From the NCBI GenBank assembly GCA_009781495.1, contig WQYA01000007.1:1-64000 (forward strand): a stretch of DNA of 64,000 nucleotides, in the 5' to 3' direction. Below are positions 1 to 64,000 of the stretch, piece after piece; position 1 is the first letter of the stretch, and each line of letters begins with the position of its first letter. A model generated the notes under the pieces. The model was not told the origin of the DNA and searched no databases. It was given only the letters and a program-made list of their open reading frames with translations. The translations under genes were made by a program, and so were the position numbers. The stretch is from Cystobacterineae bacterium. Its GTDB lineage: Bacteria; Myxococcota; Myxococcia; Myxococcales; Myxococcaceae.

Positions 1-402
1 CTAGCCCCGCAGGGCCCCGGAGGGTGTTTTTTTGGTTACTTTTTTGTCACACAAAAAAGTGACTCGCCGGTAGGCGAAACCTACGGCAGCCGCGGAGCGG
101 AGACGGCCGGGCCGCAGGCCCAGCACCAACACCCCCGCCCGGGAGGGCAGAAGAATTGTTTTTAAAATCAGCCGGGCCGCAGGCCCAATACCCCCCCCCT
201 CCTAAAGGCCGCCCCGCCAGGGGCTAAGAAAACAGTCAATGGGAGACAACAACCCCGCCCGGACGGGCCAATAAACCAACTGAATATTCCGAGTGCACAC
301 CCCTTCAAAGGTGCGGGGCCTCGGTTTCACTTCCCCTTTTTTTGTGCCATACTCCCAAAAAGACCGTTTGGTTGAACTTGGTGGCGAGAAAGGAGAAGGG
401 CG
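1..402. other. Intergenic repeat- and hairpin-rich spacer
   Basis: I see no convincing gene here. The segment holds GC-rich short repeats: GCCGGGCCGCAGGCCCA occurs near 108-124 and again near 170-186, and variants of CCCCGCCCGG..GGGC occur near 136-153 and 250-267. Many can fold into short hairpins. A clearer hairpin lies at 35-63. Just upstream of the first gene, AGGAGAAGG (about 390-398) is its ribosome binding site. The stretch resembles the repeat-filled spacers found between genes of many Gram-negative genomes. Confidence 0.6.
35..63. repeat. Inverted repeat hairpin (GTTACTTTTTTGT / ACAAAAAAGTGAC)
   Basis: Two 13-nt arms (35-47 and 51-63) are complementary except for one position that would be a G-U pair in RNA. 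They are separated by the loop CAC. The A and T runs would let it work as a weak bidirectional terminator, or it may be a REP-like dispersed element. Its function cannot be told from one copy. Confidence 0.5.
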
Positions 403-2088
403 ATGAGGAGAAGCGGTGTGGTGTTGAGTCTGTTGTTAGGAATGTCGCTGGGGGGCTGCGGGGGGTGCAACCAAGGAGAACTTGGCAAAAAAGAACTCGA
501 AGAGAAAGAAAAACCCACAAACAGTGGCATAGACGAAAAAGAGCTTCAGGAAGCCCTCGCGGGTATGGATGCATATTTGGAGAAAATTCATCGAGCACGC
601 GCCGGAGAAACCGTGGACTTCTATGGGGATGGCTCTACCTATCGACAATGGACGGACGCAAACGGCGTGCGCCATGTGGAAGACAATGGCCCGCCGCACC
701 GTCCGGCTCGTGCTGTCGTTGAAAAATGGCCAAATGGCTATTACAAGAGAACTTTTTCTGAATATGGCGACGGCATTATTGACAAACAAGAAGAAATCAT
801 CAACGGGAAACGAATCGAGCTTTTTGACACAGACAGAGATGGTGTTTTCGACAAGCGTGTGACATCCAAGGGGGAAGCTGGCAACCCCGAATTTTTCCGA
901 GTTATTGAACAAAAAAGGGTGCCCACCTGTCCCAGAGACGATGATGAAGCATGCTGGGAAACCCCGCCTGTTCGAGATGACCTGATGCCCATATGGATTG
1001 AGTCATTGCCAAACAACGCAAAAATTGGCGACGACAAAATTCATTCCAAATTGGAAGAAGCTCCTTTTTTTTTCGAAAACCCAACTCAAGCATGGGAGGG
1101 TGCAGACGCCTTTCAAGTTGAGGACGTTCATGCTTTCACTCTCATCACTTCGCCCATTGAGCTTGGAATCCAATTCATCAAGATAGGTGACGGTCATTGC
1201 ACAGAAAGCGAGACGTTGAAGGTTATGATGGCCGTCAGCAAAATCCTCAATAAAAGTTTGAAATGCCTTCAAGAAACCAATCCTGCTATGGCAAAAAAAA
1301 TCAACGAGACCCTCGAATCAGGCAACCACCGTGTGAACTTCCATTGTGGCTTTGAAAATGACCCATACGTAGGAAATAAGCCATCCGAAGAGCAGCCATT
1401 GGGATATTCGCGAGGCAATAAATATGAGGATGGAAAATGGACATATGAATGCACCGCAGCACCCTCCTGCACCATCAAAATCAACAGAGAGCAGTTGCTG
1501 CGTGATGCACCTCCAAACGAACTCCAAGAAACCGTGCTTCACGAACTCCTTCACACGCTGGGGTTCGACAACGACGATCCGAACCATGATCAAGGCACCA
1601 GCAAAACCGCTGCCTGTTCCCGTTATTGTTCTGACTGCTCAAAACGATCAGAGGGCGCTTCAGAAAGTCCCGGCGTCGACTGTGCGCGTTGTGCGAACAC
1701 TCCCGAAGAAAAGATGAAGTGTGGATGGAAAATTTCTTATCCTTTCGGTACGCCTACAGCAGGACCGCCAGGGTGTAACACACAACAGATCTCTGAAAGC
1801 AAATATGAAGGTGTTGCCTGCTATGGAAGTAGCCGCCTTGTGGAATATTTCTTTTGTGATGACAGCACCTATCAAGAAACGGACGCACTCTCTCAAAAAT
1901 CATACGAGGCGGTACGCGCGCATTGGTATTGCTGTGAAACGTGTCCTTGCGTAACGAACTGCCTCATTACATCCAATAACAACAACGGAGCACCGTGCAG
2001 AAGCTCAAAAGGGGGACCTCTCCCTTTTCCTCCTGGAACAAGCTTAGATCCGGATCTCTGCGACCGCCCCCCGCCCTTCTGCCGCTAG
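403..2088 (+). CDS. Putative secreted zinc metalloprotease lipoprotein
   Basis: This 561-aa protein starts at an ATG preceded by AGGAGAAGG. The N-terminus is a lipoprotein signal (MRRSGVVLSLLLGMSLGGC), with the lipobox Cys at about residue 19, so it should be anchored at the cell envelope. A charged, disordered linker follows, then segments rich in Asp/Gly (DTDRDGVFD near 145). The sequence HELLHTLGFDND near residue 381 fits the zincin pattern HExxHxxGxxx(D/H). A Cys-rich C-terminal part follows (many Cys between about 405 and 560), which suggests disulfide bonding outside the cytoplasm. I do not recognise a named family. The metalloprotease call rests on the single HExxH motif and its context. 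It stands alone and converges with the next gene. Confidence 0.6.
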   Translation: MRRSGVVLSLLLGMSLGGCGGCNQGELGKKELEEKEKPTNSGIDEKELQEALAGMDAYLEKIHRARAGETVDFYGDGSTYRQWTDANGVRHVEDNGPPHRPARAVVEKWPNGYYKRTFSEYGDGIIDKQEEIINGKRIELFDTDRDGVFDKRVTSKGEAGNPEFFRVIEQKRVPTCPRDDDEACWETPPVRDDLMPIWIESLPNNAKIGDDKIHSKLEEAPFFFENPTQAWEGADAFQVEDVHAFTLITSPIELGIQFIKIGDGHCTESETLKVMMAVSKILNKSLKCLQETNPAMAKKINETLESGNHRVNFHCGFENDPYVGNKPSEEQPLGYSRGNKYEDGKWTYECTAAPSCTIKINREQLLRDAPPNELQETVLHELLHTLGFDNDDPNHDQGTSKTAACSRYCSDCSKRSEGASESPGVDCARCANTPEEKMKCGWKISYPFGTPTAGPPGCNTQQISESKYEGVACYGSSRLVEYFFCDDSTYQETDALSQKSYEAVRAHWYCCETCPCVTNCLITSNNNNGAPCRSSKGGPLPFPPGTSLDPDLCDRPPPFCR

Positions 2089-2113
2089 TGACGCAAAACA
2101 CGTTTGAATGAGC

Positions 2114-2143
2114 TTGGTGGCGCAAAACGCGGAGCGCCACCAA
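2114..2143. terminator. Hairpin between convergent genes, possible terminator
   Basis: A perfect 10-bp stem (TTGGTGGCGC / GCGCCACCAA) with a 10-nt loop lies in the 63-nt gap between the lipoprotein stop and the yifB stop. No long T-run follows on either strand, so it may be a weak bidirectional or Rho-assisted terminator. Confidence 0.45.
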
Positions 2144-2151
2144 AGCTTTCC

Positions 2152-3702
2152 CTAAAGCCCTAACCAGTTGCGTCTGTCAATAACGCGGCAGCTGATGGCA
2201 AAACGCATGTCACTTTCCTGAATGTCGCCATGCCCCTCCAAGTCCGCGCGCGTCCTGGCCAGACGCAGAATACGGTCATGCGCTCTGGCCGAGAGGCCGA
2301 AATGGCGCACCGCGCGCTCCAAGTCCTCTCGGGTTTTTCCCATGGTTTTGCAGTGCGCGGCAAGCAGCTTGGGCCCCATTTGGGCATTGAGACGAATATG
2401 AGGCGTTTGTTGGAAGCGCTCCTGTTGCCGTTGCCGAGCGGCGGCGACGCGCTCCTGATAATAGGAGGAGGGTTTTTCTTTCAAGTCCAGGGCGAGGATT
2501 TTGTGCACGTCCACAGGGCGTGTTTCAAGCGTCGCATCAATCCTATCCAAGAAGGGGCCTGAAAGCCGCGCGTGGTATTCCAAAACCCTTTTGGGCATAC
2601 AACGGCATTCCCTGTCCGGCACATTAAAATAGCCACAAGGGCAGGGGTTCATCGCCGTTACCAGCATAAAGTGGCAGGGGTAGTTAATACGTTGGTTAGC
2701 CCTAGAAAGGCGTACCGTACCCTCTTCCAGAGGCTGGCGCAGCACCTCAAGGACGTGCTTTTTGAATTCCGGAAGCTCATCCAAAAAGAGGATGCCGTTG
2801 TGCGCGAGCGAAAGCTCCCCGGGGCGGGTTTGCGAGCCCCCCCCCACCATTCCGGCGTCCGTAATGGTATGGTGCGGAGCGCGGAAAGGGCGCTCAGCGA
2901 CGAGCGCATGCTCATGCCGCAGCATGCCGGCGACGGAATAAATTTTGGTGACTTCCAAAGCCTCTTCAAAACTCATAGAGGGCAGGAGGGCAGGGATACG
3001 TTTGGCCAGCATGGTTTTACCGGAGCCGGGGGGGCCGCACATGAGCACGTTGTGCCCTCCGGCCGCAGCGACTTCCAGCGCGTCCTTAATTTCGGATTGG
3101 CCGCGTACTTCGCTCATGTCAACGCCCAGGGCGGAGGCTTGGGCGGAGGGAGAGGGGCACATGGCCTTAGAGACATAGGCCTCCAGGGGTTTTTCATTAG
3201 AGAGGTGGAAAATAACTTCCTTCAAATGCCTGGCCCCGAAGACTTGAATGTTGTCGACAAGCGCGGCTTCGGCAGCATTGGCTTGGGGGACGACAATGGC
3301 CTGCATGCGGTTGTTGCGTGCGGCAATGGCCAGCGAGAGCACGCCGCGTATGGGTTTGAGAGCGCCGTCCAGGGACAACTCTCCGCCGAAGACGAAGCGG
3401 TGCATGTGTTTGTTGGGGAAGAGTCCGAAGGCCGACAGCACGCCCAGGGCAATGGGCAACTCGAAGGTAGCGCTGTCCTTGCGCAAGTCCGCCGGCGCGA
3501 GGTTGACGGTAATGCGTTTTTGTGGAAGCTCAAAGCCGGCATTTTTGACAGCGGAGGCCACGCGTACTTTGCTTTCTTTGGCCGCGCCTTCCGTCAACCC
3601 GACGACATTAAAAAACGGAAGTCCCAAGCTGACGTCGACTTCCACCTCTACCAAGACGGCCTCAATGCCCACCAGCGCCGCCGAAAATACCTTCGCCAAC
3701 AT
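2152..3702 (-). CDS. comM: YifB/ComM family Mg-chelatase-like AAA+ ATPase
   Basis: A 516-aa protein, the normal length for the YifB/ComM family. The N-terminal ChlI-like domain (about 1-170, beginning MLAKVFSAALVGIEA) is followed by an AAA+ core with Walker A GPPGSGKT at 223-230 and Walker B ILFLDEL at 304-310. A Cys cluster (CPCG...CRC, about 355-370) and the C-terminal Mg-chelatase-associated domain come after. ComM is known as a hexameric branch-migration helicase that helps integrate DNA in natural transformation, and it acts in the cytoplasm. It appears to be a single-gene unit, upstream of which lies the end of the exbD gene on the same strand. The symbol follows the family; this organism's competence is not shown by the window. 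Confidence 0.92.
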   Translation of the reverse strand: MLAKVFSAALVGIEAVLVEVEVDVSLGLPFFNVVGLTEGAAKESKVRVASAVKNAGFELPQKRITVNLAPADLRKDSATFELPIALGVLSAFGLFPNKHMHRFVFGGELSLDGALKPIRGVLSLAIAARNNRMQAIVVPQANAAEAALVDNIQVFGARHLKEVIFHLSNEKPLEAYVSKAMCPSPSAQASALGVDMSEVRGQSEIKDALEVAAAGGHNVLMCGPPGSGKTMLAKRIPALLPSMSFEEALEVTKIYSVAGMLRHEHALVAERPFRAPHHTITDAGMVGGGSQTRPGELSLAHNGILFLDELPEFKKHVLEVLRQPLEEGTVRLSRANQRINYPCHFMLVTAMNPCPCGYFNVPDRECRCMPKRVLEYHARLSGPFLDRIDATLETRPVDVHKILALDLKEKPSSYYQERVAAARQRQQERFQQTPHIRLNAQMGPKLLAAHCKTMGKTREDLERAVRHFGLSARAHDRILRLARTRADLEGHGDIQESDMRFAISCRVIDRRNWLGL

Positions 3703-3793
3703 ACCCGCCTCCCGCGTATTTTAATATAGGCTAAGCCTACCTCGTTTTATATGCTGGAAGAATTGAAAAATGAAAGGGGGGGCCTGTTTTCTT

Positions 3794-4267
3794 CTAAGGG
3801 CCTACTGGGGCTAGGGCAGGTTCAGGGGCCTTATCCACAGGGGCTGTCAGCAACCCCAAAGCCACAGCGCCTGCTTGCCTGGCCCCATCCAAAGCGAAGA
3901 CGACTTTTTCATAATGGGCTTGGCCGTCCGCCGAAAAAAACACCACACGCTCAGCGGGGTTGTTTTTTGCAGCCAACATGCCGCGCAACTTGAGGACATA
4001 GTCGCCGTCCTCAATGCTTTCCTGGTTTAAATACAAATACCCCTTGTTGTCCAAGGAGACGAGCAACTGTCCTTCGGGCATGTCGTCCCTATTTTCAACC
4101 CAGCTGTCCTCTGGAATTTGGACGGCAATGTTTTTTTCAAGCAAGGGCGTCAGCACCATAAAGACGATGAGCAGCACCAACACGACGTCCACCAGGGGGG
4201 TAACGTTTATATTGGCGTGAGGCGGGTTAAGCTTTTGAGGCGTTATTTTTATTTTTTTATAACGCAT
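3794..4267 (-). CDS. exbD: ExbD/TolR family biopolymer transport protein (second copy)
   Basis: A 157-aa protein with a short cytoplasmic N-terminus, one membrane helix containing the conserved Asp (NVTPLVDVVLVLLIVF, near residue 22), and a periplasmic domain. ExbD works with ExbB to convert proton-motive force into movement of TonB (or TolA). Its ATG overlaps the stop of the upstream exbD by one base (TAATG), so the two are translationally coupled. The C-terminus ends in a Pro/Ala-rich tail. Two consecutive exbD paralogues after one exbB are common in deltaproteobacteria-like genomes and may form a hetero-oligomer. Confidence 0.9.
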   Translation of the reverse strand: MRYKKIKITPQKLNPPHANINVTPLVDVVLVLLIVFMVLTPLLEKNIAVQIPEDSWVENRDDMPEGQLLVSLDNKGYLYLNQESIEDGDYVLKLRGMLAAKNNPAERVVFFSADGQAHYEKVVFALDGARQAGAVALGLLTAPVDKAPEPALAPVGP

Positions 4268-4689
4268 TAACTTCCTTTTCTCTCTTCCACCGCTAAGGCA
4301 ATATGCCTAAACCCCGTTTGCTGAAGTACTTCCAAGACAGAACGTACCTCTTCAAAGGGCAGCGTTTTGTCGCCCTTGAGCAGAATTTTTTTCCAGTTGT
4401 TGGATTGAAGTTGCTGTTGCATTTCCTCTATGAGGGCCGTTTGGGAAACCCGCTTGTCGCCCACAAAAAGGGTTTTGTCCTGGGAGATGGAAACCACCAA
4501 GGTTTCCAATTTTGCTGTGGCTGTTTTTTCAAATGGGTTTGGGGTGGCCACGGGAAGCGACACATGTTTTCCCCGCTGCAACAGGGGGGCAACCACCATA
4601 AAAACGATGAGCAGCACGAGGACAACGTCCACCAGGGGGGTGACGTTTATTTCATTCTTCACGGAGTTTTTGGGTTGAAGCAGCCGCAT
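4267..4689 (-). CDS. exbD: ExbD/TolR family biopolymer transport protein (first copy)
   Basis: A 140-aa protein starting at ATG 4689 (MRLLQPKNS...). Starts further upstream in frame would place about 70 unrelated residues inside exbB and are rejected. It has the same topology as its neighbour: one membrane helix with the conserved Asp in NVTPLVDVVLVLLIVF (near 20) and a periplasmic domain. It overlaps the end of exbB by 38 nt and touches the next exbD by one base. The two ExbDs share the membrane helix almost exactly but differ in their periplasmic domains, which suggests different partners or an asymmetric complex. Confidence 0.9.
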   Translation of the reverse strand: MRLLQPKNSVKNEINVTPLVDVVLVLLIVFMVVAPLLQRGKHVSLPVATPNPFEKTATAKLETLVVSISQDKTLFVGDKRVSQTALIEEMQQQLQSNNWKKILLKGDKTLPFEEVRSVLEVLQQTGFRHIALAVEERKGS

Positions 4690-5374
4690 GGCAGGGGTGT
4701 CCTTCTTTGGGAGTGTTTTGCCTCCAACATTTGGAGACGGCTTCCAGAAACTCGTTGGAGAATTCGGCAATGTCCACAGCCCGCGCGTCCACCCATGCTT
4801 GCAAATGGTTATAGGCCATGACGGCGGGAATGGCGACCAGCAGCCCCAGGGCCGTGGTAACCAAAGCTTCGGCGATGCCGGCAGACACCGTCCCAAGCCC
4901 CCCGCTGCCCTCTTTGGCCATCAACTCAAAGGCCGTAACAATGCCCATAACCGTCCCCAGGAGGCCGACGAAAGGGGCCGTGGAGGCCACGGTTGCAAGC
5001 AGCCCCAAGCCCCGCTTCATTTGTTGGATTTCCCGAGCGCCTTGCCGCTCCAAGCTGCGGGCGACGGATTCCATGGCCATTTCCGAGGGGGGGCTATTTT
5101 CTCCAAAGGCCTTCAGTCCGAGGGTGAGGATACGTCCTGCATACCCCAGGTTTTTTCCATAGGGGGTTTGGGCCGCATGGAGGAGGGCGCCTGTCTCCAG
5201 GTTTTTTCCCAAGGCGGACAAGAAGAGGGCGGCGTGGTGTTTTTGGGTGAAGAAGGTGAAGAGGCGCTCGACGAAGACGAGCAAGGAGGCCAGGGACATG
5301 AGCAAGAGAATGACGACGATGGTTTTAGCGAAGGGCCCCATTTGGGCCCACAACCCGACGAGAGAAAAATCCAT
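4652..5374 (-). CDS. exbB: ExbB/TolQ family proton channel protein
   Basis: A 240-aa MotA/TolQ/ExbB-family inner-membrane protein. The first membrane helix is near 13-35 (TIVVILLLMSLASLLVF). The conserved pair of helices lies in the second half, with the glycine-rich signature LLGTVMGIVTAF (about 137-150) and ALVTTALGLLVAIPAV (about 170-186). ExbB pentamers surround ExbD helices and conduct protons to energise TonB. It is the second gene of the tonB-exbB-exbD-exbD set, and the next gene starts inside it. Confidence 0.92.
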   Translation of the reverse strand: MDFSLVGLWAQMGPFAKTIVVILLLMSLASLLVFVERLFTFFTQKHHAALFLSALGKNLETGALLHAAQTPYGKNLGYAGRILTLGLKAFGENSPPSEMAMESVARSLERQGAREIQQMKRGLGLLATVASTAPFVGLLGTVMGIVTAFELMAKEGSGGLGTVSAGIAEALVTTALGLLVAIPAVMAYNHLQAWVDARAVDIAEFSNEFLEAVSKCWRQNTPKEGHPCHAAASTQKLREE

Positions 5375-5419
5375 CCTAAGAGTGCCTTTGTGTTTAAAGA
5401 AGGGGGCTAGTTTTATGGT

Positions 5420-6205
5420 TTAAGGAAGTTTAAGCCGAATAGGAATATTGTAGTCGACGGAAATAGGTTTCCCCTGGAACATAGCCGGCGAATATTGACG
5501 CCTATAGAGGGCGTGCAAAATGGCCTCATCCATATAGGGCAGTTTTTGGAGGAAGCGGCAGTTGATGACTTTCCCCTCCACCGTAATGGTACAACGCACG
5601 ACGGCAAGCCCCTCAACGCGCGCCTCCAGGGCCTCGCGGCTGAAGCGTACGGGATAATGTTGGAGGGTTTTAGGGGGGGTCATCCCTTCGCCGAAGGGGA
5701 GGACGCCGAGGTTGGAGGGGGGGGTATTGCCGAGGGGGCCTGGATGTTTATGGAGGGTAGGATTAAAATGCGTCAAAGGGTCCCCCCCCGCCACGCCATA
5801 TTTTTCACTGTAGGGGTGGGCCATGTTGCTGCCGTCTTGGGCCATTTTGTTGTTGTTGGCGGGCATGGCCTCCGGCTCTTTTTCCAGCGGTTTTTCCTTG
5901 GATATGGCCTTAGGTTTTCTCAAGGGGCTCATTTTATTTCCCTCTAATTCTTGGGGTAGGAGCTGGGGGGCTAGAGGCAAAGGAGGGGGAGGGGGGTTAA
6001 GCGTTTCAGCCGGGGGAGAGGGTATTGTTGTGGGCAGGCTTTTATAGAGGATGATTTCGGTTGGGGGGTGGGTTGGGCCCGCGTGTTTTGAGGGCAGCCA
6101 CAGGGCTGCGAGGAGGGCGGCTGCGTGCAAGGAGAGCGCGATGCAGAGCCCGAGGCCATATTTGGGTTTTGGCAGAGTGTTTCGTTTCAAAATGGAATCG
6201 AACAT
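5420..6205 (-). CDS. tonB: TonB-like energy transducer
   Basis: This protein of about 261 aa is best started at ATG 6205, which has GGAAG seven bases upstream. A TTG 15 bases earlier is less likely. It has a short cytoplasmic tail, one membrane anchor (LGLCIALSLHAAALLAALW), a long Pro-rich periplasmic spacer (about 45-170) and a C-terminal TonB domain with the typical layout EGLAVVRCTITVEGKV...LHALYRRQYSPAMFQGKPI. TonB spans the periplasm and pulls on outer-membrane receptors. It heads the minus-strand energy-coupling set and is divergent from the receptor gene starting at 6315, so the pair probably share a regulatory region. Confidence 0.9.
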   Translation of the reverse strand: MFDSILKRNTLPKPKYGLGLCIALSLHAAALLAALWLPSKHAGPTHPPTEIILYKSLPTTIPSPPAETLNPPPPPLPLAPQLLPQELEGNKMSPLRKPKAISKEKPLEKEPEAMPANNNKMAQDGSNMAHPYSEKYGVAGGDPLTHFNPTLHKHPGPLGNTPPSNLGVLPFGEGMTPPKTLQHYPVRFSREALEARVEGLAVVRCTITVEGKVINCRFLQKLPYMDEAILHALYRRQYSPAMFQGKPISVDYNIPIRLKLP

Positions 6206-6314
6206 GAAGACAGCTTCCAAGCTTGCGACGCATTTTTTAATAATAAGACTTCCACCGCAAGAATCTAAAAAGTACTTTAGCGGAATCTTTTTTCTATCAC
6301 CTGGAGGTTTCTTC
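6206..6314. promoter_or_regulatory. Divergent control region between tonB and the receptor gene
   Basis: This AT-richer 109-nt gap separates the divergent tonB and TonB-dependent receptor genes and must hold both start regions. It contains TTTTTTAATAATAAGAC (about 6233-6249) and TAAAAAGTACTTTAG (about 6267-6281), the latter a short imperfect dyad (AAAGTACTTT). I cannot assign -35/-10 boxes or an operator with confidence. Confidence 0.4.
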
Positions 6315-9300
6315 GTGCATCAAACTTTGTTCAGCTGGGCGCGTTGGGGGCTGCTGACAGGTGTTGTTGTGGCGGGCATTTCTTGGGCGCAAAGCAGCTC
6401 TGTCTTTGTTGGGACGGTACGAGATGCTCTCAGCAAGCAGCCGGTGTCGGAGGTGATAGTTATTGCGACGGCGCCTGAAAAGCTTGGGGAAGAAATTGTT
6501 TTGACGGACAACACGGGGAGCTATCGCATTTCGCAGTTGCCTCCGGGCGCCTATCAACTTCGTTTTGAGAAAGAAGGCTATAGAAGTTTTGAGCGTGAGG
6601 GTGTCTTGTTGGACTCCAACAAGACTTTGCGTGTGAACATTGAGATGGCGCCTTCTGAGATAGATGCGGAGGAGGAGGTTGTTGTTGGCCAGACGCCTGT
6701 TGTGGATGTGGGCTCTGCAGCTGTGGGCATGGTTGCGAATGAAGCGTTTTTGCGGAAGATGCCTCTGACGCGGCCTGACTATAGGCCCACGGGGACAACG
6801 GGTTTTGATGCCGTTGCCCAGTCGGCGCCTGGAGTTCAGGGCGACACCTATGGTTTTTCCATTGTGGGGACGACGTCGCCGGAGAATGCCGTTTTTGTGG
6901 ACGGCCTATCGGTTTCAAACCCGGGCACGGGTGTTTTGGGCACGCACCTGAGTGCGGAATTTATGCAGGATGTGAGTGTGATTACGGGTGGTTTTATGCC
7001 CGAATATGGCCGTACAACGGGCGGGATTATTTCGGGGACAACCAAGTCGGGTTCCAACGAGTTTCGGGGTTCTGTATTTGCTGTATTTGCTCCGGGCGCC
7101 CTCACGGGAGCAGCAAAGTCTGTTGACGACGTGGCCGCTCAATACAGCTCTCTTTATGAGAGGCAATATTCAGGGGAGTTCGGTTTTGACTTAGGTGGCC
7201 CCATTATTAAAGACAAGCTTTGGTTTTATGTTGGCTTTGCGCCTTCCATGTTCAAGTCCAAAATCAGCTCCTGGTATTCCCAACGCATCGACGGCGGCGA
7301 CTCTGAAAACCCCACCTATCAGCGTCTGGAAAGTTCCACTCGAAACCAGCTTCGTGCAGACAACCGAGGCTATTCCTATATTGCCAAGTTAAGCTACCAA
7401 CCTGCGAGCAACCACCATTTGAGTTTGGAAATTTTTGGTGCGCCTTCAGAAGCGGGTGGAGGAGGGCGTTGGCCTGTAGCCATGGGGAATGAGAGTCTCC
7501 CTTCCGGCAATGCTCAAGACAGCACGACGCTTGGCCGTCTACAAGAAGACTCCATGGACCTTCTTCTCAAATATGCGGGCTCGTTTTGGAAGAAGAGATT
7601 TTTGGTAGATGCTCACATAGGGTGGCACCATCAGCGAGACCGGTTTTCTCCAGACGATGGTTCTCAACTTGGAGCTGCTTCAGGCATGGCCAGCATGCCG
7701 AAAGTATGGGTTTATTCTACGGAGGACAGGAAGATAGAGATGGCCGATTTGGCAGATTGGGGCTACATTTCTCTTTCTGAAGCCGACAAAGCCCGCTGCA
7801 GAGCCTACCCCGGCACTTGTATTGTCGATCTCTTTGGTTTTGGAGGAAGGTCTCCTTCGGACACGAAGCTGGACAGGATTTCTGCAAAAGCCATGGGGAC
7901 GCTTCTTTTTCAAGGGGCGGGCCACCATGTTGTGAAGGCGGGGGTGAATGCGGAGTTTTTGTTGATGGATTCCATTGTCAGCATGCCGGGGGGGCGAGAG
8001 CTTTATGGGGACCAGGATTATGTGGGTTATTATACAGACTATCGCTACGGTGTCTTGCTGGGGCCGGATGCGTTTCACGAAGACGCCTATTCTCGAAGCC
8101 AGCCCAAAGGCATCACCTATGGGGCTTTCGTTCAAGACAGCTGGTCCATTTTTGACAAGGTGACTTTGAATGTAGGGGTACGTTGGGACCAACAACAGCT
8201 TTATGGTTCCGACAGCAAGCTTGCATTGGTAGTTGGCAACCAATGGTCTCCGCGAGCGGGCGTGGTTTATGATTTTATGCAAAACGGCAAGTCTAAAATT
8301 TTTGCCAACTATGCGCGTCTCTATGAAACGGTGCCTTTGGGCCTCGTTGAAAGTTCTTTTCCAGGTCGCCGTCAGGGGGGGTATTATTATTATAGCCCGG
8401 CGGATTGCGACTTCGCCAGCGAGGATGTGCGCGCGGCGTTTGGGAATTGTGTGCGGGCAGAAAACCGTATGAACGCATCCGGCGGCGCTCCCAACCCCAG
8501 TCAATATGCTTTTGCCTTCAATGGCCAATCCGTTCTGGTAGACCCTCAACTGAAACCTCAGAGTACCGATGAAATAGTGGCAGGGGTTGAATATGAGGTA
8601 TTTGAGAATGCGAGTTTAGGTTTCAGTTATACGCGGCGCTATATGAACCACGTCATTGAGGACATGAGTCGCGACAATGGCTATACCTATTTCATAGGGA
8701 ACCCGGGGTTTGGCATCGCCAAGGAGTTTCCCAAAGCGGTTCGCAACTACAATGCGTTTACGTTGAATTTTCGAAAGGTGTTTTCAGGCCTCTGGTTTAT
8801 GCAGGCGAGCTATACCTATTCGACGCTCAAAGGAAACTATTCGGGTTTGTTCAAACCTGAGACAGAGCAACTGAATCCAAATGCGACTTCTGACTTTGAT
8901 TTTTTGGTGCTGAGTTCCAACCGAAGTGGCTACCTTCCTTTGGATATTCGCCATAACATTCGGGCTCAGGTTTCAAAGGAGTTTGAGTTTTCGTCCAAAA
9001 TGAGTTTGGGGTTAAGCTTAAGTTATTTTGGACTGTCGGGTGCTCCCACCAGCGCCTATGGCAGCTATAACAATGTTTGGGGCCAGGTACTCATCGCCCC
9101 TCGTGGCTCCGGAAGTCGCTTGCCTTGGTACAGCACCATCAATACGGGGGTGAAATTCAACGTTCGTCTTGCCGGCGGCAGCGTGCTTTCTGTGGGCGGA
9201 ACGATATTCAACCTCTTCAACTTCAGGGCAACGACTTTGGTTGACGAACAATTCACCTATCAAAATGTGCTTCCGAGTGGAGCGAAGACGCCCGAAGACA

Positions 9301-9464
9301 TTTGTTTTCGAGAAGACCCTGGTTGCACGCCTGACAACCCGAATGCGCTTCGTGGAACAGACGGGGAGGTGTTGTCCAGGTCGGCGAAGAACAAAAACTT
9401 TGGTCGCGCCCGCAGCTATCAATCCCCCATTTCTGCTCGGCTTGAGGCCCGCATCACATTTTGA
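6315..9464 (+). CDS. TonB-dependent outer-membrane receptor with N-terminal carboxypeptidase-regulatory-like domain
   Basis: I start this protein of about 1049 aa at GTG 6315, which has TGGAGG seven bases upstream and gives a clean signal peptide (LFSWARWGLLTGVVVAGISWA). In-frame ATGs upstream lie inside tonB and encode no signal peptide. A CarboxypepD_reg-like beta domain follows (about 27-115, FVGTVRDALSKQPVSEVIV). Then come the plug (about 130-260, with GTTGFDAVAQSAPGV) and a long barrel ending in a terminal Phe (ARLEARITF), as expected for outer-membrane assembly. It resembles Oar/OmpA-like TonB-dependent transporters of myxobacteria. The substrate is unknown. It is divergent from tonB-exbB-exbD-exbD, so its energy supply is encoded next to it, and a lipoprotein gene follows 14 bases downstream. 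Confidence 0.88.
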   Translation: MHQTLFSWARWGLLTGVVVAGISWAQSSSVFVGTVRDALSKQPVSEVIVIATAPEKLGEEIVLTDNTGSYRISQLPPGAYQLRFEKEGYRSFEREGVLLDSNKTLRVNIEMAPSEIDAEEEVVVGQTPVVDVGSAAVGMVANEAFLRKMPLTRPDYRPTGTTGFDAVAQSAPGVQGDTYGFSIVGTTSPENAVFVDGLSVSNPGTGVLGTHLSAEFMQDVSVITGGFMPEYGRTTGGIISGTTKSGSNEFRGSVFAVFAPGALTGAAKSVDDVAAQYSSLYERQYSGEFGFDLGGPIIKDKLWFYVGFAPSMFKSKISSWYSQRIDGGDSENPTYQRLESSTRNQLRADNRGYSYIAKLSYQPASNHHLSLEIFGAPSEAGGGGRWPVAMGNESLPSGNAQDSTTLGRLQEDSMDLLLKYAGSFWKKRFLVDAHIGWHHQRDRFSPDDGSQLGAASGMASMPKVWVYSTEDRKIEMADLADWGYISLSEADKARCRAYPGTCIVDLFGFGGRSPSDTKLDRISAKAMGTLLFQGAGHHVVKAGVNAEFLLMDSIVSMPGGRELYGDQDYVGYYTDYRYGVLLGPDAFHEDAYSRSQPKGITYGAFVQDSWSIFDKVTLNVGVRWDQQQLYGSDSKLALVVGNQWSPRAGVVYDFMQNGKSKIFANYARLYETVPLGLVESSFPGRRQGGYYYYSPADCDFASEDVRAAFGNCVRAENRMNASGGAPNPSQYAFAFNGQSVLVDPQLKPQSTDEIVAGVEYEVFENASLGFSYTRRYMNHVIEDMSRDNGYTYFIGNPGFGIAKEFPKAVRNYNAFTLNFRKVFSGLWFMQASYTYSTLKGNYSGLFKPETEQLNPNATSDFDFLVLSSNRSGYLPLDIRHNIRAQVSKEFEFSSKMSLGLSLSYFGLSGAPTSAYGSYNNVWGQVLIAPRGSGSRLPWYSTINTGVKFNVRLAGGSVLSVGGTIFNLFNFRATTLVDEQFTYQNVLPSGAKTPEDICFREDPGCTPDNPNALRGTDGEVLSRSAKNKNFGRARSYQSPISARLEARITF

Positions 9465-9478
9465 AGAGGAGACAAGTC

Positions 9479-10270
9479 ATGAATACAAGACATTGGGTTT
9501 GTGGTTTGTTTTTGGGGTGTTTGTTGGGGGTTTTTGCCTGTGTGGACCAACCTCAAGGCTATTGCCAAATGGCCCAGCAGCAAGGCGAGGCGCATTTTGC
9601 TGTCTATAAGGCCAAAGTGGAGATGGAAGGTGTTTGCGAGGCCAAAAGACTCACAGCGGAGCGCATCGGTTTTGAAACCTATCAATTGCCGATGCAGGAC
9701 AAAATAAGCATTGCTTGGCGCACCGAAACCTTGCAGCAGCATTTTGATGAAGCCATGCTGGAAGGCCTTTGGAGCCCCGAAGAGGAGCAGGAAGTATCGC
9801 TCACGCTGAATGTTTTGGCCGACTATTCCAGCAAGCCCGACGAAGAAAACCGTTGCTACGCTTTGAACAACGGCAGCAACCTGGCAGAGCCTCAGCTGAT
9901 TGAATTTTCCAAAACGCTTGAGGCTGTTGGAAGCTTTCCGGCCACCACCTATCAATACCAATGGAGAAACGTGGTTGTCTATAGCATGCCGGCTTCATCT
10001 GGGCAGTTGGTAGAGGGGGAAGTTACCTATACCATTCAAGAGGAGGGGGCTGAAGCTTGCACAGGGGAATACAGCTTTGTTGCGCTGTGGCCGGCCTATG
10101 TTTGCGAGAGCGACGCGGATTGTACACCCTCGGTAAGGGGGCAAGAAGGCTCCCCCATTAACCCGGACTTTGCGGGTTATTTGAAGTGCTACCTCCAAGA
10201 AGGGGAGGAGGAGGGTTATTGCACGGTGACGCTTCCTCCGAAGGAGCTGATTGAGAAACTCGCAAAATAG
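9479..10270 (+). CDS. Putative lipoprotein downstream of the TonB-dependent receptor
   Basis: A 263-aa protein starting at ATG 9479 with GAGGAG upstream. The N-terminus MNTRHWVCGLFLGCLLGVFAC is a lipoprotein signal with its Cys near residue 21. The mature part contains several further Cys residues and no family I recognise. It lies 14 nt behind the receptor gene and is probably co-transcribed, which makes it a candidate surface or periplasmic partner that helps capture the receptor's substrate. That role is inferred from position only. Confidence 0.65.
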   Translation: MNTRHWVCGLFLGCLLGVFACVDQPQGYCQMAQQQGEAHFAVYKAKVEMEGVCEAKRLTAERIGFETYQLPMQDKISIAWRTETLQQHFDEAMLEGLWSPEEEQEVSLTLNVLADYSSKPDEENRCYALNNGSNLAEPQLIEFSKTLEAVGSFPATTYQYQWRNVVVYSMPASSGQLVEGEVTYTIQEEGAEACTGEYSFVALWPAYVCESDADCTPSVRGQEGSPINPDFAGYLKCYLQEGEEEGYCTVTLPPKELIEKLAK

Positions 10271-10288
10271 AGGCTGTCTTCAAATTCC

Positions 10289-11815
10289 ATGAGCGCCACG
10301 CGACACCAACTGCTTTCAGAGGCCAAGGCTTTATTGAAGGCGGAGAGGGGGACTTATTTTAAACAGGGGGCCTTAGGCGTAGCCTTATGTTACCCCAGCC
10401 CCTACCGCGTAGGGATGAGCTCCCTAGGGTTTCAAACCATTTATAGAAAAATAAACGAATTGCCTTTTGCCTTTGCCGAGCGGGCTTTTTTGCCGGACGA
10501 CGAGGCGCTGATGCGGCGTTTGCGCATGCCCTTGTTTAGCCTGGAGACGCAGCGTCCCGTTTCAGAGTTTTCGGTATTGGCTTTTTCCGTGGCCTATGAA
10601 TTGGAGTTGACGGGGGTTTTGTCCATGTTGGCGCTTTCGGGGCTTGCCTTGAGGAGTGGCGAGCGGCCCCAGCATGCGCCTTTGGTGGTTGCGGGGGGGC
10701 CCTTGAGTTTTTCCAATGCGGCTTCATTGGAGCCTTTTGTAGACGTGGTGGTACAGGGGGAGGCCGAGGAACTGATTGAGGTACTTTTGAGGACATGCGA
10801 GGCCTATGCTTCCAAGCACCAGGTGCTGAGTGCTTTGGCTCGGCAGCCCGGTTTTTTTGTGCCGGGCATTTCCGCGGCGCAGAAGCGTTTTGACATATGC
10901 AAGGCCGCAGACGCGCAGCTTCCGGCATACTCCCAGGTGATAACGCCGCACACGGAGTTGTCTTCCATGTTTCTTGTGGAGACGGGCCGCGGCTGCTCTC
11001 GCGGCTGCCACTATTGCGTCATGCGGAGGAGCACCAACGGCGGGCTTCGCCTGGCGCCCAAGCAGGCCATATTGAAAAGCATCGCCCCCTGGGCCAAGCG
11101 CGTCGGTTTTGTAGGCGCAGCCGTAACAGACCACCCTCATTTGCTGGAGTTATTGGAAGAGAATACTCTAGCAGGCAGGGAAGTAGGGGTATCCTCCCTA
11201 AGGGCAGACCGTTTAAGTTTGGCTTTAATTCAAGCCCTACATAAGGGTGGGGCCCAGGTATTAACCATAGCCCTGGACGGCGCCTCCCAGCGCCTGCGCA
11301 ACCTCCTGGAGCGTCGCCATACGGAAGAGCACATTCTACAGGCAGCCCTATGGGCCAAAGCCTGCGGCATGCGCCACCTCAAGCTTTATGTTATGCTGGG
11401 ACTCCCCACGGAAGAGGAGGCCGATGTGGAGGAGTTGGCGGGTTTTGTGGTGGCGCTTTCCAAGCAGCTTCCGGTGGTATTGGGCATAGCCCCCTTTGTG
11501 GCCAAGCGCCACACGCCCATGGATGGAGCGCCTTTTGCGGGGGTTGCTGTGCTGGAGAACCGTTTGCGTTTTTTGCGCTCGCTTTTGCACGGGAAAGCGC
11601 AACTGCGCTGCACCAGCCCCCGCTGGGCCTTTGTGGAATATATGCTGGCCCAATGTGGCCCGGAGGCGGGTTTAGCGGGGATGGAGGCGTGGCAGAGGGG
11701 GGGAAAATATGCCCATTGGACTACGGCTTTTGACAAGCATGCGTTGAAGCCGTTTTTGGCCTGCCGCACAGCAGAGCCCTCCGCAGCGCCATGGCCGCAA
11801 GTAGAAAGCCCCTAA
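10289..11815 (+). CDS. Radical SAM protein with B12-binding-like N-terminal domain
   Basis: A 508-aa protein. The first part (about 25-200) has the fold pattern of a cobalamin-binding-like domain (ALCYPSPYRVGMSSLGFQ...VVAGGPLSFSNAASLEPFVD). It is followed by a radical SAM core with the cluster motif C236-x3-C240-x2-C243 (GRGCSRGCHYC). The first domain lacks a clear DxHxxG cobalamin motif, as in related proteins annotated only as B12-binding-like radical SAM. These enzymes use a 4Fe-4S cluster and S-adenosylmethionine; the reaction here is unknown. The gap to the lipoprotein upstream is only 18 nt. Confidence 0.85.
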   Translation: MSATRHQLLSEAKALLKAERGTYFKQGALGVALCYPSPYRVGMSSLGFQTIYRKINELPFAFAERAFLPDDEALMRRLRMPLFSLETQRPVSEFSVLAFSVAYELELTGVLSMLALSGLALRSGERPQHAPLVVAGGPLSFSNAASLEPFVDVVVQGEAEELIEVLLRTCEAYASKHQVLSALARQPGFFVPGISAAQKRFDICKAADAQLPAYSQVITPHTELSSMFLVETGRGCSRGCHYCVMRRSTNGGLRLAPKQAILKSIAPWAKRVGFVGAAVTDHPHLLELLEENTLAGREVGVSSLRADRLSLALIQALHKGGAQVLTIALDGASQRLRNLLERRHTEEHILQAALWAKACGMRHLKLYVMLGLPTEEEADVEELAGFVVALSKQLPVVLGIAPFVAKRHTPMDGAPFAGVAVLENRLRFLRSLLHGKAQLRCTSPRWAFVEYMLAQCGPEAGLAGMEAWQRGGKYAHWTTAFDKHALKPFLACRTAEPSAAPWPQVESP

Positions 11816-11925
11816 ACGTGGCCCATACCCCCCGTGTGTAGCCCCCCCCATACCTGCGAGGACTAACACACACCGTTCGCTGTATACAAAAGTTACAATA
11901 CAAATAGTTCTCTAAAAACAGGGGG

Positions 11926-11954
11926 TTGACCAGAGCCCTGGTTTTCTGTATGTT
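11926..11954 (+). promoter_or_regulatory. Predicted sigma-70-type promoter for the poly-Gly lipoprotein
   Basis: TTGACC (11926-11931) and TATGTT (11949-11954) are separated by exactly 17 nt and lie about 85 nt upstream of the start codon at 12038. The AAAGGAAAAGGGG ribosome binding region follows just before the ATG. This is the best-matching promoter I noticed in the left half of the window. Confidence 0.5.
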
Positions 11955-12037
11955 GTACCCAATGCTGCCGAAAGGTAGGCTAAATTTAACCCAAGCTATT
12001 TTTAAAAGTTTCACAAAAGCAGAAAAGGAAAAGGGGA

Positions 12038-12559
12038 ATGAAAAGGCTTATATTATTAGGGTGTTTATGTTTAGGCGGGCTCATGCTGGCAGGCGCCGAC
12101 GGGGGTTGCAAGAGCAAAGACAAAAGCAGCACCACCAGCAAGGACAAAGACAAGAAGGACGACACGAACAATGGTGGTGGTGGTGGTGGTGGTGGTGGTG
12201 GCGGCGGTGGCGATAAAAAGCCGGGCGTGCAACTCTCAGAAGCTGATTTGCTCAAAGTCTGCAACGCTTATCATGAGATAATCATACCTGATTTGGTTTG
12301 CAGTCCAGAGGAGGAGGACTGGTACGGGATAAGTGAAGAAGAACAGGCGGAGCGCCTCCAAGACATTATCGTAAAAGTGTGCGAAGAGAAGCAGGTTCCA
12401 CCCTATCTTGAAAATTTTATCAACGGGTGCGCGCCGAACATACCTCGGCTGGAAACATGTGCCAGCGCAATCAGCGAGGCCGTAAGCCAATCTGCAAGCT
12501 GTGACGATTTGGCTGAAATAGCGCAGGGACAAGCAGAGTGTATCGCCTTCTGTTCATAA
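12038..12559 (+). CDS. Small lipoprotein-like protein with a poly-glycine tract
   Basis: A 173-aa protein starting MKRLILLGCLCLGGLMLAG, a hydrophobic export signal. The likely lipidated Cys (AGADGGC, residue 24) lies in an atypical lipobox, so lipidation is plausible but not certain. A Lys/Asp-rich linker and a run of 13 Gly (about 46-58) follow. The run is encoded mostly by a GGT microsatellite. The C-terminal domain (about 65-173) is acidic and has eight or nine Cys, so disulfides are likely. I do not recognise a family. It has its own predicted promoter upstream and an intrinsic terminator downstream, so it is a monocistronic unit. Confidence 0.7.
   Translation: MKRLILLGCLCLGGLMLAGADGGCKSKDKSSTTSKDKDKKDDTNNGGGGGGGGGGGGGDKKPGVQLSEADLLKVCNAYHEIIIPDLVCSPEEEDWYGISEEEQAERLQDIIVKVCEEKQVPPYLENFINGCAPNIPRLETCASAISEAVSQSASCDDLAEIAQGQAECIAFCS
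12173..12199 (+). repeat. (GGT)9 microsatellite in the lipoprotein gene
   Basis: Nine consecutive GGT triplets encode glycine and are followed by four more Gly codons (GGC, GGC, GGT, GGC). A triplet run keeps the frame when it expands or shrinks, so slippage would change only the length of the linker between the membrane anchor and the folded domain. Confidence 0.9.
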
Positions 12560-12598
12560 CATTCTCATGCTGAAACCCCTCTCATGCTGAACCCCCCC

Positions 12599-12624
12599 GG
12601 GCCCCTCTCAAGGGGTCCTTTTTT
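12599..12624 (+). terminator. Intrinsic terminator after the poly-Gly lipoprotein
   Basis: An 8-bp stem with one G-U pair (GGGCCCCT 12599-12606 / AGGGGTCC 12611-12618) and the tetraloop CTCA is followed directly by six T residues (12619-12624). It sits about 40 nt after the stop codon. Confidence 0.75.
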
Positions 12625-12652
12625 ATGGGCCGTACTTCAACCTAAAACCGCC

Positions 12653-13384
12653 CTAAACCTTAGGGAGTTTGTCTTTGCTGCTGTAGTTGGACCACTTTTG
12701 CTCCAAGGCGGCCTTGTCTTCAGCGAGGGTTTTGAGGCGTACTTTTTCGGCTTTGCGCCGCGCGCGCCTTTGTTTTTTTCCATAGAAATTCAGTTGGAAG
12801 AAAGTGCCGCTGAGGGCGAGGAGGGCAATGGCGCCCAAAATGGCCCATGGGTTTTCGAGCACGCGGTTAGAAATCCACCCCAGGCGATAGAAGCTTGCCA
12901 ATATGCCCAATACCAACATCCACGCGCCCAAAGCCGAGGCGATAAAAGCGCGTATGTGGTTTTTTAAAATAAGCCCCAGGGCCCCTCCCACCAGAAAGGC
13001 GGGTACAAACCCCAGCAAAGGGTTTTTAAGCCCGAGATAAGCCACACAAGCAAAGGCCGCGGGAATGGCCAAAATGAGGAAGAGCACGGCCTCTGGAATG
13101 CTTAGGCCCACAATACCCAGCAATACGGCATATACCTGCTCGCTGTTGGCGAAGTCCGGCAAAGCCAATTGGTGGATGACGGGTTTGCTCCAAGCAAAAC
13201 CGATGACGGCGCCCATGAGGGCGGCGACGAGGCGAAACACAAAGCCCTGGCCCACCGTCAGGAAGCACAGCCCCAAAGCAATGGCAAGGGCGGCGCCCCA
13301 CAAGGGCCAATAGAACAGGGTTTCCAGCCAAGCTTGAAGACTCCACTGGCCATAATTCATGACCCATTGAAACCAGGGGGACAT
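12653..13384 (-). CDS. Multi-pass membrane protein of unknown function
   Basis: A 243-aa protein with about six or seven hydrophobic helices between residues 15 and 200, many Gly/Ala in the helices, and a highly basic cytoplasmic tail (GKKQRRARRKAEKVRLK, about 203-220). The layout recalls DUF4203/TMEM198-like membrane proteins, but no motif decides this. It follows the small membrane protein gene at 13391-13786 with a 6-nt gap, so the two form a two-gene unit on the minus strand. Confidence 0.6.
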   Translation of the reverse strand: MSPWFQWVMNYGQWSLQAWLETLFYWPLWGAALAIALGLCFLTVGQGFVFRLVAALMGAVIGFAWSKPVIHQLALPDFANSEQVYAVLLGIVGLSIPEAVLFLILAIPAAFACVAYLGLKNPLLGFVPAFLVGGALGLILKNHIRAFIASALGAWMLVLGILASFYRLGWISNRVLENPWAILGAIALLALSGTFFQLNFYGKKQRRARRKAEKVRLKTLAEDKAALEQKWSNYSSKDKLPKV

Positions 13385-13390
13385 GGGGTT

Positions 13391-13786
13391 TTAGCTCCTA
13401 AAAAAAATGACAAGGCTTAAAAATACAGCAACCGCCATACACAGCAAGGCATAGGCATAAGCAGAAAGGGGTGGCCGGGTATGGGCTGTTAAAGCCTGAG
13501 CGACGGCCTGGCGGGAGGGCATAGGGGAGGGGGAGGGGGCGGCGTGGGGTGGCCAGAGTTTAGCAGGCAAAGCCGGTGCTTCGACGGGGGCTTCGGGGGT
13601 TTGAGCGGCAAAAGCTTTGACATGGGCGCGTGCGGCGACAACGTCTCCGGCCTCATAACACAAGAGAGCCGTTTCCAGGGGGGAAGGCGGCGTATTTTTC
13701 TTTATACCATAGGGTTGAGGGGCCATTCCCGGGGGGGGCGGCGGGGCGCTCTTCTTTGCGCCGCGCTTTTTAGAGGACTTTGCCAT
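13391..13786 (-). CDS. Small Pro-rich single-pass membrane protein
   Basis: A 131-aa protein. The N-terminus is basic (MAKSSKKRGAKKS), then Pro-rich. The segment SPLETALLCYEAGDVVAARA (about 35-54) resembles a TPR-like helical hairpin, and a second Pro/Ala-rich part follows. The C-terminal 22 residues form one membrane helix (AYALLCMAVAVFLSLVIFF), consistent with a tail-anchored protein. Function is unknown. It overlaps the extreme 5' region of the divergent reading frame at 13780, although the likely start of that gene is at 13822. Confidence 0.5.
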   Translation of the reverse strand: MAKSSKKRGAKKSAPPPPPGMAPQPYGIKKNTPPSPLETALLCYEAGDVVAARAHVKAFAAQTPEAPVEAPALPAKLWPPHAAPSPSPMPSRQAVAQALTAHTRPPLSAYAYALLCMAVAVFLSLVIFFRS

Positions 13787-13821
13787 GGCTTTCCTATATC
13801 GGTTTTTTTAAAAGGAATGTG

Positions 13822-14571
13822 GTGAAAAGTGCCTTGTCCCTGAGCCGTCGTCAACTGCTGAGTTTTTTGGGCTCGACTTTTTTAGCTTCCAAGGCGTGGG
13901 CTTTTGGAGAGAGCGCGCGTTGGGTGCCGGCCATTGCGCAATACGCGGGCCGATGGGACTTGAGGCGCTCTGCATTGAGGCGTTTTGCCTATGAAGTCCA
14001 AAGGCGTACAGCGACAGAGGTGGTATTGGAGCCCGTCCCCATACCGTTGGACAGTCCCCGTTTATTTGAGTTGCCCTTTCTCTATTGGGGAGGCGAGGGG
14101 GGTTTTAGCCCTCTAGAGGAGGGGGTACGGCAGAACCTAAGGCGCTACCTTGAGTTTGGTGGTTTTATACTTGCGGACGCCAACGGCAGTGGGGGGGGGT
14201 TTGAAGAGAGTTTGAGGCGTGAAATGTCCCTGTTGTTGCCGCAGGCCCCCATGGCCCTATTGGACACAGAGCACGTTATATTTAAAAGTTTTTATATGTT
14301 GTCCTCGGCGGCGGGGCGGATGGGGGCCAGCGCCTCTTTGGAGGCATGTCTTTTAGGGCGGCGTGCAGCCGTTGTTTGGGTGCCGCACGACTTAATGGGG
14401 GTATTCGCGCGGGACGCGGCGGGGCGTTTTGAATACCCCGTTATACCCGGGGGGGAGCGGCAGAGGGAGATGGCCATTCGTCTGGCCATTAACCTTGTCA
14501 TTTATGCCCTTTGCCTGGACTACAAGGACGATGCGGCGCACCTTCCGGCGTTGGTGAGGCGTCGGCGCTGA
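13822..14571 (+). CDS. DUF4159 domain protein with Tat-like signal peptide
   Basis: This protein of about 249 aa is started at GTG 13822, which has AAAAGGA just upstream. An ATG at 13780 would add a stretch without signal features and overlap the divergent gene. The N-terminus SLSRRQLLSFLGSTFLASKAWA has the twin-Arg pattern SRRQLL, so export may be by the Tat pathway. The rest matches the DUF4159 pattern: RRSALRRFAYEVQRRT, then LPFLYWGGEG, then GGFILADANG and a terminal ALCLDYKDD segment. DUF4159 proteins are usually encoded beside MoxR/BatA-type and VWA proteins. Its TGA overlaps the ATG of the next gene by one base, so the two are coupled. Confidence 0.75.
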   Translation: MKSALSLSRRQLLSFLGSTFLASKAWAFGESARWVPAIAQYAGRWDLRRSALRRFAYEVQRRTATEVVLEPVPIPLDSPRLFELPFLYWGGEGGFSPLEEGVRQNLRRYLEFGGFILADANGSGGGFEESLRREMSLLLPQAPMALLDTEHVIFKSFYMLSSAAGRMGASASLEACLLGRRAAVVWVPHDLMGVFARDAAGRFEYPVIPGGERQREMAIRLAINLVIYALCLDYKDDAAHLPALVRRRR

Positions 14572-16841
14572 TGGAGCCTTCTGCGCTGCATACTTCCGAA
14601 TGGTTGAGTCTTTCGCCTTTGCCGACGTGGGTATGGTGGGGGGCCGTCCTGGCGTGTGGGGTTTCGCTGGGGGCGGGCTATTGGGGCCTTCGTCGGGAGC
14701 GCAACGCCCTCATGCGTCGTTTGTTGTTGGGGCTACGTTGGGCAGCGGCGGGGCTGTTGTTGTTGTTTCTTTTGGAGCCGGGCCAACGCAGCAGGACTTT
14801 GGCCCATTTACCGGGGCGTATAGCGGTATTGGTAGACCAGACGGCCTCCATGCAATTGCCTTCGCGTCCTGGGGGTGAAACGCGTATGGCCGAAGCGGTG
14901 AAGGTGGTACGGCGTTTATTGGAGCCCAGTGGGGAGCGTCCCGAGAGCATAGAGTTGTTTGGTTTTGGAGAGAGTTTAACGCCTGTCAACTTGGCCTCTT
15001 TGGAAGAGGAGACGCCGAAGGCGGAGCATACGGATTTATTGGGGGGGCTAAGGGCGCTTTCCCAAGCCGCTCAAGGCAGCAAGCCCTTGGTGGGGGTGGT
15101 GTTGGTTTCCGACGGTGCGGACAACACCCGTCTGCGCCACGGCATGAATGCCCAAGCGGCGGAGTTTTTGAAGGGTTTGCAGATTCCTGTGTCCACGGTG
15201 TTGGTGGGCGAAGAGAATTTGAAAGACATTGCCGTTGAGCGCATTCAGTCAGACGGTTTTGCTTTTATACGCAGCAAGCTGCAGGTGGATGCGGGCATAC
15301 GCGTGCGGGGTTTTCGAGGGAAGAAACTGAGCGTTGCACTCAAGAGTGAAGGGCAACTCATTGCCTCCAAGGAAATTCAAGCGGAGCTTGAAGACGAGGT
15401 GCAGACGGTTTCTTTCGAAATGACTCCCGACAGGACGGGGCGTTTTGTCTATACCATAGCGGCAGAGGTTTTTCCGGAGGAGGTTTTGGTGGACAACAAC
15501 GAGCGCTCCTTCAGCCTCAAGGTGATTCGGGACCGTATCCGCGTTTTGCTGGTTTCAGGCCGTCCTTCCTGGGAGGAGCGTTTTTTGCGTGGGCTGTTGA
15601 AGGAGGATTCCAACATTGAGTTGGTGAGCTTCTATATTTTGCGCAACCATGACGACGCCACGGAAGTCAGCAATGAGGGCGAGGAAATGTCGCTGATTCC
15701 CTTTCCCATGCGCGAAATTTTTGATGAGCAGTTGGCCAGTTTTGACGTCGTCATTTTTCAAAACTTTGGCTACACGGAGCCGCAGCTAATGGTATCCCTC
15801 TATGAGGGAAATTTAGAGAGATACCTTTTTAAAGGGGGCGCCTTTTTACTCATGGGGGGGGACCGCTCCCTAGGGGAGTCCAGGCAGGGTTTTCAGGAGT
15901 TGGCGCGGGCCTTACCCATAGAGGCGGCCGGGAGGGCGGAAATCCACCCCTTCTCCCCCCAACCCACCGCGGAGGGTTTGCGCCACCCCATTACGGCGTT
16001 GGGGAAGGACGGCGAGGAGACGAAGCGTTTATGGGCCCAATTGCCGCCTTTGCAAGGCATGAACCGCACCCGTGCAAAAAAAGCGGCGACGGTGCTTTTG
16101 GAGCACCCCACGCTTTCCATGGGCGCCCCAAAACTCCCCGTATTTGCCCTATGGGAATATGGCCGTGGCCGCATAGCCGCGCTGATGGTGGACTCGACAT
16201 GGCACTGGGCCTTCACCGCGCATTCCACGGGGGCGCCCTCTCACATTTATGAGCGTTTTTTCAAGAATACGTTGCGGTGGTTGACGAGGGACCCGGACTT
16301 GACGCCCTTGCTGATAGCGGCAGACGCCCCCCGTTTTTCAACGGGGAAGGGGGTGGGGGCAAGCCTGAAGACCCGCACGGCGGACTATGCCGCTGCGCCG
16401 CACACGCGCCTCAGCCTTGAGTTGACTTCATTGGAGAAACAGCAGCGTGTCCAAATGCTTGAGCTTGAAACCGATGCTGAGGGGCATGCGCATGTCGAAT
16501 TCAACGGGCTTGAGAAAGGGGCCTACAAGCTGTTGGCCCGCAGCCTTTCGTCTGCGGAGCAGGAGAGCCAGGACGCTTTTTTCATAGAGCCTTTGGGAGA
16601 GGAGCGCTCCAGCGCGAGGGTTTCCTCTTCGCTTTTGAAGTCCATGGCAGAAAGCACGCAGGGGCGTTTTTTCAAAAGCCACGCTGTTTCCCTCAAAGAG
16701 CTTCCGCTGAACCAACCGGCCCCCATAGAGATTGACCGTTCCAAAGACGAGCCCAAGTGGGACAAATGGTATTTTTTCGTTTTATTTCTGGTATGCTGTA
16801 TTCTGGAGTGGGCATTGAGACGCCGCCTGGGTTATGTCTAA
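14571..16841 (+). CDS. Membrane protein with VWA-like and glutamine-amidotransferase-like domains (BatA/DUF4159-associated type)
   Basis: A protein of about 756 aa starting at ATG 14571, which overlaps the stop of the DUF4159 gene (TGATG). There are two N-terminal membrane helices (about 20-40 and 48-68). A VWA-like region follows (IAVLVDQTASMQLP near 85, GVVLVSDGADNT near 185), and then beta-sandwich segments. A class I glutamine-amidotransferase-like fold near 335-480 contains RIRVLLVSGRPSWEERFLR. The C-terminus ends in a helix (WYFFVLFLVCCILEWAL). Such large proteins accompany DUF4159 proteins in planctomycetes and myxobacteria, where their role is unknown but probably envelope-related. 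The MoxR ATPase and DUF58 partners often seen with them are absent here. Confidence 0.7.
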   Translation: MEPSALHTSEWLSLSPLPTWVWWGAVLACGVSLGAGYWGLRRERNALMRRLLLGLRWAAAGLLLLFLLEPGQRSRTLAHLPGRIAVLVDQTASMQLPSRPGGETRMAEAVKVVRRLLEPSGERPESIELFGFGESLTPVNLASLEEETPKAEHTDLLGGLRALSQAAQGSKPLVGVVLVSDGADNTRLRHGMNAQAAEFLKGLQIPVSTVLVGEENLKDIAVERIQSDGFAFIRSKLQVDAGIRVRGFRGKKLSVALKSEGQLIASKEIQAELEDEVQTVSFEMTPDRTGRFVYTIAAEVFPEEVLVDNNERSFSLKVIRDRIRVLLVSGRPSWEERFLRGLLKEDSNIELVSFYILRNHDDATEVSNEGEEMSLIPFPMREIFDEQLASFDVVIFQNFGYTEPQLMVSLYEGNLERYLFKGGAFLLMGGDRSLGESRQGFQELARALPIEAAGRAEIHPFSPQPTAEGLRHPITALGKDGEETKRLWAQLPPLQGMNRTRAKKAATVLLEHPTLSMGAPKLPVFALWEYGRGRIAALMVDSTWHWAFTAHSTGAPSHIYERFFKNTLRWLTRDPDLTPLLIAADAPRFSTGKGVGASLKTRTADYAAAPHTRLSLELTSLEKQQRVQMLELETDAEGHAHVEFNGLEKGAYKLLARSLSSAEQESQDAFFIEPLGEERSSARVSSSLLKSMAESTQGRFFKSHAVSLKELPLNQPAPIEIDRSKDEPKWDKWYFFVLFLVCCILEWALRRRLGYV

Positions 16842-16882
16842 GGGTGGTTTTAAAAGACAAGGGCAAGCGGGAGATTCAAAAG

Positions 16883-17311
16883 ATGACAAGGGAAGAAGCT
16901 TGGTCTTTGCTGGCTTTTTTGGGCATACGGACTGGGATGACGCTGTCTTTGCGCCATATCCCCCTTGAATTTCAGGAAGAATTTCTGCCTTTTTTAGAAG
17001 GCGTCCATTTAATGGACGAGTGTAAAACCGGGGTAGATATCCTCGTATTCTTTACTGACAGCAAAATAGAGTTGGTGGAACATTTACCGGAGTTATCTCG
17101 AAAAATGTCAGCAAACGGGAGGATTTGGATATTTTTCCATGGGGGTTTGGCCATTGAAGAAGGCCTGAGCGAGGAGTTTATACGTCTGGCCGCCTTACAT
17201 GTGGGTTTAGAGGATGATAGGCGTTGTCCGGCGGTTTTGGGTTGGCAGGGGCTTCGGCTTTTGTGGCGGCCGCGCTCAAAACGTCTGGAGAAACCAAGTT
17301 TTTGTTGTTGA
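16883..17311 (+). CDS. DUF3052-like protein
   Basis: This protein of about 142 aa starts at ATG 16883 with GGGAG upstream. Earlier in-frame starts overlap the preceding gene. The order of segments matches DUF3052: LGIRTGMTLSLRHIP near the start, then VDILVFFTDSKIELVEHLPEL, then NGRIWIFFHGG, and an ending GWQGLRLLWRPRSKR. DUF3052 proteins have no established function. Here the acidic residues usual in the Lys-Ser tail are replaced by a basic end. It lies 41 nt after the VWA-like gene and may be the last gene of that unit. Confidence 0.6.
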   Translation: MTREEAWSLLAFLGIRTGMTLSLRHIPLEFQEEFLPFLEGVHLMDECKTGVDILVFFTDSKIELVEHLPELSRKMSANGRIWIFFHGGLAIEEGLSEEFIRLAALHVGLEDDRRCPAVLGWQGLRLLWRPRSKRLEKPSFCC

Positions 17312-17608
17312 ATTCTTTACAGCGGGGGGAACTTCTGAAAACCTAGGCTTGGTTTCGATTTTGACGGGAGAGGCTTGCCTCAAGGTTTTGCTTTAGGTTG
17401 TGGTTAGCGAGTACAGGCTTTTGAGGGGCCGAATATTTTGGGGATTTTCCCCCTGGGAGCTTTATGGGCTGGCATCATCATTTGCAAAAGCAAGGAAAGA
17501 AGCTTTTAAGCTCCGCCACTCAATTCTTTCAATGCGGCGCTGGCCGAATCCTTTGTATTTCCCGTCCCAAAGGGTTTCGTTCCACTGGGCTGCAAGTAGG
17601 GTTTCAAC
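17312..17608. other. Gene-free spacer before the RNase E/G gene
   Basis: About 297 nt without a supportable gene. It has no clear terminator hairpin with a T-run and no promoter that I would defend. Long 5' leaders are known for rne genes, where they mediate autoregulation, and this spacer is the right place for one. Confidence 0.4.
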
Positions 17609-19786
17609 ATGAGCAGTGTTCTTATCATCAACGCGACGGGACGCGAGACGCGCGTCGCATTGGTGGAGAATGGGCATATTTCGGAGTTTTATTTAGAGCG
17701 TAAAAAAGACAAAGGGATTGTCGGAAACATCTACAAAGGCAAAGTCACCCGTGTGCTTCCGGGCATGCAGGCGGCCTTTGTGGACATCGGCATCGGCAAG
17801 GCGGCCTTTCTCTATGTCAACGATGTTTTTTACGATCCGGAGTTTTCAAAATTCCACTATGAGTTGACCGAAGGGGAAAGTGACGAGGAGGTGGCCGACG
17901 TCCCTGAGGAGCCGGAGGAATCGGCTCAAGAGGAGCCGGTTGCTCTCGACGCTTTGGAGTTTTCCCCTGAGGGGCCGCAAGCCAAGGCACTGGGTTTGGC
18001 AGACGTAGCGGCGGAAATTTCTGCTGCTTTTGCAGAGGAAGCGCCTTTGTTGTTGCCGGCGGAGTTTGCCTCCGGCGAGCCGGTATTGGAGGGGGAGGGT
18101 ATTTTTTCTGTGAAGGGGGGCAGAAAGGTTGGGGGGGCCGCGCCGACGGGAGCAGAAGTCATAGCGGCCACTTTAGGGGATGCGCCGGGCTTGAGCGAAG
18201 AGGAGACGCAGCTGCGCCTGTTGGAGCGCCGTGCGGGTTTCCGTGTATTTGAAGAGCGGCGCAGCCGGCGCACGGCCAAAATTGAGGAGCTTTTGCAGGT
18301 GGGCCAAGAGGTATTGGTACAAATTTCAAAGGACCCCATCGGCACCAAAGGCGCGCGTCTGACTTCCCACATTTCCATTCCGGGCCGCCATTTGGTTTTC
18401 ATGCCGACGGTGGACCATGTCGGCATCAGCCGGCGTATCGGCAACGACAAGGAGCGTCGGCGTCTGCGGGAAATAGTGGAGCGTTTAAGGCCGCCGGGGA
18501 CGGGGTTTATTGTACGCACGGTTGCAGAGAACGTCACCCAGGAGAAGCTTGAAGCGGACATTCGTTTTCTTTTGGAGGTTTGGAAGGGGACTTTGCGTGA
18601 GAATGAGGCGCGCAAGACGCCGGGGCTGCTTCACCCGGATTTGGACCTGATTTTGCGGGCGACGCGCGACTTGTTTGCGCGGGACGTTGAGCGTTTGGTC
18701 ATTGACGATCGCGACGAATACATGCGCGTCCTGCATTTTGTTTCCGCGCAGGATGCGGCGTTGCGGGAGCGTGTTTCTCTGCACGAGAGTGGGGAGCCCA
18801 TTTTTGATGCCTATGGCATTGAGGAGGAAGTCAAGCGCGCACAACAGCGGAAGGTTTGGCTCAAGAGTGGGGGCTATCTCATTTTTGACCAAGCGGAGGC
18901 GTTGACGGCGGTAGATGTCAACTCAGGCCGCTATGTGGGGAAGAAGAGTTTAGAAGAAACCATTACCAAAATTAACGTAGAGGCGGCTAAGGAGATAGTC
19001 TACCAACTGAGGCTTCGCAACATTGGCGGCATCATTATTTGCGACTTCATTGACATGGAGAAGTCTCAAAACCGCGACAAAGTTTTCAAAGCTTTGCAGG
19101 AGGCCTTGGGGAGGGACAAGGCGAAGACGAACGTATTGCGTATTTCAGAGTTAGGGCTTGTGGAGATGACGCGCAAACGTGTACGCGAATCCATAGGCCG
19201 GGTTGTCTATGAGGATTGCGCCTATTGTGACGGCCAAGGCTATGTGAAGACGATTACGACGGTGGCCTATGAAATTTTTCGGGAGTTGCGTCGTTTTGCC
19301 AGCGCGCTCAAGGACCCGACGCTGGTCATCCACTGCAATATGGACGTTGCGAGTTTGCTGTTAGGGGAGGAGCGAGGGGAGTTACGCCACCTAATGGATA
19401 GGCTTAACAAGTCCATTTATGTACGAGGGCAACACAACTACCACCGCGAGCAATATGACATTTATGCGCGCTCCACGCTGGGCCCGGAGCACAGAATAGC
19501 TTCTTCGCGGGAGCATTTGGAGAATGCCAGCAGCTATGGCGCCCCCAAGCCCAGCCGCCACGCAGAGGGCCGTCATTCAGAGAGTCGCCATTCAGAAGGG
19601 CGTTCTACAGAGGGGCATGAGCGTGGCGCCAAGCGAAGCTCCAACCGTGAGCGCTCACGCAGGGATGCGCGCAAACCTTCCAGGCGTCCTGGGGAAGGCC
19701 GAGCTGCTGCTTCAGCGGAAACGGAGAGGACGCACAAGTCGGAGCGGGAGCGGGCGCGTGGGAAGGACGAACCCTCCTATGAATAA
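17609..19786 (+). CDS. Ribonuclease E/G family endoribonuclease
   Basis: A 725-aa protein. The S1 RNA-binding domain begins at about 37 (GNIYKGKVTRVLPGMQAAFVD) but is interrupted by an acidic/Ala-rich insertion of roughly 120 residues (about 90-215). It resumes at VGQEVLVQISKDPIGTKGARLT. The catalytic aspartates are D436 (TAVDVNSG) and D479 (IICDFID), 43 residues apart as in E. coli RNase E, and the zinc-link cysteines C537 and C540 (CAYCDGQG) follow. The C-terminal tail (about 640-725) is rich in Arg, Ser, Glu and His and looks disordered. The enzyme cuts single-stranded RNA in mRNA decay and rRNA maturation. Length falls between RNase G (about 490) and E. coli RNase E (about 1060), so I leave out a symbol. 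Confidence 0.92.
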   Translation: MSSVLIINATGRETRVALVENGHISEFYLERKKDKGIVGNIYKGKVTRVLPGMQAAFVDIGIGKAAFLYVNDVFYDPEFSKFHYELTEGESDEEVADVPEEPEESAQEEPVALDALEFSPEGPQAKALGLADVAAEISAAFAEEAPLLLPAEFASGEPVLEGEGIFSVKGGRKVGGAAPTGAEVIAATLGDAPGLSEEETQLRLLERRAGFRVFEERRSRRTAKIEELLQVGQEVLVQISKDPIGTKGARLTSHISIPGRHLVFMPTVDHVGISRRIGNDKERRRLREIVERLRPPGTGFIVRTVAENVTQEKLEADIRFLLEVWKGTLRENEARKTPGLLHPDLDLILRATRDLFARDVERLVIDDRDEYMRVLHFVSAQDAALRERVSLHESGEPIFDAYGIEEEVKRAQQRKVWLKSGGYLIFDQAEALTAVDVNSGRYVGKKSLEETITKINVEAAKEIVYQLRLRNIGGIIICDFIDMEKSQNRDKVFKALQEALGRDKAKTNVLRISELGLVEMTRKRVRESIGRVVYEDCAYCDGQGYVKTITTVAYEIFRELRRFASALKDPTLVIHCNMDVASLLLGEERGELRHLMDRLNKSIYVRGQHNYHREQYDIYARSTLGPEHRIASSREHLENASSYGAPKPSRHAEGRHSESRHSEGRSTEGHERGAKRSSNRERSRRDARKPSRRPGEGRAAASAETERTHKSERERARGKDEPSYE

Positions 19787-19851
19787 AATGTTAAAACCCT
19801 GACGCTTGCAGTGTTGAGCTGCGGTTGGCAGCCTCTTTCCAGGAGGAGCGT

Positions 19852-21081
19852 TTGTTTGTCGAAATCCGAAAATTTATTCGTGCGCTTAGGCAAGGCGCTT
19901 CGAAGCAAGGTGGGCATGGGATGGTGGTTTCTGCGGGCCATCTCACCTTCATTTCCTTGGTATCTCTGATGCCTTTGTTGGGCATGGCGCTGGGGATTAT
20001 TCAATGGTTTTATGGGCCACGGTTTTCCGCGTGGTTTGTGCAGCTGGTAGAAGGCGTGGTTGCGCCGGGGATGCACGCGAAGTCCGAGGCCATTTTGCAG
20101 CGGTTTTTTTCAACTTTTTCATCTGCAGCCTTGAGCTCCGTATCGTTTTTCTTTTTGTTGGTGTCTGCGGTGGCCTTGTTGCAGCACCTGGAAGCCGCCT
20201 TCAACGAAATTTGGGGGACTTCCAAGCGCAAGCACTATTGGGCGAGGGGTTTTTCCTATTCAGCGGTATTGTTGTTAGGCCCGGTAGCCCTAGGGGTATT
20301 GTTATCCGGGAGCGTTGTTTTTAGGCGTTTATTAGAGAAGTGGGAGGGCCCCTGGCTTTCCCTCATGGGCTGGGGGGTTTCCATTTTTCTGGTATTGGGG
20401 GGTCTTGTTTTTCTCTACCGTTTTTTACCGCAGGTAGCGGTTTCATGGAGGGCGGCATTTTTAGGGGCCCTAGGGGCGGGTATTTTATGGGAGTTGGCCC
20501 GTCTTCTCTACCAGAGTGTGGCCCGCAGTTTCTACCAAGCCAATGTGGTATGGGGCTCTTTAGGGGCCTTGCCCCTCTTCCTGACGTGGCTCTACCTCTC
20601 CTGGTATATTTTGTTATTGGGGGCGCGTTTTGCCTATGCTTGGGAGCACCGGAATTTCCAAGAGGCCTTCAAGCGTCTGCACATGAACCCACGAGCCTAT
20701 GAGTTGATTGGCGTAAGGATTGCGAAGGAATTTTCGATAGTAGGGAGTGGGACGGACGAGTTTTCGCCCTTGACTTTGGGGTTGTTGGCCAAGCGTTTAA
20801 AGCTTCCCAAACAGAGGGTAGAGGAGGTGGTACAACTGCTATTAAACGCAGAGGTACTGGAGTGGGGGCAAAAAGAAGCGCTTTTGCCCACCAAACCCCT
20901 GGCAGAATTGACATTAGCTGATATCAGTTTGGCCGTTGGAGCCATGCCGTCCGTCTATAGACACGTTTCCGGAGAAACACAGCCTTCCATTGCGGAAATA
21001 GAAAAGTTGTTTTTTTCCATAGATGAGGACAGCCTAAGTCGGCTAAGAGGCATGAGTTGGGCGGCTTTGGCGAATTTATAA
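19852..21081 (+). CDS. YihY/BrkB family inner-membrane protein
   Basis: This protein of about 409 aa is started at TTG 19852, five bases after GGAGG; an earlier TTG at 19825 has no ribosome binding site. The YihY/BrkB domain covers about 15-275 with six hydrophobic helices and the family pattern HLTFISLVSLMPLLG, LQHLEAAFNEIWGT and a LYLSWYILLLGARFAYAWEH ending. The remaining C-terminal part (about 290-409) is soluble and looks like a winged-helix-type tail (SPLTLGLLAKRLKLPKQRVEEV). Function of the family is unsettled; it was once called ribonuclease BN in error. Confidence 0.85.
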   Translation: MFVEIRKFIRALRQGASKQGGHGMVVSAGHLTFISLVSLMPLLGMALGIIQWFYGPRFSAWFVQLVEGVVAPGMHAKSEAILQRFFSTFSSAALSSVSFFFLLVSAVALLQHLEAAFNEIWGTSKRKHYWARGFSYSAVLLLGPVALGVLLSGSVVFRRLLEKWEGPWLSLMGWGVSIFLVLGGLVFLYRFLPQVAVSWRAAFLGALGAGILWELARLLYQSVARSFYQANVVWGSLGALPLFLTWLYLSWYILLLGARFAYAWEHRNFQEAFKRLHMNPRAYELIGVRIAKEFSIVGSGTDEFSPLTLGLLAKRLKLPKQRVEEVVQLLLNAEVLEWGQKEALLPTKPLAELTLADISLAVGAMPSVYRHVSGETQPSIAEIEKLFFSIDEDSLSRLRGMSWAALANL

Positions 21082-21161
21082 AAAAGCCTTTCTTTTTGTG
21101 CAGCTTTCGTGCAGGTTTGGTTTTGGTGCATTGAGTTTTGAAAAACCAGTGAGAAACGGCG

Positions 21162-21470
21162 ATGTTGAAATCCGATATAGTGAACAAATTGGTAGAAGAC
21201 AGGAAAATGACTTTGAAGCAGGCAGAAGCCACCGTCGAGACGATTTTTGGCTCGATGCAGGAGGCGCTGATTCGAGGTGAAAACATAGAGATTCGAGGTT
21301 TTGGCGCCTTCCATACCAAGGAATATGGCGGCTACCAGGGGCGCAACCCCAAAACGGGCGAGACGATTCCTGTCAAGCCCAAACGTGGCCTTTTGTTCCG
21401 CACGGGCAAAGAGTTGAAGGAGCGCATCAACCGGGCAGGCGCGCTGAGGGATGCTTCCTCCGACGAATAG
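21162..21470 (+). CDS. Integration host factor/HU family DNA-binding protein
   Basis: A 102-aa protein of typical IHF/HU size. It starts MLKSDIVNKLVEDRKMTLKQ and contains the family signature IEIRGFGAFHTKEYGGYQGR followed by NPKTGETIPVKPKRGLLFRTGKEL in the DNA-binding arm region. The RNPKTG arm tip bears the Pro that intercalates DNA in this family. Features such as GENIEIRGFGAF are closer to the IHF beta subunit, but one sequence cannot decide alpha, beta or HU. It bends DNA and would help organise the nucleoid or regulatory complexes. It lies 80 nt after the BrkB gene with a T-rich leader. Confidence 0.92.
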   Translation: MLKSDIVNKLVEDRKMTLKQAEATVETIFGSMQEALIRGENIEIRGFGAFHTKEYGGYQGRNPKTGETIPVKPKRGLLFRTGKELKERINRAGALRDASSDE

Positions 21471-21762
21471 GCCGCTTTGTTGAAAAAAATGGGTTGAAGT
21501 CCACTGTACTCCGTCCAGCTCGCGGGTTGTGGCCCAAAGTGTTGCTCTTGGGCGGGGTATGTGGCAAGCGAGGCTTTTGTGAGGGGCGTGCGCTGAGGCG
21601 CATGACCCGAACAAAAATGAGCCTTAAGCCCTAGGGTGGCCCAATGAAACACCCCCCCACTTCATTCCGCTTGACTTTGTCCCCGTTTCGTTGGGGGCCT
21701 GCCCAAAGAAATTTTCAGAGGGGCTTGCCTTGTGTTAGGCACAATGGAATAAAGAAGAAAGC

Positions 21763-22530
21763 ATGAGTGATGGACTGCAAATACCAGAGCACCTCTGGAG
21801 TATTTTAGAGTTGATGGAACAGGAGATGGGCGTCCCCAAAAGCAGCCTGGTATGCCAGGCTGTTTTTACCTTGGCGCGTCTCAATGGCTATGTGGTTGCC
21901 GGGCAAGTGCCTTTGCACAGCATCGCTGTGGAGCCTGAGCCTCAAAAGCTGAGTGCCCAGAGACGTGAGGAGCCCGTTGTACCTCCTTTGGCGCCTCCCA
22001 GTACGCGCAAACTCATTGAGGATACGTCTTCAAGGCCTCTGTCTGCCCACCCTACGCCCTTAAGGGAAGAGGCTACCCCAAGCCGCCCCTTGAATATCTC
22101 CCCCCCCTCGCATTTTGAAGAGCCTTTGTTGCACGACGAGGAAGAAGAGCTGCGCGAGGAGGAAGAAGACGAGAGCACCTATGCGGAGGCTGGGGTTGAG
22201 CCTGAACTCTATATGGCCATTCCCGGGAAAGAGCCCATGCGCATAGAAGGAGACGAATTCATCATCGGCCGCGGAAAAACCTGCGACTGTGTCATCGAAT
22301 CCAACCGCGTCTCAAGGCAACATGCCCGGATTACCCGCGAAGGGGATACCTTCTTTCTGGAAGACCTCAATTCTTCGAATGGGACTTTCTTTGTCAGAAA
22401 GCAGGAAGGCTTTGGAAAGAAACAAGAAAACTTTGACAAGGAACATGAAAAAATCACCACGCGCCAAAGCATTTCCAACGAAGACGAATTTATCTTCGGT
22501 ACGGAGCGGGTTATTTTCTATGTACAATAG
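21763..22530 (+). CDS. FHA-domain protein
   Basis: A 255-aa protein. An N-terminal helical part (about 1-50, DGLQIPEHLWSILELMEQEM) resembles a short ribbon-helix-helix-like or helical bundle. A Pro/Glu-rich acidic linker (about 52-145) follows, then one FHA domain (about 150-255) with the phosphothreonine-binding loop pattern GRGKTCDCVIESNRVSRQHA and EDLNSSNGTF. FHA domains bind phospho-Thr peptides, so it is probably a reader for a Ser/Thr kinase. It is followed by a second FHA protein 163 nt downstream and then by the Tad-like cluster. Confidence 0.85.
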   Translation: MSDGLQIPEHLWSILELMEQEMGVPKSSLVCQAVFTLARLNGYVVAGQVPLHSIAVEPEPQKLSAQRREEPVVPPLAPPSTRKLIEDTSSRPLSAHPTPLREEATPSRPLNISPPSHFEEPLLHDEEEELREEEEDESTYAEAGVEPELYMAIPGKEPMRIEGDEFIIGRGKTCDCVIESNRVSRQHARITREGDTFFLEDLNSSNGTFFVRKQEGFGKKQENFDKEHEKITTRQSISNEDEFIFGTERVIFYVQ

Positions 22531-22693
22531 CCGGCCGCTTACCCCGCCTTGCTCAGGTTTTGTTGCCCCTCCACCGAAGTTCCCCCCCCGGCCCCCTCCC
22601 TGGGGAGGCTTCAAAGAAACACATCCACGGCGAAATTGCTTGGCCTCTATAAAGAAACTTGACCTTCGATACTGAAACGTATTCTTTGTTCCA

Positions 22694-24154
22694 GTGGGTT
22701 TTATTCTAACGATAAAATCGGGCGCCATTGAGGGCAGTGAGTTTGTGTTTGAAGACGGTGGTGAAGCCCGTATTGGCCGTACGCAAGGAAACGATGTTGT
22801 TGTCCACGACAATGAGGCATCGCGGAGCCATGCGCGTGTTTTTGAAACCGATGAAGGTTGTTTTATCGAAGATTTGGGCAGTGCGAATGGAACATTTCTC
22901 AATGGCAAAGAGCTTCAAGAGCTTTCTCTGTTGTATTCTGGAGATGTCATCGGTGTTGGCAGCGGGGAGTTGATTTTTTGGAACCAGGAGGCCAATGCCG
23001 CCCCAAAATCTGCTTCTCCTGAAGGGGGCGAAGAAAGCACCGTCATTAAGTCCGTTGAAGAATTGGAAGCAGAGCGTCAGGCGCAATCCGCATTGGCGCT
23101 TGCCGCACGTGCCCCGAAGCAACCTGTGCGGCAAAGTGTGGCCCCCAAGCCCGCTCGTTTGGCTCCTGCAACCAGGCGAAGGGGCGAAGCCGCCGCGCCC
23201 GAGTCCGCCGCGGAGCGTGCGCGCAAGCAGCGTGAAGCGCAGAAAAGCTTTTGGGGCAGGCTTCAATATGCGTTTTTAACCTTAAACCCCAAAAAACGCC
23301 TTGTGGCGCTTGTGGGTTTGGCTGCAACAGGCCTGGTTGTTTTGGCTGGGATGTTTTTTCTCTTCTATTCAGGGGGAGCTCGGAGCGGCCCGACTCATGA
23401 GCCCAAGAAGTTGGTGGAAGGCAAGCAGCCCATTGAAGACAGCTTTGGCTGGGGCCCAGGGGTGACGTGGCCCAACGTGGATTCCAAGCAATTTGAGTTT
23501 CATCCCATTGCCCCCGGAAAAATGGTGGCGGTTATCCGCTATCAAGCCAAGGACATTTCGGCAGAAGAAGTCAGCATTCAATTCAACAACGTCAGTCTTG
23601 GCTTTGTTCCTGCGGATACGATGGATGTGGATACGCGGGAAAACGAAAAGGTAGTCCCCTATCAGCTGATACACAATGATGAAACCAACATTCTTGTGTT
23701 TGACAATGTGCGCAACCCTCCTGGAAAAGACACCTGGCGTATTTGGGGAATAGCCATAGAAATTGAGCCCATCCCCTCCTTTGCGAGCATGGACGAAGCG
23801 CGCACAGACATTGCGCGAGCCATGCAAACCGCCAAACAATCCTATGACGCAAGGAACATTGCCCCTGGAAACCTCTATAGGGCTTGGAAGGCCTATCGCC
23901 GGGCCTGGCTTATTGAGGAGTCGCTGGAGACCAAAGACATTCAAGAATATGAGTTTATTTTAGCCAAATACAAAGAGATTCGGTTTGAATTGGACAAGCT
24001 GTGCTCCAAATATATTCTTGAATTTAAGACGGCCTATAACACAACGAGCAATTCGGATCGCCTGATGGGGGTTTTGAAAGAGATTCTCCAATATTTTCCG
24101 GAGCCTGCTCATCGTTGCCATCGCATAGCAAAGCAAGCCCTCGACAATTTCTGA
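22694..24154 (+). CDS. FHA-domain membrane protein
   Basis: A 486-aa protein, started at GTG 22694; the ribosome binding site is weak, so the start is moderately sure. An N-terminal FHA domain (about 1-100) has GRTQGNDVVVHDNEASRSHA and EDLGSANGTFLNGK. A basic Ala-rich linker follows, then one membrane helix (about 198-220, LVALVGLAATGLVVLAGMFF). The C-terminal extracytoplasmic part (about 245-486) has no family that I recognise, with a helical end. The topology puts a phospho-Thr reader in the cytoplasm and a sensor or assembly domain outside. Its position before TadE/TadG-like genes suggests a role linking Ser/Thr phosphorylation to that surface apparatus. Confidence 0.82.
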   Translation: MGFILTIKSGAIEGSEFVFEDGGEARIGRTQGNDVVVHDNEASRSHARVFETDEGCFIEDLGSANGTFLNGKELQELSLLYSGDVIGVGSGELIFWNQEANAAPKSASPEGGEESTVIKSVEELEAERQAQSALALAARAPKQPVRQSVAPKPARLAPATRRRGEAAAPESAAERARKQREAQKSFWGRLQYAFLTLNPKKRLVALVGLAATGLVVLAGMFFLFYSGGARSGPTHEPKKLVEGKQPIEDSFGWGPGVTWPNVDSKQFEFHPIAPGKMVAVIRYQAKDISAEEVSIQFNNVSLGFVPADTMDVDTRENEKVVPYQLIHNDETNILVFDNVRNPPGKDTWRIWGIAIEIEPIPSFASMDEARTDIARAMQTAKQSYDARNIAPGNLYRAWKAYRRAWLIEESLETKDIQEYEFILAKYKEIRFELDKLCSKYILEFKTAYNTTSNSDRLMGVLKEILQYFPEPAHRCHRIAKQALDNF

Positions 24155-24235
24155 ACAAAGGCCGCCCATCGGTCAACCTGACGCCCGTCGCAATTTTCTT
24201 GTAGGGCTGACGAGAATACAGAAGAAGGAGAAGCC

Positions 24236-25084
24236 ATGAGCCAAAGCCGGACAAGGAGAAGGCGGTGGCGGCTGGGGCAGGTAGCTGTGGAGACGGCGAT
24301 TGTGATGCCGTTGTTTGTGTTTTTGATTTTGGGCATTCTGCAATTGGCCCTGATGCACCAGGCGCGCTCCATGGTGAAATATGCAGCGTTTAAGGCGGCG
24401 CGCGCGGGCATTTTGCACCACGCAGACACCCACAACGACGGCAGCAACACGATGGAGATGGCGGCATTGGCCGTGCTGCTTCCCGTTATCAGCCAGAACG
24501 TAGGAGGGCCAGAAGGGGGAGAGGTGATTCACAGGACAAGAACTTCTACGGATTATGGCCAGAAGATGGGGCAGCAGCATTTTCAGAACAACCAATTTCC
24601 GGAGGCCAACCTGAAATACGTCCAGGTTGACATTTGTGCTCCGCTTCAAGACCAAGCCCAGGCGCACGCAAATGCCATAACGCCAAACGGGCACCTTTCT
24701 TTTGACTGGCCCATGGATGCCGGCGTGGGATGGCAGGCGTTTTCGGCAAGCAAGCTCGCGGTACAGGTAACCTTAAATTATAGGATGATGATTCCTTTTG
24801 CAGACATGGTGCTTTGGTACATGTTTCGTGAGCCGGTGGATGCGCAACAACAACGTGACGTCCTCTATAGGGATGTGCTGCGAATGAACGGCGAGAAGGA
24901 GCCCCAGCAAAATGTCGACGAAACCATTCGGCAGTTGGCAAGCCAGAGGATTTATGTCGTGCCCATTCGCGCCAACTATGCGCTGCGCATGCAGTCGGAT
25001 TTGGTTGTGAGCAGGTTGCCCACCCAAAACCGTTGTGTGTTTCCCAGAGATGTTGCGCCGAACGCCTCACAGAATGGAAATTGA
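24236..25084 (+). CDS. TadE-like pseudopilin family protein
   Basis: A 282-aa protein with a basic N-terminus (MSQSRTRRRRWRLG) and a class III-type helix GQVAVETAIVMPLFVFLILG (about 14-33), the TadE signature with the conserved Glu after the Gly. The rest is extracytoplasmic and larger than typical TadE (about 150-200 aa). TadE/TadF proteins are minor pseudopilins of Tad/Flp pili. It opens a run of five genes of this type on one strand, with 26 nt to the next gene. Confidence 0.75.
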   Translation: MSQSRTRRRRWRLGQVAVETAIVMPLFVFLILGILQLALMHQARSMVKYAAFKAARAGILHHADTHNDGSNTMEMAALAVLLPVISQNVGGPEGGEVIHRTRTSTDYGQKMGQQHFQNNQFPEANLKYVQVDICAPLQDQAQAHANAITPNGHLSFDWPMDAGVGWQAFSASKLAVQVTLNYRMMIPFADMVLWYMFREPVDAQQQRDVLYRDVLRMNGEKEPQQNVDETIRQLASQRIYVVPIRANYALRMQSDLVVSRLPTQNRCVFPRDVAPNASQNGN

Positions 25085-25110
25085 ATGGCGTGTTTTTTTG
25101 AGGAGAAGTT

Positions 25111-26760
25111 GTGAAACCCAAAGCTTTGAGAGAGACAGAAACCTGGCAGCAGCGAAAGGGGCTTGCTCAAAGGCGGCGCCACAGGAGGGGGCAGGCCATG
25201 GCCCTGGGGTGTGTGACGATGTTGTTGTTGGCCACTTCGTTGATGATGAGTTTTTCCATTGCGAATGCGGTGCATGAGCGCATTCGCCTTCAGTCGCATG
25301 CCGATGCGATGGCTTTTTCAATGGCCGTGGTTGAAGCGCGCGCCATGAATTATTTGGCCTATTCCAACCGGGCCATTGCGGCGGCTTTTGTGTCGATGAC
25401 CAGCGTCCATGCCTATGCGGCGATTGTCGATTCCTCCGTGCCTTTGATGAACGCTGGGCTCTGGGCTATGTTCATGTCCACTGTCAAGGAATGGCAGAGC
25501 TGTGATCTCCCATCTGATCCTAAACACTGCATAGACGCTGGCATTATATTCGCGACGCGAGTCCCCCCCTATTTGAGCTCCATTAAAAAATACGAAGGAA
25601 ATCTGAGCGACATTGAACAACCGCTCAAGGATGCGGTACGGTCTTTTGTGGATTTGGCCGATGAGATTCATGCATCTCAACAAGACATGGTGAGAAGCAC
25701 CGAGCCTTTTCTGAATGGGAGACAGCTGGACGCATTGAGGCTCAACAATGCCCCCTGTGCCGGACAACTCCATGCGGCGGTGGGCCAGCTCAATGTGGTT
25801 GAGTTTGCCTGTGCTTTGGAAGGCTCTGCCTTGGATAACATCGCCGCCAATGGAGCTTGTCCGAGAAGCTCGGAAGTGGACAACCGCCGCCGCATTATGA
25901 GCAATGTGGTGAACGCGGCACGCCCGGAGTTTTTGCGCACAATACATTGGCGGACCCCCCTCGGAGCCAATAGCGGCCCAGAATTTTTCGACAGGAATTT
26001 TTTGCAGGAACTCATGAAAGATGACCCTGACCCCGAGGGGGATGGCTCGGGAACGAACTATCCCGTGGAGGGTTGGCTGACCGACAATATTTGCAATGCT
26101 GCCGACCATTTGTCCCTGGGAAGCGCTTCGTGTGCACAGGCAGGAGGAGGCACATACATCTCCTTTGGTTCGGTGATTGACAAGCCGGGAAGCTCTACGG
26201 CGGGCGATGCTATTGTTGCCTCAAGTCAAAGCGGCGGGGCGCACACCGTTCCGGGTGAAGAAGGGCAACATCCTGAATATAGGGGGTTGTTTAGCCAAAA
26301 TGAGCCTTGTACGAACACGGGCAACTGTTTCATCAACTATCGTTTGGACAATGAAGGCAATGGCTGGGGGCAGCCCGCCGTCTATGCGCATATTGAGCAG
26401 CCTCTTCAAAATTCAACCACGCAACAGAACACCTGCAACGACCAAAGGCAGCATTGGGCGGTGACGGATGGGAGCAGCATCGACATGGATGGAGGACACC
26501 CCAACAGACAAGGGCGGCTGGTGTTTATACCCAGCCGAAATGGGGTAGCCGTCAGCAAGGCCCTGGTTTATTTTCACCGCATGGATGATTGGGTTTTCCC
26601 CCCCAATTTGTTCGACCCCTATTGGCGCGCCAAGCTGCATCCCTTTGCCCGCAACGAAATGGCCGATGTCCTGCGTGCAGCCGGGCATGGCGATGTGGAG
26701 TTGGCCAGCAACGACGGTGTTCCCATTGAGGGCAACCGCGAGGCAAGGAGAAGAAAATGA
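25111..26760 (+). CDS. TadG-like membrane-anchored pilus-assembly-type protein
   Basis: A 549-aa protein starting at GTG 25111 with GAGGAGAAG upstream. A basic N-terminus is followed by RRGQAMALGCVTMLLLATSL, one membrane helix near 25-50, which is the TadG pattern of a GQ-containing pilin-like helix. The helical segment RIRLQSHADAMAFSMAVVEA is typical for proteins annotated as pilus assembly TadG. The long extracytoplasmic domain has paired Cys. No von Willebrand domain, common in some TadG proteins, is evident. Its stop overlaps the next start by four bases (ATGA). Confidence 0.65.
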   Translation: MKPKALRETETWQQRKGLAQRRRHRRGQAMALGCVTMLLLATSLMMSFSIANAVHERIRLQSHADAMAFSMAVVEARAMNYLAYSNRAIAAAFVSMTSVHAYAAIVDSSVPLMNAGLWAMFMSTVKEWQSCDLPSDPKHCIDAGIIFATRVPPYLSSIKKYEGNLSDIEQPLKDAVRSFVDLADEIHASQQDMVRSTEPFLNGRQLDALRLNNAPCAGQLHAAVGQLNVVEFACALEGSALDNIAANGACPRSSEVDNRRRIMSNVVNAARPEFLRTIHWRTPLGANSGPEFFDRNFLQELMKDDPDPEGDGSGTNYPVEGWLTDNICNAADHLSLGSASCAQAGGGTYISFGSVIDKPGSSTAGDAIVASSQSGGAHTVPGEEGQHPEYRGLFSQNEPCTNTGNCFINYRLDNEGNGWGQPAVYAHIEQPLQNSTTQQNTCNDQRQHWAVTDGSSIDMDGGHPNRQGRLVFIPSRNGVAVSKALVYFHRMDDWVFPPNLFDPYWRAKLHPFARNEMADVLRAAGHGDVELASNDGVPIEGNREARRRK

Positions 26761-27716
26761 GTGCCCCAAAGTCCATGCAAAAGCCTGCGCGTTGTCGCCG
26801 AGGGCAAGCCAGTGTTGAGATGGCCATTGTTTTGGTGGCCTTGGTGCCGACCTTTCTCTATGTGCTGACTTCGGAAAATTTGCTGCGCTATCGCCTCGAA
26901 TTGCAAGAGGTGGTGGTGGCAAGTCCCTGGGACTATACCCACCTTGACTATGAGCCAGCTATGGTGCCAGGCGAGGCTTTGGTATCCAATTTAAGGCAGG
27001 GTTATGACGACTTAAACTCTGCTGCCGATAACAGAAACATCCAACCCTCCCTCATGACTTTTGCGACTTGGAATAAGCAAAATGGGCAAGATGGGAGGGT
27101 GGTCTGCGCGCAAAACAACGGTCTGGCAGCCGATATTTCTTCAACGTCGTCGGCCAGGGCCCTGTCTCAAGAGGTTAACCACGGGGGGCTTTATACCTGT
27201 AGGGCGGCTTTAGAGGTGGTGAATGTTCAGTTGGTGAATGAGTTTTTTAAGGAATGGTCAGCGGGGGTACAGGTAACCGACAGGGCGCAGAATTTGGGGG
27301 TATGGGAGCTCAACCAGCAGCATTTTTCCGTTTTGGCAGACACCTGGGCGATGACGAAGGTGGTGGATATCAACCCCCGTGAGGCGGGGATGTTAAAAGA
27401 CCGTGTCAACAGAGTCTATCAAGGTGCAGACCGTCTTGGGGGCGCGGTGGCGCAGGCGGAGCGGTTGGCGCAAGCCGGGCAAAGGGCGGGGGTCATTCGG
27501 GCCAACATTATTACCCAGGATATGGGTGCTTATGGTGACAACACGAGGAATGGGGAGGTAGGGTTTTCCATGAAGGCGCCTCCAAGGGTTCCAGGCAACG
27601 AGGTCTATGACGCTTCCCCATGGCGCCAACAGGGTGCGCAAACCGACACGAGTTATGAGCAGGCGCATAAGACTCGCCAGAGCTTCTATATGGGGCGTGA
27701 TGTTTCAGACTGGTGA
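26757..27716 (+). CDS. TadE-like pseudopilin family protein (second)
   Basis: A 319-aa protein whose ATG overlaps the previous stop (ATGA). It has a basic N-terminus, then RRGQASVEMAIVLVALVPTF (about 19-38), again a GQ-x-x-x-E pilin-like helix, followed by an extracytoplasmic domain of about 270 residues with no recognised family. Together with its neighbours it suggests several pseudopilin-like subunits made in one operon. Confidence 0.65.
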   Translation: MSAPKSMQKPARCRRGQASVEMAIVLVALVPTFLYVLTSENLLRYRLELQEVVVASPWDYTHLDYEPAMVPGEALVSNLRQGYDDLNSAADNRNIQPSLMTFATWNKQNGQDGRVVCAQNNGLAADISSTSSARALSQEVNHGGLYTCRAALEVVNVQLVNEFFKEWSAGVQVTDRAQNLGVWELNQQHFSVLADTWAMTKVVDINPREAGMLKDRVNRVYQGADRLGGAVAQAERLAQAGQRAGVIRANIITQDMGAYGDNTRNGEVGFSMKAPPRVPGNEVYDASPWRQQGAQTDTSYEQAHKTRQSFYMGRDVSDW

Positions 27717-27733
27717 AGGGGGGGGCTAAGGCC

Positions 27734-28627
27734 ATGGTGAGAAAGAAGCTAAAGAAGAAGGGGGGGGAGGGTAGGGGAGGATTTCCATTGGGGAAGAGTC
27801 TGTTAGGGGTAGTGCTGTTAGGGGCAGCCATAGGCCTAGGGTTGGCCTGGCTGGAGCGGCGTAGGGAAGCCAAAGAGATGGAGGCGATTTTGGAAGTACC
27901 CGAGAAGCTGTCCCCCCTCCTTTTTCCGGAGGCTGCGCTTGGGGCCCCCCCCCTGGGTGTGGGAGGGGCCCAACCCAAGGCTTTGCCTGCGGCGATGGAG
28001 GGTTTGCCCGTCTACCCGGGCAGTTTGCCGCAGGGTTTTCGCTCGGCTGTTATGGCCGACGGAGCGTTCTTGGAGATGGCCTGGTTTTCGACGGTGGACA
28101 GTGTGGAGCAGCTTCGCGCCTTTTATGAGCGGGAGTTTGGCCTGAGGGGGCTTTTTTTTGTAGCGCACGAATTCAGTCCTTTTGCGGGCTACATAGGCTA
28201 CATGGACGGGTTAAGTGAGGAGTTACATTTGGTTTCCTACCTACGCCAGGGGGGCCAGACGTTGGTATTTCCCTCACGCAGCAAGCCGATGGAGCGGGCC
28301 GAAGGCGCAGGGCTTCCCGAGGGCATACCCCTGCACCCGCAGGCGAGGGGGGTGAAGACGGTTAGTTTTTTTGAGCCGGAAGGGGGCAGCCGTATTTCCT
28401 ATGTAGCGACGGTAGAGGGGCAGGGGGTTGAGCGGCTAAGGGTTTTTTATAAGGAGGCCTTAGAGGCGGGCAATTGGAGGGGGATAGAGGCGAAGGAGGG
28501 GCCGGCAGGGGGGCGTATAAGCCTAGAGGCGGAGGATGGGCGTCGGAGCATACATTTGTCTTTTGAGCAGAGGGCGGGCGACGTCAGGGTATATGTATTG
28601 TTGATGGGCAAAGGCCCGGAAACCTAG
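27734..28627 (+). CDS. Single-pass membrane protein of the Tad-like cluster
   Basis: This protein of about 297 aa is started at ATG 27734; a GTG overlapping the previous stop at 27713 is also possible. A very basic N-terminus is followed by one membrane helix (GKSLLGVVLLGAAIGLGLAW, about 19-38). The extracytoplasmic part contains two similar alpha-beta units: LPVYPGSLPQGFRS...SVEQLRAFYEREFGLRG and IPLHPQARGVKT...GVERLRVFYKEALEAGNW. These suggest an internal duplication of a domain of about 95 residues. No family is recognised, although the pattern of a helix with FYE near a Gly recalls small domains of unknown function in myxobacteria. Confidence 0.6.
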   Translation: MVRKKLKKKGGEGRGGFPLGKSLLGVVLLGAAIGLGLAWLERRREAKEMEAILEVPEKLSPLLFPEAALGAPPLGVGGAQPKALPAAMEGLPVYPGSLPQGFRSAVMADGAFLEMAWFSTVDSVEQLRAFYEREFGLRGLFFVAHEFSPFAGYIGYMDGLSEELHLVSYLRQGGQTLVFPSRSKPMERAEGAGLPEGIPLHPQARGVKTVSFFEPEGGSRISYVATVEGQGVERLRVFYKEALEAGNWRGIEAKEGPAGGRISLEAEDGRRSIHLSFEQRAGDVRVYVLLMGKGPET

Positions 28628-28636
28628 GGAGAAGCC

Positions 28637-28843
28637 ATGTTGGCAAAGGACGTATTGGCAAAGAAGAGGCGGAGGCGAGGGCGTCAGCAGCGAGGGCAGG
28701 CGATGTTGGAATACGGCCTGGTTGCGCACGCGCTGTTGGTTGGGGGTGCGGCGATAGCGTGGCCTTTTTTCACGAGGTTAATGGAAGCATTCAACATATA
28801 TTATGAAGGCCTCTTTTTCGTATTAACCTCCCCCATACCCTAG
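28637..28843 (+). CDS. Small Flp-pilin-like protein
   Basis: A 68-aa protein with a good ribosome binding site (GGGAG) nine bases after the previous stop. A basic N-terminus (KKRRRRGRQQRG) precedes QAMLEYGLVAHALLVGGAAI, a pilin-like helix with Gly-Gln then a Glu at +5. This is the size and arrangement of Flp-type prepilins, although the Gly/Ala cleavage residues are not textbook. It may be the major or a minor pilin for the apparatus suggested by the four genes upstream. Confidence 0.6.
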   Translation: MLAKDVLAKKRRRRGRQQRGQAMLEYGLVAHALLVGGAAIAWPFFTRLMEAFNIYYEGLFFVLTSPIP

Positions 28844-28956
28844 CCGCTTCCAAGAGGAAGGGAGTACCGCAGACGTCGCTATGGCCCATTGGGCGGGGCT
28901 AAGGGGTTTTGGGCCCTGCTGTTCACATAAGCGGCCCAGCTAATGAAAGGAAAAGA

Positions 28957-28980
28957 CATACCTTGAGGGGTCAAGGTATG
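28957..28980. repeat. Perfect 10-bp inverted repeat
   Basis: CATACCTTGA and TCAAGGTATG surround a GGGG loop. No T-run follows, so it is not a standard terminator. It lies about 85-110 nt before the start of the large VWA lipoprotein gene and could be an operator or a leader hairpin. It sits in a 223-nt spacer that otherwise holds only a short CTTCC/GGAAG hairpin near 28852. Confidence 0.5.
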
Positions 28981-29066
28981 CTATGAAATTTTGAAGGTGT
29001 TAGGGTTTAGGAAGGGAGGCAGAGATAGGGTGTTAGAGCAGGCATAAAACTTTAGAGGGGATGCTC

Positions 29067-31895
29067 ATGAAAGCGTACAAATGGAGTCCAGTGGTTGTGC
29101 TGGCGCTTGGGCTGTCTGCTTGCCATATACCTGGCGCATGCAGAGTAGGTGATGATGCCGACGACTGTCCTCAAGGGGCTTATTGTGAAGACAGCAAGGG
29201 GCAAAAAGTGGGCAACGAGGGCATATGCGTCTATTGGACGTCCACGACATGCGACATGGGCAATGACACCGACTGTCCCCAAGCCGCCGTTTGTGTGAAA
29301 GGCAGTTGCCAACCGCTGATTGTAGGGCCGGACTGGCCGGTCTATCCCCAGGGGCCAGGTGGCCCCATCATCCCTGAAGATTTCTTTGCTAGAATTGCCC
29401 AGTCCCCGCTTCGTGAGCCCAACCCTGCAAACCCCCAAAGTGACGTCGACTGCGATGGAATTTCAGATTTGGAGGAGATGGAGAGAGGGACAGACCCTCA
29501 AAACCGCGATACCGACGGTGACGGCATTTGGGACGGGATAGAGTTGGGCTATGACACTTCACCGGACATAGAGTGCGCGAATTTTTTCCCCTCAGGCATC
29601 CTCCAAGCCCTGAAAACCTCTCCTAACCCAACCGACCCCCTGCGCAAAGACAGCGATTGTGACGGACTCTCGGATGGTGATGAAGACAAAAACAAAAATG
29701 GCCGCGTCGACCGAGATGAGCAAGACAAGCCAACAGAGACCGACCCCAACAACCCCGACAGTGACGGCGACGGACTTTGGGACGGTTTGGAGCTGGGCGT
29801 GACGAAAGCGACGGCGGCTGACCCCAATAACTGCCCCAATACCCGCTATGACGCCGACCCCTCCACCACCACAAACCCCCTCAACCCCGATACCGACGGC
29901 GACGGCATTTGGGACGGCGTGGAGGACGCCAACCAAAACGGCCGTGTCGACGAAGGCGAAACCGACCCCAACAACCCCAACGACGTGGATGAGCAGACAC
30001 GCAACGCCTGCTCCGCAAACCATTGGGTCCCGGTGGACATACAAAGGAATTTTCTTGCGCAAATAGCGCTGGGTTTGCCCATGGGGTTTGCCAACAACTA
30101 TGTGGGCATTCAACGTGGAAACACCCATGGCCTCATGGGGGTGGACTTGGCGAGGAATGTGGCCTTCCTGGCTTGGCGACACGTGGGTGCTCCTGCGGTG
30201 AACAGCCTCAGCGCCTTGCGAAATTTGGCCGCCGCCCACGCAAGCAGCCTGGGCGGCTCTGCAACCACAGGCCCTTTCACCGCTTCGGATGCGCCTTCGG
30301 CAGCCAACAATGCACTCAGCGTGACTTTTGAAGTTGCGGGCGACAGGAGCCCGGCAGACCGTGTCAATGAGATTGCTGACGCGCTTTTGGGCACAACAGG
30401 AACAGGCAGCTTGCCATCCAGTCCCGCCGTTGGACCCCGGCAATATGTCCATGCCCAATATGTGTTGCGCGACAATGGCGAAGTCATTGTGGTGATGGCG
30501 GTTGCGCTGGACAACAACCCTGTGAGTGGAAGCCAGGGCTTCTTCGGTTTGAATGACGTGCTTGGCGGCGCTGCCCTGGCGCGTTATTTTGACCAAACGG
30601 TTGTCCGGTGCGAGCGCTCCGTGGCCACCCGTGGCGCTGTGGATTTTCTGTTTGTCGTGGACGACTCCGGCTCCATGGCAAAGTTGCAAAACCAGTTGGC
30701 TGCGGCCGGCAAAGCCATGGCGGCGGCCTTGAGCAACAGCACCTTGGACTGGCGCGTGGCCTTGGTGACCTCCACCTATCATGCCGGCAATGGTAGCAGT
30801 GGTAGCAACCTGGGCGTTATTCGCGGTTTCACGAGGGATGGTCAACAATTCGAATCTTGGCTGCGCCAAAACAGCAACTGTGTGCAAGTCAACGCAAATG
30901 GCGCCTTGAGCACCACAGTATGTGGAACCGCAACGAATTGTGCATGCTCAGTTGGCCAATACCAAAACGGCGCACCCCAACCTGCGTGGGTGGGCGCCCC
31001 CCCAACTTGCACTGGCATTGAAACCGGCACCGGAGTTGGCAGGGGATATTTCGGCGGTTGCTGGATTGGCACCACTGGCAATGGCGAGGAAGGCGTTTTG
31101 GGCGCTGCGCGCCTGGCGATGATGAACTTGAGAGACAATGCAACTCTTCCCGATGCACCTGACTACAATCACTTCCGGGACGGCGCCGAAATCAGCGTCA
31201 TTCTGTTGACCGACACAGAAGACCAAACCCAGCACTTGCGCGGCTCGTATGGACCCAACACCGCGTCTTTGCCTGCTGCGCCGGAGCCCCAGTGGGAAGA
31301 CTACTACCATTTCATCGACTTCTTCCGGGGACAAGAAACAAGGGTGCCGACGACAGCAGGCAATGGCAATCCCATCACCGTGCTTCCCATTCGCCCCAAC
31401 GAAGTCATTCAGGTGCATACCATTTATTGTCCGGCAGGCGTGCAATGTGACAGCAGTGAACGCAGGGTTCCTGCTTATACCATAAATGACTGCAATAACG
31501 GTTGGCCGGGTTATTTTGGCGACCCTGTTTATCCCCACCACAACTGTCTCACACGCATCCAACGTATTGTGGACGCGACAGGCGGCATCATGACGCCGAT
31601 TGTAGTGGGGGTGGAAAACGCCATTCAACAAACCATCACCGAAATTGTGGGCAGAGCCATTGGCCGCGCAGGCGTGAGGACGCAAAAACCACTCATCGGC
31701 GCTTCGCTGCGCGTGGCCATTCAAAACACCTTGGGTGCATGCGACAAAGCCAATGTTCCACGCGACCGAGAAAACGGCTTTGACTATGACGGCATCTACC
31801 AAACGGTGTCCTTCTTCGGGAATTGCCGCCCCCCTCCGGAAGGCAGCCCCATCGCCATCTCCTATCGCGCCTGGGAAGCTTCCGACAAAAACTAG
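29067..31895 (+). CDS. Lipoprotein with thrombospondin type-3-like Asp-rich repeats and a von Willebrand A-like domain
   Basis: This protein of about 942 aa is started at ATG 29067, six bases after AGAGGGG; an ATG two codons earlier lies right against that site. The N-terminus MKAYKWSPVVVLALGLSAC is a lipoprotein signal (Cys 19). A Cys-rich region follows, then calcium-binding-type repeats rich in DTDGDGIWDG and DSDCDGLSDG (about 130-320), typical thrombospondin-3-like units. A VWA domain begins near 520 with the MIDAS motif D532-x-S534-x-S536 (DDSGSM) and contains disulfide-type Cys pairs. The protein probably sits on the cell surface and binds ligands or the matrix through metal ions. It is preceded by a palindrome at 28957. 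Confidence 0.8.
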   Translation: MKAYKWSPVVVLALGLSACHIPGACRVGDDADDCPQGAYCEDSKGQKVGNEGICVYWTSTTCDMGNDTDCPQAAVCVKGSCQPLIVGPDWPVYPQGPGGPIIPEDFFARIAQSPLREPNPANPQSDVDCDGISDLEEMERGTDPQNRDTDGDGIWDGIELGYDTSPDIECANFFPSGILQALKTSPNPTDPLRKDSDCDGLSDGDEDKNKNGRVDRDEQDKPTETDPNNPDSDGDGLWDGLELGVTKATAADPNNCPNTRYDADPSTTTNPLNPDTDGDGIWDGVEDANQNGRVDEGETDPNNPNDVDEQTRNACSANHWVPVDIQRNFLAQIALGLPMGFANNYVGIQRGNTHGLMGVDLARNVAFLAWRHVGAPAVNSLSALRNLAAAHASSLGGSATTGPFTASDAPSAANNALSVTFEVAGDRSPADRVNEIADALLGTTGTGSLPSSPAVGPRQYVHAQYVLRDNGEVIVVMAVALDNNPVSGSQGFFGLNDVLGGAALARYFDQTVVRCERSVATRGAVDFLFVVDDSGSMAKLQNQLAAAGKAMAAALSNSTLDWRVALVTSTYHAGNGSSGSNLGVIRGFTRDGQQFESWLRQNSNCVQVNANGALSTTVCGTATNCACSVGQYQNGAPQPAWVGAPPTCTGIETGTGVGRGYFGGCWIGTTGNGEEGVLGAARLAMMNLRDNATLPDAPDYNHFRDGAEISVILLTDTEDQTQHLRGSYGPNTASLPAAPEPQWEDYYHFIDFFRGQETRVPTTAGNGNPITVLPIRPNEVIQVHTIYCPAGVQCDSSERRVPAYTINDCNNGWPGYFGDPVYPHHNCLTRIQRIVDATGGIMTPIVVGVENAIQQTITEIVGRAIGRAGVRTQKPLIGASLRVAIQNTLGACDKANVPRDRENGFDYDGIYQTVSFFGNCRPPPEGSPIAISYRAWEASDKN

Positions 31896-31943
31896 AAGGC
31901 CACGGCACGCAAGAGCGAAACCGGGCCTGCTTGGGGGATTGTT

Positions 31944-32528
31944 TCAGCTTGCGGAGCTTTTGCTGCGCGAACGTGCAGCAGGCGCGGCAGGTTTTTGGGG
32001 CTCGTCAATAAGCTCGTCATAATAAAACCCAATGGCGTCGAGCAACAGGCCGGCATGGCCGAAAAAGCCGTTGACGCCTCCAGGAGCGTCGAGCACGAAG
32101 CTGTCTCCACCTTGGCCGCCAAAAGGGCCATATTGGTTGCCTTTGTTGGTGGTGAAAGTCAATTGGTCCACACACTGGCCGCTCTTTCCCTCAACGCGGA
32201 TGATTTTTTCGCCCGGCGCCAAAGCAAAACTGTGGCGCTGGCTGCCCCCTTCTCCACCGCGACGGATGGAGCGGAGAATTTTTCCATTTTCGAGCCACTC
32301 AAATTGAATGGAATCCACATGTGCGCCAAAAGCAATGTGAATGCGCAACAGAGACTTTCCCAAGCCCCCTTCGCTGAATGCGTCTCCACTCATCTCACCA
32401 TAAAGCAAACTTTGACTCTGCATGTTAATACTCCCAAATGAGGCAGGCGAAGGAACCCAGGTGTCCCATTGGCAGCCACGCCCTTGGGGCGCCCCCGCGA
32501 ATGCCGTGTTTATAAACATAAGGGCCAT
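31944..32528 (-). CDS. Jacalin-like lectin domain protein
   Basis: A 194-aa protein started at ATG 32528; an in-frame stop lies just upstream. After a short possible export segment (MALMFINTAFAG) and a spacer, about residues 40-175 resemble a jacalin-like beta-prism. The strands include FGAHVDSIQFEWLENGKILR and the Gly-rich ending FGGQGGDSFVLDAPGG, with HAGLLLDAIGFYY at the final strand. Jacalin-like domains bind sugars such as mannose or galactose. The hydrophobic stretch at the N-terminus is short for a signal peptide, so secretion is uncertain. Its 3' end converges with the VWA lipoprotein gene. Confidence 0.6.
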   Translation of the reverse strand: MALMFINTAFAGAPQGRGCQWDTWVPSPASFGSINMQSQSLLYGEMSGDAFSEGGLGKSLLRIHIAFGAHVDSIQFEWLENGKILRSIRRGGEGGSQRHSFALAPGEKIIRVEGKSGQCVDQLTFTTNKGNQYGPFGGQGGDSFVLDAPGGVNGFFGHAGLLLDAIGFYYDELIDEPQKPAAPAARSRSKSSAS

Positions 32529-32734
32529 ATGCCCCTATGGGCAGGCTTAGGCTGCATGAGCGCCTGCGTTGCAAGCTACATAGTCGCCCCAAGCATATGA
32601 AGCAAGAAAGAGTGTGCCGCGTTTTTCCCACTGGGCCGAATTTCAAAATGGCTACAAAAAAACACCCTCCTGCGCCTGGCCATGCTAACTCTTTTTATAT
32701 CCCCTTTACCCGCCTTTGAGCCGAAGAGACAAAT

Positions 32735-33292
32735 ATGGCCAGGACACCGACGACACATATTCCCCTGGGCTATAAGGCGCCAGACTTTTCTTTGTTGGAT
32801 GTTGTCAGCGCAAAACAGCGCTCGCTTGCAGAATTGAAAGGCCAGAAAGCCACGGTGGTGATGTTTGCTTGCAACCACTGCCCTTTTGTCAAACATGTGT
32901 GGGATGCTGTTGTGGCCCTTGCCAGAGACTACCTCCCTCAAGGGGTGGGTTTTATCGTTATTAACAGCAATGACTTTGAGGCCTACCCTGAGGATGCGCC
33001 GGACAAAATGAAGGCGCTGGCTTTGGAAAAACATTTCCCCTTTCCCTACCTCTTGGACGCCACTCAAGAGGTGGCCAAGGCCTATGTCGCCGCCTGTACG
33101 CCGGATTTTTCTGTGTTTGACGCGGCGCTTGTTTGTGTCTACCGCGGCCAGTTGGATGGTGCCCGCCCTGGGAACGACATGCCTCCCTCGGGCAAGGACT
33201 TGAGGCAAGTGTTGGACTTGCTTTTGGCGGGAGCGCCTGTCCCCACGGAGCAAAAGCCCAGCATTGGCTGTAACATTAAATGGAAGCCCTAG
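32735..33292 (+). CDS. Thioredoxin-family (AhpC/TSA-like) redox protein
   Basis: A 185-aa protein with the redoxin fold: APDFSLLDV at 15-23, and the active-site-like motif FACNHCPFVKH (C46 and C49, CNHC) in the place of CxxC. The second half carries ACTPDFSVFDA and ends PSIGCNIKWK. The whole pattern is that of a conserved family annotated as thioredoxin family protein. It probably catalyses a thiol-disulfide step in the cytoplasm; no signal peptide is visible. It appears monocistronic and is divergent from the jacalin-like gene. Confidence 0.85.
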   Translation: MARTPTTHIPLGYKAPDFSLLDVVSAKQRSLAELKGQKATVVMFACNHCPFVKHVWDAVVALARDYLPQGVGFIVINSNDFEAYPEDAPDKMKALALEKHFPFPYLLDATQEVAKAYVAACTPDFSVFDAALVCVYRGQLDGARPGNDMPPSGKDLRQVLDLLLAGAPVPTEQKPSIGCNIKWKP

Positions 33293-33446
33293 CCTAAGAA
33301 GGCCTTCTCCTAGGCGTTGGCTAAAAGCCCCCCGGGTGGGAGGGGGTAGGGAGGAGGTTTTTTAGCAAACTCCCGTGCGTTAGCCGAAACGGAGCATAGT
33401 TATTGGAGAGGAGGTTTTAGAAACAGAAATAAGAAGGGAGAACGCC

Positions 33447-34376
33447 GTGTTTGGTGCTCAAGCCACTCAAGAGAAGACGCGGGCGGAGTTTTATTTGGAG
33501 GCGGTTGGACGCCTTTATCCAAAGTTTTCGTTGGCCGTAGAGCGCATGTTGGCCCGGCGTGGCAGGGACTTGCCCTCGTGGCCCAGTTGGTGCTTGTTGC
33601 CGATGCCCGGATGGTACGCGGCCGTATGCGACGAAGCGGGGCACCACAAATTGCCGCCGGAGAAGCTGAAGGACGTCTATTGGCTGGCCGCATTGGGCAC
33701 GTGGAATTATACGAAGGGGGTATGGCGTTTTGAGGAGGGTTTACAAGAGGCGCTGTTGGCCACGCCCCATTTGGACAGGATGCCTTCGGAGTTGTTTTTA
33801 AAGTTGCCGGAGTGGAGCCTCTACATAGAGACGCGGGGAATGTATTGGCAAGGTTTGCAGCTTTATGGTTTTTGGGCGCACCTCAATTGGGAGCTTTCCG
33901 AGGAGAGGCGGGAGTTGAGGTTGTTATTGGACACAGAGCAAGGCATGTTGTCCTTAGCGCTGTTTTTAGGGGAGTGGAGTGTGAGGGAGGCAGCCGAGAG
34001 GGCCATAGCGGAGAAGCTGCACCTTTATGCGAAGGCGGGGGTACAGTGGACATGGGAAGCTTTTTTGAAGATGGATTTTTCGCAGGAGGTGATGCCGTTG
34101 TTGTCTCTGCTGGCCTATGTTTGCAGCGCCTCGCCTGAAATAGAATGTTTTGAAAACCCTGCCTATGCTGCAAAGCTTTTTCGTCCATGGCGGGTTGAAG
34201 GGAGCAGCCGGTTGCCGTGCGCTCCATTTGTACAGGTATGGCTGCTCGGAAAGTCTCTCAGCAGTCGGCTATGTGCGCAAGCGAGGGGTGGAGGAGCGGC
34301 GATGGGTGGCCAGTGGCTTTTGTCGGGGGCATTGGGGAAGTCTTGTTGTTGGGTACCCCCGCAGACGCAAGGCTAG
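33447..34376 (+). CDS. AcrVA2-like protein with an apparent frameshift near the 3' end
   Basis: The frame gives 309 aa. From memory, segments line up in order with the Cas12a inhibitor AcrVA2 of Moraxella bovoculi: AALGTWNYTKGVWRFEEGL, then SELFLKLPEWSLYIETRG (compare the AcrVA2 TSIFLNLPDWCVYV), then GFWAHLNWELSE, LLSLLAYVCSASPEIE and LFRPWRVEG. The AcrVA2 family ends with an RRGHWHxYWxG-like motif. That ending is absent from this frame, but a related stretch, RRWVASGFCRGHWGSLVVGY, appears in the +1 frame at about 34292-34351. A single-base shift near 34258-34266 would join them and end near 34390. So the gene may be recently broken, or the frame may be restored by a sequencing error. AcrVA2 reduces Cas12a production; chromosomal relatives with unknown roles exist. 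No Cas12a gene is in the window. Confidence 0.55.
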   Translation: MFGAQATQEKTRAEFYLEAVGRLYPKFSLAVERMLARRGRDLPSWPSWCLLPMPGWYAAVCDEAGHHKLPPEKLKDVYWLAALGTWNYTKGVWRFEEGLQEALLATPHLDRMPSELFLKLPEWSLYIETRGMYWQGLQLYGFWAHLNWELSEERRELRLLLDTEQGMLSLALFLGEWSVREAAERAIAEKLHLYAKAGVQWTWEAFLKMDFSQEVMPLLSLLAYVCSASPEIECFENPAYAAKLFRPWRVEGSSRLPCAPFVQVWLLGKSLSSRLCAQARGGGAAMGGQWLLSGALGKSCCWVPPQTQG

Positions 34377-34428
34377 AATAAGAATTTAAAATGTGTAGCC
34401 ATAAAAACATGGCAGCCTGAGTACTTAT

Positions 34429-34458
34429 AAAGCTCCACTAGGCGGGGCTTTTATTTTT
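34429..34458 (+). terminator. Intrinsic terminator before the carbonic anhydrase gene
   Basis: An 8-bp stem with one G-U pair (AAAGCTCC 34429-34436 / GGGGCTTT 34444-34451) and a 7-nt loop is followed by TATTTTT. It closes the AcrVA2-like transcription unit. Confidence 0.65.
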
Positions 34459-34528
34459 GCGATATGCTGCGTTTGTTGGCCTTTGGGTGTTTTTTTCAAG
34501 AAACTCGCAAACGAAGCAGGTACGGCCT

Positions 34529-35167
34529 ATGTCTCTTTTGGAACAGATGCTTGAGCACAACAAGGGTTTTGTTGAGAGCGGCACCTATGAGCGTTTTCGC
34601 ACGGACAGGTTCCCCGACAAAAAGTTGGCCATTTTGGCGTGCATGGATGCGCGGCTTTTGGAGTTGTTGCCCAACGCCTTGGGTTTGAAGAATGGCGACG
34701 TCAAAATGATAAAGAATGCGGGGGCGTTGATTTTGCACCCGTGGGGTTCGGTGATGCGGAGTTTGGTGGTAGCCGTCTATGAGTTGCGCGTCAGTGAAAT
34801 ATGCGTCATTGCCCACAGCGACTGCGGCATGAGCGCGATAGACCCCATGCGTGTGCTCCAAGAGGCCCAGAAGCGAGGCGTTTCCACTCGGACGATGAAC
34901 ACTTTGCGTATGGCGGGCATAGAGCTTGACAGTTGGCTGCGGGGTTTTGACAATGTGGATGACAGCGTACGCAAGACGGTTGAATTTATACGTACCCACC
35001 CCCTGATGCCTAAAGACGTGCCCGCCCACGGCCTCGTTATGGACCCCGTCACAGGGGGTGTCCGCATATTGGTAGATGGCTACAAGGCTTTGCCCAAGAA
35101 GACGGCCAAAGCGCTTCCGAAGATAGAGCCTGCTTTGTTGGCTGGAGACAATGCAAAAGAAGGGTGA
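34529..35167 (+). CDS. Beta-class carbonic anhydrase
   Basis: This protein of about 212 aa is started at ATG 34529 with AGCAGG upstream. Zinc ligands are visible as C38 (LACMDARL), H96 and C99 (AHSDCGM), with the conserved D40/R42 dyad. The short form with a helical insert after the HxxC motif and the MDPVTGGVRILVDGY ending resembles the D clade of beta-carbonic anhydrases. It interconverts CO2 and bicarbonate in the cytoplasm, where bicarbonate is needed for carboxylation reactions. It follows an intrinsic terminator, so it is transcribed alone. Gene decay is visible just downstream. Confidence 0.9.
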   Translation: MSLLEQMLEHNKGFVESGTYERFRTDRFPDKKLAILACMDARLLELLPNALGLKNGDVKMIKNAGALILHPWGSVMRSLVVAVYELRVSEICVIAHSDCGMSAIDPMRVLQEAQKRGVSTRTMNTLRMAGIELDSWLRGFDNVDDSVRKTVEFIRTHPLMPKDVPAHGLVMDPVTGGVRILVDGYKALPKKTAKALPKIEPALLAGDNAKEG

Positions 35168-35219
35168 AGCTCTGGCCAGCAGGAATGTTGGTTTGCAGAC
35201 TTTGTTTTCAGACGCTGTG

Positions 35220-35355
35220 CTGTCCAAGGAAGCAGCGCAGCCCAATCGACTTTGCGTGAGAGCACCATAGCTGCGGCGAGGCATATCAACAGGAGGGCGG
35301 AGCCCAGCAAGGGGGCAGGGTCCTCGCCGAGCAGCAAGCCATAGAGACTTTCCAC
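35220..35355 (-). pseudogene. Fragment resembling the C-terminus of an FtsX/MacB-type permease
   Basis: About 45 residues read MESLYGLLLGEDPAPLLGSA then LLLICLAAAMVLSRKVDWAA. The LYG....DP..L.G.ALLL pattern followed by a basic residue and VDP-like VDW recalls the last helix and tail of MacB/FtsX-family permeases. No other part of such a gene is present. The match is short and read by eye, so it is tentative. Confidence 0.3.
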
Positions 35356-35452
35356 GTGGCGTCAAAGCCATGGCTTTTGACTTCGCATATCGTTGGCAGG
35401 GATTCTCCGCGAAGGCTGGGAGCAGAGGCGTCGTTTGTCCTGTGTAAAACGA

Positions 35453-35530
35453 CTCAAAGCCACTCATATCCGGAAGTCCTAAGTCCAAAATGGCAAGCTT
35501 GAAGTTTGTTTGAAGCGCAGCCGACAAAGC
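35453..35530 (-). pseudogene. Response-regulator receiver domain fragment
   Basis: 26 residues (ALSAALQTNFKLAILDLGLP then DMSGFE) match the heart of a receiver domain: the strand with the phospho-acceptor Asp in LAILDLGLPDMSG. The sequence before and after in this frame does not continue as a receiver domain. It is thus probably a relic of a two-component system gene. Confidence 0.5.
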
Positions 35531-35661
35531 TTTTTGAAGCCAAAGGCAGCGGCATTTTATATGCTGCTGGGGGGTGGTTTTGTCATGAAGCAAGCGAAGT
35601 CCCTTTGCTGTATTGGAGAATGCAAAGGGGTGATGGGGTATCCCAGAGTGGAGAGGAAGAG

Positions 35662-36402
35662 ATGCGTTGTGAACGGAAGCTTAGAGTTGTTTATTGGGTT
35701 ATATTTTTAGTGGCGCCTTGGGCATGGGGGCAGGCGTGGACAGACGATGCGCGTTTGTTTACTCCAGAAATGAGTTTCCCCAAACAGCTTGAAAGTCGTG
35801 TTGCAGAGCGCAAGCGTATTGCCGACGTGGTTGTACGCTCAGAGCGTCTGGCAGCGCAGGCCAAATATGAAAAAACCTTCAAGGCCAAGCGCCGGTTTTT
35901 TGCTGTGAAGACAAACCACCGGGCCGTGGATGTGCTGGCTGCCGAATTTGTTGCTGGTGGTGCAGACAGAAAGCAGACGGAAGAATTGTTGGGAAGGGTT
36001 TTAAAAGTTTTACAGGAGGATGCCAAGCATAGAAAGCGTGTGAATGAGTTAAGCATAGGGGCTGCGTTTTGGCTCATGAGCTGTGACAGGATTTTGAATG
36101 GCCGGCAATTGAATGAAGAAAGCTATGCAATCCTCATGGCAGGCCTGGATGAGGTTTTTGAAGGTTACACTCCGCTTGACAAAATACCCAACCAGCAAAA
36201 GCAGACAAGCTTTGAGCTTATGGGGATATTGGGAGGTGTCATTACGGGTTTGGATTTGGAGTCTCAGAAGAGCCATGACAGCGAAGGCAGGGCCCAAGCT
36301 TCCAAGTTTGCGCAGGAGAGTCTTGCTCTCTTTCAACTCGCCCCGCAAAGCCTGGGTGAAACCATAAGGCTTCTCATTTGGCTGGGGAGCCAGCGCTCCT
36401 AG
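35662..36402 (+). CDS. Exported protein of unknown function (DUF6683-like)
   Basis: This protein of about 246 aa is started at ATG 35662 with GAGGAAG upstream. Starts further upstream have no signal features. A signal peptide is visible (RKLRVVYWVIFLVAPWAWGQ). The mature part is helical and contains RAVDVLAAEFVAGGADRKQT and LSIGAAFWLMSCDRILNG. The pattern of a helical domain with an ALAFF/GAAFWL segment recalls DUF6683 of myxobacteria, but I hold this loosely. Its 3' end overlaps the stop region of the convergent YciI-like gene by four bases. Confidence 0.55.
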   Translation: MRCERKLRVVYWVIFLVAPWAWGQAWTDDARLFTPEMSFPKQLESRVAERKRIADVVVRSERLAAQAKYEKTFKAKRRFFAVKTNHRAVDVLAAEFVAGGADRKQTEELLGRVLKVLQEDAKHRKRVNELSIGAAFWLMSCDRILNGRQLNEESYAILMAGLDEVFEGYTPLDKIPNQQKQTSFELMGILGGVITGLDLESQKSHDSEGRAQASKFAQESLALFQLAPQSLGETIRLLIWLGSQRS

Positions 36403-36683
36403 CAGGGAAAAGATTGGCTGAACGAGCGAATGTCGGGCTGTCCATAGACGCCTCCCAGCATATAGGGGTCCTCCGCAGCCCATGTCTTGGCAGCCTCTAG
36501 GTTTTCAAATTCTGCAACCACCAAGCTGCCAATAGGCTCGCCATTTTCTTGGCACAGGGGCCCGGCGAACAGCACACGGTTTTCTTGTTGAAGCTGGCGC
36601 AGGCGTTGGCGGTGAGCTTCTCTGAGGGCAATTCGTCGAGACAGTTGGTTGGGTTTGTCCAGCACGTGGATGGCGAAATACAT
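36399..36683 (-). CDS. YciI-family protein
   Basis: A 94-aa protein started at ATG 36683; a TTG three codons earlier is possible. YciI hallmarks are present: MYFAIHVLDKPNQ, HRQRLRQLQQENRVLFAGPL near the first helix, IGSLVVAEFENLEAAKTWAA, and DPYMLGGVYG near the end. The conserved His and Asp of the putative active site correspond to H26 of LREAHRQRL and D73 or so of AEDPY. The family is ferredoxin-like and its function is unsettled. It is convergent with the upstream exported-protein gene. Confidence 0.85.
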   Translation of the reverse strand: MYFAIHVLDKPNQLSRRIALREAHRQRLRQLQQENRVLFAGPLCQENGEPIGSLVVAEFENLEAAKTWAAEDPYMLGGVYGQPDIRSFSQSFPC

Positions 36684-36868
36684 AGGGCCCAAGCAAACAC
36701 TTGTTTGCCGAAGAATTCAAGTGAGGAAGAGGGAGCAAAAGAAGGAGAAGGTAGGAATTTCTCATGGGCCTGCGCAGGCTTTTTGAAACCCAAGGATTGG
36801 GTGTAGGCCCAAGCAAAGCCGACAAAAGCCTTGCCTTGGAGGTTCCAATCGGTTTGATTGCCTATAGA

Positions 36869-38464
36869 ATGAGTACTTCAGCGAAGAAAATTTTTCTATA
36901 TGACACCACCTTGAGGGATGGAACCCAAGGCGAGGAGATTAATTTCACAGCCAATGACAAGCTGCTGATTGCACAGAAGCTGATGGATTTTGGAATAGAC
37001 TGTGTGGAGGGGGGTTGGCCGGGGAGCAACCCGCGGGACATTGAATTTTTCGAGCTTGTGTCTCAGAGTGGGCTTCCTGTGGAGCGGGTTTCTGCGTTTG
37101 GAAGCACGCGACGTGCGCGTGCGACTTGCGAGACGGATGAGAGCATTCAAGCTTTGGTGAGGGCCCATGTCCCCAACCTGATGGTGGTTGGAAAAAGTTG
37201 GGATTTGCATGTGAGAAATGCCCTGGGCATTTCCCTTGAAGAAAACCTTGAGCTTATTTTTGACACCCTTCGTTATTTGAAGACGCATGCGGACCGCGTT
37301 TTCTTTGATGCGGAGCATTTTTTCGACGGCTATATCGCCGACCCAAGCTATGCGCTGAAGACTTTGGAGGCGGCAAAGTCCGCCGGCGCCCATTGTTTGG
37401 TTTTGTGTGAAACCAACGGCGGGAGGCTGCCCAACGAAGTGGAGCGCATTGTCAAAGAAGTCCAGGCAGCCATGGGCGATGCAGAGTTGGGCATCCATTG
37501 CCACAACGACTCAGAGACAGGGGTTGCCAACAGTTTGGCAGCGGTTTTGGCGGGGGTTAGCCACGTGCAAGGAACCATCAACGGCTATGGCGAGCGTTGC
37601 GGAAATGCCAACCTCTGCTCCATCATCCCCAACTTGCAGTTGAAGCTGGGTTTTCATTGCGTGGAAGCAGAGCAGTTGAAACAGCTTCAAAACCTCTCCG
37701 GTTTTGTTGCGGAGCTTGGCAACATTCCACCCAACAACCGCCAACCCTATGTCGGCCGCTCCGCTTTTGCGCACAAAGGCGGCATTCATGTCTCTGCCGT
37801 GCTGAAGGACTCCCTCACCTATGAGCATATTGCTCCGGAGCTTGTGGGGAACAGGCAACGCGTCCTCGTTTCGGATTTGTCCGGAAGAAGCAACCTCACT
37901 TATAAGGCAAGCGAGTTTGGCCTCAACCTGGAAGCCAAAGACGAGCGCACCATGCGTGTGTTGGAGCGTCTCAAGGTGCTTGAAAACCAGGGCTTCCAAT
38001 ATGAAGGTGCAGAAGCCTCCTTCGAAATTCTTATGCGCAAAGCCATGGGGCAGATGCCGGTGTTTTTTGAGCTGCTCAGCTACAGCGTGTTGGACGCCAA
38101 ACGCATGCACAACGAAAAGCCGGTTTCAGAGGCCACCGTCATGCTTGCTGTGGAGGGTGAGGTGGAGCATACGGCAGCCACGGGAAACGGCCCGGTGAAT
38201 GCTTTGGACAATGCCTTGCGCAAAGCTTTGCTGCGTTTTTTCCCTGTACTGGGGGAAATGCAGCTGGTGGACTATAAGGTGCGAATTCTAAGCTCCAAGG
38301 ATGGCACGCAGTCCTTGACGCGGGTGCTCATTTGCAGCCGGAATAAGAAGGCGCAGACGTGGGGTACCGTAGGCGTAGCCACCAACATTATTGATGCCAG
38401 CTACCAAGCCTTGGTGGATGCGATTGAATATATGCTGCTCAAAGAGCAGCCTGCCAAAACCTAG
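36869..38464 (+). CDS. cimA: (R)-citramalate synthase
   Basis: This protein of about 531 aa is started at ATG 36869; earlier in-frame codons lack family similarity. It is a DRE-TIM metallolyase: the first strand carries YDTTLRDGTQGEEINF. The metal site HCHNDSE is near 210, and GTINGYGERCGNANLCSII and FAHKGGIHVSAV follow. The end carries a LeuA-type allosteric dimer domain. EGGWPGSNPRD near 48 and the length fit the CimA type (TIGR00977) better than LeuA. The enzyme condenses pyruvate and acetyl-CoA to (R)-citramalate, the start of a threonine-independent route to 2-oxobutanoate and isoleucine. LeuC, LeuD and LeuB, encoded downstream, would perform the next steps. Its stop shares the palindromic CTAG with the convergent ridA. 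Confidence 0.9.
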   Translation: MSTSAKKIFLYDTTLRDGTQGEEINFTANDKLLIAQKLMDFGIDCVEGGWPGSNPRDIEFFELVSQSGLPVERVSAFGSTRRARATCETDESIQALVRAHVPNLMVVGKSWDLHVRNALGISLEENLELIFDTLRYLKTHADRVFFDAEHFFDGYIADPSYALKTLEAAKSAGAHCLVLCETNGGRLPNEVERIVKEVQAAMGDAELGIHCHNDSETGVANSLAAVLAGVSHVQGTINGYGERCGNANLCSIIPNLQLKLGFHCVEAEQLKQLQNLSGFVAELGNIPPNNRQPYVGRSAFAHKGGIHVSAVLKDSLTYEHIAPELVGNRQRVLVSDLSGRSNLTYKASEFGLNLEAKDERTMRVLERLKVLENQGFQYEGAEASFEILMRKAMGQMPVFFELLSYSVLDAKRMHNEKPVSEATVMLAVEGEVEHTAATGNGPVNALDNALRKALLRFFPVLGEMQLVDYKVRILSSKDGTQSLTRVLICSRNKKAQTWGTVGVATNIIDASYQALVDAIEYMLLKEQPAKT

Positions 38465-38874
38465 CCCAAATAGGCCAGGGCAGAAATTTCCACGAGTGCG
38501 TTTTTGGGCAAGGCTTTGACTTCCACGGTGGCGCGAGCCGGGAAGGGGGCCTTGAAATGTTGCGCATAAACTTCATTAAAGGCTTGAAAGTCACTCAGTG
38601 CGCAAAGGTAGCAAGTTGTCTGCATCACATTCTGCAGGCTGCCGCCGGCAGCTTCCAAAACGGCTTGCAGGTTTTGAAGGACTTGCTGGGTTTGCTCGCG
38701 AATGCCGCCGGGACAAAGTTGTCCTGAAGTCAACAAGGGGATTTGCCCCGAGAGGAAAAGCCAGGGGCCCGCTTGAGTGGCCTGGCTATAAGGCCCCAAA
38801 GCTTCCGGGGCATGGTTGGTATGGACGGCGGTTTTGGTGGCATAGGTGGAGGAGGAGGGTAGTTTTAAAGACAT
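38461..38874 (-). CDS. ridA: RidA/YjgF family enamine/imine deaminase
   Basis: A 137-aa protein with the RidA fold. It has GPYSQATQAGPWLFLSGQIP near 27-46, the active-site Arg at R114 (FPARATVEV) and Glu at E129 (ALVEISALA). RidA hydrolyses 2-aminoacrylate and other reactive enamines formed by PLP enzymes and protects branched-chain biosynthesis, which is sensitive to this damage. That agrees with its place between cimA and leuA. It is divergent from leuA and its stop overlaps that of cimA. Confidence 0.9.
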   Translation of the reverse strand: MSLKLPSSSTYATKTAVHTNHAPEALGPYSQATQAGPWLFLSGQIPLLTSGQLCPGGIREQTQQVLQNLQAVLEAAGGSLQNVMQTTCYLCALSDFQAFNEVYAQHFKAPFPARATVEVKALPKNALVEISALAYLG

Positions 38875-38923
38875 GGCAACTTTTAAGCGGGTTAAGAGCG
38901 CGTATGCAAGGAGAGTAGGGGGC

Positions 38924-38954
38924 TTGACTTACTTTGAATTTTTAGGCTTAATAT
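38924..38954 (+). promoter_or_regulatory. Predicted promoter for the leu-ilv operon
   Basis: TTGACT (38924-38929) is followed after 18-19 nt by TTAATA/TAATAT (38948-38954). The pair lies about 100 nt upstream of the leuA start and just before an attenuator-like hairpin. The spacing is slightly longer than the optimal 17 nt. Confidence 0.45.
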
Positions 38955-38996
38955 AAAGTTCTTTTTTCCAAAGGGTAGGGGACAGGTGGTTGGGGT

Positions 38997-39043
38997 TGTG
39001 CCGCAAGTTTTGGAGCGCTTGCGGTGCATTTTTTTGCTCCAAA
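38997..39043 (+). promoter_or_regulatory. Attenuator-like hairpin with competing stem in the leuA leader
   Basis: An 11-bp stem (TGTGCCGCAAG 38997-39007 / CTTGCGGTGCA 39018-39028, two G-U pairs) is followed directly by seven T residues (39029-39035), a classical intrinsic terminator. It lies before the leuA start codon at 39057. The loop sequence TTTGGAGC (39009-39016) is exactly complementary to GCTCCAAA (39036-39043), so a competing hairpin can form. I see no leader peptide with Leu codons, and the leader is too short for a T-box riboswitch. Confidence 0.6.
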
Positions 39044-39056
39044 TTTCGAGTGTACT

Positions 39057-40625
39057 ATGAATCCGCCTCCCAGCAACCGCGTTTTGATTTTGGATACGAC
39101 GTTGCGCGACGGAGAGCAATCTCCGGGCGCAAGCATGAATAAAGAGCAAAAGCTCCAAGTGGCACATGCGCTGAGAGATTTGGGTGTGGACATTCTCGAA
39201 GTGGGTTTCCCCGTGTCTTCTCCGGGTGATTTTGACTCGGTGCAAACCATTGCACGCAAGGTGGAAGGCGCCACCATTTGCGGACTTTGCAGGTGTCACC
39301 CCAAGGACATTGCCACAAGCTATGAAGCGCTGAAAGACGCACCCAAAAACCGTTTGCATTTGTTTTTGGCGACCAGTCCCTTGCATCGCGAATTCAAATT
39401 GCAGATGGACAAGTCAGAGGTGCTTCGTCGTTCCGTTGAAGCCATAAAAAGAGCGCGCGAGCTGTTTGAGGATGTGCAGTTTTCAACCGAAGACGGCTCG
39501 CGGACGGAGTTGGACTATTTGTGTGAAGTGGTGGAGAAGGCCATTGAAGCCGGCGCCACCACCCTCAACATTCCGGATACGGTGGGCTATACGACGCCTG
39601 AAGAATATGCGAATTGCTTCAAGTGCTTGAGAGAGAATGTGCGCGGCATTGACAAGGTGGTGCTCAGCGTGCACTGCCACAATGACTTGGGGATGGCCGT
39701 TGCGAATTCCTTGATGGGGCTCAAAGCCGGGGCGCGTCAGGTGGAGTGCGCTATTAATGGCATTGGTGAGCGTGCGGGCAATGCCGCATTGGAAGAAGTC
39801 GTCATGGCCTTGCACACGCGCAAGGATTTTTGGGGACTCGAAACGGGCATTAAAACAGAGCGCCTCTATCCCACCAGCCGCTTGCTTTCTTCCATTACCG
39901 GCTTGGCGCTTGCGCGAAACAAGGCCATTGTGGGGCAAAATGCCTTTGCTCATGAAGCGGGCATTCACCAGCACGGCATGCTGCGCCACAGCGGCACCTA
40001 TGAAATTATGCGCCCCGAAAATGTGGGCATCAGCAAGACGCACCTGGTGCTGGGCAAGCACAGCGGAAGGCACTCTTTGCGCCAACGTTTGTTGGAATTG
40101 GGTTTCTCCCTTTCGGACGAGCAGTTGGATGCGGTGTTTGCAGACTTCAAAGTGTTGGCAGACAAGAAGAAGGAAGTTTTTGATGCGGACTTGGAAGCTT
40201 TGGTGAGTGGCCGCATTGCTGCGGTGATGACGCCGGTGTGGGAGCTGGAGTCCTATCATTTGACTTCAAGCACAAAAGACACGCCCACGGCGAATGTGAC
40301 GCTCAAACACCGCGATGGTTTTTCTGAGTCGGCCTCTGCGACAGGAGAAGGCTCCGTGGAAGCCATCTACCAAGCGATTGAGAAAGCGACGGGCATTTTT
40401 GTTCGCCTCAAGGACTACCAAGTCTCCGCCGTCACCGTGGGTGAGGATGCTTTGGGTTATGTGACGGTGGAAATTCTTCATGGGATGCAAACTTATATTG
40501 CACGTTCTGTCAGCGTGGATGTGATTGAGGCCAGCACCTTCGCTTTCCTCGACGCCATCAACCGCATTGCTGCGTTGCTGGAAGATGCTGACGAGAAGAA
40601 AGTGAAGAGCAAGGATGCCTCCTAG
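39057..40625 (+). CDS. leuA: 2-isopropylmalate synthase
   Basis: This protein of about 522 aa is started at ATG 39057. It is a LeuA-type DRE-TIM metallolyase: ILDTTLRDGEQSPGASMN at the start, catalytic residues in GFPVSSPGDF, metal ligands in HCHNDLGMA, then GIGERAGNAALEEV and HEAGIHQHGM. A C-terminal LeuA dimer domain provides leucine feedback. Length (about 520) is the classical LeuA type 1. It condenses 3-methyl-2-oxobutanoate with acetyl-CoA to 2-isopropylmalate, the first committed step of leucine synthesis. It heads leuA-leuC-leuD-leuB-ilvB-ilvN-ilvC, and its leader carries an attenuator-like structure. Confidence 0.95.
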   Translation: MNPPPSNRVLILDTTLRDGEQSPGASMNKEQKLQVAHALRDLGVDILEVGFPVSSPGDFDSVQTIARKVEGATICGLCRCHPKDIATSYEALKDAPKNRLHLFLATSPLHREFKLQMDKSEVLRRSVEAIKRARELFEDVQFSTEDGSRTELDYLCEVVEKAIEAGATTLNIPDTVGYTTPEEYANCFKCLRENVRGIDKVVLSVHCHNDLGMAVANSLMGLKAGARQVECAINGIGERAGNAALEEVVMALHTRKDFWGLETGIKTERLYPTSRLLSSITGLALARNKAIVGQNAFAHEAGIHQHGMLRHSGTYEIMRPENVGISKTHLVLGKHSGRHSLRQRLLELGFSLSDEQLDAVFADFKVLADKKKEVFDADLEALVSGRIAAVMTPVWELESYHLTSSTKDTPTANVTLKHRDGFSESASATGEGSVEAIYQAIEKATGIFVRLKDYQVSAVTVGEDALGYVTVEILHGMQTYIARSVSVDVIEASTFAFLDAINRIAALLEDADEKKVKSKDAS

Positions 40626-40666
40626 GCAAAGCATAGACACCCAGTGAAAATGGATTGGAAATAGCC

Positions 40667-42079
40667 ATGTCAGAAACTCTTTTTGATAAAATATGGAAGC
40701 GTCATTTGGTGATGCCGGAATCCGCCGATACGCCGGCTGTACTCTATGTGGATTTGCACCTCATTCACGAGGTGACTTCTCCTCAGGCTTTTGCTGTGCT
40801 CAAGTCGCGCGGCCTCAAAGTACGCCGCGCGGACTTGACGACGGCCACGGTGGACCACTCTATTCCCACCACCCCCCCCAACCCGGACGGCAGCCGCGTC
40901 TTCACGGATGAGATGGCTTTGGCGCAGGTGGCGAAGCTGGAAGCCAACTGCAAGGAGCACGGCATTTCTTTCCATGGGCCGGGGAGTCCGACGCAGGGCA
41001 TTGTGCATGTCATTGGTCCGGAGTTGGGGTTGACTCAGCCGGGCGCCGTGGTGGTGTGTGGCGACAGCCATACCGCGACGCATGGGGCCTTTGGCGCTTT
41101 GGCTTTTGGCATTGGCACCAGCGAAGTCAGCCACGTGTTGGCGACCCAATGCCTCTTGCAGCGCAAACCCAAAACCATGCGTGTGAATGTTGAGGGAACA
41201 TTGCCCGCAGGGCTGGGGGCGAAGGACATGGTTTTGGCCATTATCCAAAAGTTGGGTTTTGGAGGGGGAACCGGTTATGTCCTGGAATATGCAGGGGAGG
41301 CCATTCGTGCACTCAGCATGGAAGGCCGCATGACGGTATGCAACATGTCCATTGAGGCAGGCGCACGCGCCGGGCTCATTTCGCCGGACGAAACAACTTT
41401 CGCCTACCTCAAAGGCCGCCCCCACGCGCCTTCAGGGAAGGCCTGGGACGAGGCCGTTGAAGAATGGAAACGCCTGGCCACAGACGAAGGCGCACGTTTT
41501 GATGCTGAGGTGCACGTGGATGTGAGCAAGCTTGCGCCGATGGTGACGTTTGGAACCAACCCTGCGCAGAGCATGGGCATTGGGGAAAACATTCCTTCTC
41601 CAGAAGTGCTGGAGGGTGCTGAACGTGAGACTTTGGCCAAGGCTTTGGACTATATGGGCTTGCAAGCAGGCAAACCCATTGCTGGCCAGAAAGTGGACGT
41701 CGTGTTTGTGGGCAGCTGCACCAACTCGCGCATTTCAGACTTGAGAGAAGCCGCTCAGGTTTTGAAGGGGCGAAAAGTGGCAGAGCACATTCGCATGTTG
41801 GTGGTTCCAGGCTCAGAGGCTGTCAAAAAGCAAGCCCAGGCAGAGGGCTTGGATGTCATTTTCAAGTCGGCAGGCGCCCAATGGCGAGAGCCGGGTTGCT
41901 CCATGTGCATTGCGATGAATGGCGACCAGCTGAGCCCGGGGCAATATGCCGTCAGCACCAGCAACCGCAATTTTGAAGGCAGACAAGGCAAGGGCGGGCG
42001 CACCTTTTTGGCAAGTCCCTCAACCGCAGCCGCCGCAGCTGTGAGCGGCACATTGACAGACTGGAGGTTTTTGAAATGA
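40667..42079 (+). CDS. leuC: 3-isopropylmalate dehydratase large subunit
   Basis: This protein of about 470 aa is started at ATG 40667. It is an aconitase-superfamily large subunit with cluster-ligating cysteines in [10 protein letters not shown] and [23 protein letters not shown] and [21 protein letters not shown] are LeuC signatures. It isomerises 2- to 3-isopropylmalate with LeuD and probably also processes citramalate from CimA. It overlaps leuD by four bases (ATGA). Confidence 0.96.
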
Positions 42080-42642
42080 AGCCTATTCAAAGTCGGACGG
42101 TGGTGTTGCCGCAGCGCAACATTGACACGGACCAAATTATTCCAGCGCGCTTTTTGAAAGTGACGGACAAGGTGGGGCTGGGCCAAAAGCTGTTTTGCGA
42201 TTGGCGCTATTTGCCGGACGGCAAACCCAACCCGGAATTCATCCTCAACCAAGCTGCCGCGGCCGATGCGCATATACTCGTGGCAGGCGACAATTTTGGG
42301 TGCGGCTCGTCCCGCGAGCATGCCCCATGGGCTTTGGTGGATTTTGGCTTTCAAGCGGTCATCAGCACGTCGATTGCGGACATTTTTCGAAACAACGCTC
42401 TCAAAAACGGTTTGCTTCCCATTGTGGTGAGTCCGGAAATTCACGCACAGTTGCTTGCAGAGCCGGGCCTTCCTCTTGAAATTCGCCTGGACGAACAGGT
42501 GTTGCTATTTCCTTCAGGCAAAAGGGTTTCTTTTGAGATAGACAGGTTTTCACGCCACTGCCTCTTGAATGGCGTGGATGAGTTGGGTTTTCTTTTGGGT
42601 TGCATGTCGCAAATTTCAGCTTTTGAGGCCAGACACGCATGA
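42076..42642 (+). CDS. leuD: 3-isopropylmalate dehydratase small subunit
   Basis: A 188-aa protein, the normal LeuD length. It contains [15 protein letters not shown] and the substrate-loop motif [17 protein letters not shown], both family hallmarks. It forms the swivel domain of the LeuCD heterodimer. Overlaps with leuC and leuB of four bases each (ATGA) show translational coupling and fixed stoichiometry. Confidence 0.96.
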
Positions 42643-43706
42643 AAGCAATTATTGCACTCCTTCCAGGTGATGGCATTGGGCCCGAGGTAACTGCCGAAGC
42701 CGTGCGCGCTTTGCGTGCAGTGGCCTCCAAGTTTGGGCACAACTTTATTTTTGAGGAAGCGGACATTGGCGGCATTGCCATTGACAAAACCGGCAAGGCC
42801 TTGCCGAATGAGACGACGGCTTTGTGCAAGCAAAGCCACGCTGTGCTTTTGGGCGCCGTAGGAGGCCCCAAATGGGGGCCTGCCTCCAAAGTACGTCCGG
42901 AGCAAGGGCTGCTGGGCATTCGCAAGGAGTTGGGGCTGTTTGCCAACTTGCGCCCCGTGCGTCATTTCCCTTCACCGTCCAACCACACCGTGTTTCGTCC
43001 CGAGGTGGTGCAAGGTGTGGACTTGTTGGTGGTCCGCGAGCTGACGGGCGGCATTTATTTTGGCGAGAAGCGTCGTGAAGCCACGTGGGCCATGGATGCA
43101 TGCACCTACAGTGAGGCGGAGGTGGAGCGTGTTGTGCGCAAGGCAGCTTTGTTGGCCATGTCGCGCCGCAAAAAACTGACTTCTGTGGACAAGGCCAACA
43201 TTCTCGAAACCTCGCGTTTGTGGAGAGAAGTGACCGAGCGCGTGGTGCGCAAAGAGTTTCCACAGCTTGAGTTGGAGCACCTGCTTGTGGATGCGTGCGC
43301 CATGTACCTCATTCAGCGCCCGTCGAGTTTTGACGTTATTGTGACAGAGAATATGTTTGGCGACATTTTAACCGACGAAGCTTCCATGTTGTCGGGCTCC
43401 ATTGGCCTTTTGCCTTCCGCTTCTCTGGGAGAAGGAAGGTTGGGACTCTATGAGCCCATTCACGGCTCCGCTCCGGACATTGCGGGACGGGGGATTGCCA
43501 ACCCCTATGGCACTCTTGCCAGTGCGGCCATGTTGTTGCGTTATTCCCTGGGACTGGAAAAGGAGGCCGCGGCTTTGGATGAGGCCATTTCCCAAAGCAT
43601 TCAAAATGGCGTTTTGACGGCAGACATGAGGCAAGCATCCCCCTTGTCGACTTCAGAAGTAGGGCGTAGTGTAGAGACATTGCTGCTCAACCTGCCTGTC
43701 GTTTGA
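42639..43706 (+). CDS. leuB: 3-isopropylmalate dehydrogenase
   Basis: A 355-aa protein of the isocitrate/isopropylmalate dehydrogenase family. It begins with [23 protein letters not shown]-like substrate residues occur in [12 protein letters not shown], and metal-binding Asp residues are in [39 protein letters not shown] marks the NAD-binding region, in which the Asp specific for NAD is expected. It oxidises and decarboxylates 3-isopropylmalate, and could do the matching step in the citramalate route. Confidence 0.96.
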
Positions 43707-43779
43707 GTGTAGCAAAGACGTCGTGTTTTTTTGTAGGGGTGGAGGTGTCGGTTTAGGTTTTTATTTTCCTGGGTTATTT

Positions 43780-45494
43780 ATGGCGAAGAAAAAAATGACT
43801 GGGGCGCAAGCCATTGTGCGTTGCCTGGAGATTGAGGGCGCGCGCTATGTATTCGGCGTGCCCGGCGGCGCGGTGCTTCCGCTTTATGATGCGATTTATG
43901 GCTCCAAAAAATTTCAGCATGTGCTGGTCCGCCACGAGCAAGGCGGCGCGCATATGGCTGAGGGTTATGCCCGCGTAACAGGGGAAGTGGGCGTGTGCAT
44001 AGGCACTTCAGGGCCAGGGGCCACCAACCTGGTGACTGGGCTTGCGGACGCCTATTTGGACTCGGTGCCCTTGGTAGCGCTGACGGGAAACGTTGCGCGC
44101 TCGCTTTTGGGCACAGACGCTTTCCAGGAAGTCGACATTACGGGCATTACCATGCCCATAACGAAGCACAACTGGCTGGTAACCAACCCCAACGAGTTGG
44201 TGCGGGTGATGAAGTTGGCCTTCCATGTGGCCCGGACAGGCCGTCCTGGACCTGTGTTGGTGGACATTCCCAAGGACGTGCAGGCGGCAGAAATTGAGTT
44301 TGACTATGACGCGGTGGTGGAGGATGAGGAATTCAAAAGTTTCAGAAACCAGGCGGCGGATTTGGGGCCCAAAATTGTGGAGGCGGCCAAGCTGATTTCA
44401 AAGGCCAAGCACCCGGTACTCTATTTGGGCGGCGGCATTCATGTTTCCAACGCCTATGCGGAGGTGTTGCGTTTTGCCGAGCTTGTCAACGCTCCGGTGG
44501 TGACAACCATACACGGCAAGGGCGCCATTCCTGAAACGCACCCACTCAACTTGGGCATGTTCGGCATGCACGGCTCCCGCTATGCCAACTTTGCCGTGCA
44601 AGGCTCGGATTTGATGTTTGGGATTGGCGCGCGCTTCGACGACCGTGTGACAGGGCGCCTCAATGCTTTTGCGCCGGACGCCAAAATTTTGCACTTGGAC
44701 ATAGACTTGGCGGAGATTTCCAAAAACGTGAAGGTGGATGTTGGCCTGTTGGGGGATGTGAAGGAAGTGTTGCCCAAGCTGACGGAGCAATTGTCTGCCC
44801 TCTATGCCAAAGGCCGCCATGACATTTCGTCCTGGAGAGCGCAAGTGGAAGCTTGGCGCAAGCAGCACCCTGTCAGCTATGCACAAAACCCCAAGGAGCC
44901 TTTGCTGCCTCAAACAGTTGTGGACTTGCTTTATAAACTGACCAAAGGCAAGGCGGTGGTGGTGACGGGGGTGGGTGAGCACCAAATGTTTGCCGCCCAA
45001 TATTATAAAGCCGACTACCCGCGGCAATTCATCAGCTCCGGTGGTTTGGGCACCATGGGTTTTTGCTTGCCTGCGGCCATTGGGGCGCAACTGGGAGCGC
45101 CGAGCAAGTTGGTGATTGGCATTGACGGTGACGGCAGCTTCCAAATGACTTTGCAAGAATTGGCGGTGGCTTCCAAGCTGAAGCTTCCCATCAAAATTTT
45201 CATCCTCAACAACCTCTATTTGGGGATGGTGCGCCAGTGGCAGGAGCTTTTCTATGACAACAGGAAGAGCGAGGTGTTGCTGGGAGACTGTCCGGACTTT
45301 GTGAAGCTGGCAGAGGCCTATGGCTGCCTGGGCCTGCGTTGCTCCACGCTGGAGGAGTTGGAGCCGACTTTGAAGAAGGCCCTGGCCCACAAAGCAGGCC
45401 CCTGCATTGTGGATGTGCGCACCAAAGAAGAAGAATCCTGTTACCCCATGGTGGCCCCTGGAGCTGCTTTGGATGAGATGTTGGGAGGCAAACC

Positions 45495-45498
<4 letters not shown>
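43780..45498 (+). CDS. ilvB: Acetolactate synthase large (catalytic) subunit
   Basis: This protein of about 572 aa is started at ATG 43780 (MAKKKMTGAQAIVR), the best family match; a start at 43723 would add an unrelated leader. It is a ThDP-dependent enzyme: the catalytic Glu lies in VLVRHEQGGAHMAEGYAR. GTSGPGATNLVTGLADAY follows, and the cofactor motif is GIDGDGSFQM ... NNLYLGMVRQWQ. It condenses two pyruvates to acetolactate (valine/leucine) or pyruvate with 2-oxobutanoate (isoleucine). It overlaps ilvN by four bases. Confidence 0.96.
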
Positions 45499-47023
<1,525 letters not shown>

Positions 47024-47032
47024 TTGAAACCA

Positions 47033-47061
47033 AAAACCACCTCTCGCAGGTGGTTTTTTTT
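47033..47061 (+). terminator. Intrinsic terminator at the end of the leu-ilv operon
   Basis: A stem of ten base pairs (AAAACCACCT 47033-47042 / AGGTGGTTTT 47048-47057) with the loop CTCGC ends in an eight-T tract (47054-47061). It begins ten bases after the ilvC stop and lies just before the ribosome binding site of the next gene. Confidence 0.88.
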
Positions 47062-47077
47062 AGCCCAAGGAGAGCCT

Positions 47078-48241
47078 GTGCGCCCATTTTCCTGGTATAT
47101 GCCGACGCGTTTGCATTTTGGTGTGGGCTCTCTGGGTTTGCTTTCGAGTTTGCCTTTGCCGGGCGCCAAGGCTTTGCTTGTCACCGGCATGGGCGGCTCC
47201 GCCCGGCGCTTGGGTTATTTGGACGAGGTGCACGCCTTGCTGCAACAGAGGGGTTGCGAGGTGGTGGTGTTTGACAAAATTCAGCCCAACCCCACCTCGG
47301 AGCAAGTGGACGAAGGCGCGAAACTGGCCCGCCAAGAGGGGTGTGACTTTGTGCTGGGCCTGGGCGGCGGCTCCTCTTTGGATGCGTCCAAGTCCATTGC
47401 CTTTATGGCGAATAACGAGGGGGTTTATTGGGACTATATGGGGGGGACTACGGGCAAGGGGAAGCCTCCCCAATTCCCCGCCAAACCCATCCTCGCCATC
47501 CCCACCACCTCGGGTACGGGCAGCGAGACGGACCCCTGGACGGTTATTACACGCACGGAGTCTTGCGAGAAGTTGGGTTGGGGGTGTGACTCCACCTATC
47601 CCCAGTTGGCCCTCGTAGAGCCGCGCCTCATGCTGTCCGTGCCTCCTCAAGTGACGGCGATGACCGGCATGGATGCTTTTTTCCACGCGGTGGAAGCCTA
47701 TGTGGCGACGTGCCACCAGCCCGGTTGTGACGCTTTGGCGCTGGACGTTGTCCGGCGCATTGTCCACTGGTTGCCCAAGGCCGTCCAACACCCCGGGGAC
47801 TTGGAGGCGCGCACCGAAATGGCCTGGGCTGCCACCGAAGCGGGCATTTGCGAGTCTTTGTCCTCGTGCATTTCCCACCACTCTTTGGAGCATGCGCTGA
47901 GTGCTTTTTTCCCAAAGCTTCCGCATGGCGCCGGGCTAAGCATGTTGTCCTTGCCCTATTTTTCCTCCCTCTTGCCCGCCGTGCCAAAGCGTATGGCCGA
48001 CTTGGCCGAGGCCATGGGGCAGGCCGCGAAGCCGGAGGCCTTTTTGGTGGGTTTGGAGCGACTCATTGAGGAGGTGGGGTTGGGGGCGTTGAAGCTGTCG
48101 GACTATGGCGTTGGCCCCGAGGTGTTTGAGGCTTTGGCCAAAAATGCACTCGACGTTATGGGCTTTTTGTTTAGACTGACGCCGATGAAGCAGGATGAGC
48201 GTGCTTTGGTTGAAATTCTGCGTCAAGCTTGGCGCCCATGA
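47078..48241 (+). CDS. Iron-containing alcohol dehydrogenase
   Basis: This protein of about 387 aa is started at GTG 47078, preceded by AAGGAGAG; codons further upstream cover the terminator. The start FSWYMPTRLHFGVGSL is typical for the butanol-dehydrogenase-like branch. It has the NAD-binding motif GLGGGSSLDASKSIAF and TTSGTGSETDPWTVI. Metal-binding His/Asp residues are in GMDAFFHAVEAY and SHHSLEHALSAFFPKLPHG. It probably reduces an aldehyde with NAD(P)H; the substrate is unknown. Placement between the ilv and pheA genes might be coincidence, as a terminator separates it from the operon. Confidence 0.9.
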   Translation: MRPFSWYMPTRLHFGVGSLGLLSSLPLPGAKALLVTGMGGSARRLGYLDEVHALLQQRGCEVVVFDKIQPNPTSEQVDEGAKLARQEGCDFVLGLGGGSSLDASKSIAFMANNEGVYWDYMGGTTGKGKPPQFPAKPILAIPTTSGTGSETDPWTVITRTESCEKLGWGCDSTYPQLALVEPRLMLSVPPQVTAMTGMDAFFHAVEAYVATCHQPGCDALALDVVRRIVHWLPKAVQHPGDLEARTEMAWAATEAGICESLSSCISHHSLEHALSAFFPKLPHGAGLSMLSLPYFSSLLPAVPKRMADLAEAMGQAAKPEAFLVGLERLIEEVGLGALKLSDYGVGPEVFEALAKNALDVMGFLFRLTPMKQDERALVEILRQAWRP

Positions 48242-48250
48242 GGAGGAGTT

Positions 48251-49336
48251 ATGGCCAACCACGAGGAGGAATTGGCCCGTTTGCGCGGTATTATAGACGG
48301 GGTTGACGAGGAGATTTTGCGCCTTGTCAGTTTGCGTGCACGCCATGCGCAGGCCATTGGCGAAGTGAAAAAAAGCGCGGGGCAGCTTTCTTTTTGGAAC
48401 CCAGAGAGAGAGGCCGAAGTCCTCCAGAAGGTGGAAGCCCAAAACCCGGGGCCTTTGCCGGGCAAGTTTTTGCGTCGCTGGTATTTGGAGTTGATGTCGG
48501 CGTGTTTGGCTTTGGAGAAGCCTTTGAGGGTGGCCTATTTGGGGCCGGAGGGGACTTATACGCATGTGGCGATGCTGAAATATTTCGGCGCCTCGGTGAA
48601 GCCTCTTCCCGAAGTTTCCATTGGTGAAGTATTTCGCAAGACGGAGTGTGGGGAGGCGGACTTTGGGGTTGTCCCCGTGGAGAATTCAACGGAGGGGATG
48701 ATTAGCCACACCCTCGACATGTTTTTGAGCAGCCCCCTGTCCATTTGCGGCGAGACTTTGCTGCGCATCAACCACCACCTGCTGAGCCGAGAGACGGCGT
48801 TTGAGAATATTGCCCGCGTCTATTCCCACCCGCAGCCTCAAGCCCAGTGCCGTCATTGGCTGGAGCAACATTTGCCGCACGCAGAGCGTGTCGCGGCTTC
48901 CAGCAATGCCGAGGCTGTGCGCGTAGCGGCCAAAGAGGCGAAGGCAGCGGCCATTGCGGGGAAACACGCTGCGGAGCTTTATGGCATGCCCATTTTGGCC
49001 TCGCACCTGGAGGATGAGCCCAACAACACGACACGTTTTTGGGTACTCGGGACGCAGCGGCGCAAACCCACAGGCCAAGACAAAACCAGCGTCCTCGCCT
49101 CCAGCCTCGATCAACCCGGCACGTTGATGCGTTTGCTGGAGCCTTTGGCGAGGCATGGCATCAGCATGACGAAAATTGAGTCGCGTCCCTCCAAGCGCGG
49201 CCTATGGAATTATGTTTTCTTTTTGGACGTAGAGGGCCACATGGAGGACGCCGTGGTAGCGGAGGCCTTTGAGGAGATGAAGAAGGCCAGCATCTTGTTT
49301 AAGGTGCTGGGCTCCTATCCGCGTGCACAACTCTAA
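48251..49336 (+). CDS. pheA: Bifunctional chorismate mutase/prephenate dehydratase (P-protein)
   Basis: A 361-aa protein with AGGAGG upstream. The AroQ chorismate mutase domain is at about 5-90 (LRGIIDGVDEEILRLVSLRA). The prephenate dehydratase domain, about 92-270, has AYLGPEGTYTHVAMLKYFG and VPVENSTEGMISHTLDMF, and DEPNNTTRFWVLG with the TRF motif. An ACT domain follows at about 282-355 (GTLMRLLEPLARHGISMTKI then ESRPSK), the phenylalanine sensor. It makes phenylpyruvate from chorismate. It is 9 nt after the alcohol dehydrogenase and 12 nt before a nitroreductase gene, so the three are co-transcribed. Confidence 0.95.
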   Translation: MANHEEELARLRGIIDGVDEEILRLVSLRARHAQAIGEVKKSAGQLSFWNPEREAEVLQKVEAQNPGPLPGKFLRRWYLELMSACLALEKPLRVAYLGPEGTYTHVAMLKYFGASVKPLPEVSIGEVFRKTECGEADFGVVPVENSTEGMISHTLDMFLSSPLSICGETLLRINHHLLSRETAFENIARVYSHPQPQAQCRHWLEQHLPHAERVAASSNAEAVRVAAKEAKAAAIAGKHAAELYGMPILASHLEDEPNNTTRFWVLGTQRRKPTGQDKTSVLASSLDQPGTLMRLLEPLARHGISMTKIESRPSKRGLWNYVFFLDVEGHMEDAVVAEAFEEMKKASILFKVLGSYPRAQL

Positions 49337-49348
49337 CAGGAGGCAACC

Positions 49349-50017
49349 ATGTCTGAAGACGTTTCAACCCTGCAAGCCCTGCGCAAGCGCCGCTCTGTCC
49401 GCCTTTTTGAAGACAAACCCATTCCGGAGCCTTTGTTGAAGGCGGTGTTGGAAGACGCCATTTGGGCGCCCACCAGCATGAATATGCAGCCCTTCCGTTG
49501 GTATGTTGCGCAGACGCCCGCCATGCGCCAAAAGTTGGCCGCCTGCATGAGCAACCAATCCGCAGCCGCCACAGCCCCCGTATTGTGCGTCAACCTGGCC
49601 TGTTGGGGGGACTGGCCGCAGACTTCTCAAGAATACCTTGCCTGGTCCGCGCAGCACCCTGGGTTTAGCGACATGCAGAAGGAGGCCCTTGTCAAAAAGA
49701 TGGCGGCGCTTCCGGGAGTCTTCCAACTGCCCCGCGAGGAATTGCGCGTATGGGCCACCAAAAGTGCTGCGCTGTCTTGCGAAAACCTCATGCTTTCAGC
49801 CAGTGCCCGAGGGCTTTCGACTTGTCCCATGGAAGGCGGGCAGGGCCCAGGCGCGCTGCTTCGTGTAGCGGAGGTACTCAGGGAGGAAGGCCTGGTTTTG
49901 GGGGACGCAGAAACCCAAAGTGTCGTCATGGTGGTAGCCTTGGGTTATGAGAGCCCCCAACATAAGCTGCTTCCCACCTGGCGCCGCGACTTCTCCAAGC
50001 TGGTGCATTTCATCTAA
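49349..50017 (+). CDS. Nitroreductase family flavoprotein
   Basis: A 222-aa protein with AGGAGGC upstream. The N-terminus ALRKRRSVRLFEDKPI is the FMN-binding signature, then WAPTSMNMQPFRWYV. A mid section AALSCENLMLSASARGLSTC and the ending VVALGYESPQHK complete the family. These enzymes use FMN and NAD(P)H to reduce nitro compounds or quinones. It ends the unit that begins with the alcohol dehydrogenase. Repetitive DNA starts just downstream. Confidence 0.9.
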   Translation: MSEDVSTLQALRKRRSVRLFEDKPIPEPLLKAVLEDAIWAPTSMNMQPFRWYVAQTPAMRQKLAACMSNQSAAATAPVLCVNLACWGDWPQTSQEYLAWSAQHPGFSDMQKEALVKKMAALPGVFQLPREELRVWATKSAALSCENLMLSASARGLSTCPMEGGQGPGALLRVAEVLREEGLVLGDAETQSVVMVVALGYESPQHKLLPTWRRDFSKLVHFI

Positions 50018-50119
50018 GGGTTTAGGGTAGGGGGCCTGCGCGGGGATGGGGTAGCGCGGAGGAGGAAGGGATGGTTTTGGAGGTTAGCGCGCAGGGGAGG
50101 GGGGCTAATTTTGGAGGTT

Positions 50120-50245
50120 AACAAGTTGGAGGGGGCGTGGGGGGAGGAGGTTTGGAGGCTTGCGAGCTGGGGCTAAAGGGGTATATACCCCCTTCACCCC
50201 CGTCCAATCACCCATGGAGGCGTCTGACTGCACTCCCTTCAACCG
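50120..50245 (+). repeat. Dispersed repeat, copy A (hairpin plus CACCCCCGTCC box)
   Basis: Purine-rich sequence and TTGCGAGCTGGGG (about 50158-50171) are followed by a palindrome (GGGGTATATACCCC, 50178-50191) and the box CACCCCCGTCCAATCACCCA (from 50195) with TGGAGGCGTCTG. Very similar text occurs near 56250-56335, 56560-56633, 62540-62620 and 62800-62900. The hairpin differs in sequence in every copy but is present in all. The spacer around it (50018-50294) has no gene. Confidence 0.7.
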
Positions 50246-50294
50246 AAAACCGGCCTTTGGACACGCTGATTTCATCAGCGCTTCCTTAAGGCCC

Positions 50295-51047
50295 CTACTT
50301 CGGGTTTCGGCAGGTGCCCAGGCCGGTTGTCGTGTCGTGGCCTCCGCAAATTCTGCTGCCGGAGCAATGGCTGTCTTCAACGCACCCGGGTTGACAGCTG
50401 GCGCCCGTGTCCAGAGAAATGCAGACGAATTCGCCAGGAGGGCAACCCACCTTGCACTCTGAGAGTGGCGCACAGGTGCCCTCTTTGCATGTTTTCCCCT
50501 TAGGGCAGTTGTCGCTGGTTTCGCATTGGCGCTCTCCCACGCAGTGGCCTAGGTGGCAGCGTTGCCACAACTCACATGGGCTGTCGTCACCAACGGTGCA
50601 CAGCACAGGCTCAGGGTTTGAGGTTGGGTTTCGGCAAGTGCCTAGGCCGGTTGTCGTGTCGCGGCCTCCGCAAATTCTGCTGCCGGAGCAATGGCTGTCT
50701 TCGACGCACCCGGGTTGACAGCTGGCGCCCGTGTCCAGAAAAACGCAGACGAACTCACCCGGAGGGCAACCCATCTCACAATATGAAACTGGCACACAGG
50801 TGCCGTCTTTGCACGTTTTCCCAGGGCAGTCGTCGTTGGTTTCGCATTGGCGCTCTCCCAGGCAGTGGCCTAGGTGGCAGCGTTGCCACAACTCACATGG
50901 GCTGTCATCACCGACGGTGCACGAGACAGGTGTGGGCAAGTCCTCGGTGTCGTCCTTGTCCTTATCCTTGTCCTTGCAACTGACAAACAAAGAAAACGCG
51001 AGGACAAGGGCAAGGAGGGCACAAAGGATGGGAGCTTTCTTTTTCAT
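50295..51047 (-). CDS. Cys-rich lipoprotein with two tandem near-identical modules
   Basis: A 250-aa protein with lipoprotein signal LCALLALVLAFSLFVSC (Cys 24), a KDKDKDKDD linker, and two copies of a Cys-rich module of about 101-103 residues at 41-141 and 148-250. Each module reads CTVGDDSPCELWQRCHLGHC, then CPPGEFVC, LDTGASCQPGCVEDSHCSGS and RICGG.DTTTGLGTCRN. The two copies differ in only a few places and have about 14 Cys each, all probably paired. Such modules occur in myxobacterial proteins annotated as Dickkopf-like Cys-rich. It is a surface lipoprotein with unknown ligand. Confidence 0.75.
   Translation of the reverse strand: MKKKAPILCALLALVLAFSLFVSCKDKDKDKDDTEDLPTPVSCTVGDDSPCELWQRCHLGHCLGERQCETNDDCPGKTCKDGTCVPVSYCEMGCPPGEFVCVFLDTGASCQPGCVEDSHCSGSRICGGRDTTTGLGTCRNPTSNPEPVLCTVGDDSPCELWQRCHLGHCVGERQCETSDNCPKGKTCKEGTCAPLSECKVGCPPGEFVCISLDTGASCQPGCVEDSHCSGSRICGGHDTTTGLGTCRNPK
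50298..50606 (-). repeat. Second of two tandem coding repeats (Cys-rich module)
   Basis: This 309-nt block is nearly identical in DNA and protein to 50625-50927 of the same gene. The unit boundaries fall close to a Pro/Glu linker (RNPTSNPEPV). High DNA identity indicates recent duplication or gene conversion. Confidence 0.8.
50625..50927 (-). repeat. First of two tandem coding repeats (Cys-rich module)
   Basis: This 303-nt block is the partner of 50298-50606. Copies of a few differing codons (for example CLGERQCETNDDCPGKT against CVGERQCETSDNCPKGKT) show limited divergence, including a 3-nt length difference. Confidence 0.8.
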
Positions 51048-51336
51048 GATGGGCGACCTGTTTTTGTTGTTTCTGAAAAAATCTACATATACCTCAACTG
51101 TCTACACATACCTCAACCGACAAATGCTGAAACATGCGCGGCAGCAAATTGCCCCCGCTGGACAAAACCACGCTTAGGTGCCGGCTTGACAAGCTTTTTG
51201 ACTTCTTTGCAGCGACGGTATTCATTTGAAAAGCCGCCCACAAGAGGCAACAAAGGCCGATGGCGTTTCGTTTGCCGATGGAAACTCCATGCCCTCTTTT
51301 TGGAATATGTCCGCCGCCGCAACCATAGCCTCCATT
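51048..51336. other. Spacer without a supportable gene
   Basis: 289 nt between two minus-strand lipoprotein genes. I see no hairpin with T-run and no convincing reading frame with a ribosome binding site. It must contain the promoter of the Cys-rich lipoprotein gene. AATATTTTC-like AT-rich text occurs only near 51340. Confidence 0.35.
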
Positions 51337-53946
51337 TCAAGGAGAGAAAATATCTTCATCAACCCACACAGCCGGGTAGATAAGCCCACGCTCACATAAG
51401 TTGGCTTGGAAAACTCTTCCAGGAACAGACTGACTGAAGCTGTTGCTTAAAGAGGCCGCCGTATTGGGCGCGTCACCCGGGGAACGCAGCCACATGCCAT
51501 AATAGGCATAGGAAGTGGGAATGTTTATTTTCGCATAGTTTGCCCTGGCAATGTCGCTGCTCGGCGCGTTGGCGATGGGAGTGTTTCTCAAGAAATGGAA
51601 CATGGACAAGAAATTCGCGGCCTCCCCATAGCTCAAAGCAAAGGCAACATCCTCCCCTCTGCTCAGCAGAACTTGGCTTGGCTTTGTGAAGCCGTCGTTC
51701 ACCGACACAGGCCATGTGCTCGTGCCGATGGCCTCGCTCACATGGGTCTGCACGGAAAAGTTCCGTATTCTGGCGGTTTCAGGCAGCTTCTCGGCCTCAC
51801 CTGGTGCGCTGCCGTTGAACCAGTCGTTGATTTTCCAGCGGACAGAGTTTTTGGCAAGCATATAATCGGTAGTGGTTCCGAAGCTCGTATGTTGCCAATT
51901 CGGATCGTTCCAAACCACATTGCCATATAGCACCTTATAATAGATGTTGATGAATTCCGAACGTACCACCAGCAAATAGTTGCCGTTTCGGGCAATTTCT
52001 ATCCAGTTCACCGTGTCGCCGGTTTGCGCCGGGGTGAGGATTCTGCCGTCCACGCCGGTGGGGACGTCAACAACAGGAAGCGCAGCGGTATTCAACGCTT
52101 CGCTCCACACAGCGCTCAACACGCCATTGCTTGAGGCAACGAAATGAAGCCTATAGGCTGTTCTTGAAGAGAGACCGGAAAGCGTCCTGGAAAACGCTGT
52201 GTTGGCTGTCATTGCACCCGTGTTGCCGCCTGCTCCGGCGACAATTTGCGCGGCAGTGGGAACGGGCTCATTGGCCAAAAGTATCACCCAATAGGCGGTA
52301 GCGTTTTCATTGCTGGTGATGCTGAAATCTGCGCCCGTAGCTGTAATGTTGGTTAGGCTTCCGTTAGAAAGTACCGGGGCGAGGACAACGGGAGCCAGCC
52401 ACTGTCGGATGTCGTCCCAAACCAAATGGAGGCTTGAATAACAGTCATAATTACCTGAAGCAACGGAGCCACCTTCGTTTGAGCAAGATGCTCTGCCGCC
52501 CCAAAGCCCTCCCCGCAAAAGATATTCGCCGTTCGACAAGGTGAACAACCCTGAACCGCTGCTCCCGCCTTCAGTCGTAGCTTCTGACCAGCTCACAAGA
52601 GTTAAGGTGGAGTCATCCGGAGTACCACCATTGTTTTGCACGACATCACAGGTTCCATCTCCTATGGCAGTACTGACTTTTTTGATGTCGAACCTAGGAT
52701 GATGAATGCCAAGAGCTGCACCACTCAAAAATCGCCTGGAATCCCAACCTGAGGAAAAGGCATCTGCAGGAGGGAAGTTGTTGAGGCGAAGCAGCAATGT
52801 ATCTGTAGCCCTTCTGGCATGCAAGAGTTGCGCCCCACCACCCACGCGACGGATGTTGCCGAGATTCACCGAAGCATTGTCGCCACAACGAGAGGCCTCT
52901 TCAAACCAGAAAGTTTCGAGGGTGCTCGCTGCATTTTGGGTATTGATGCAGTGAGCAGCACTCCAGAAATAAGGCGTGCCAGAATTGCCCGCGTCATTCA
53001 GCAATGTTCCGGAACAAGTAAACAAACCACCGAGCTCATTAAATTCCATCCTGGCAACAGCTCTGGAAACGCTCTGAAAAGCTGCGCCAAGCTCACTAAA
53101 TCTGCAGACAACATCCCTGTGACAAGGCCCGGAATTCCCTATCCATAATTGCTTTTCCGCAAAACGGGCGGCATCCAGATAGTCTCTTGCCGAGGTGAGA
53201 ATATGGGAAACACCCTCCAGGCGAATCTCGACATCTTTTGTTTCCACCGTCGATGGCAGGTAGAGCTCAATGTTCTGCGTCTCCCCTTCGGTGGATGGCG
53301 TCCAATAGACTTTGTTTTCGCCACGCAAGGCCTTGGCCTCTTTGCCGCGGATGACACCGATGATTTTTTCGGGTTCTCCAGAGCCGGAAAAACGAAATTC
53401 AGCGTTGTCGGGCAAAGCATGAAGCTGCAGAGCAACCCGTATCCTTTGGGCATCAGGAGATGTGAGCGCAAATCTGCCAACAACACCGTTTCCTATGTTT
53501 TGCCAATTCAAAACAAAGGGTTTGGCCTCACGCATTTCCGTCTCGTCAGCCTTGCGATGAATGCCGATTCTGAGCGCTTTGGCGCCAAAGCCTTTGTTGG
53601 AATTCTGACGGTTTTCTTCTTGTAACTCCCTGAGCGCTGACTCAGGCAATGGGTTGAAAGTAACAACCGTTAGCGCATGGGCGTCCGACGCGGCCTTGCT
53701 CGGAAACCCCGAGGGGGAACGCCAGGAAATAACTTCCTCGGCCTTGGCCGAAATGACCGGCGCGCCTGAAACGCGCATTCCATCCTCCCCCCCTCGTTGT
53801 TCAGAGACTTCCTCCTCAGGCCTTTTTTCAGAAGTCTCGGAGGGGCGAATGCCTGCCAAACTCCCTTCCCCGCAGCTTGACAAAAACACCAGCGCCAAAC
53901 CACACAACAACCACAACATTCTCTGCCGATGATATAAGCTGCTCAC
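51337..53946 (-). CDS. Trypsin-like serine protease lipoprotein with Fn3-like part and DUF6273-like C-terminus
   Basis: This protein of about 869 aa is started at GTG 53946; ATG 53919 and TTG/ATG codons further upstream are alternatives. A lipoprotein signal (LWLLCGLALVFLSSCG) is followed by an Arg/Glu-rich linker and a beta-rich region. A chymotrypsin-like lysyl-endopeptidase-type domain has the triad in SAAHC, ATDTLLLRL and GGSSGSGLF. About 95 residues of Fn3-like text (VLSNGSLTNITATGADFSIT) follow. The C-terminus ends in YGMWLRSPGDAPNTAA ... GLIYPAVWVDED, the WLRSPG...RPAlW pattern of DUF6273. Such DUF6273 ends are usually on surface proteins, so the protease may be displayed outside. It is in its own unit. 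Confidence 0.75.
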   Translation of the reverse strand: MSSLYHRQRMLWLLCGLALVFLSSCGEGSLAGIRPSETSEKRPEEEVSEQRGGEDGMRVSGAPVISAKAEEVISWRSPSGFPSKAASDAHALTVVTFNPLPESALRELQEENRQNSNKGFGAKALRIGIHRKADETEMREAKPFVLNWQNIGNGVVGRFALTSPDAQRIRVALQLHALPDNAEFRFSGSGEPEKIIGVIRGKEAKALRGENKVYWTPSTEGETQNIELYLPSTVETKDVEIRLEGVSHILTSARDYLDAARFAEKQLWIGNSGPCHRDVVCRFSELGAAFQSVSRAVARMEFNELGGLFTCSGTLLNDAGNSGTPYFWSAAHCINTQNAASTLETFWFEEASRCGDNASVNLGNIRRVGGGAQLLHARRATDTLLLRLNNFPPADAFSSGWDSRRFLSGAALGIHHPRFDIKKVSTAIGDGTCDVVQNNGGTPDDSTLTLVSWSEATTEGGSSGSGLFTLSNGEYLLRGGLWGGRASCSNEGGSVASGNYDCYSSLHLVWDDIRQWLAPVVLAPVLSNGSLTNITATGADFSITSNENATAYWVILLANEPVPTAAQIVAGAGGNTGAMTANTAFSRTLSGLSSRTAYRLHFVASSNGVLSAVWSEALNTAALPVVDVPTGVDGRILTPAQTGDTVNWIEIARNGNYLLVVRSEFINIYYKVLYGNVVWNDPNWQHTSFGTTTDYMLAKNSVRWKINDWFNGSAPGEAEKLPETARIRNFSVQTHVSEAIGTSTWPVSVNDGFTKPSQVLLSRGEDVAFALSYGEAANFLSMFHFLRNTPIANAPSSDIARANYAKINIPTSYAYYGMWLRSPGDAPNTAASLSNSFSQSVPGRVFQANLCERGLIYPAVWVDEDIFSP

Positions 53947-54382
53947 ACAAAACCCCCATCGTCTTGAAAGACGTGGTTGTATTCTACTGACAACCCCAAA
54001 CCGCCACCTTATCAAACCTCGCCAATTTAACCTTGTCAACCCGGCGCTTCTCCCTCTGCTTCCATCCACTCACCCGCCGCCCAAAACCCCGCCCAACGGC
54101 CAAACGACTATGGTTTCCGCAAAAACCATGCCAGAAAATTTGACGGCTAAGCACCGAAAAACACAAGTTTGGATTTGTTTCTTCGCGTCTCCATTGTGAG
54201 ACGGTGTGTCTCTCAAACCAACCAACAACACCTTTGGGTTTTTGCTCAAAAAACAACTGTAACGTCTTGGGTTAGGCTATGGCTAAAGTGGTATTGGTTG
54301 AACTCCATACATTTTTTGGGGGAGGGGAGTGTTGGGGTTTAGCGCGGAAGGGGCCTCAATTTGGAAACTTACGGCATTTGGT
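53947..54382. other. Spacer between protease and Sel1 genes
   Basis: 436 nt with small reading frames but no protein that I would defend. The one of about 90 codons on the minus strand (53984-54256) has no family, unusual composition and no good ribosome binding site. Purine-rich stretches near 54310-54350 (GGGGGAGGGGAG) resemble the repeat-type spacers seen elsewhere. It should hold the promoter of the protease gene. Confidence 0.35.
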
Positions 54383-56146
54383 TTATATTTTCTGAAGCAT
54401 GCTTTGTGCGTCGGCGTGTCCTTGTGCCGCCGCCTTGCGGAACCATTTTGCTGCTTTCGCTGTGTCTTTTGCCACACCTTTGCCTTCGACATAGCGCCAC
54501 CCAAGCGCATATTGCGCGCTCGCATCCCCCTGGTTTGCCGCTTTTGTGAGTTGTTCCACCGTTTCCGCAGCGTCCTTTGCAACAGCCTGGCCTTGGACAT
54601 GGCCCATTTCGGGTTTGCTTTGCGCTTCCATATTCCCCTGGGCGGCTGTTTCGGGGGCCTGCTCCAGCGAGGTTGTTTTGTCCATTGCAAGGGGTTGGCT
54701 TTTGCCCAATATTTTTTGAAGCGCCTTTTGGGCCTCCGGCTCCTCGTCTTCTGCCGCTGAGGTGAGCCATTCTATCGCCTGCGCTTCGTCCTTTTCTACA
54801 CCACGGCCTTCGGCATAGCTGAGCCCAAGTTGGGTTGCTGCCACCGGCCATCCCTGCTCCGCTGCCATCCTCCACCACCTTACCGCCTCCACTTCATCCT
54901 TCTCCACACCACGACCTTCGGCATACATGAGTCCAAGGCTGGTTTGCGCATCCTCGTCTTCCTTCTCAGCCGCCATCCTATAATACCTCACCGCCTCCGC
55001 TTCATCCTTCTCCACAATTCGGCCTGTTTCATAGAGCCACCCCAGCCGGGTTTGCGCACAAATACTTCCTTGTTCTGCCGCCAAGTTATACCACTTTAGG
55101 GCTTCTGAGTCATTGGGCTCCACACCTTCGCCTTCGAGATAGGCCAGCCCAAGCCGGAGTTGCGCATGCTCGTCTTTCTGCTCAGCCGCCAGTTTGAACC
55201 ATTTGATGGCTTCCGCTTTGTCCTCATTGAAGCCCACGGCACTCCAATACATATCGCCAAGGCGACATTGCGCTCGTGCATTCCCTTCTGCGGCCGCCAG
55301 TTGCGTCTTCTTTTTTTCTATTTCAAGAAGATTCCTATGACGCTCTGCCGGCGACAAAGGTTTTTTCCTGGGGATGGACAACAAAACCACCAATAAAGCT
55401 ACCCCCCCAAAAATATACCATTGCAAACCCAGCCCCTTGGACGCCTTCTCAGGGTTTCCAATTTTCTCAAGGGCATCTTGCGCATGCTTGTTCCCCTGGC
55501 TTGCCGCCGCTTTGAAGAGCTTCAAGGCTTCTGCCTCATTTCTCAGAACGCCTTTGCCTAAGAAATACCTTGCCCCAAGGCTGAATTGCGCATCCGCATG
55601 CCCCTGCTGGGCCGCTTTTCTGAACCACCGCACCGCTTCCATCGCATCCTTCTCGACGGCCTCACCTGCGTAATACAAAACCCCAAGGAGGAATTGTGCA
55701 TTCGCATCGTCCTGCTTTGAGGCCTCTCTCAACCACTTCGTCAACTCCGCGTTGTCCACCTCGACGCCTGGAGCGCCGTCATAAAGAAGCGCAAGATTCA
55801 GTTGTGCACCCGCATCCCCTTGCTGGGCTGCCAGACGGAACCACGTCAAGGCTTCTGCAAAATTTTGCTCCACACCCAGGCCAAAGACATGGAGCAAGCC
55901 GACATAGTTTTGTGCGTCTGCATCCCCTTGCTCTGCTGCCAGCCGACACTGCTTTCGCGTCGCTTCGCTGTCCTGCTCAAGTTTCTCCGCCTGACGGTTC
56001 TTCTTCCCGTTGATAAACCCCTCTATTTCCGTGCTGTCCTGGTGAAACCTCTGCACCCGACAAGCATTGGGCGTCACCAGAGGCTCGTCCGCATGGGCCG
56101 ACAAGGGCAAGGCTGCAAGGCAAAGCGCCAGCACACAGGTTTTCAT
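54383..56146 (-). CDS. Sel1-repeat protein with a central membrane helix
   Basis: This protein of about 587 aa starts at ATG 56146 with AGGAG upstream. A cleavable-type signal peptide (MKTCVLALCLAALPLSAHAD) leads into five Sel1-like repeats (about 65-235, units such as AAQQGDAGAQLNLALLYDG). One membrane helix follows (about 243-258, WYIFGGVALLVVLLSI) and then six or more Sel1-like repeats (about 285-480, GDMYWSAVGFNEDKAEAIKW). A Ser/Gln-rich spacer and two more units near 545-587 end the protein. Sel1 repeats are scaffolds for protein contacts. The topology places repeats on both sides of the inner membrane. No partner gene is adjacent. Confidence 0.85.
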   Translation of the reverse strand: MKTCVLALCLAALPLSAHADEPLVTPNACRVQRFHQDSTEIEGFINGKKNRQAEKLEQDSEATRKQCRLAAEQGDADAQNYVGLLHVFGLGVEQNFAEALTWFRLAAQQGDAGAQLNLALLYDGAPGVEVDNAELTKWLREASKQDDANAQFLLGVLYYAGEAVEKDAMEAVRWFRKAAQQGHADAQFSLGARYFLGKGVLRNEAEALKLFKAAASQGNKHAQDALEKIGNPEKASKGLGLQWYIFGGVALLVVLLSIPRKKPLSPAERHRNLLEIEKKKTQLAAAEGNARAQCRLGDMYWSAVGFNEDKAEAIKWFKLAAEQKDEHAQLRLGLAYLEGEGVEPNDSEALKWYNLAAEQGSICAQTRLGWLYETGRIVEKDEAEAVRYYRMAAEKEDEDAQTSLGLMYAEGRGVEKDEVEAVRWWRMAAEQGWPVAATQLGLSYAEGRGVEKDEAQAIEWLTSAAEDEEPEAQKALQKILGKSQPLAMDKTTSLEQAPETAAQGNMEAQSKPEMGHVQGQAVAKDAAETVEQLTKAANQGDASAQYALGWRYVEGKGVAKDTAKAAKWFRKAAAQGHADAQSMLQKI

Positions 56147-56249
56147 CGTTTCTCCTGGGAAAAGAGAGTGGCTCTGTAGCACAGAGTGCCTGGCCAGGCC
56201 GGTTTTATGTTGATTTGAGCTTCCTATGGAGGATGTCAAGCTTGGGGCA

Positions 56250-56633
56250 AGGGGGTTTCTGCGCAGGCCGTAACCCCCTCACCCCCGTCCAATCGCCCAT
56301 GGAGGCGTCTGGGTACATCCCCTTCAATGGGAACCCAGCGCAATGTCAAGAGAACTTGACATTATGTCAAGAAAACATGACATGCGTGTCAAGGAGGCTT
56401 GACATTATGTCAACTTACGACTTGACATTGTGTCAATTATTCTTGACATTGTTTTCGACAGGCCTAGGTTTGGGTGTTGGCGAGCTGGGGGAGGGCGTGG
56501 GGGAGGAGGTTTGGAGGCCTGCGATCTGGAGGAGGCGTAGAGGGAGGAGGCCCGAATGTCGTCGAGCTGGGGGTAAAGGCATTTGTGCGCGGGGCGCAAA
56601 AATACCTTCACCCCCGTCCATCCATCCATGGCA
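56250..56633 (+). repeat. Left complex repeat (copies B and C) flanking the HerA-NurA island
   Basis: This block holds copy B (hairpin AGGGGGTT 56250-56257 / AACCCCCT 56272-56279, then CACCCCCGTCC 56280-56290), an array of TTGACAT/ATGTCAA palindromes (56343-56449), a long purine-rich segment (GTTGGCGAGCTGGGGGAGGG and following), and copy C (GCGCGGGGCGC hairpin near 56587, CACCCCCGTCC 56609-56619). About 180 bp (56455-56633) is nearly identical to the reverse complement of 62540-62717. It lies just upstream of the Sel1 gene and points toward the island. Confidence 0.8.
56343..56449. repeat. Array of TTGACAT-N-ATGTCAA palindromes, left
   Basis: Sites: half-site ATGTCAA 56343-56349, the full palindrome CTTGACATTATGTCAAG 56355-56371, variant TGACATGCGTGTCA 56378-56391, full TTGACATTATGTCAA 56399-56413, variant TTGACATTGTGTCAA 56422-56436, and half-site TTGACAT 56443-56449. 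Centres are about 21-23 bp apart, so the sites lie on one face of the helix. It looks like a cooperative protein-binding array or iterons. Confidence 0.75.
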
Positions 56634-56682
56634 ACGTCCGAATGCTTGCACCTCAACTGACAGCACGCACCTCAATGAAAAT

Positions 56683-57027
56683 CTAGGCAGGTTTAAACAA
56701 GCGCATGCTTTTAATGAGGCGTCTGGCCCTCCTCCACGCCACTTTGCGACGCTGCTCGGCGTCCTCAAAACGGCAATGGCCCTCTGCTTCCATAATGCTG
56801 TCCATGTATTTCTGGATTTCTTCAGCCTTTTTTTGAATTTCCAGAAGCTTGTTTGCCACAAAACCATTGTGGCGACGCTCCAGGTTTTCAATCCACAAAA
56901 GCGCCAGCTGCGGAACGACACAAAGCGTCAAAATGCAGTCCGCAAAGCTGATGGAGGCGCAAAGCTCCTTGAATTTGGTTTTGGCATATTCTTTTTGCGC
57001 CTCGTCCTCTTCGTCTTGTATTTCCAC
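56683..57027 (-). CDS. Small protein with coiled-coil, inside the putative island
   Basis: This protein of about 114 aa is started at GTG 57027, five bases after AAGGGGGG. Longer in-frame starts are less likely. The N-terminus is acidic (EIQDEEDEAQKEYAKTKF). A hydrophobic, possibly membrane or buried, segment comes next (SFADCILTLCVVPQLALLW). Then follows a charged helical part (ANKLLEIQKKAEEIQKYMDS) and a basic tail. I do not recognise a family. It lies between the left repeat and the foldable segment upstream of herA and is divergent from herA, so it could be an island component. Confidence 0.4.
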   Translation of the reverse strand: MEIQDEEDEAQKEYAKTKFKELCASISFADCILTLCVVPQLALLWIENLERRHNGFVANKLLEIQKKAEEIQKYMDSIMEAEGHCRFEDAEQRRKVAWRRARRLIKSMRLFKPA

Positions 57028-57442
57028 GGCAGCCCCCCTTTTTTGAGGCAAAACGACAACAACCCTGCCGTACGTTGATGGGAGACCGGCCAACCCGGAG
57101 CCCACCAAAGTGACGGCCCAAACAGGTTAGAACTCCGGTAAAGTATTAAAAACCGGCGAGTCTTGCGACTCCCCACCTGGGCCGTCGGAAACCGGGACCC
57201 TAAAAGAGAGGAGCCGCAGGGTCTCGCCCCCGCGCTCCCGCCCTTAATACTTTAACTCGGGGTTCTACGCCCGGCTGCACTCTCGCACAGCGTGTGTAGT
57301 CAAACATTTCACTTGCGAATATGTCAAGGTGGTTTTCTTTGTCGTAGAAAGTTTTGTTTATTCACAGATGTCATTATTGCCCTGTCAAGGGTACTGTAGC
57401 ACTGGAAGGAAACCCCGGCTTGTTTTCCTATGGGAGATAATG
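57028..57442. promoter_or_regulatory. Control region upstream of the herA-nurA-methyltransferase operon
   Basis: This 415-nt gap has no protein gene. Besides the foldable segment at 57128-57267 it contains TTGCGAATATGTCAA (57313-57327), which matches 12 of 15 bases of the TTGACATTATGTCAA palindrome of the flanking arrays. It lies about 115 nt before herA. The same binding factor may act on both. The start of herA is preceded by GGGAG (57432-57436). Confidence 0.4.
57128..57267. ncRNA. Strongly foldable segment upstream of the HerA-NurA operon, possible structured RNA
   Basis: The ends pair: TAGAAC (57128-57133) with GTTCTA (57262-57267) and TAAAGTATTAA (57139-57149) with TTAATACTTTA (57244-57254). 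Internal TCCGG and ACTCGGG can add pairs with a 2-nt bulge, giving a stem near 22 bp. Enclosed are GAGTC-TTGC-GACTC (57158-57171), CGG-AAA-CCG (57186-57194) and GGGACCCT (57194-57201) with AGGGTCTC (57218-57225). It does not resemble a tRNA or any family I can name. Strand is undecided. Confidence 0.45.
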
Positions 57443-59590
57443 ATGGCTGACATTATGTCGAATTTTGCCGAAAAGCTGAGTGAACCAGAGTTGAACGAGC
57501 ACTTGAAAAAGGCCAGTCGAGTGTTGACGTCGCTTATTGAGGAACACGCTTACGTCGGTGAAGTCTACTCGCTGGGGTACGACGAAGCTCTTGTCCAGAT
57601 ACACGACTTTCACCGCCAACGGGTTGGTGGTATCCCTGCACTGTCCTTCTTGCTCGCCACACGTGTTGGCCCTGAATCAATTGCCGACGTTCGACAAGAA
57701 GACGCATCTATCGTTCTCCTACGCGTTCTTGACAAAGCCAACCTCCCCAACGCGGACGAAGCCTTGCGTGTCCGGGTTGAGACGGCCCAACGTGTCAGCG
57801 GCGAAGTAGCACGGCATTGGGACGACCGTGCGGTCATGGACCCCACGACACATAATTTGCTCAGCTATGCGGGTGTTCGATGCCGAGTGCTGGGAACCTA
57901 CTACATGATTAGCAGCGGATCCGACGCCAATTCCGAGTTCCGGTTCTCCTTCGGATCGGACCTCAGCAACTACTACCCAAACCGCGGGCTGAAGGTCTTC
58001 AAGCCGCGCAGCAGAGTGTTGGAGGCGATCGTCAACTTTCGTGACCATAGGTTAACCGTTTCCCAACGAGGTGGGCAGGTTCCTGTCGGGCAGGTTCGCT
58101 ACGCTTCGAGCCATAGGCATTTCCAAGGCATTGACAACGTGCCTGTGCAAATTACACCAACGGATCTCCTCGGCCAGAAGACAGCACTCTTCGGTATGAC
58201 TCGCACCGGAAAATCGAACACAACGAAGATCATCCTCAAATCCATCTTTGCCCTTAGGTGGGACGAGAACCCGATTCGTATAGGCCAGATTGTCTTCGAC
58301 CCGAATGGCGAATACGCCAATGAGAATGAGCAGGACTCCGGCGGTCACGGGTTCAACGCGGAAGCAATCAAGAACGTCTGGAAGTGTGGCCCAGCATCCC
58401 TACACCAGCAGTTGCAGAAGGAAGTGATTACCTACGGCCTCGCGTCGCATCCGAACGACCCGAATCGGCAGCTTATGCTGCTGAATTTTCACCGGGACGA
58501 GAACATCGCTATTGGCAAAGAAATCATTGACAACGCACTCGCCAACTACAGCGATAAGTACATCAGCAACTTCCGAGACGTTCGGATGGACGTGCCGACC
58601 GAAACCGACCAATCCGCAACTATTCGCTTTCGCCGTCGGCTGCTGTGTTACCGCGCTCTTTTGTCGGACGCCGGCTTTGATCCACCGTCCGACATTAGGC
58701 CCATCACAAAGGGTTTGTTCAAGAAGGAACTCCTGGATGCCATGGAGAACATGGAGAAATCGACCTCAAACGCCAACGAATATGCCGCAGCGGCAAAGGC
58801 CTTGCGCAATCCAACTAGTTGGTCTCAAGTGGCATATGCGTGTTCGATTCTGAATCAGTTCATCAACGATCCAAAAAGCGGCTACGACCAGTTCGATCGT
58901 CAACAGATGGACCAAAAGGAGAAGGAGGGGAAGGAAGCCACGCCATGGGCGGATGCGGATTTGAAGGGAATTCTTGGCATATGGAAAACCCGTAATGGTC
59001 CGCGTTTGGTTGGCAGTGTGAGGGAGCAGCATACTTCCAGAACTAACGGAGATTATGCGGATGTGATCTGCGATGAATTAAAGATGGGCCGACTGGTGAT
59101 TGTAGACCAGTCAAGTGGAAACCCCGCACTCAACAAGGCGGCTGCGGATCGAGTGATTCGTCGCGTTTTCGAGCGGAACCAGCAGCAATTTCGATCCGCA
59201 CAGCAACCGCCTGAGATTCTCGTATATGTCGAGGAGGCGCACAACATCTTGCCGTCCTCGCACGAACTCGACCTCCAAGACATTTGGGTTCGCACGGCGA
59301 AGGAAGGGGCCAAGTATCACATCGGGCTGGTCTATGCGACTCAGGAGGTCAGCTCGATCCAGAAAAACATTCTGCGGAACACGGCTAATTGGTTTATCGG
59401 TCATCTAAACAACACAGACGAGACACGGGAAATTCGCAAGTTCTACGATTTCGCTGACTTCGAGGGCAGCATTCTCCGTGCTCAGGACAAAGGTTTTATC
59501 CGGGTCAAGACGCTGTCAAATCCGTATGTCATACCAGTGCAGGTAGATCGCTTCCTTATCCAAGATACCTCGAACCCTCAGGGGCTGTGA
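57443..59590 (+). CDS. herA: HerA-type DNA translocase/ATPase
   Basis: This protein of about 715 aa is started at ATG 57443, six bases after GGGAG; a second ATG three bases earlier is possible. The N-terminal region (about 35-225) is beta-rich as in the HAS-barrel of HerA. The Walker A motif is [10 protein letters not shown] at 251-260. DPNGEYA near 290, an insert of about 200 residues, and Walker [10 protein letters not shown] at 592-600 follow, with [13 protein letters not shown] as sensor. It is of the FtsK/HerA ATPase class (DUF87-like). HerA hexamers pump duplex DNA into an associated NurA nuclease for end processing. nurA follows after one base, so they form a coupled pair, with a DNA methyltransferase as third gene. 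Confidence 0.85.
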
Positions 59591-59591
59591 G

Positions 59592-60953
59592 ATGCCATAC
59601 GAAGGCGAATACGCGACATACCACCCCCTGCATCGCATCTCTGAATGCCAAAGAGTTAAGAGCCTACTTACACGGTCCAAGCTCTTAGATGTGGCACAGG
59701 TTACGTATGCTCCCAGGCCCGTAGAAGCACCGCTGCAAGTGGCTGCGTTACCGCGATTCATCCTCGCTATTGACGGCAGCTACACCGAGGTGAATGTGAA
59801 GAATGGGTACCCAGGAGCTAAGATTGGTTACTGTACCGCGGCAAGCGTTCTTCTTGATCTACGTCTAATTGATGAACTGGATGCCGTGCGTCCGGTTAAC
59901 CCCGTTGAGTTCCGTAAAACAGAACAAGCCGCAAGTGTCGATGCAGCACTTCCAGGTAGCAACGTAGTCACACGAAGACAGAACTCCGCACGGGCGTCTT
60001 TCCGAGAGGAGCTATACGATTTATTTACCAACATCGTTGTTGACGAAGATGACCGGACGAGCCTGCTTTCTACCTACGAAGTTTTGCTTGCACTTAAGCC
60101 TCCAGCCAATCCCCAGAGGTGCCCGTACAGAGAGACTCACGGCTGTACCGAGGAATTTATAGTCGGCCCTGGCTATACAGAGTGTCCGACATGCAGGCAA
60201 CTCGTCTACTCAACGGACGCCCTTCGCATCCACGAACGATTCAACGACATCGGAACGAACGGTGAAGCGTTCGGTTTAGTGATGCAGGTTATCGAAAGGC
60301 TGCTCATGATTCATTTTCTGCGTTGCTTCGAGCATCGGAATCTACTGGAGCGCCTTGTGTCCCTCGCCTTTTTCATTGATGGGCCGTTGGCAGTATTTGG
60401 CCCACCAGCCTGGCTGAGCGCCGCTATCAGCCAGGAACTCAAGCGGATCAATCAGAAGGTGCAGACGGCATCCAGCCAAGACATCTTGATCTTGGGTATT
60501 GAGAAGTCTGGGGCTTTTGTACAGCACTTCGAGGATATCGATCAGACGGAAACGCCTGGGCAGCAGCTTTTTGCCGTGCGGCAGTATATTCTTCTGACAG
60601 ACGGTTACATCAAGGAGCGCATCCAGCATTCCGACACCCAAAAGCGATACGGCAAAGACACCTATTTCGGTCGCAAGTTCTTCTACAAGGCGCAGAGTGG
60701 GGCGCGGATTGTTGCCAGCATCCCATTCTTATCCGATGTACAAGACACCATCGACAGCGACGATATCTCCCTCTATCCGCAATTTGCTGCCGTTTGCACA
60801 CTTCTTGACCGCGTGGTATCTTCGCGATACGTGAACGCGGTGTCTCCGTTGATAGCGGCTAACGCTCAGGCCGCCATCCCGCTGCAACTTGGGTCGAAGG
60901 TGTTGACGCAACTGGCCAGGGCGCTTCTTGGAACGGCTGAAAATGGAAAATAA
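59592..60953 (+). CDS. nurA: NurA-type nuclease with an internal Cys cluster
   Basis: A 453-aa protein starting one base after herA. The first metal-site motif is AIDGSYTEV (D61, S63) and the second FFIDGPLAVFG (D263), which is the NurA pattern of a 5'-to-3' nuclease with RNase H-like fold. Between them lies a segment with C177, C185, C198 and C201 (CPYRETHGC ... CPTC), a likely zinc ribbon that standard NurA lacks as far as I know. The C-terminal part (about 320-453) contains YFGRKFFYKAQSGARIVASI. The nuclease would be driven by HerA, in defence or in repair of DNA ends. It overlaps the methyltransferase gene by 11 nt. Confidence 0.82.
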   Translation: MPYEGEYATYHPLHRISECQRVKSLLTRSKLLDVAQVTYAPRPVEAPLQVAALPRFILAIDGSYTEVNVKNGYPGAKIGYCTAASVLLDLRLIDELDAVRPVNPVEFRKTEQAASVDAALPGSNVVTRRQNSARASFREELYDLFTNIVVDEDDRTSLLSTYEVLLALKPPANPQRCPYRETHGCTEEFIVGPGYTECPTCRQLVYSTDALRIHERFNDIGTNGEAFGLVMQVIERLLMIHFLRCFEHRNLLERLVSLAFFIDGPLAVFGPPAWLSAAISQELKRINQKVQTASSQDILILGIEKSGAFVQHFEDIDQTETPGQQLFAVRQYILLTDGYIKERIQHSDTQKRYGKDTYFGRKFFYKAQSGARIVASIPFLSDVQDTIDSDDISLYPQFAAVCTLLDRVVSSRYVNAVSPLIAANAQAAIPLQLGSKVLTQLARALLGTAENGK

Positions 60954-62055
60954 CGGCAAAACGTTCAGTACTGCGGCGGGGAGATGGGAAGGAGTCGGTC
61001 CATACTACGCTATGTTCCCGATCCGCTTTGCCGACGCAGTTATCGACGAGCACACAGCAGAGGGTGATACGGTGCTTGATCCGTTTGCCGGTCGTGGAAC
61101 CGCAATTTTCAGTGCGGCGACATTGGGGAGGCGCGGGTTCGGCATCGAAATAAGTCCCGTTGGATGGGTCTACGCGAGGGCCAAGCTTAGCCCTGCACCT
61201 TTGGAGCAAGTCGAGAAACGACTACTAGAAATTGCCGACGCCAGTGACAAGTATGCTGAGCAGGCCAGATCACTACCGAGGTTTTTCAAGAAGTGTTTCT
61301 CATCTTCTGTCCAGCGTTTCCTGCTAGCTGCGCGGGACGGGCTCGATTGGCGTAGACGCACCGCAGACAGGACGTTGATGGCGATCCTCATGGTCTACCT
61401 TCATGGTAAAGAAAACCAAGCCTTATCGAATCAGATGCGGCAGACAAAAGCCATGTCGCCGCACTACGCAATCGAGTGGTGGGATAAGAACGGAACAAAA
61501 CCGCCGGACGTCGACGCCGTAGAATTTATGCAGAAACGAATCCGTTGGCGATATGCAAGCGGCGTAGTTGCGGCAGACGAAAGTCGAGTTTTTCTTGGTA
61601 ACAGCATCGACCGGCTACCGCGACTAGAACGGTTCATGCGCGAGGAAGGAATTCCGAAGGCGAAACTTCTACTTACGTCGCCGCCGTACTTCGGTGTAAC
61701 TAACTATCATTACGATCAGTGGCTCAGACTCTGGTTACTCGGGTTTGAAACTGATGCCTATATCGCACGCGGACCCTACCAAGGGAGATTTACGCATCCA
61801 GGTCATTACCAGACCTTGCTCAAAAAAGTATTCTGCCGCGCTGCCAAAATAGTGGCAGACGACTCTGTTGTTTACGTTCGTACCAGCGAGGCTCCATTCA
61901 CTAAGCAGGCCACGCTCGATGCCTTACTTTCGGCGTTCCCCAAGAAGTGTTTGCTCAAAAGATGCCAGCCGTTTCTAAGGCCGACTCAAACGCATCTGTA
62001 TGGCGACAAGACACCGAAAGTGGGGGAAGTGGACTTGATTTTAATGCCTTCATGA
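60943..62055 (+). CDS. DNA methyltransferase (N4-cytosine/N6-adenine type)
   Basis: This protein of about 370 aa starts at ATG 60943, overlapping nurA by 11 nt; a TTG at 60928 is possible. The SAM-binding motif is D46PFAGRGTAIFSA with GIEIS, and the catalytic motif TSPPYFGVTNYHYDQW lies at 245-260. The order is thus motif I before motif IV with about 190 residues between, which fits the alpha-like order with a target-recognition part between. TSPPY is common in N4-cytosine but also N6-adenine enzymes, so the modified base is open. Within herA-nurA it would mark self DNA, the partner of a nuclease that attacks unmarked DNA, although no classical restriction enzyme is present. Confidence 0.85.
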   Translation: MENNGKTFSTAAGRWEGVGPYYAMFPIRFADAVIDEHTAEGDTVLDPFAGRGTAIFSAATLGRRGFGIEISPVGWVYARAKLSPAPLEQVEKRLLEIADASDKYAEQARSLPRFFKKCFSSSVQRFLLAARDGLDWRRRTADRTLMAILMVYLHGKENQALSNQMRQTKAMSPHYAIEWWDKNGTKPPDVDAVEFMQKRIRWRYASGVVAADESRVFLGNSIDRLPRLERFMREEGIPKAKLLLTSPPYFGVTNYHYDQWLRLWLLGFETDAYIARGPYQGRFTHPGHYQTLLKKVFCRAAKIVADDSVVYVRTSEAPFTKQATLDALLSAFPKKCLLKRCQPFLRPTQTHLYGDKTPKVGEVDLILMPS

Positions 62056-62539
62056 AGCTGGTCGCCCAAGCTATCGAGTCTTTTACTTGGTTAGCCCTGG
62101 CATAAGATGCCAAATGCTGTATCTCATATACGTTTAAAAGTAGTAAATTTTGAAACCGTATCACTCGCTGGGATTGGCAAGTCTGTGAGATAGGTGGAGC
62201 TACGCCTTTGTGAGGAACGTTAGCTTAACCATGGACAAACCCATCACAAGTATGCGCTTGCCAATTTTTTTTACAGTGGCCTCAATGAGTGTCGCAGCAG
62301 TAAGCAGGGCTGTTGTCCATGGGCCTTATCAACATTTTTTGTCACTCAAAATTCTTATGCGCCGCGCATTTTCTGAATGTCTCCATGTCGAAAACAGAAA
62401 GCTCCTACAACACTTCCCTTGCAAGTTTGTCTAACACCGCAGCGATGTCATTCACACTGCCGCCTTCTGTCAGCAATGGTGTGGCCCTCAATGGAAGCGT
62501 TAGACCAGTTCCCCGTTGAGATGACTGCACCCAACCGCC
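62056..62539. other. Spacer between the methyltransferase and the right repeat
   Basis: 484 nt without a supportable gene. A frame of 74 codons at 62210-62434 has no ribosome binding site or family. No terminator with T-run after the methyltransferase stop could be seen. It separates the operon from the right repeat. Confidence 0.4.
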
Positions 62540-62722
62540 TCCATGGATGGATGGACGGGGGTGAAGGTATTTTTGCGCCCCGCGCACAAATGCCTTTACC
62601 CCCAGCTCGACGACATTCGGGCCTCCTCCCCCTACGCCTCCTCCAGATCGCAGGCCTCCAAACCTCCTCCCCCACGCCCTCCCCCAGCTCGCCAACATCC
62701 CAACCTAGGCCTGTCAAAAGCA

Positions 62723-62786
62723 ATGTCAAGAATGGTTGACATAATGTCAAGCTGAAGATTGACATAATGTCAAGTTCTCTTGACAT
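62723..62786. repeat. Array of TTGACAT-N-ATGTCAA palindromes, right
   Basis: Sites: half-site ATGTCAA 62723-62729, full TTGACATAATGTCAA 62736-62750, full TTGACATAATGTCAA 62759-62773, half-site TTGACAT 62780-62786. Centres lie 21-23 bp apart, as in the left array. Confidence 0.75.
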
Positions 62787-62853
62787 TTGACTGGGTTCCC
62801 GTCGAAGTGGATGCCGTCAGACGCCTCCACGGGTGATGGGACGGGTGTGTGTG

Positions 62854-62877
62854 TTTTTTCTGCGAACGCAGAAAAAA
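62854..62877. terminator. Bidirectional terminator-like hairpin in repeat copy E
   Basis: TTTTTTCTGCG (62854-62864) and CGCAGAAAAAA (62867-62877) form a perfect 11-bp stem with an AA loop. The T-run and A-run flank a CTGCG/CGCAG core, so both strands could end transcription here. It takes the place of the different hairpins in the other repeat copies and sits just beyond the end of the minus-strand gene at 62938. Confidence 0.65.
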
Positions 62878-62937
62878 TACGCGCCCCAAGCTCGCAAGCA
62901 TTCAAAACTAAACCCCCTGGCCCCCAGTACCCCCCCC

Positions 62938-63474
62938 TCAGCCCCGGGTTTTCCCCCTTTTTGTGAAGGAGCGGCAGGCAAGGGCTAGGAGCAGGAGGGG
63001 TAGCCATACCCAGAGGAGCTCTGAAATGATGACGCGGAGGCCCCAGCTTGTCATGAAGGCTTTTAGGCCTATGGGGGAAACTTGGATGGGTTGCCAGGGG
63101 AAAAAATAGCGTGCTTCGGAGAAGGGCCAGAAGGCCGCTACGCCCAGGCCGCCGTTGGTTAGGGCGTCCAGGGCAATGTGGCTGGCGACGGCTAGGCATA
63201 GCAGCGCGCCGGACAGGGGCCGGGAGGCTTTGAGCCAGGGCGCTGCCCATACGCCCAATAGCCCGCAAAGTAAGGCGAAAAGCAGCGAATGGGAAAAGCC
63301 GCGGTGCCCCAGCCAACTGCCATAGGAAATGCCAAAGCCGAAACCCACAACATCCATGTCCGGGAGGATGGAAAAAACGGCGGCCCAAAGGAGCAGCCGG
63401 GGTGGGATGCGGCGCGTCCCCAACGCGGCGCCCAAGGCAATAACGGGGGCAGGGTGGGTTAGGAGGCTGGACAT
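62938..63474 (-). CDS. YdjM-like putative metal-dependent membrane hydrolase (DUF457)
   Basis: A protein of about 178 aa if started at ATG 63474 (MSSLLTHPAPVIALG); an upstream ATG at 63525 gives a basic, Cys-containing extension without family match. It has family motifs LPDMDVVG, GHRGFSHSLLFALL and SHIALDALTNGG, which are the His/Asp sites of YdjM-type proteins (DUF457), with four or five membrane helices. Function is only predicted as metal-dependent hydrolase; in E. coli YdjM is LexA-regulated. It borders the right repeat and thus marks the likely end of the island. Confidence 0.8.
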   Translation of the reverse strand: MSSLLTHPAPVIALGAALGTRRIPPRLLLWAAVFSILPDMDVVGFGFGISYGSWLGHRGFSHSLLFALLCGLLGVWAAPWLKASRPLSGALLCLAVASHIALDALTNGGLGVAAFWPFSEARYFFPWQPIQVSPIGLKAFMTSWGLRVIISELLWVWLPLLLLALACRSFTKRGKTRG

Positions 63475-63647
63475 GCGGCAAGTCTGCGCATGTGCGCAAA
63501 GCCTTGTCAACTGCCCATGCCTCAACGTAGCCGTATAAAACAGGTCTAGACTGCATTATGTTAGGGTAAGCTTCTGAACCTCAGTCTATGGGCTACAGGC
63601 TTGTTTCTGGCATGCCCAGCACGTTAAAATCATTGCGGAGGGATTTT

Positions 63648-64000
63648 ATGAAAATGTACAGGTTACGTTCAACAACCAAGTTATTAGGTAAAAACGAAAA
63701 CCATCCTGAATTAGCAGAAAAAATCATCTTCTTTATTCCTGCGTCTAATTTCAACGACCCCTTAGAAGGAAGAGTCGAAATGATTTATCATGGCGATTCG
63801 ATTGTATGGGAGAACCTCTTCAAACATTTTCTTCTTTGCATGGAGCATAAAGTTGCTTTGGCTACGCTACTTAAACCAGAAGAGAGTGAGAATTTTTTCA
63901 ATTCTAACTTTCCCATATTTTGTTCTGAAACCAACCTTTCAACAGATTTGTCCAGGCAGATTTTCAGCACGATTAAAGAGCGGTTCTTTTCTTATGATGA
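63648..64000 (+). CDS. Partial protein with DUF2971-like motif (runs off the window)
   Basis: The frame starts at ATG 63648 with GGAGGG upstream and stays open to the window end (at least 117 codons). It starts MKMYRLRSTTKLLGKNENHP. The segment IIFFIPASNFNDPLEGRVEM matches the FxS...FNDPxE pattern seen at the N-terminus of DUF2971 proteins. Base composition is clearly more AT-rich than the rest of the window, which suggests transfer. Many DUF2971 genes lie in defence or mobile regions. The missing C-terminus prevents a firm call. Confidence 0.5.
   Translation, partial: MKMYRLRSTTKLLGKNENHPELAEKIIFFIPASNFNDPLEGRVEMIYHGDSIVWENLFKHFLLCMEHKVALATLLKPEESENFFNSNFPIFCSETNLSTDLSRQIFSTIKERFFSYD

What the first reader, a model, noticed from the sequence alone, without database searches (positions are those of the whole stretch)
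57443..62055. HerA ATPase - NurA nuclease - DNA methyltransferase operon as a restriction-modification-like defence system
Sequence shows three genes that are almost fused: herA and nurA are one base apart, and nurA and the methyltransferase gene overlap by 11 nt. HerA has Walker A (251-260) and B (592-600), NurA has the DGS and IDG sites, and the methyltransferase has DPFAGRGT and TSPPY. HerA-NurA is known as a DNA end-processing pair in archaea and bacteria, and HerA-like ATPases occur in several phage defence systems. Adding a methyltransferase would give self-marking. I do not know a characterised system with exactly these three genes. Flanking inverted repeats argue for an exchangeable cassette.
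Basis: partly seen in the sequence, partly recalled or inferred. Interest (0 to 1): 0.88.

Follow-up and report, generated by a model that had tools for sequence, protein, structure and literature searches.

The report
Methylase-paired HerA–NurA DNA restriction operon
Three tightly joined bacterial genes (a ring-shaped DNA pump, a DNA-cutting enzyme and a DNA-marking enzyme) travel together between distant bacteria, archaea and phages, and most likely form a little-known defence system that marks the cell's own DNA and shreds unmarked invading DNA.

Summary
HerA ATPase (57443-59590), NurA nuclease (59592-60953) and a DNA methyltransferase (60943-62055) form one operon with intact, conserved active-site motifs. 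It is a conserved unit. An unbiased search with NurA alone found the same gene order in 11 further intact loci from seven other bacterial phyla, with phylum-mixing trees, so it spreads horizontally. More distant HerA-NurA pairs on an archaeal plasmid, a megaplasmid, a Vibrio phage and viral contigs also sit beside a methyltransferase, in several cases an unrelated D12-type (Dam-like) enzyme. One is adjacent in 20 of 24 scorable loci. NurA is absent from the other 188 genomes sampled in the phylum, so this is not housekeeping repair. HerA's best solved-structure sequence match is TdpA (E 1.5e-30); NurA's best fold match is chain G of the TdpAB-DNA complex. From memory, TdpAB is the restriction half of the phosphorothioate-gated TdpABC defence system. 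Best reading: a TdpABC-like, modification-gated HerA-NurA restriction system with methylation as the self mark. The flanking inverted repeats belong to a dispersed host repeat family. Main caveat: the Thermus ICETh1 operon, with the same three families, was studied as DNA-donation machinery. Neither defence nor methylation was tested here.

The parts
57443..59590 (+). HerA/FtsK-superfamily DNA-translocase ATPase, 715 aa; Walker A residues 251-259, Walker B residues 592-601
   Evidence: PF01935 E 9e-11; best PDB profile match TdpA 8wet E 1.5e-30; motifs conserved in 17 aligned sequences
59592..60953 (+). NurA-family RNase H-like nuclease, 453 aa, with a putative four-cysteine zinc-ribbon insert (C177/C185/C198/C201); invariant D61 and D263
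   Evidence: PF09376 E 8e-9; AlphaFold model pLDDT 69; Foldseek top hits TdpAB chain G, D. radiodurans NurA, Sulfolobus NurA; alignment
60943..62055 (+). N6/N4-type DNA methyltransferase, 370 aa, motif I (DPFAGRGT) before motif IV (TSPPY), helical insert (res 87-204) between; TSPPY suggests N4-cytosine (inference)
   Evidence: PF01555 E 1e-12; PADLOC MTase_II E 2e-20; AlphaFold model pLDDT 85.5; Foldseek top hit E. coli Dam; alignment A2
56387..56657 (+). Left arm of a 271-nt inverted repeat flanking the operon; member of a dispersed host repeat family, not a dedicated cassette end
62515..62785 (-). Right arm of the 271-nt inverted repeat

Best explanation
A horizontally spread, three-gene restriction-modification-like defence module. 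The methyltransferase marks host DNA. HerA forms a ring that loads on DNA and pumps it by ATP hydrolysis into a NurA nuclease docked on the ring, which degrades it. Methylated self DNA is spared because the mark stalls or fails to activate the HerA-NurA machine (as phosphorothioate is reported to do for TdpAB; from memory). Unmarked phage or plasmid DNA is pumped and destroyed. Shown here: gene identity, operon architecture, intact motifs, purifying selection, cross-phylum conservation and transfer, repeated association with unrelated methyltransferases, and TdpA as HerA's closest solved relative. Inferred: assembly into one complex, base methylation as the self mark, gating at the translocation step, and defence as the function.
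For: (1) The order HerA-NurA-MTase is identical in 12 intact loci (window included) from about eight phyla, found by searching with NurA only. Pairwise distances of the three genes correlate at r 0.84-0.89. (2) Methyltransferase-gene density in 13 host genomes is only about 1 PF01555 match per 0.5 Mb (101 matches in about 50 Mb), yet one is adjacent in all 12. (3) Divergent pairs have either a homologous N6/N4 enzyme (archaeal plasmid L017, megaplasmid L020) or a non-homologous D12-class enzyme (L013, L019, L040, L042, L043, L045). Well-supported branches force at least two changes of the D12 label on the HerA tree and three on the NurA tree. (4) HerA is closest in PDB to TdpA (E 1.5e-30 against 1.4e-15 for the next); NurA's top fold hit is chain G of TdpAB-DNA. 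(5) Patchy: no NurA-family gene in 188 other genomes of the phylum; the NurA profile finds 1 of 195 and 1 of 388 genomes in two phyla. (6) Some loci lie in defence islands (type III RM and TmtA-like neighbours in L005, TmtA-like in L007, truncated HsdM beside L004, AbiTii beside L018) or beside a phage integrase (L019). (7) Damaged copies keep the methyltransferase while HerA or NurA is broken (L020 HerA split by an IS; L013 NurA with a stop), or lose parts of all three (L008); none of the complete close relatives keeps HerA-NurA without it.
Against: No defence, methylation or complex was tested. Three related cyanobacterial plasmid pairs and one viral contig (L041) have HerA-NurA with no adjacent methyltransferase, so some relatives manage without. 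In Thermus ICETh1 the same three families serve DNA donation, and loss of the methylase is reported to have only minor effect on transfer (PMC7767461). In this genome the operon is not in an obvious defence island. Fold-hit E-values for TdpAB and classical NurA are nearly equal (1.0e-4, 1.4e-4, 2.1e-4), and the NurA model is only of moderate confidence.
Confidence: 0.68

Rival explanations
1. DNA-transfer machine: HerA exports or captures dsDNA, NurA trims it and the methyltransferase protects it, as proposed for the Thermus ICETh1 TdtA operon (transjugation).
For: ICETh1 carries TthHB27I (Tth111II)-NurA-TdtA(HerA/FtsK-like)-PF01555 methylase in one transcript; tdtA and nurA are required for donation (PMC5365140; PMC7767461).
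Against: The window operon and its close relatives have no integrase, tRNA att site or type IIG enzyme next to them and no conserved fourth gene. HerA is closest in PDB to TdpA, a defence translocase. Carriage on a temperate phage and viral contigs fits defence cargo better. TdtA's sequence could not be compared here.
Confidence: 0.1
2. DNA end-processing or recombination module: HerA-NurA resects breaks and the methyltransferase is an accessory or regulatory gene.
For: HerA-NurA is best known from archaeal and Deinococcus end resection (PMC9960219).
Against: The NurA family is missing from all 188 other genomes sampled in the phylum, so it is not core repair there. It is patchy and mobile. 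Non-homologous methyltransferases are adjacent in separate lineages. Work on Thermococcus HerA-NurA argues that even that complex does not resect ends and suggests antiviral DNA degradation (PMC12977600).
Confidence: 0.1
3. Selfish or addiction module: the trio maintains its replicon by post-segregational killing as some R-M systems do, with phage defence a by-product.
For: Relatives lie on plasmids and phages; broken copies tend to keep the methyltransferase.
Against: Not exclusive of defence; the close relatives lie on contigs with no consistent mobile-element or replication genes next to the trio.
Confidence: 0.08

Closest known systems
TdpABC (thermophile phosphorothioate-gated defence system; PDB 8wet, 8wfd)
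   Same: HerA-like translocase plus NurA-like nuclease as the restriction half and a DNA-modifying enzyme as self mark (the role of TdpC is from memory). HerA's best PDB match is TdpA; NurA's best fold match is chain G of TdpAB.
   Different: The modification gene is an AdoMet methyltransferase (base methylation), not a phosphorothioation enzyme. No PAPS-reductase-like gene lies next to the operon, and the only one found in the genome is a weak partial match elsewhere. HerA is larger (715 against 586 aa).
Thermus thermophilus ICETh1 tdtA operon (PMC5365140, PMC7767461)
   Same: NurA, HerA/FtsK-like TdtA and a PF01555 methylase co-transcribed with tight or overlapping genes.
   Different: Gene order NurA-HerA-MTase; includes a type IIG R-M enzyme and lies in an ICE with integrase; studied for DNA donation, not defence.
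HerA-SIR2 and HerA-DUF4297 (HerA-DUF) anti-phage systems
   Same: HerA ATPase paired with a partner effector (PMC11291478 and works cited in PMC12977600); detectable sequence similarity of HerA.
   Different: Partner is SIR2 or DUF4297, not NurA; no methyltransferase; thought to act by sensing infection rather than by self marking (from memory).
MADS (methylation-associated defence system)
   Same: Methyltransferase plus a HerA-like ATPase; PADLOC mad8 matches HerA at 5e-13 and mad2 matches the methyltransferase at 1e-5.
   Different: None of the other mad genes is at the locus; no PADLOC model, MADS included, matches the NurA.
Classical HerA-NurA (archaea, Deinococcus)
   Same: Same two protein families and adjacent genes.
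   Different: No methyltransferase; repair context; low sequence similarity (no PDB NurA sequence hit even at E 10).

Membership tests
TdpABC | HerA-like translocase closest to TdpA | tested here: met
   Profile A3: 8wet TdpA E 1.5e-30, next 1.4e-15
TdpABC | NurA-like nuclease partner (TdpB) | tested here: inconclusive
   8wfd chain G is the top Foldseek hit, but E 1.0e-4 against 1.4e-4 and 2.1e-4 for classical NurA; model pLDDT 69
TdpABC | TdpC phosphorothioation gene in the operon | tested here: not met
   Third gene is a PF01555 methyltransferase; PF01507 is only a weak partial match on another contig of this genome and absent from two other host assemblies; that TdpC resembles PF01507 is from memory
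Restriction-modification (functional sense) | DNA methyltransferase genetically coupled to a nuclease | tested here: met
   12/12 intact close loci; 8/12 divergent loci
Restriction-modification (functional sense) | Sequence-specific endonuclease inhibited by cognate methylation | not testable with these tools
   No REase gene in the module; needs biochemistry
Thermus ICETh1 transjugation operon | Type IIG R-M enzyme and integrase/att sites around NurA-HerA-MTase | tested here: not met
   No integrase, IIG enzyme or tRNA seen around the window operon
MADS | Remaining mad genes (multi-gene cluster) present | tested here: not met
   Three genes only; adjacent ORFs are not part of the transcription unit and no further operon gene follows
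SIR2-HerA / HerA-DUF | SIR2 or DUF4297 partner | tested here: not met
   Partner is NurA; neither domain found
Classical HerA-NurA repair pair | Core, clade-wide presence as repair genes | tested here: not met
   Absent from the other 188 genomes sampled in the phylum

The most novel reading that the evidence does not exclude
HerA-NurA plus any DNA methyltransferase is a general, so far unnamed class of modification-gated defence. Selectivity comes from a processive translocase that reads methylation while pumping DNA, rather than from a sequence-specific endonuclease. The mark is interchangeable (N4/N6-type or D12-type methylation here, phosphorothioate in TdpABC).
Probability: 0.5. Interest if true: 0.85.

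Novelty: new variant of a known kind. Interest (0 to 1): 0.7.

Why it matters
If right, the phosphorothioate-gated TdpABC mechanism is one instance of a much wider class in which the same pump-and-shred engine is paired with swappable DNA marks. No PADLOC-DB model matches the NurA and no paper found in the held library describes the trio as a defence system, so it would be missed by current defence annotation. It would also recast the Thermus transjugation operon and orphan HerA-NurA pairs, and it makes a clean question testable: how can a translocase tell methylated from unmethylated DNA?

Tried and rejected
Flanking inverted repeats as cassette ends: rejected as specific evidence, because the repeat occurs on eight other contigs. 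Empty-site comparison in two same-genus genomes: not possible, since the downstream neighbour has no match there; the upstream gene at 50298-51047 does have same-genus homologues, which ties the contig to the genus. Sequence search of the NurA profile against PDB: no hit at E 0.1, nothing credible at 10. Search for relatives of the Vibrio phage NurA alone in viral contigs: none. E. coli genomes: no match. TdpABC papers are not held, so its mechanism is cited from memory; Iyer 2004 and Makarova 2013, which might mention the association, are not held either. A promoter-like scan found none, which says little for this taxon.
Full report
CHECK. The methyltransferase start at 60943 is supported by homologue starts. 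Comparison with the nearest relative L002 gives dN 0.08-0.13 against dS of about 0.9-1.9, so all three genes are under purifying selection. The 271-nt inverted repeat around the operon exists, but the same sequence has 15 matches on nine contigs of this genome. It ties the operon to its host rather than marking a mobile cassette. The contig is 65,783 bases long, so the operon is about 3.7 kb from its end.

CONSERVATION. A genome-collection scan with NurA alone gave 14 loci. Eleven are complete and keep HerA-NurA-MTase in the same order at 47-86% identity: Planctomycetota, Fermentibacterota, Verrucomicrobiota, Gemmatimonadota, Omnitrophota, Armatimonadota and Nitrospirota, besides the window's own phylum. 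L014 starts inside nurA and is followed by the MTase. L008 (Competibacteraceae) is a deletion remnant. L013 (Alphaproteobacteria) is divergent. No fourth gene is conserved. HerA and NurA trees agree in outline and mix phyla, and the distance matrices of the three genes correlate at 0.84-0.89, so the trio moves and evolves as a unit. It is rare: 1 of 195 genomes in the own phylum and 1 of 388 in the phylum of G199. No other NurA-family gene was found in 189 genomes of the own phylum.

DISTANT RELATIVES. Plasmid and phage collections gave HerA-NurA pairs at 22-37% identity. L017 (archaeal plasmid of Halorarius) has HerA-NurA-MTase. L020 (Deferribacter megaplasmid) has MTase-HerA-NurA with HerA split by an IS200/IS605 element. 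L019 (Vibrio temperate phage) has integrase-HerA-NurA and a convergent D12 methyltransferase. Three cyanobacterial plasmids (L018, L021, L038) have HTH-HerA-NurA without a methyltransferase, one of them followed by AbiTii. A HerA-profile scan of viral contigs added L040, L042, L043, L044 and L045, each with a D12 methyltransferase immediately upstream, and L041 without an adjacent one. L044 ends inside HerA and is not scored. Counting loci in which both members of the pair are visible (window included), a methyltransferase is adjacent in 20 of 24 (12/12 close, 8/12 divergent). The methyltransferase background in 13 host genomes is 101 PF01555 matches in about 50 Mb. The loci are related by descent, so these counts are not independent events; but on the trees the D12 label needs at least two changes on well-supported branches for HerA and three for NurA. 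Recruitment of non-homologous methyltransferases beside the pair is the strongest sign that DNA methylation itself matters to it.

STRUCTURE. The HerA profile is closest in PDB to TdpA (8wet, E 1.5e-30), well ahead of the next entry 8j4u (1.4e-15) and Sulfolobus HerA 4d2i (9e-14). The NurA AlphaFold model (pLDDT 69) has as its top Foldseek hit chain G of the TdpAB-DNA complex 8wfd, followed closely by Deinococcus and Sulfolobus NurA. The fold assignment as NurA is therefore firm, while the preference for TdpB is not. The NurA clade carries a putative four-cysteine zinc-ribbon insert (C177, C185, C198, C201). The methyltransferase model (pLDDT 85.5) has motif I before motif IV with a conserved helical insert between; its top fold hit is E. 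coli Dam, and its TSPPY motif IV is typical of N4-cytosine enzymes (general knowledge).

MECHANISM. From memory, TdpABC phosphorothioates host DNA through TdpC, and TdpAB degrades unmodified DNA because the modification blocks translocation; the papers are not held here. By analogy the window trio would mark self DNA by base methylation, and HerA-NurA would pump and degrade unmarked DNA. Neither the mark, the gating nor the defence has been shown. Thermococcus HerA-NurA degrades DNA exonucleolytically regardless of end structure, and its authors propose an antiviral role (PMC12977600).

RIVAL. The Thermus ICETh1 operon contains TthHB27I, a NurA homologue, the HerA/FtsK-like TdtA and a PF01555 methylase in one transcript. 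tdtA, nurA and the restriction enzyme are needed for DNA donation, and methylase loss has minor effect (PMC5365140, PMC7767461). The window operon lacks the ICE features. A transfer role cannot be excluded.

VERDICT. It is a new variant of a known kind: a modification-gated translocase-nuclease system related to TdpAB but with a methyltransferase. PADLOC-DB has HerA and methyltransferase models but returns nothing for NurA.

Noticed in passing
L034:5965-11315; L035:5965-11324: On Rhizobium and Bradyrhizobium conjugative plasmids, relatives of the same methyltransferase family (about 30% identity) lie convergent with a ~1,400-aa AAA-family ATPase (the L035 copy resembles DpdJ and Mokosh in PADLOC): possibly another methyltransferase-paired defence unit.
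   Followed up: partly
L018:4625-9433; L021:3559-7239; L038:3470-7146: Cyanobacterial plasmid HerA-NurA pairs with an upstream small HTH gene and no methyltransferase; one is followed by AbiTii.
   Followed up: partly
L019:1-5750: Vibrio temperate phage carries HerA-NurA and a D12 methyltransferase next to its integrase, typical of defence cargo.
   Followed up: partly
L005:722-17489; L007:4406-7621: Sacsin/NO VEIN-type (TmtA-like) ATPase directly upstream of the trio in two phyla; L005 also has UvrD-PDDEXK and type III Mod/Res downstream.
   Followed up: partly
window 50102-50256, 56280-56668, 62502-62849: GC-rich dispersed repeat family, with copies on eight other contigs of this genome.
   Followed up: partly
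window 51337-54069 and 54383-56239: ORFs that look like a trypsin-like protease with extra domains (910 aa) and a Sel1-repeat protein (618 aa) upstream of the operon on the minus strand; by eye only.
   Followed up: no
window (G000 and same-genus genomes G001, G002): The window's genus has 2.1-2.7 Mb assemblies while family members are about 4-14 Mb, suggesting strong genome reduction.
   Followed up: no
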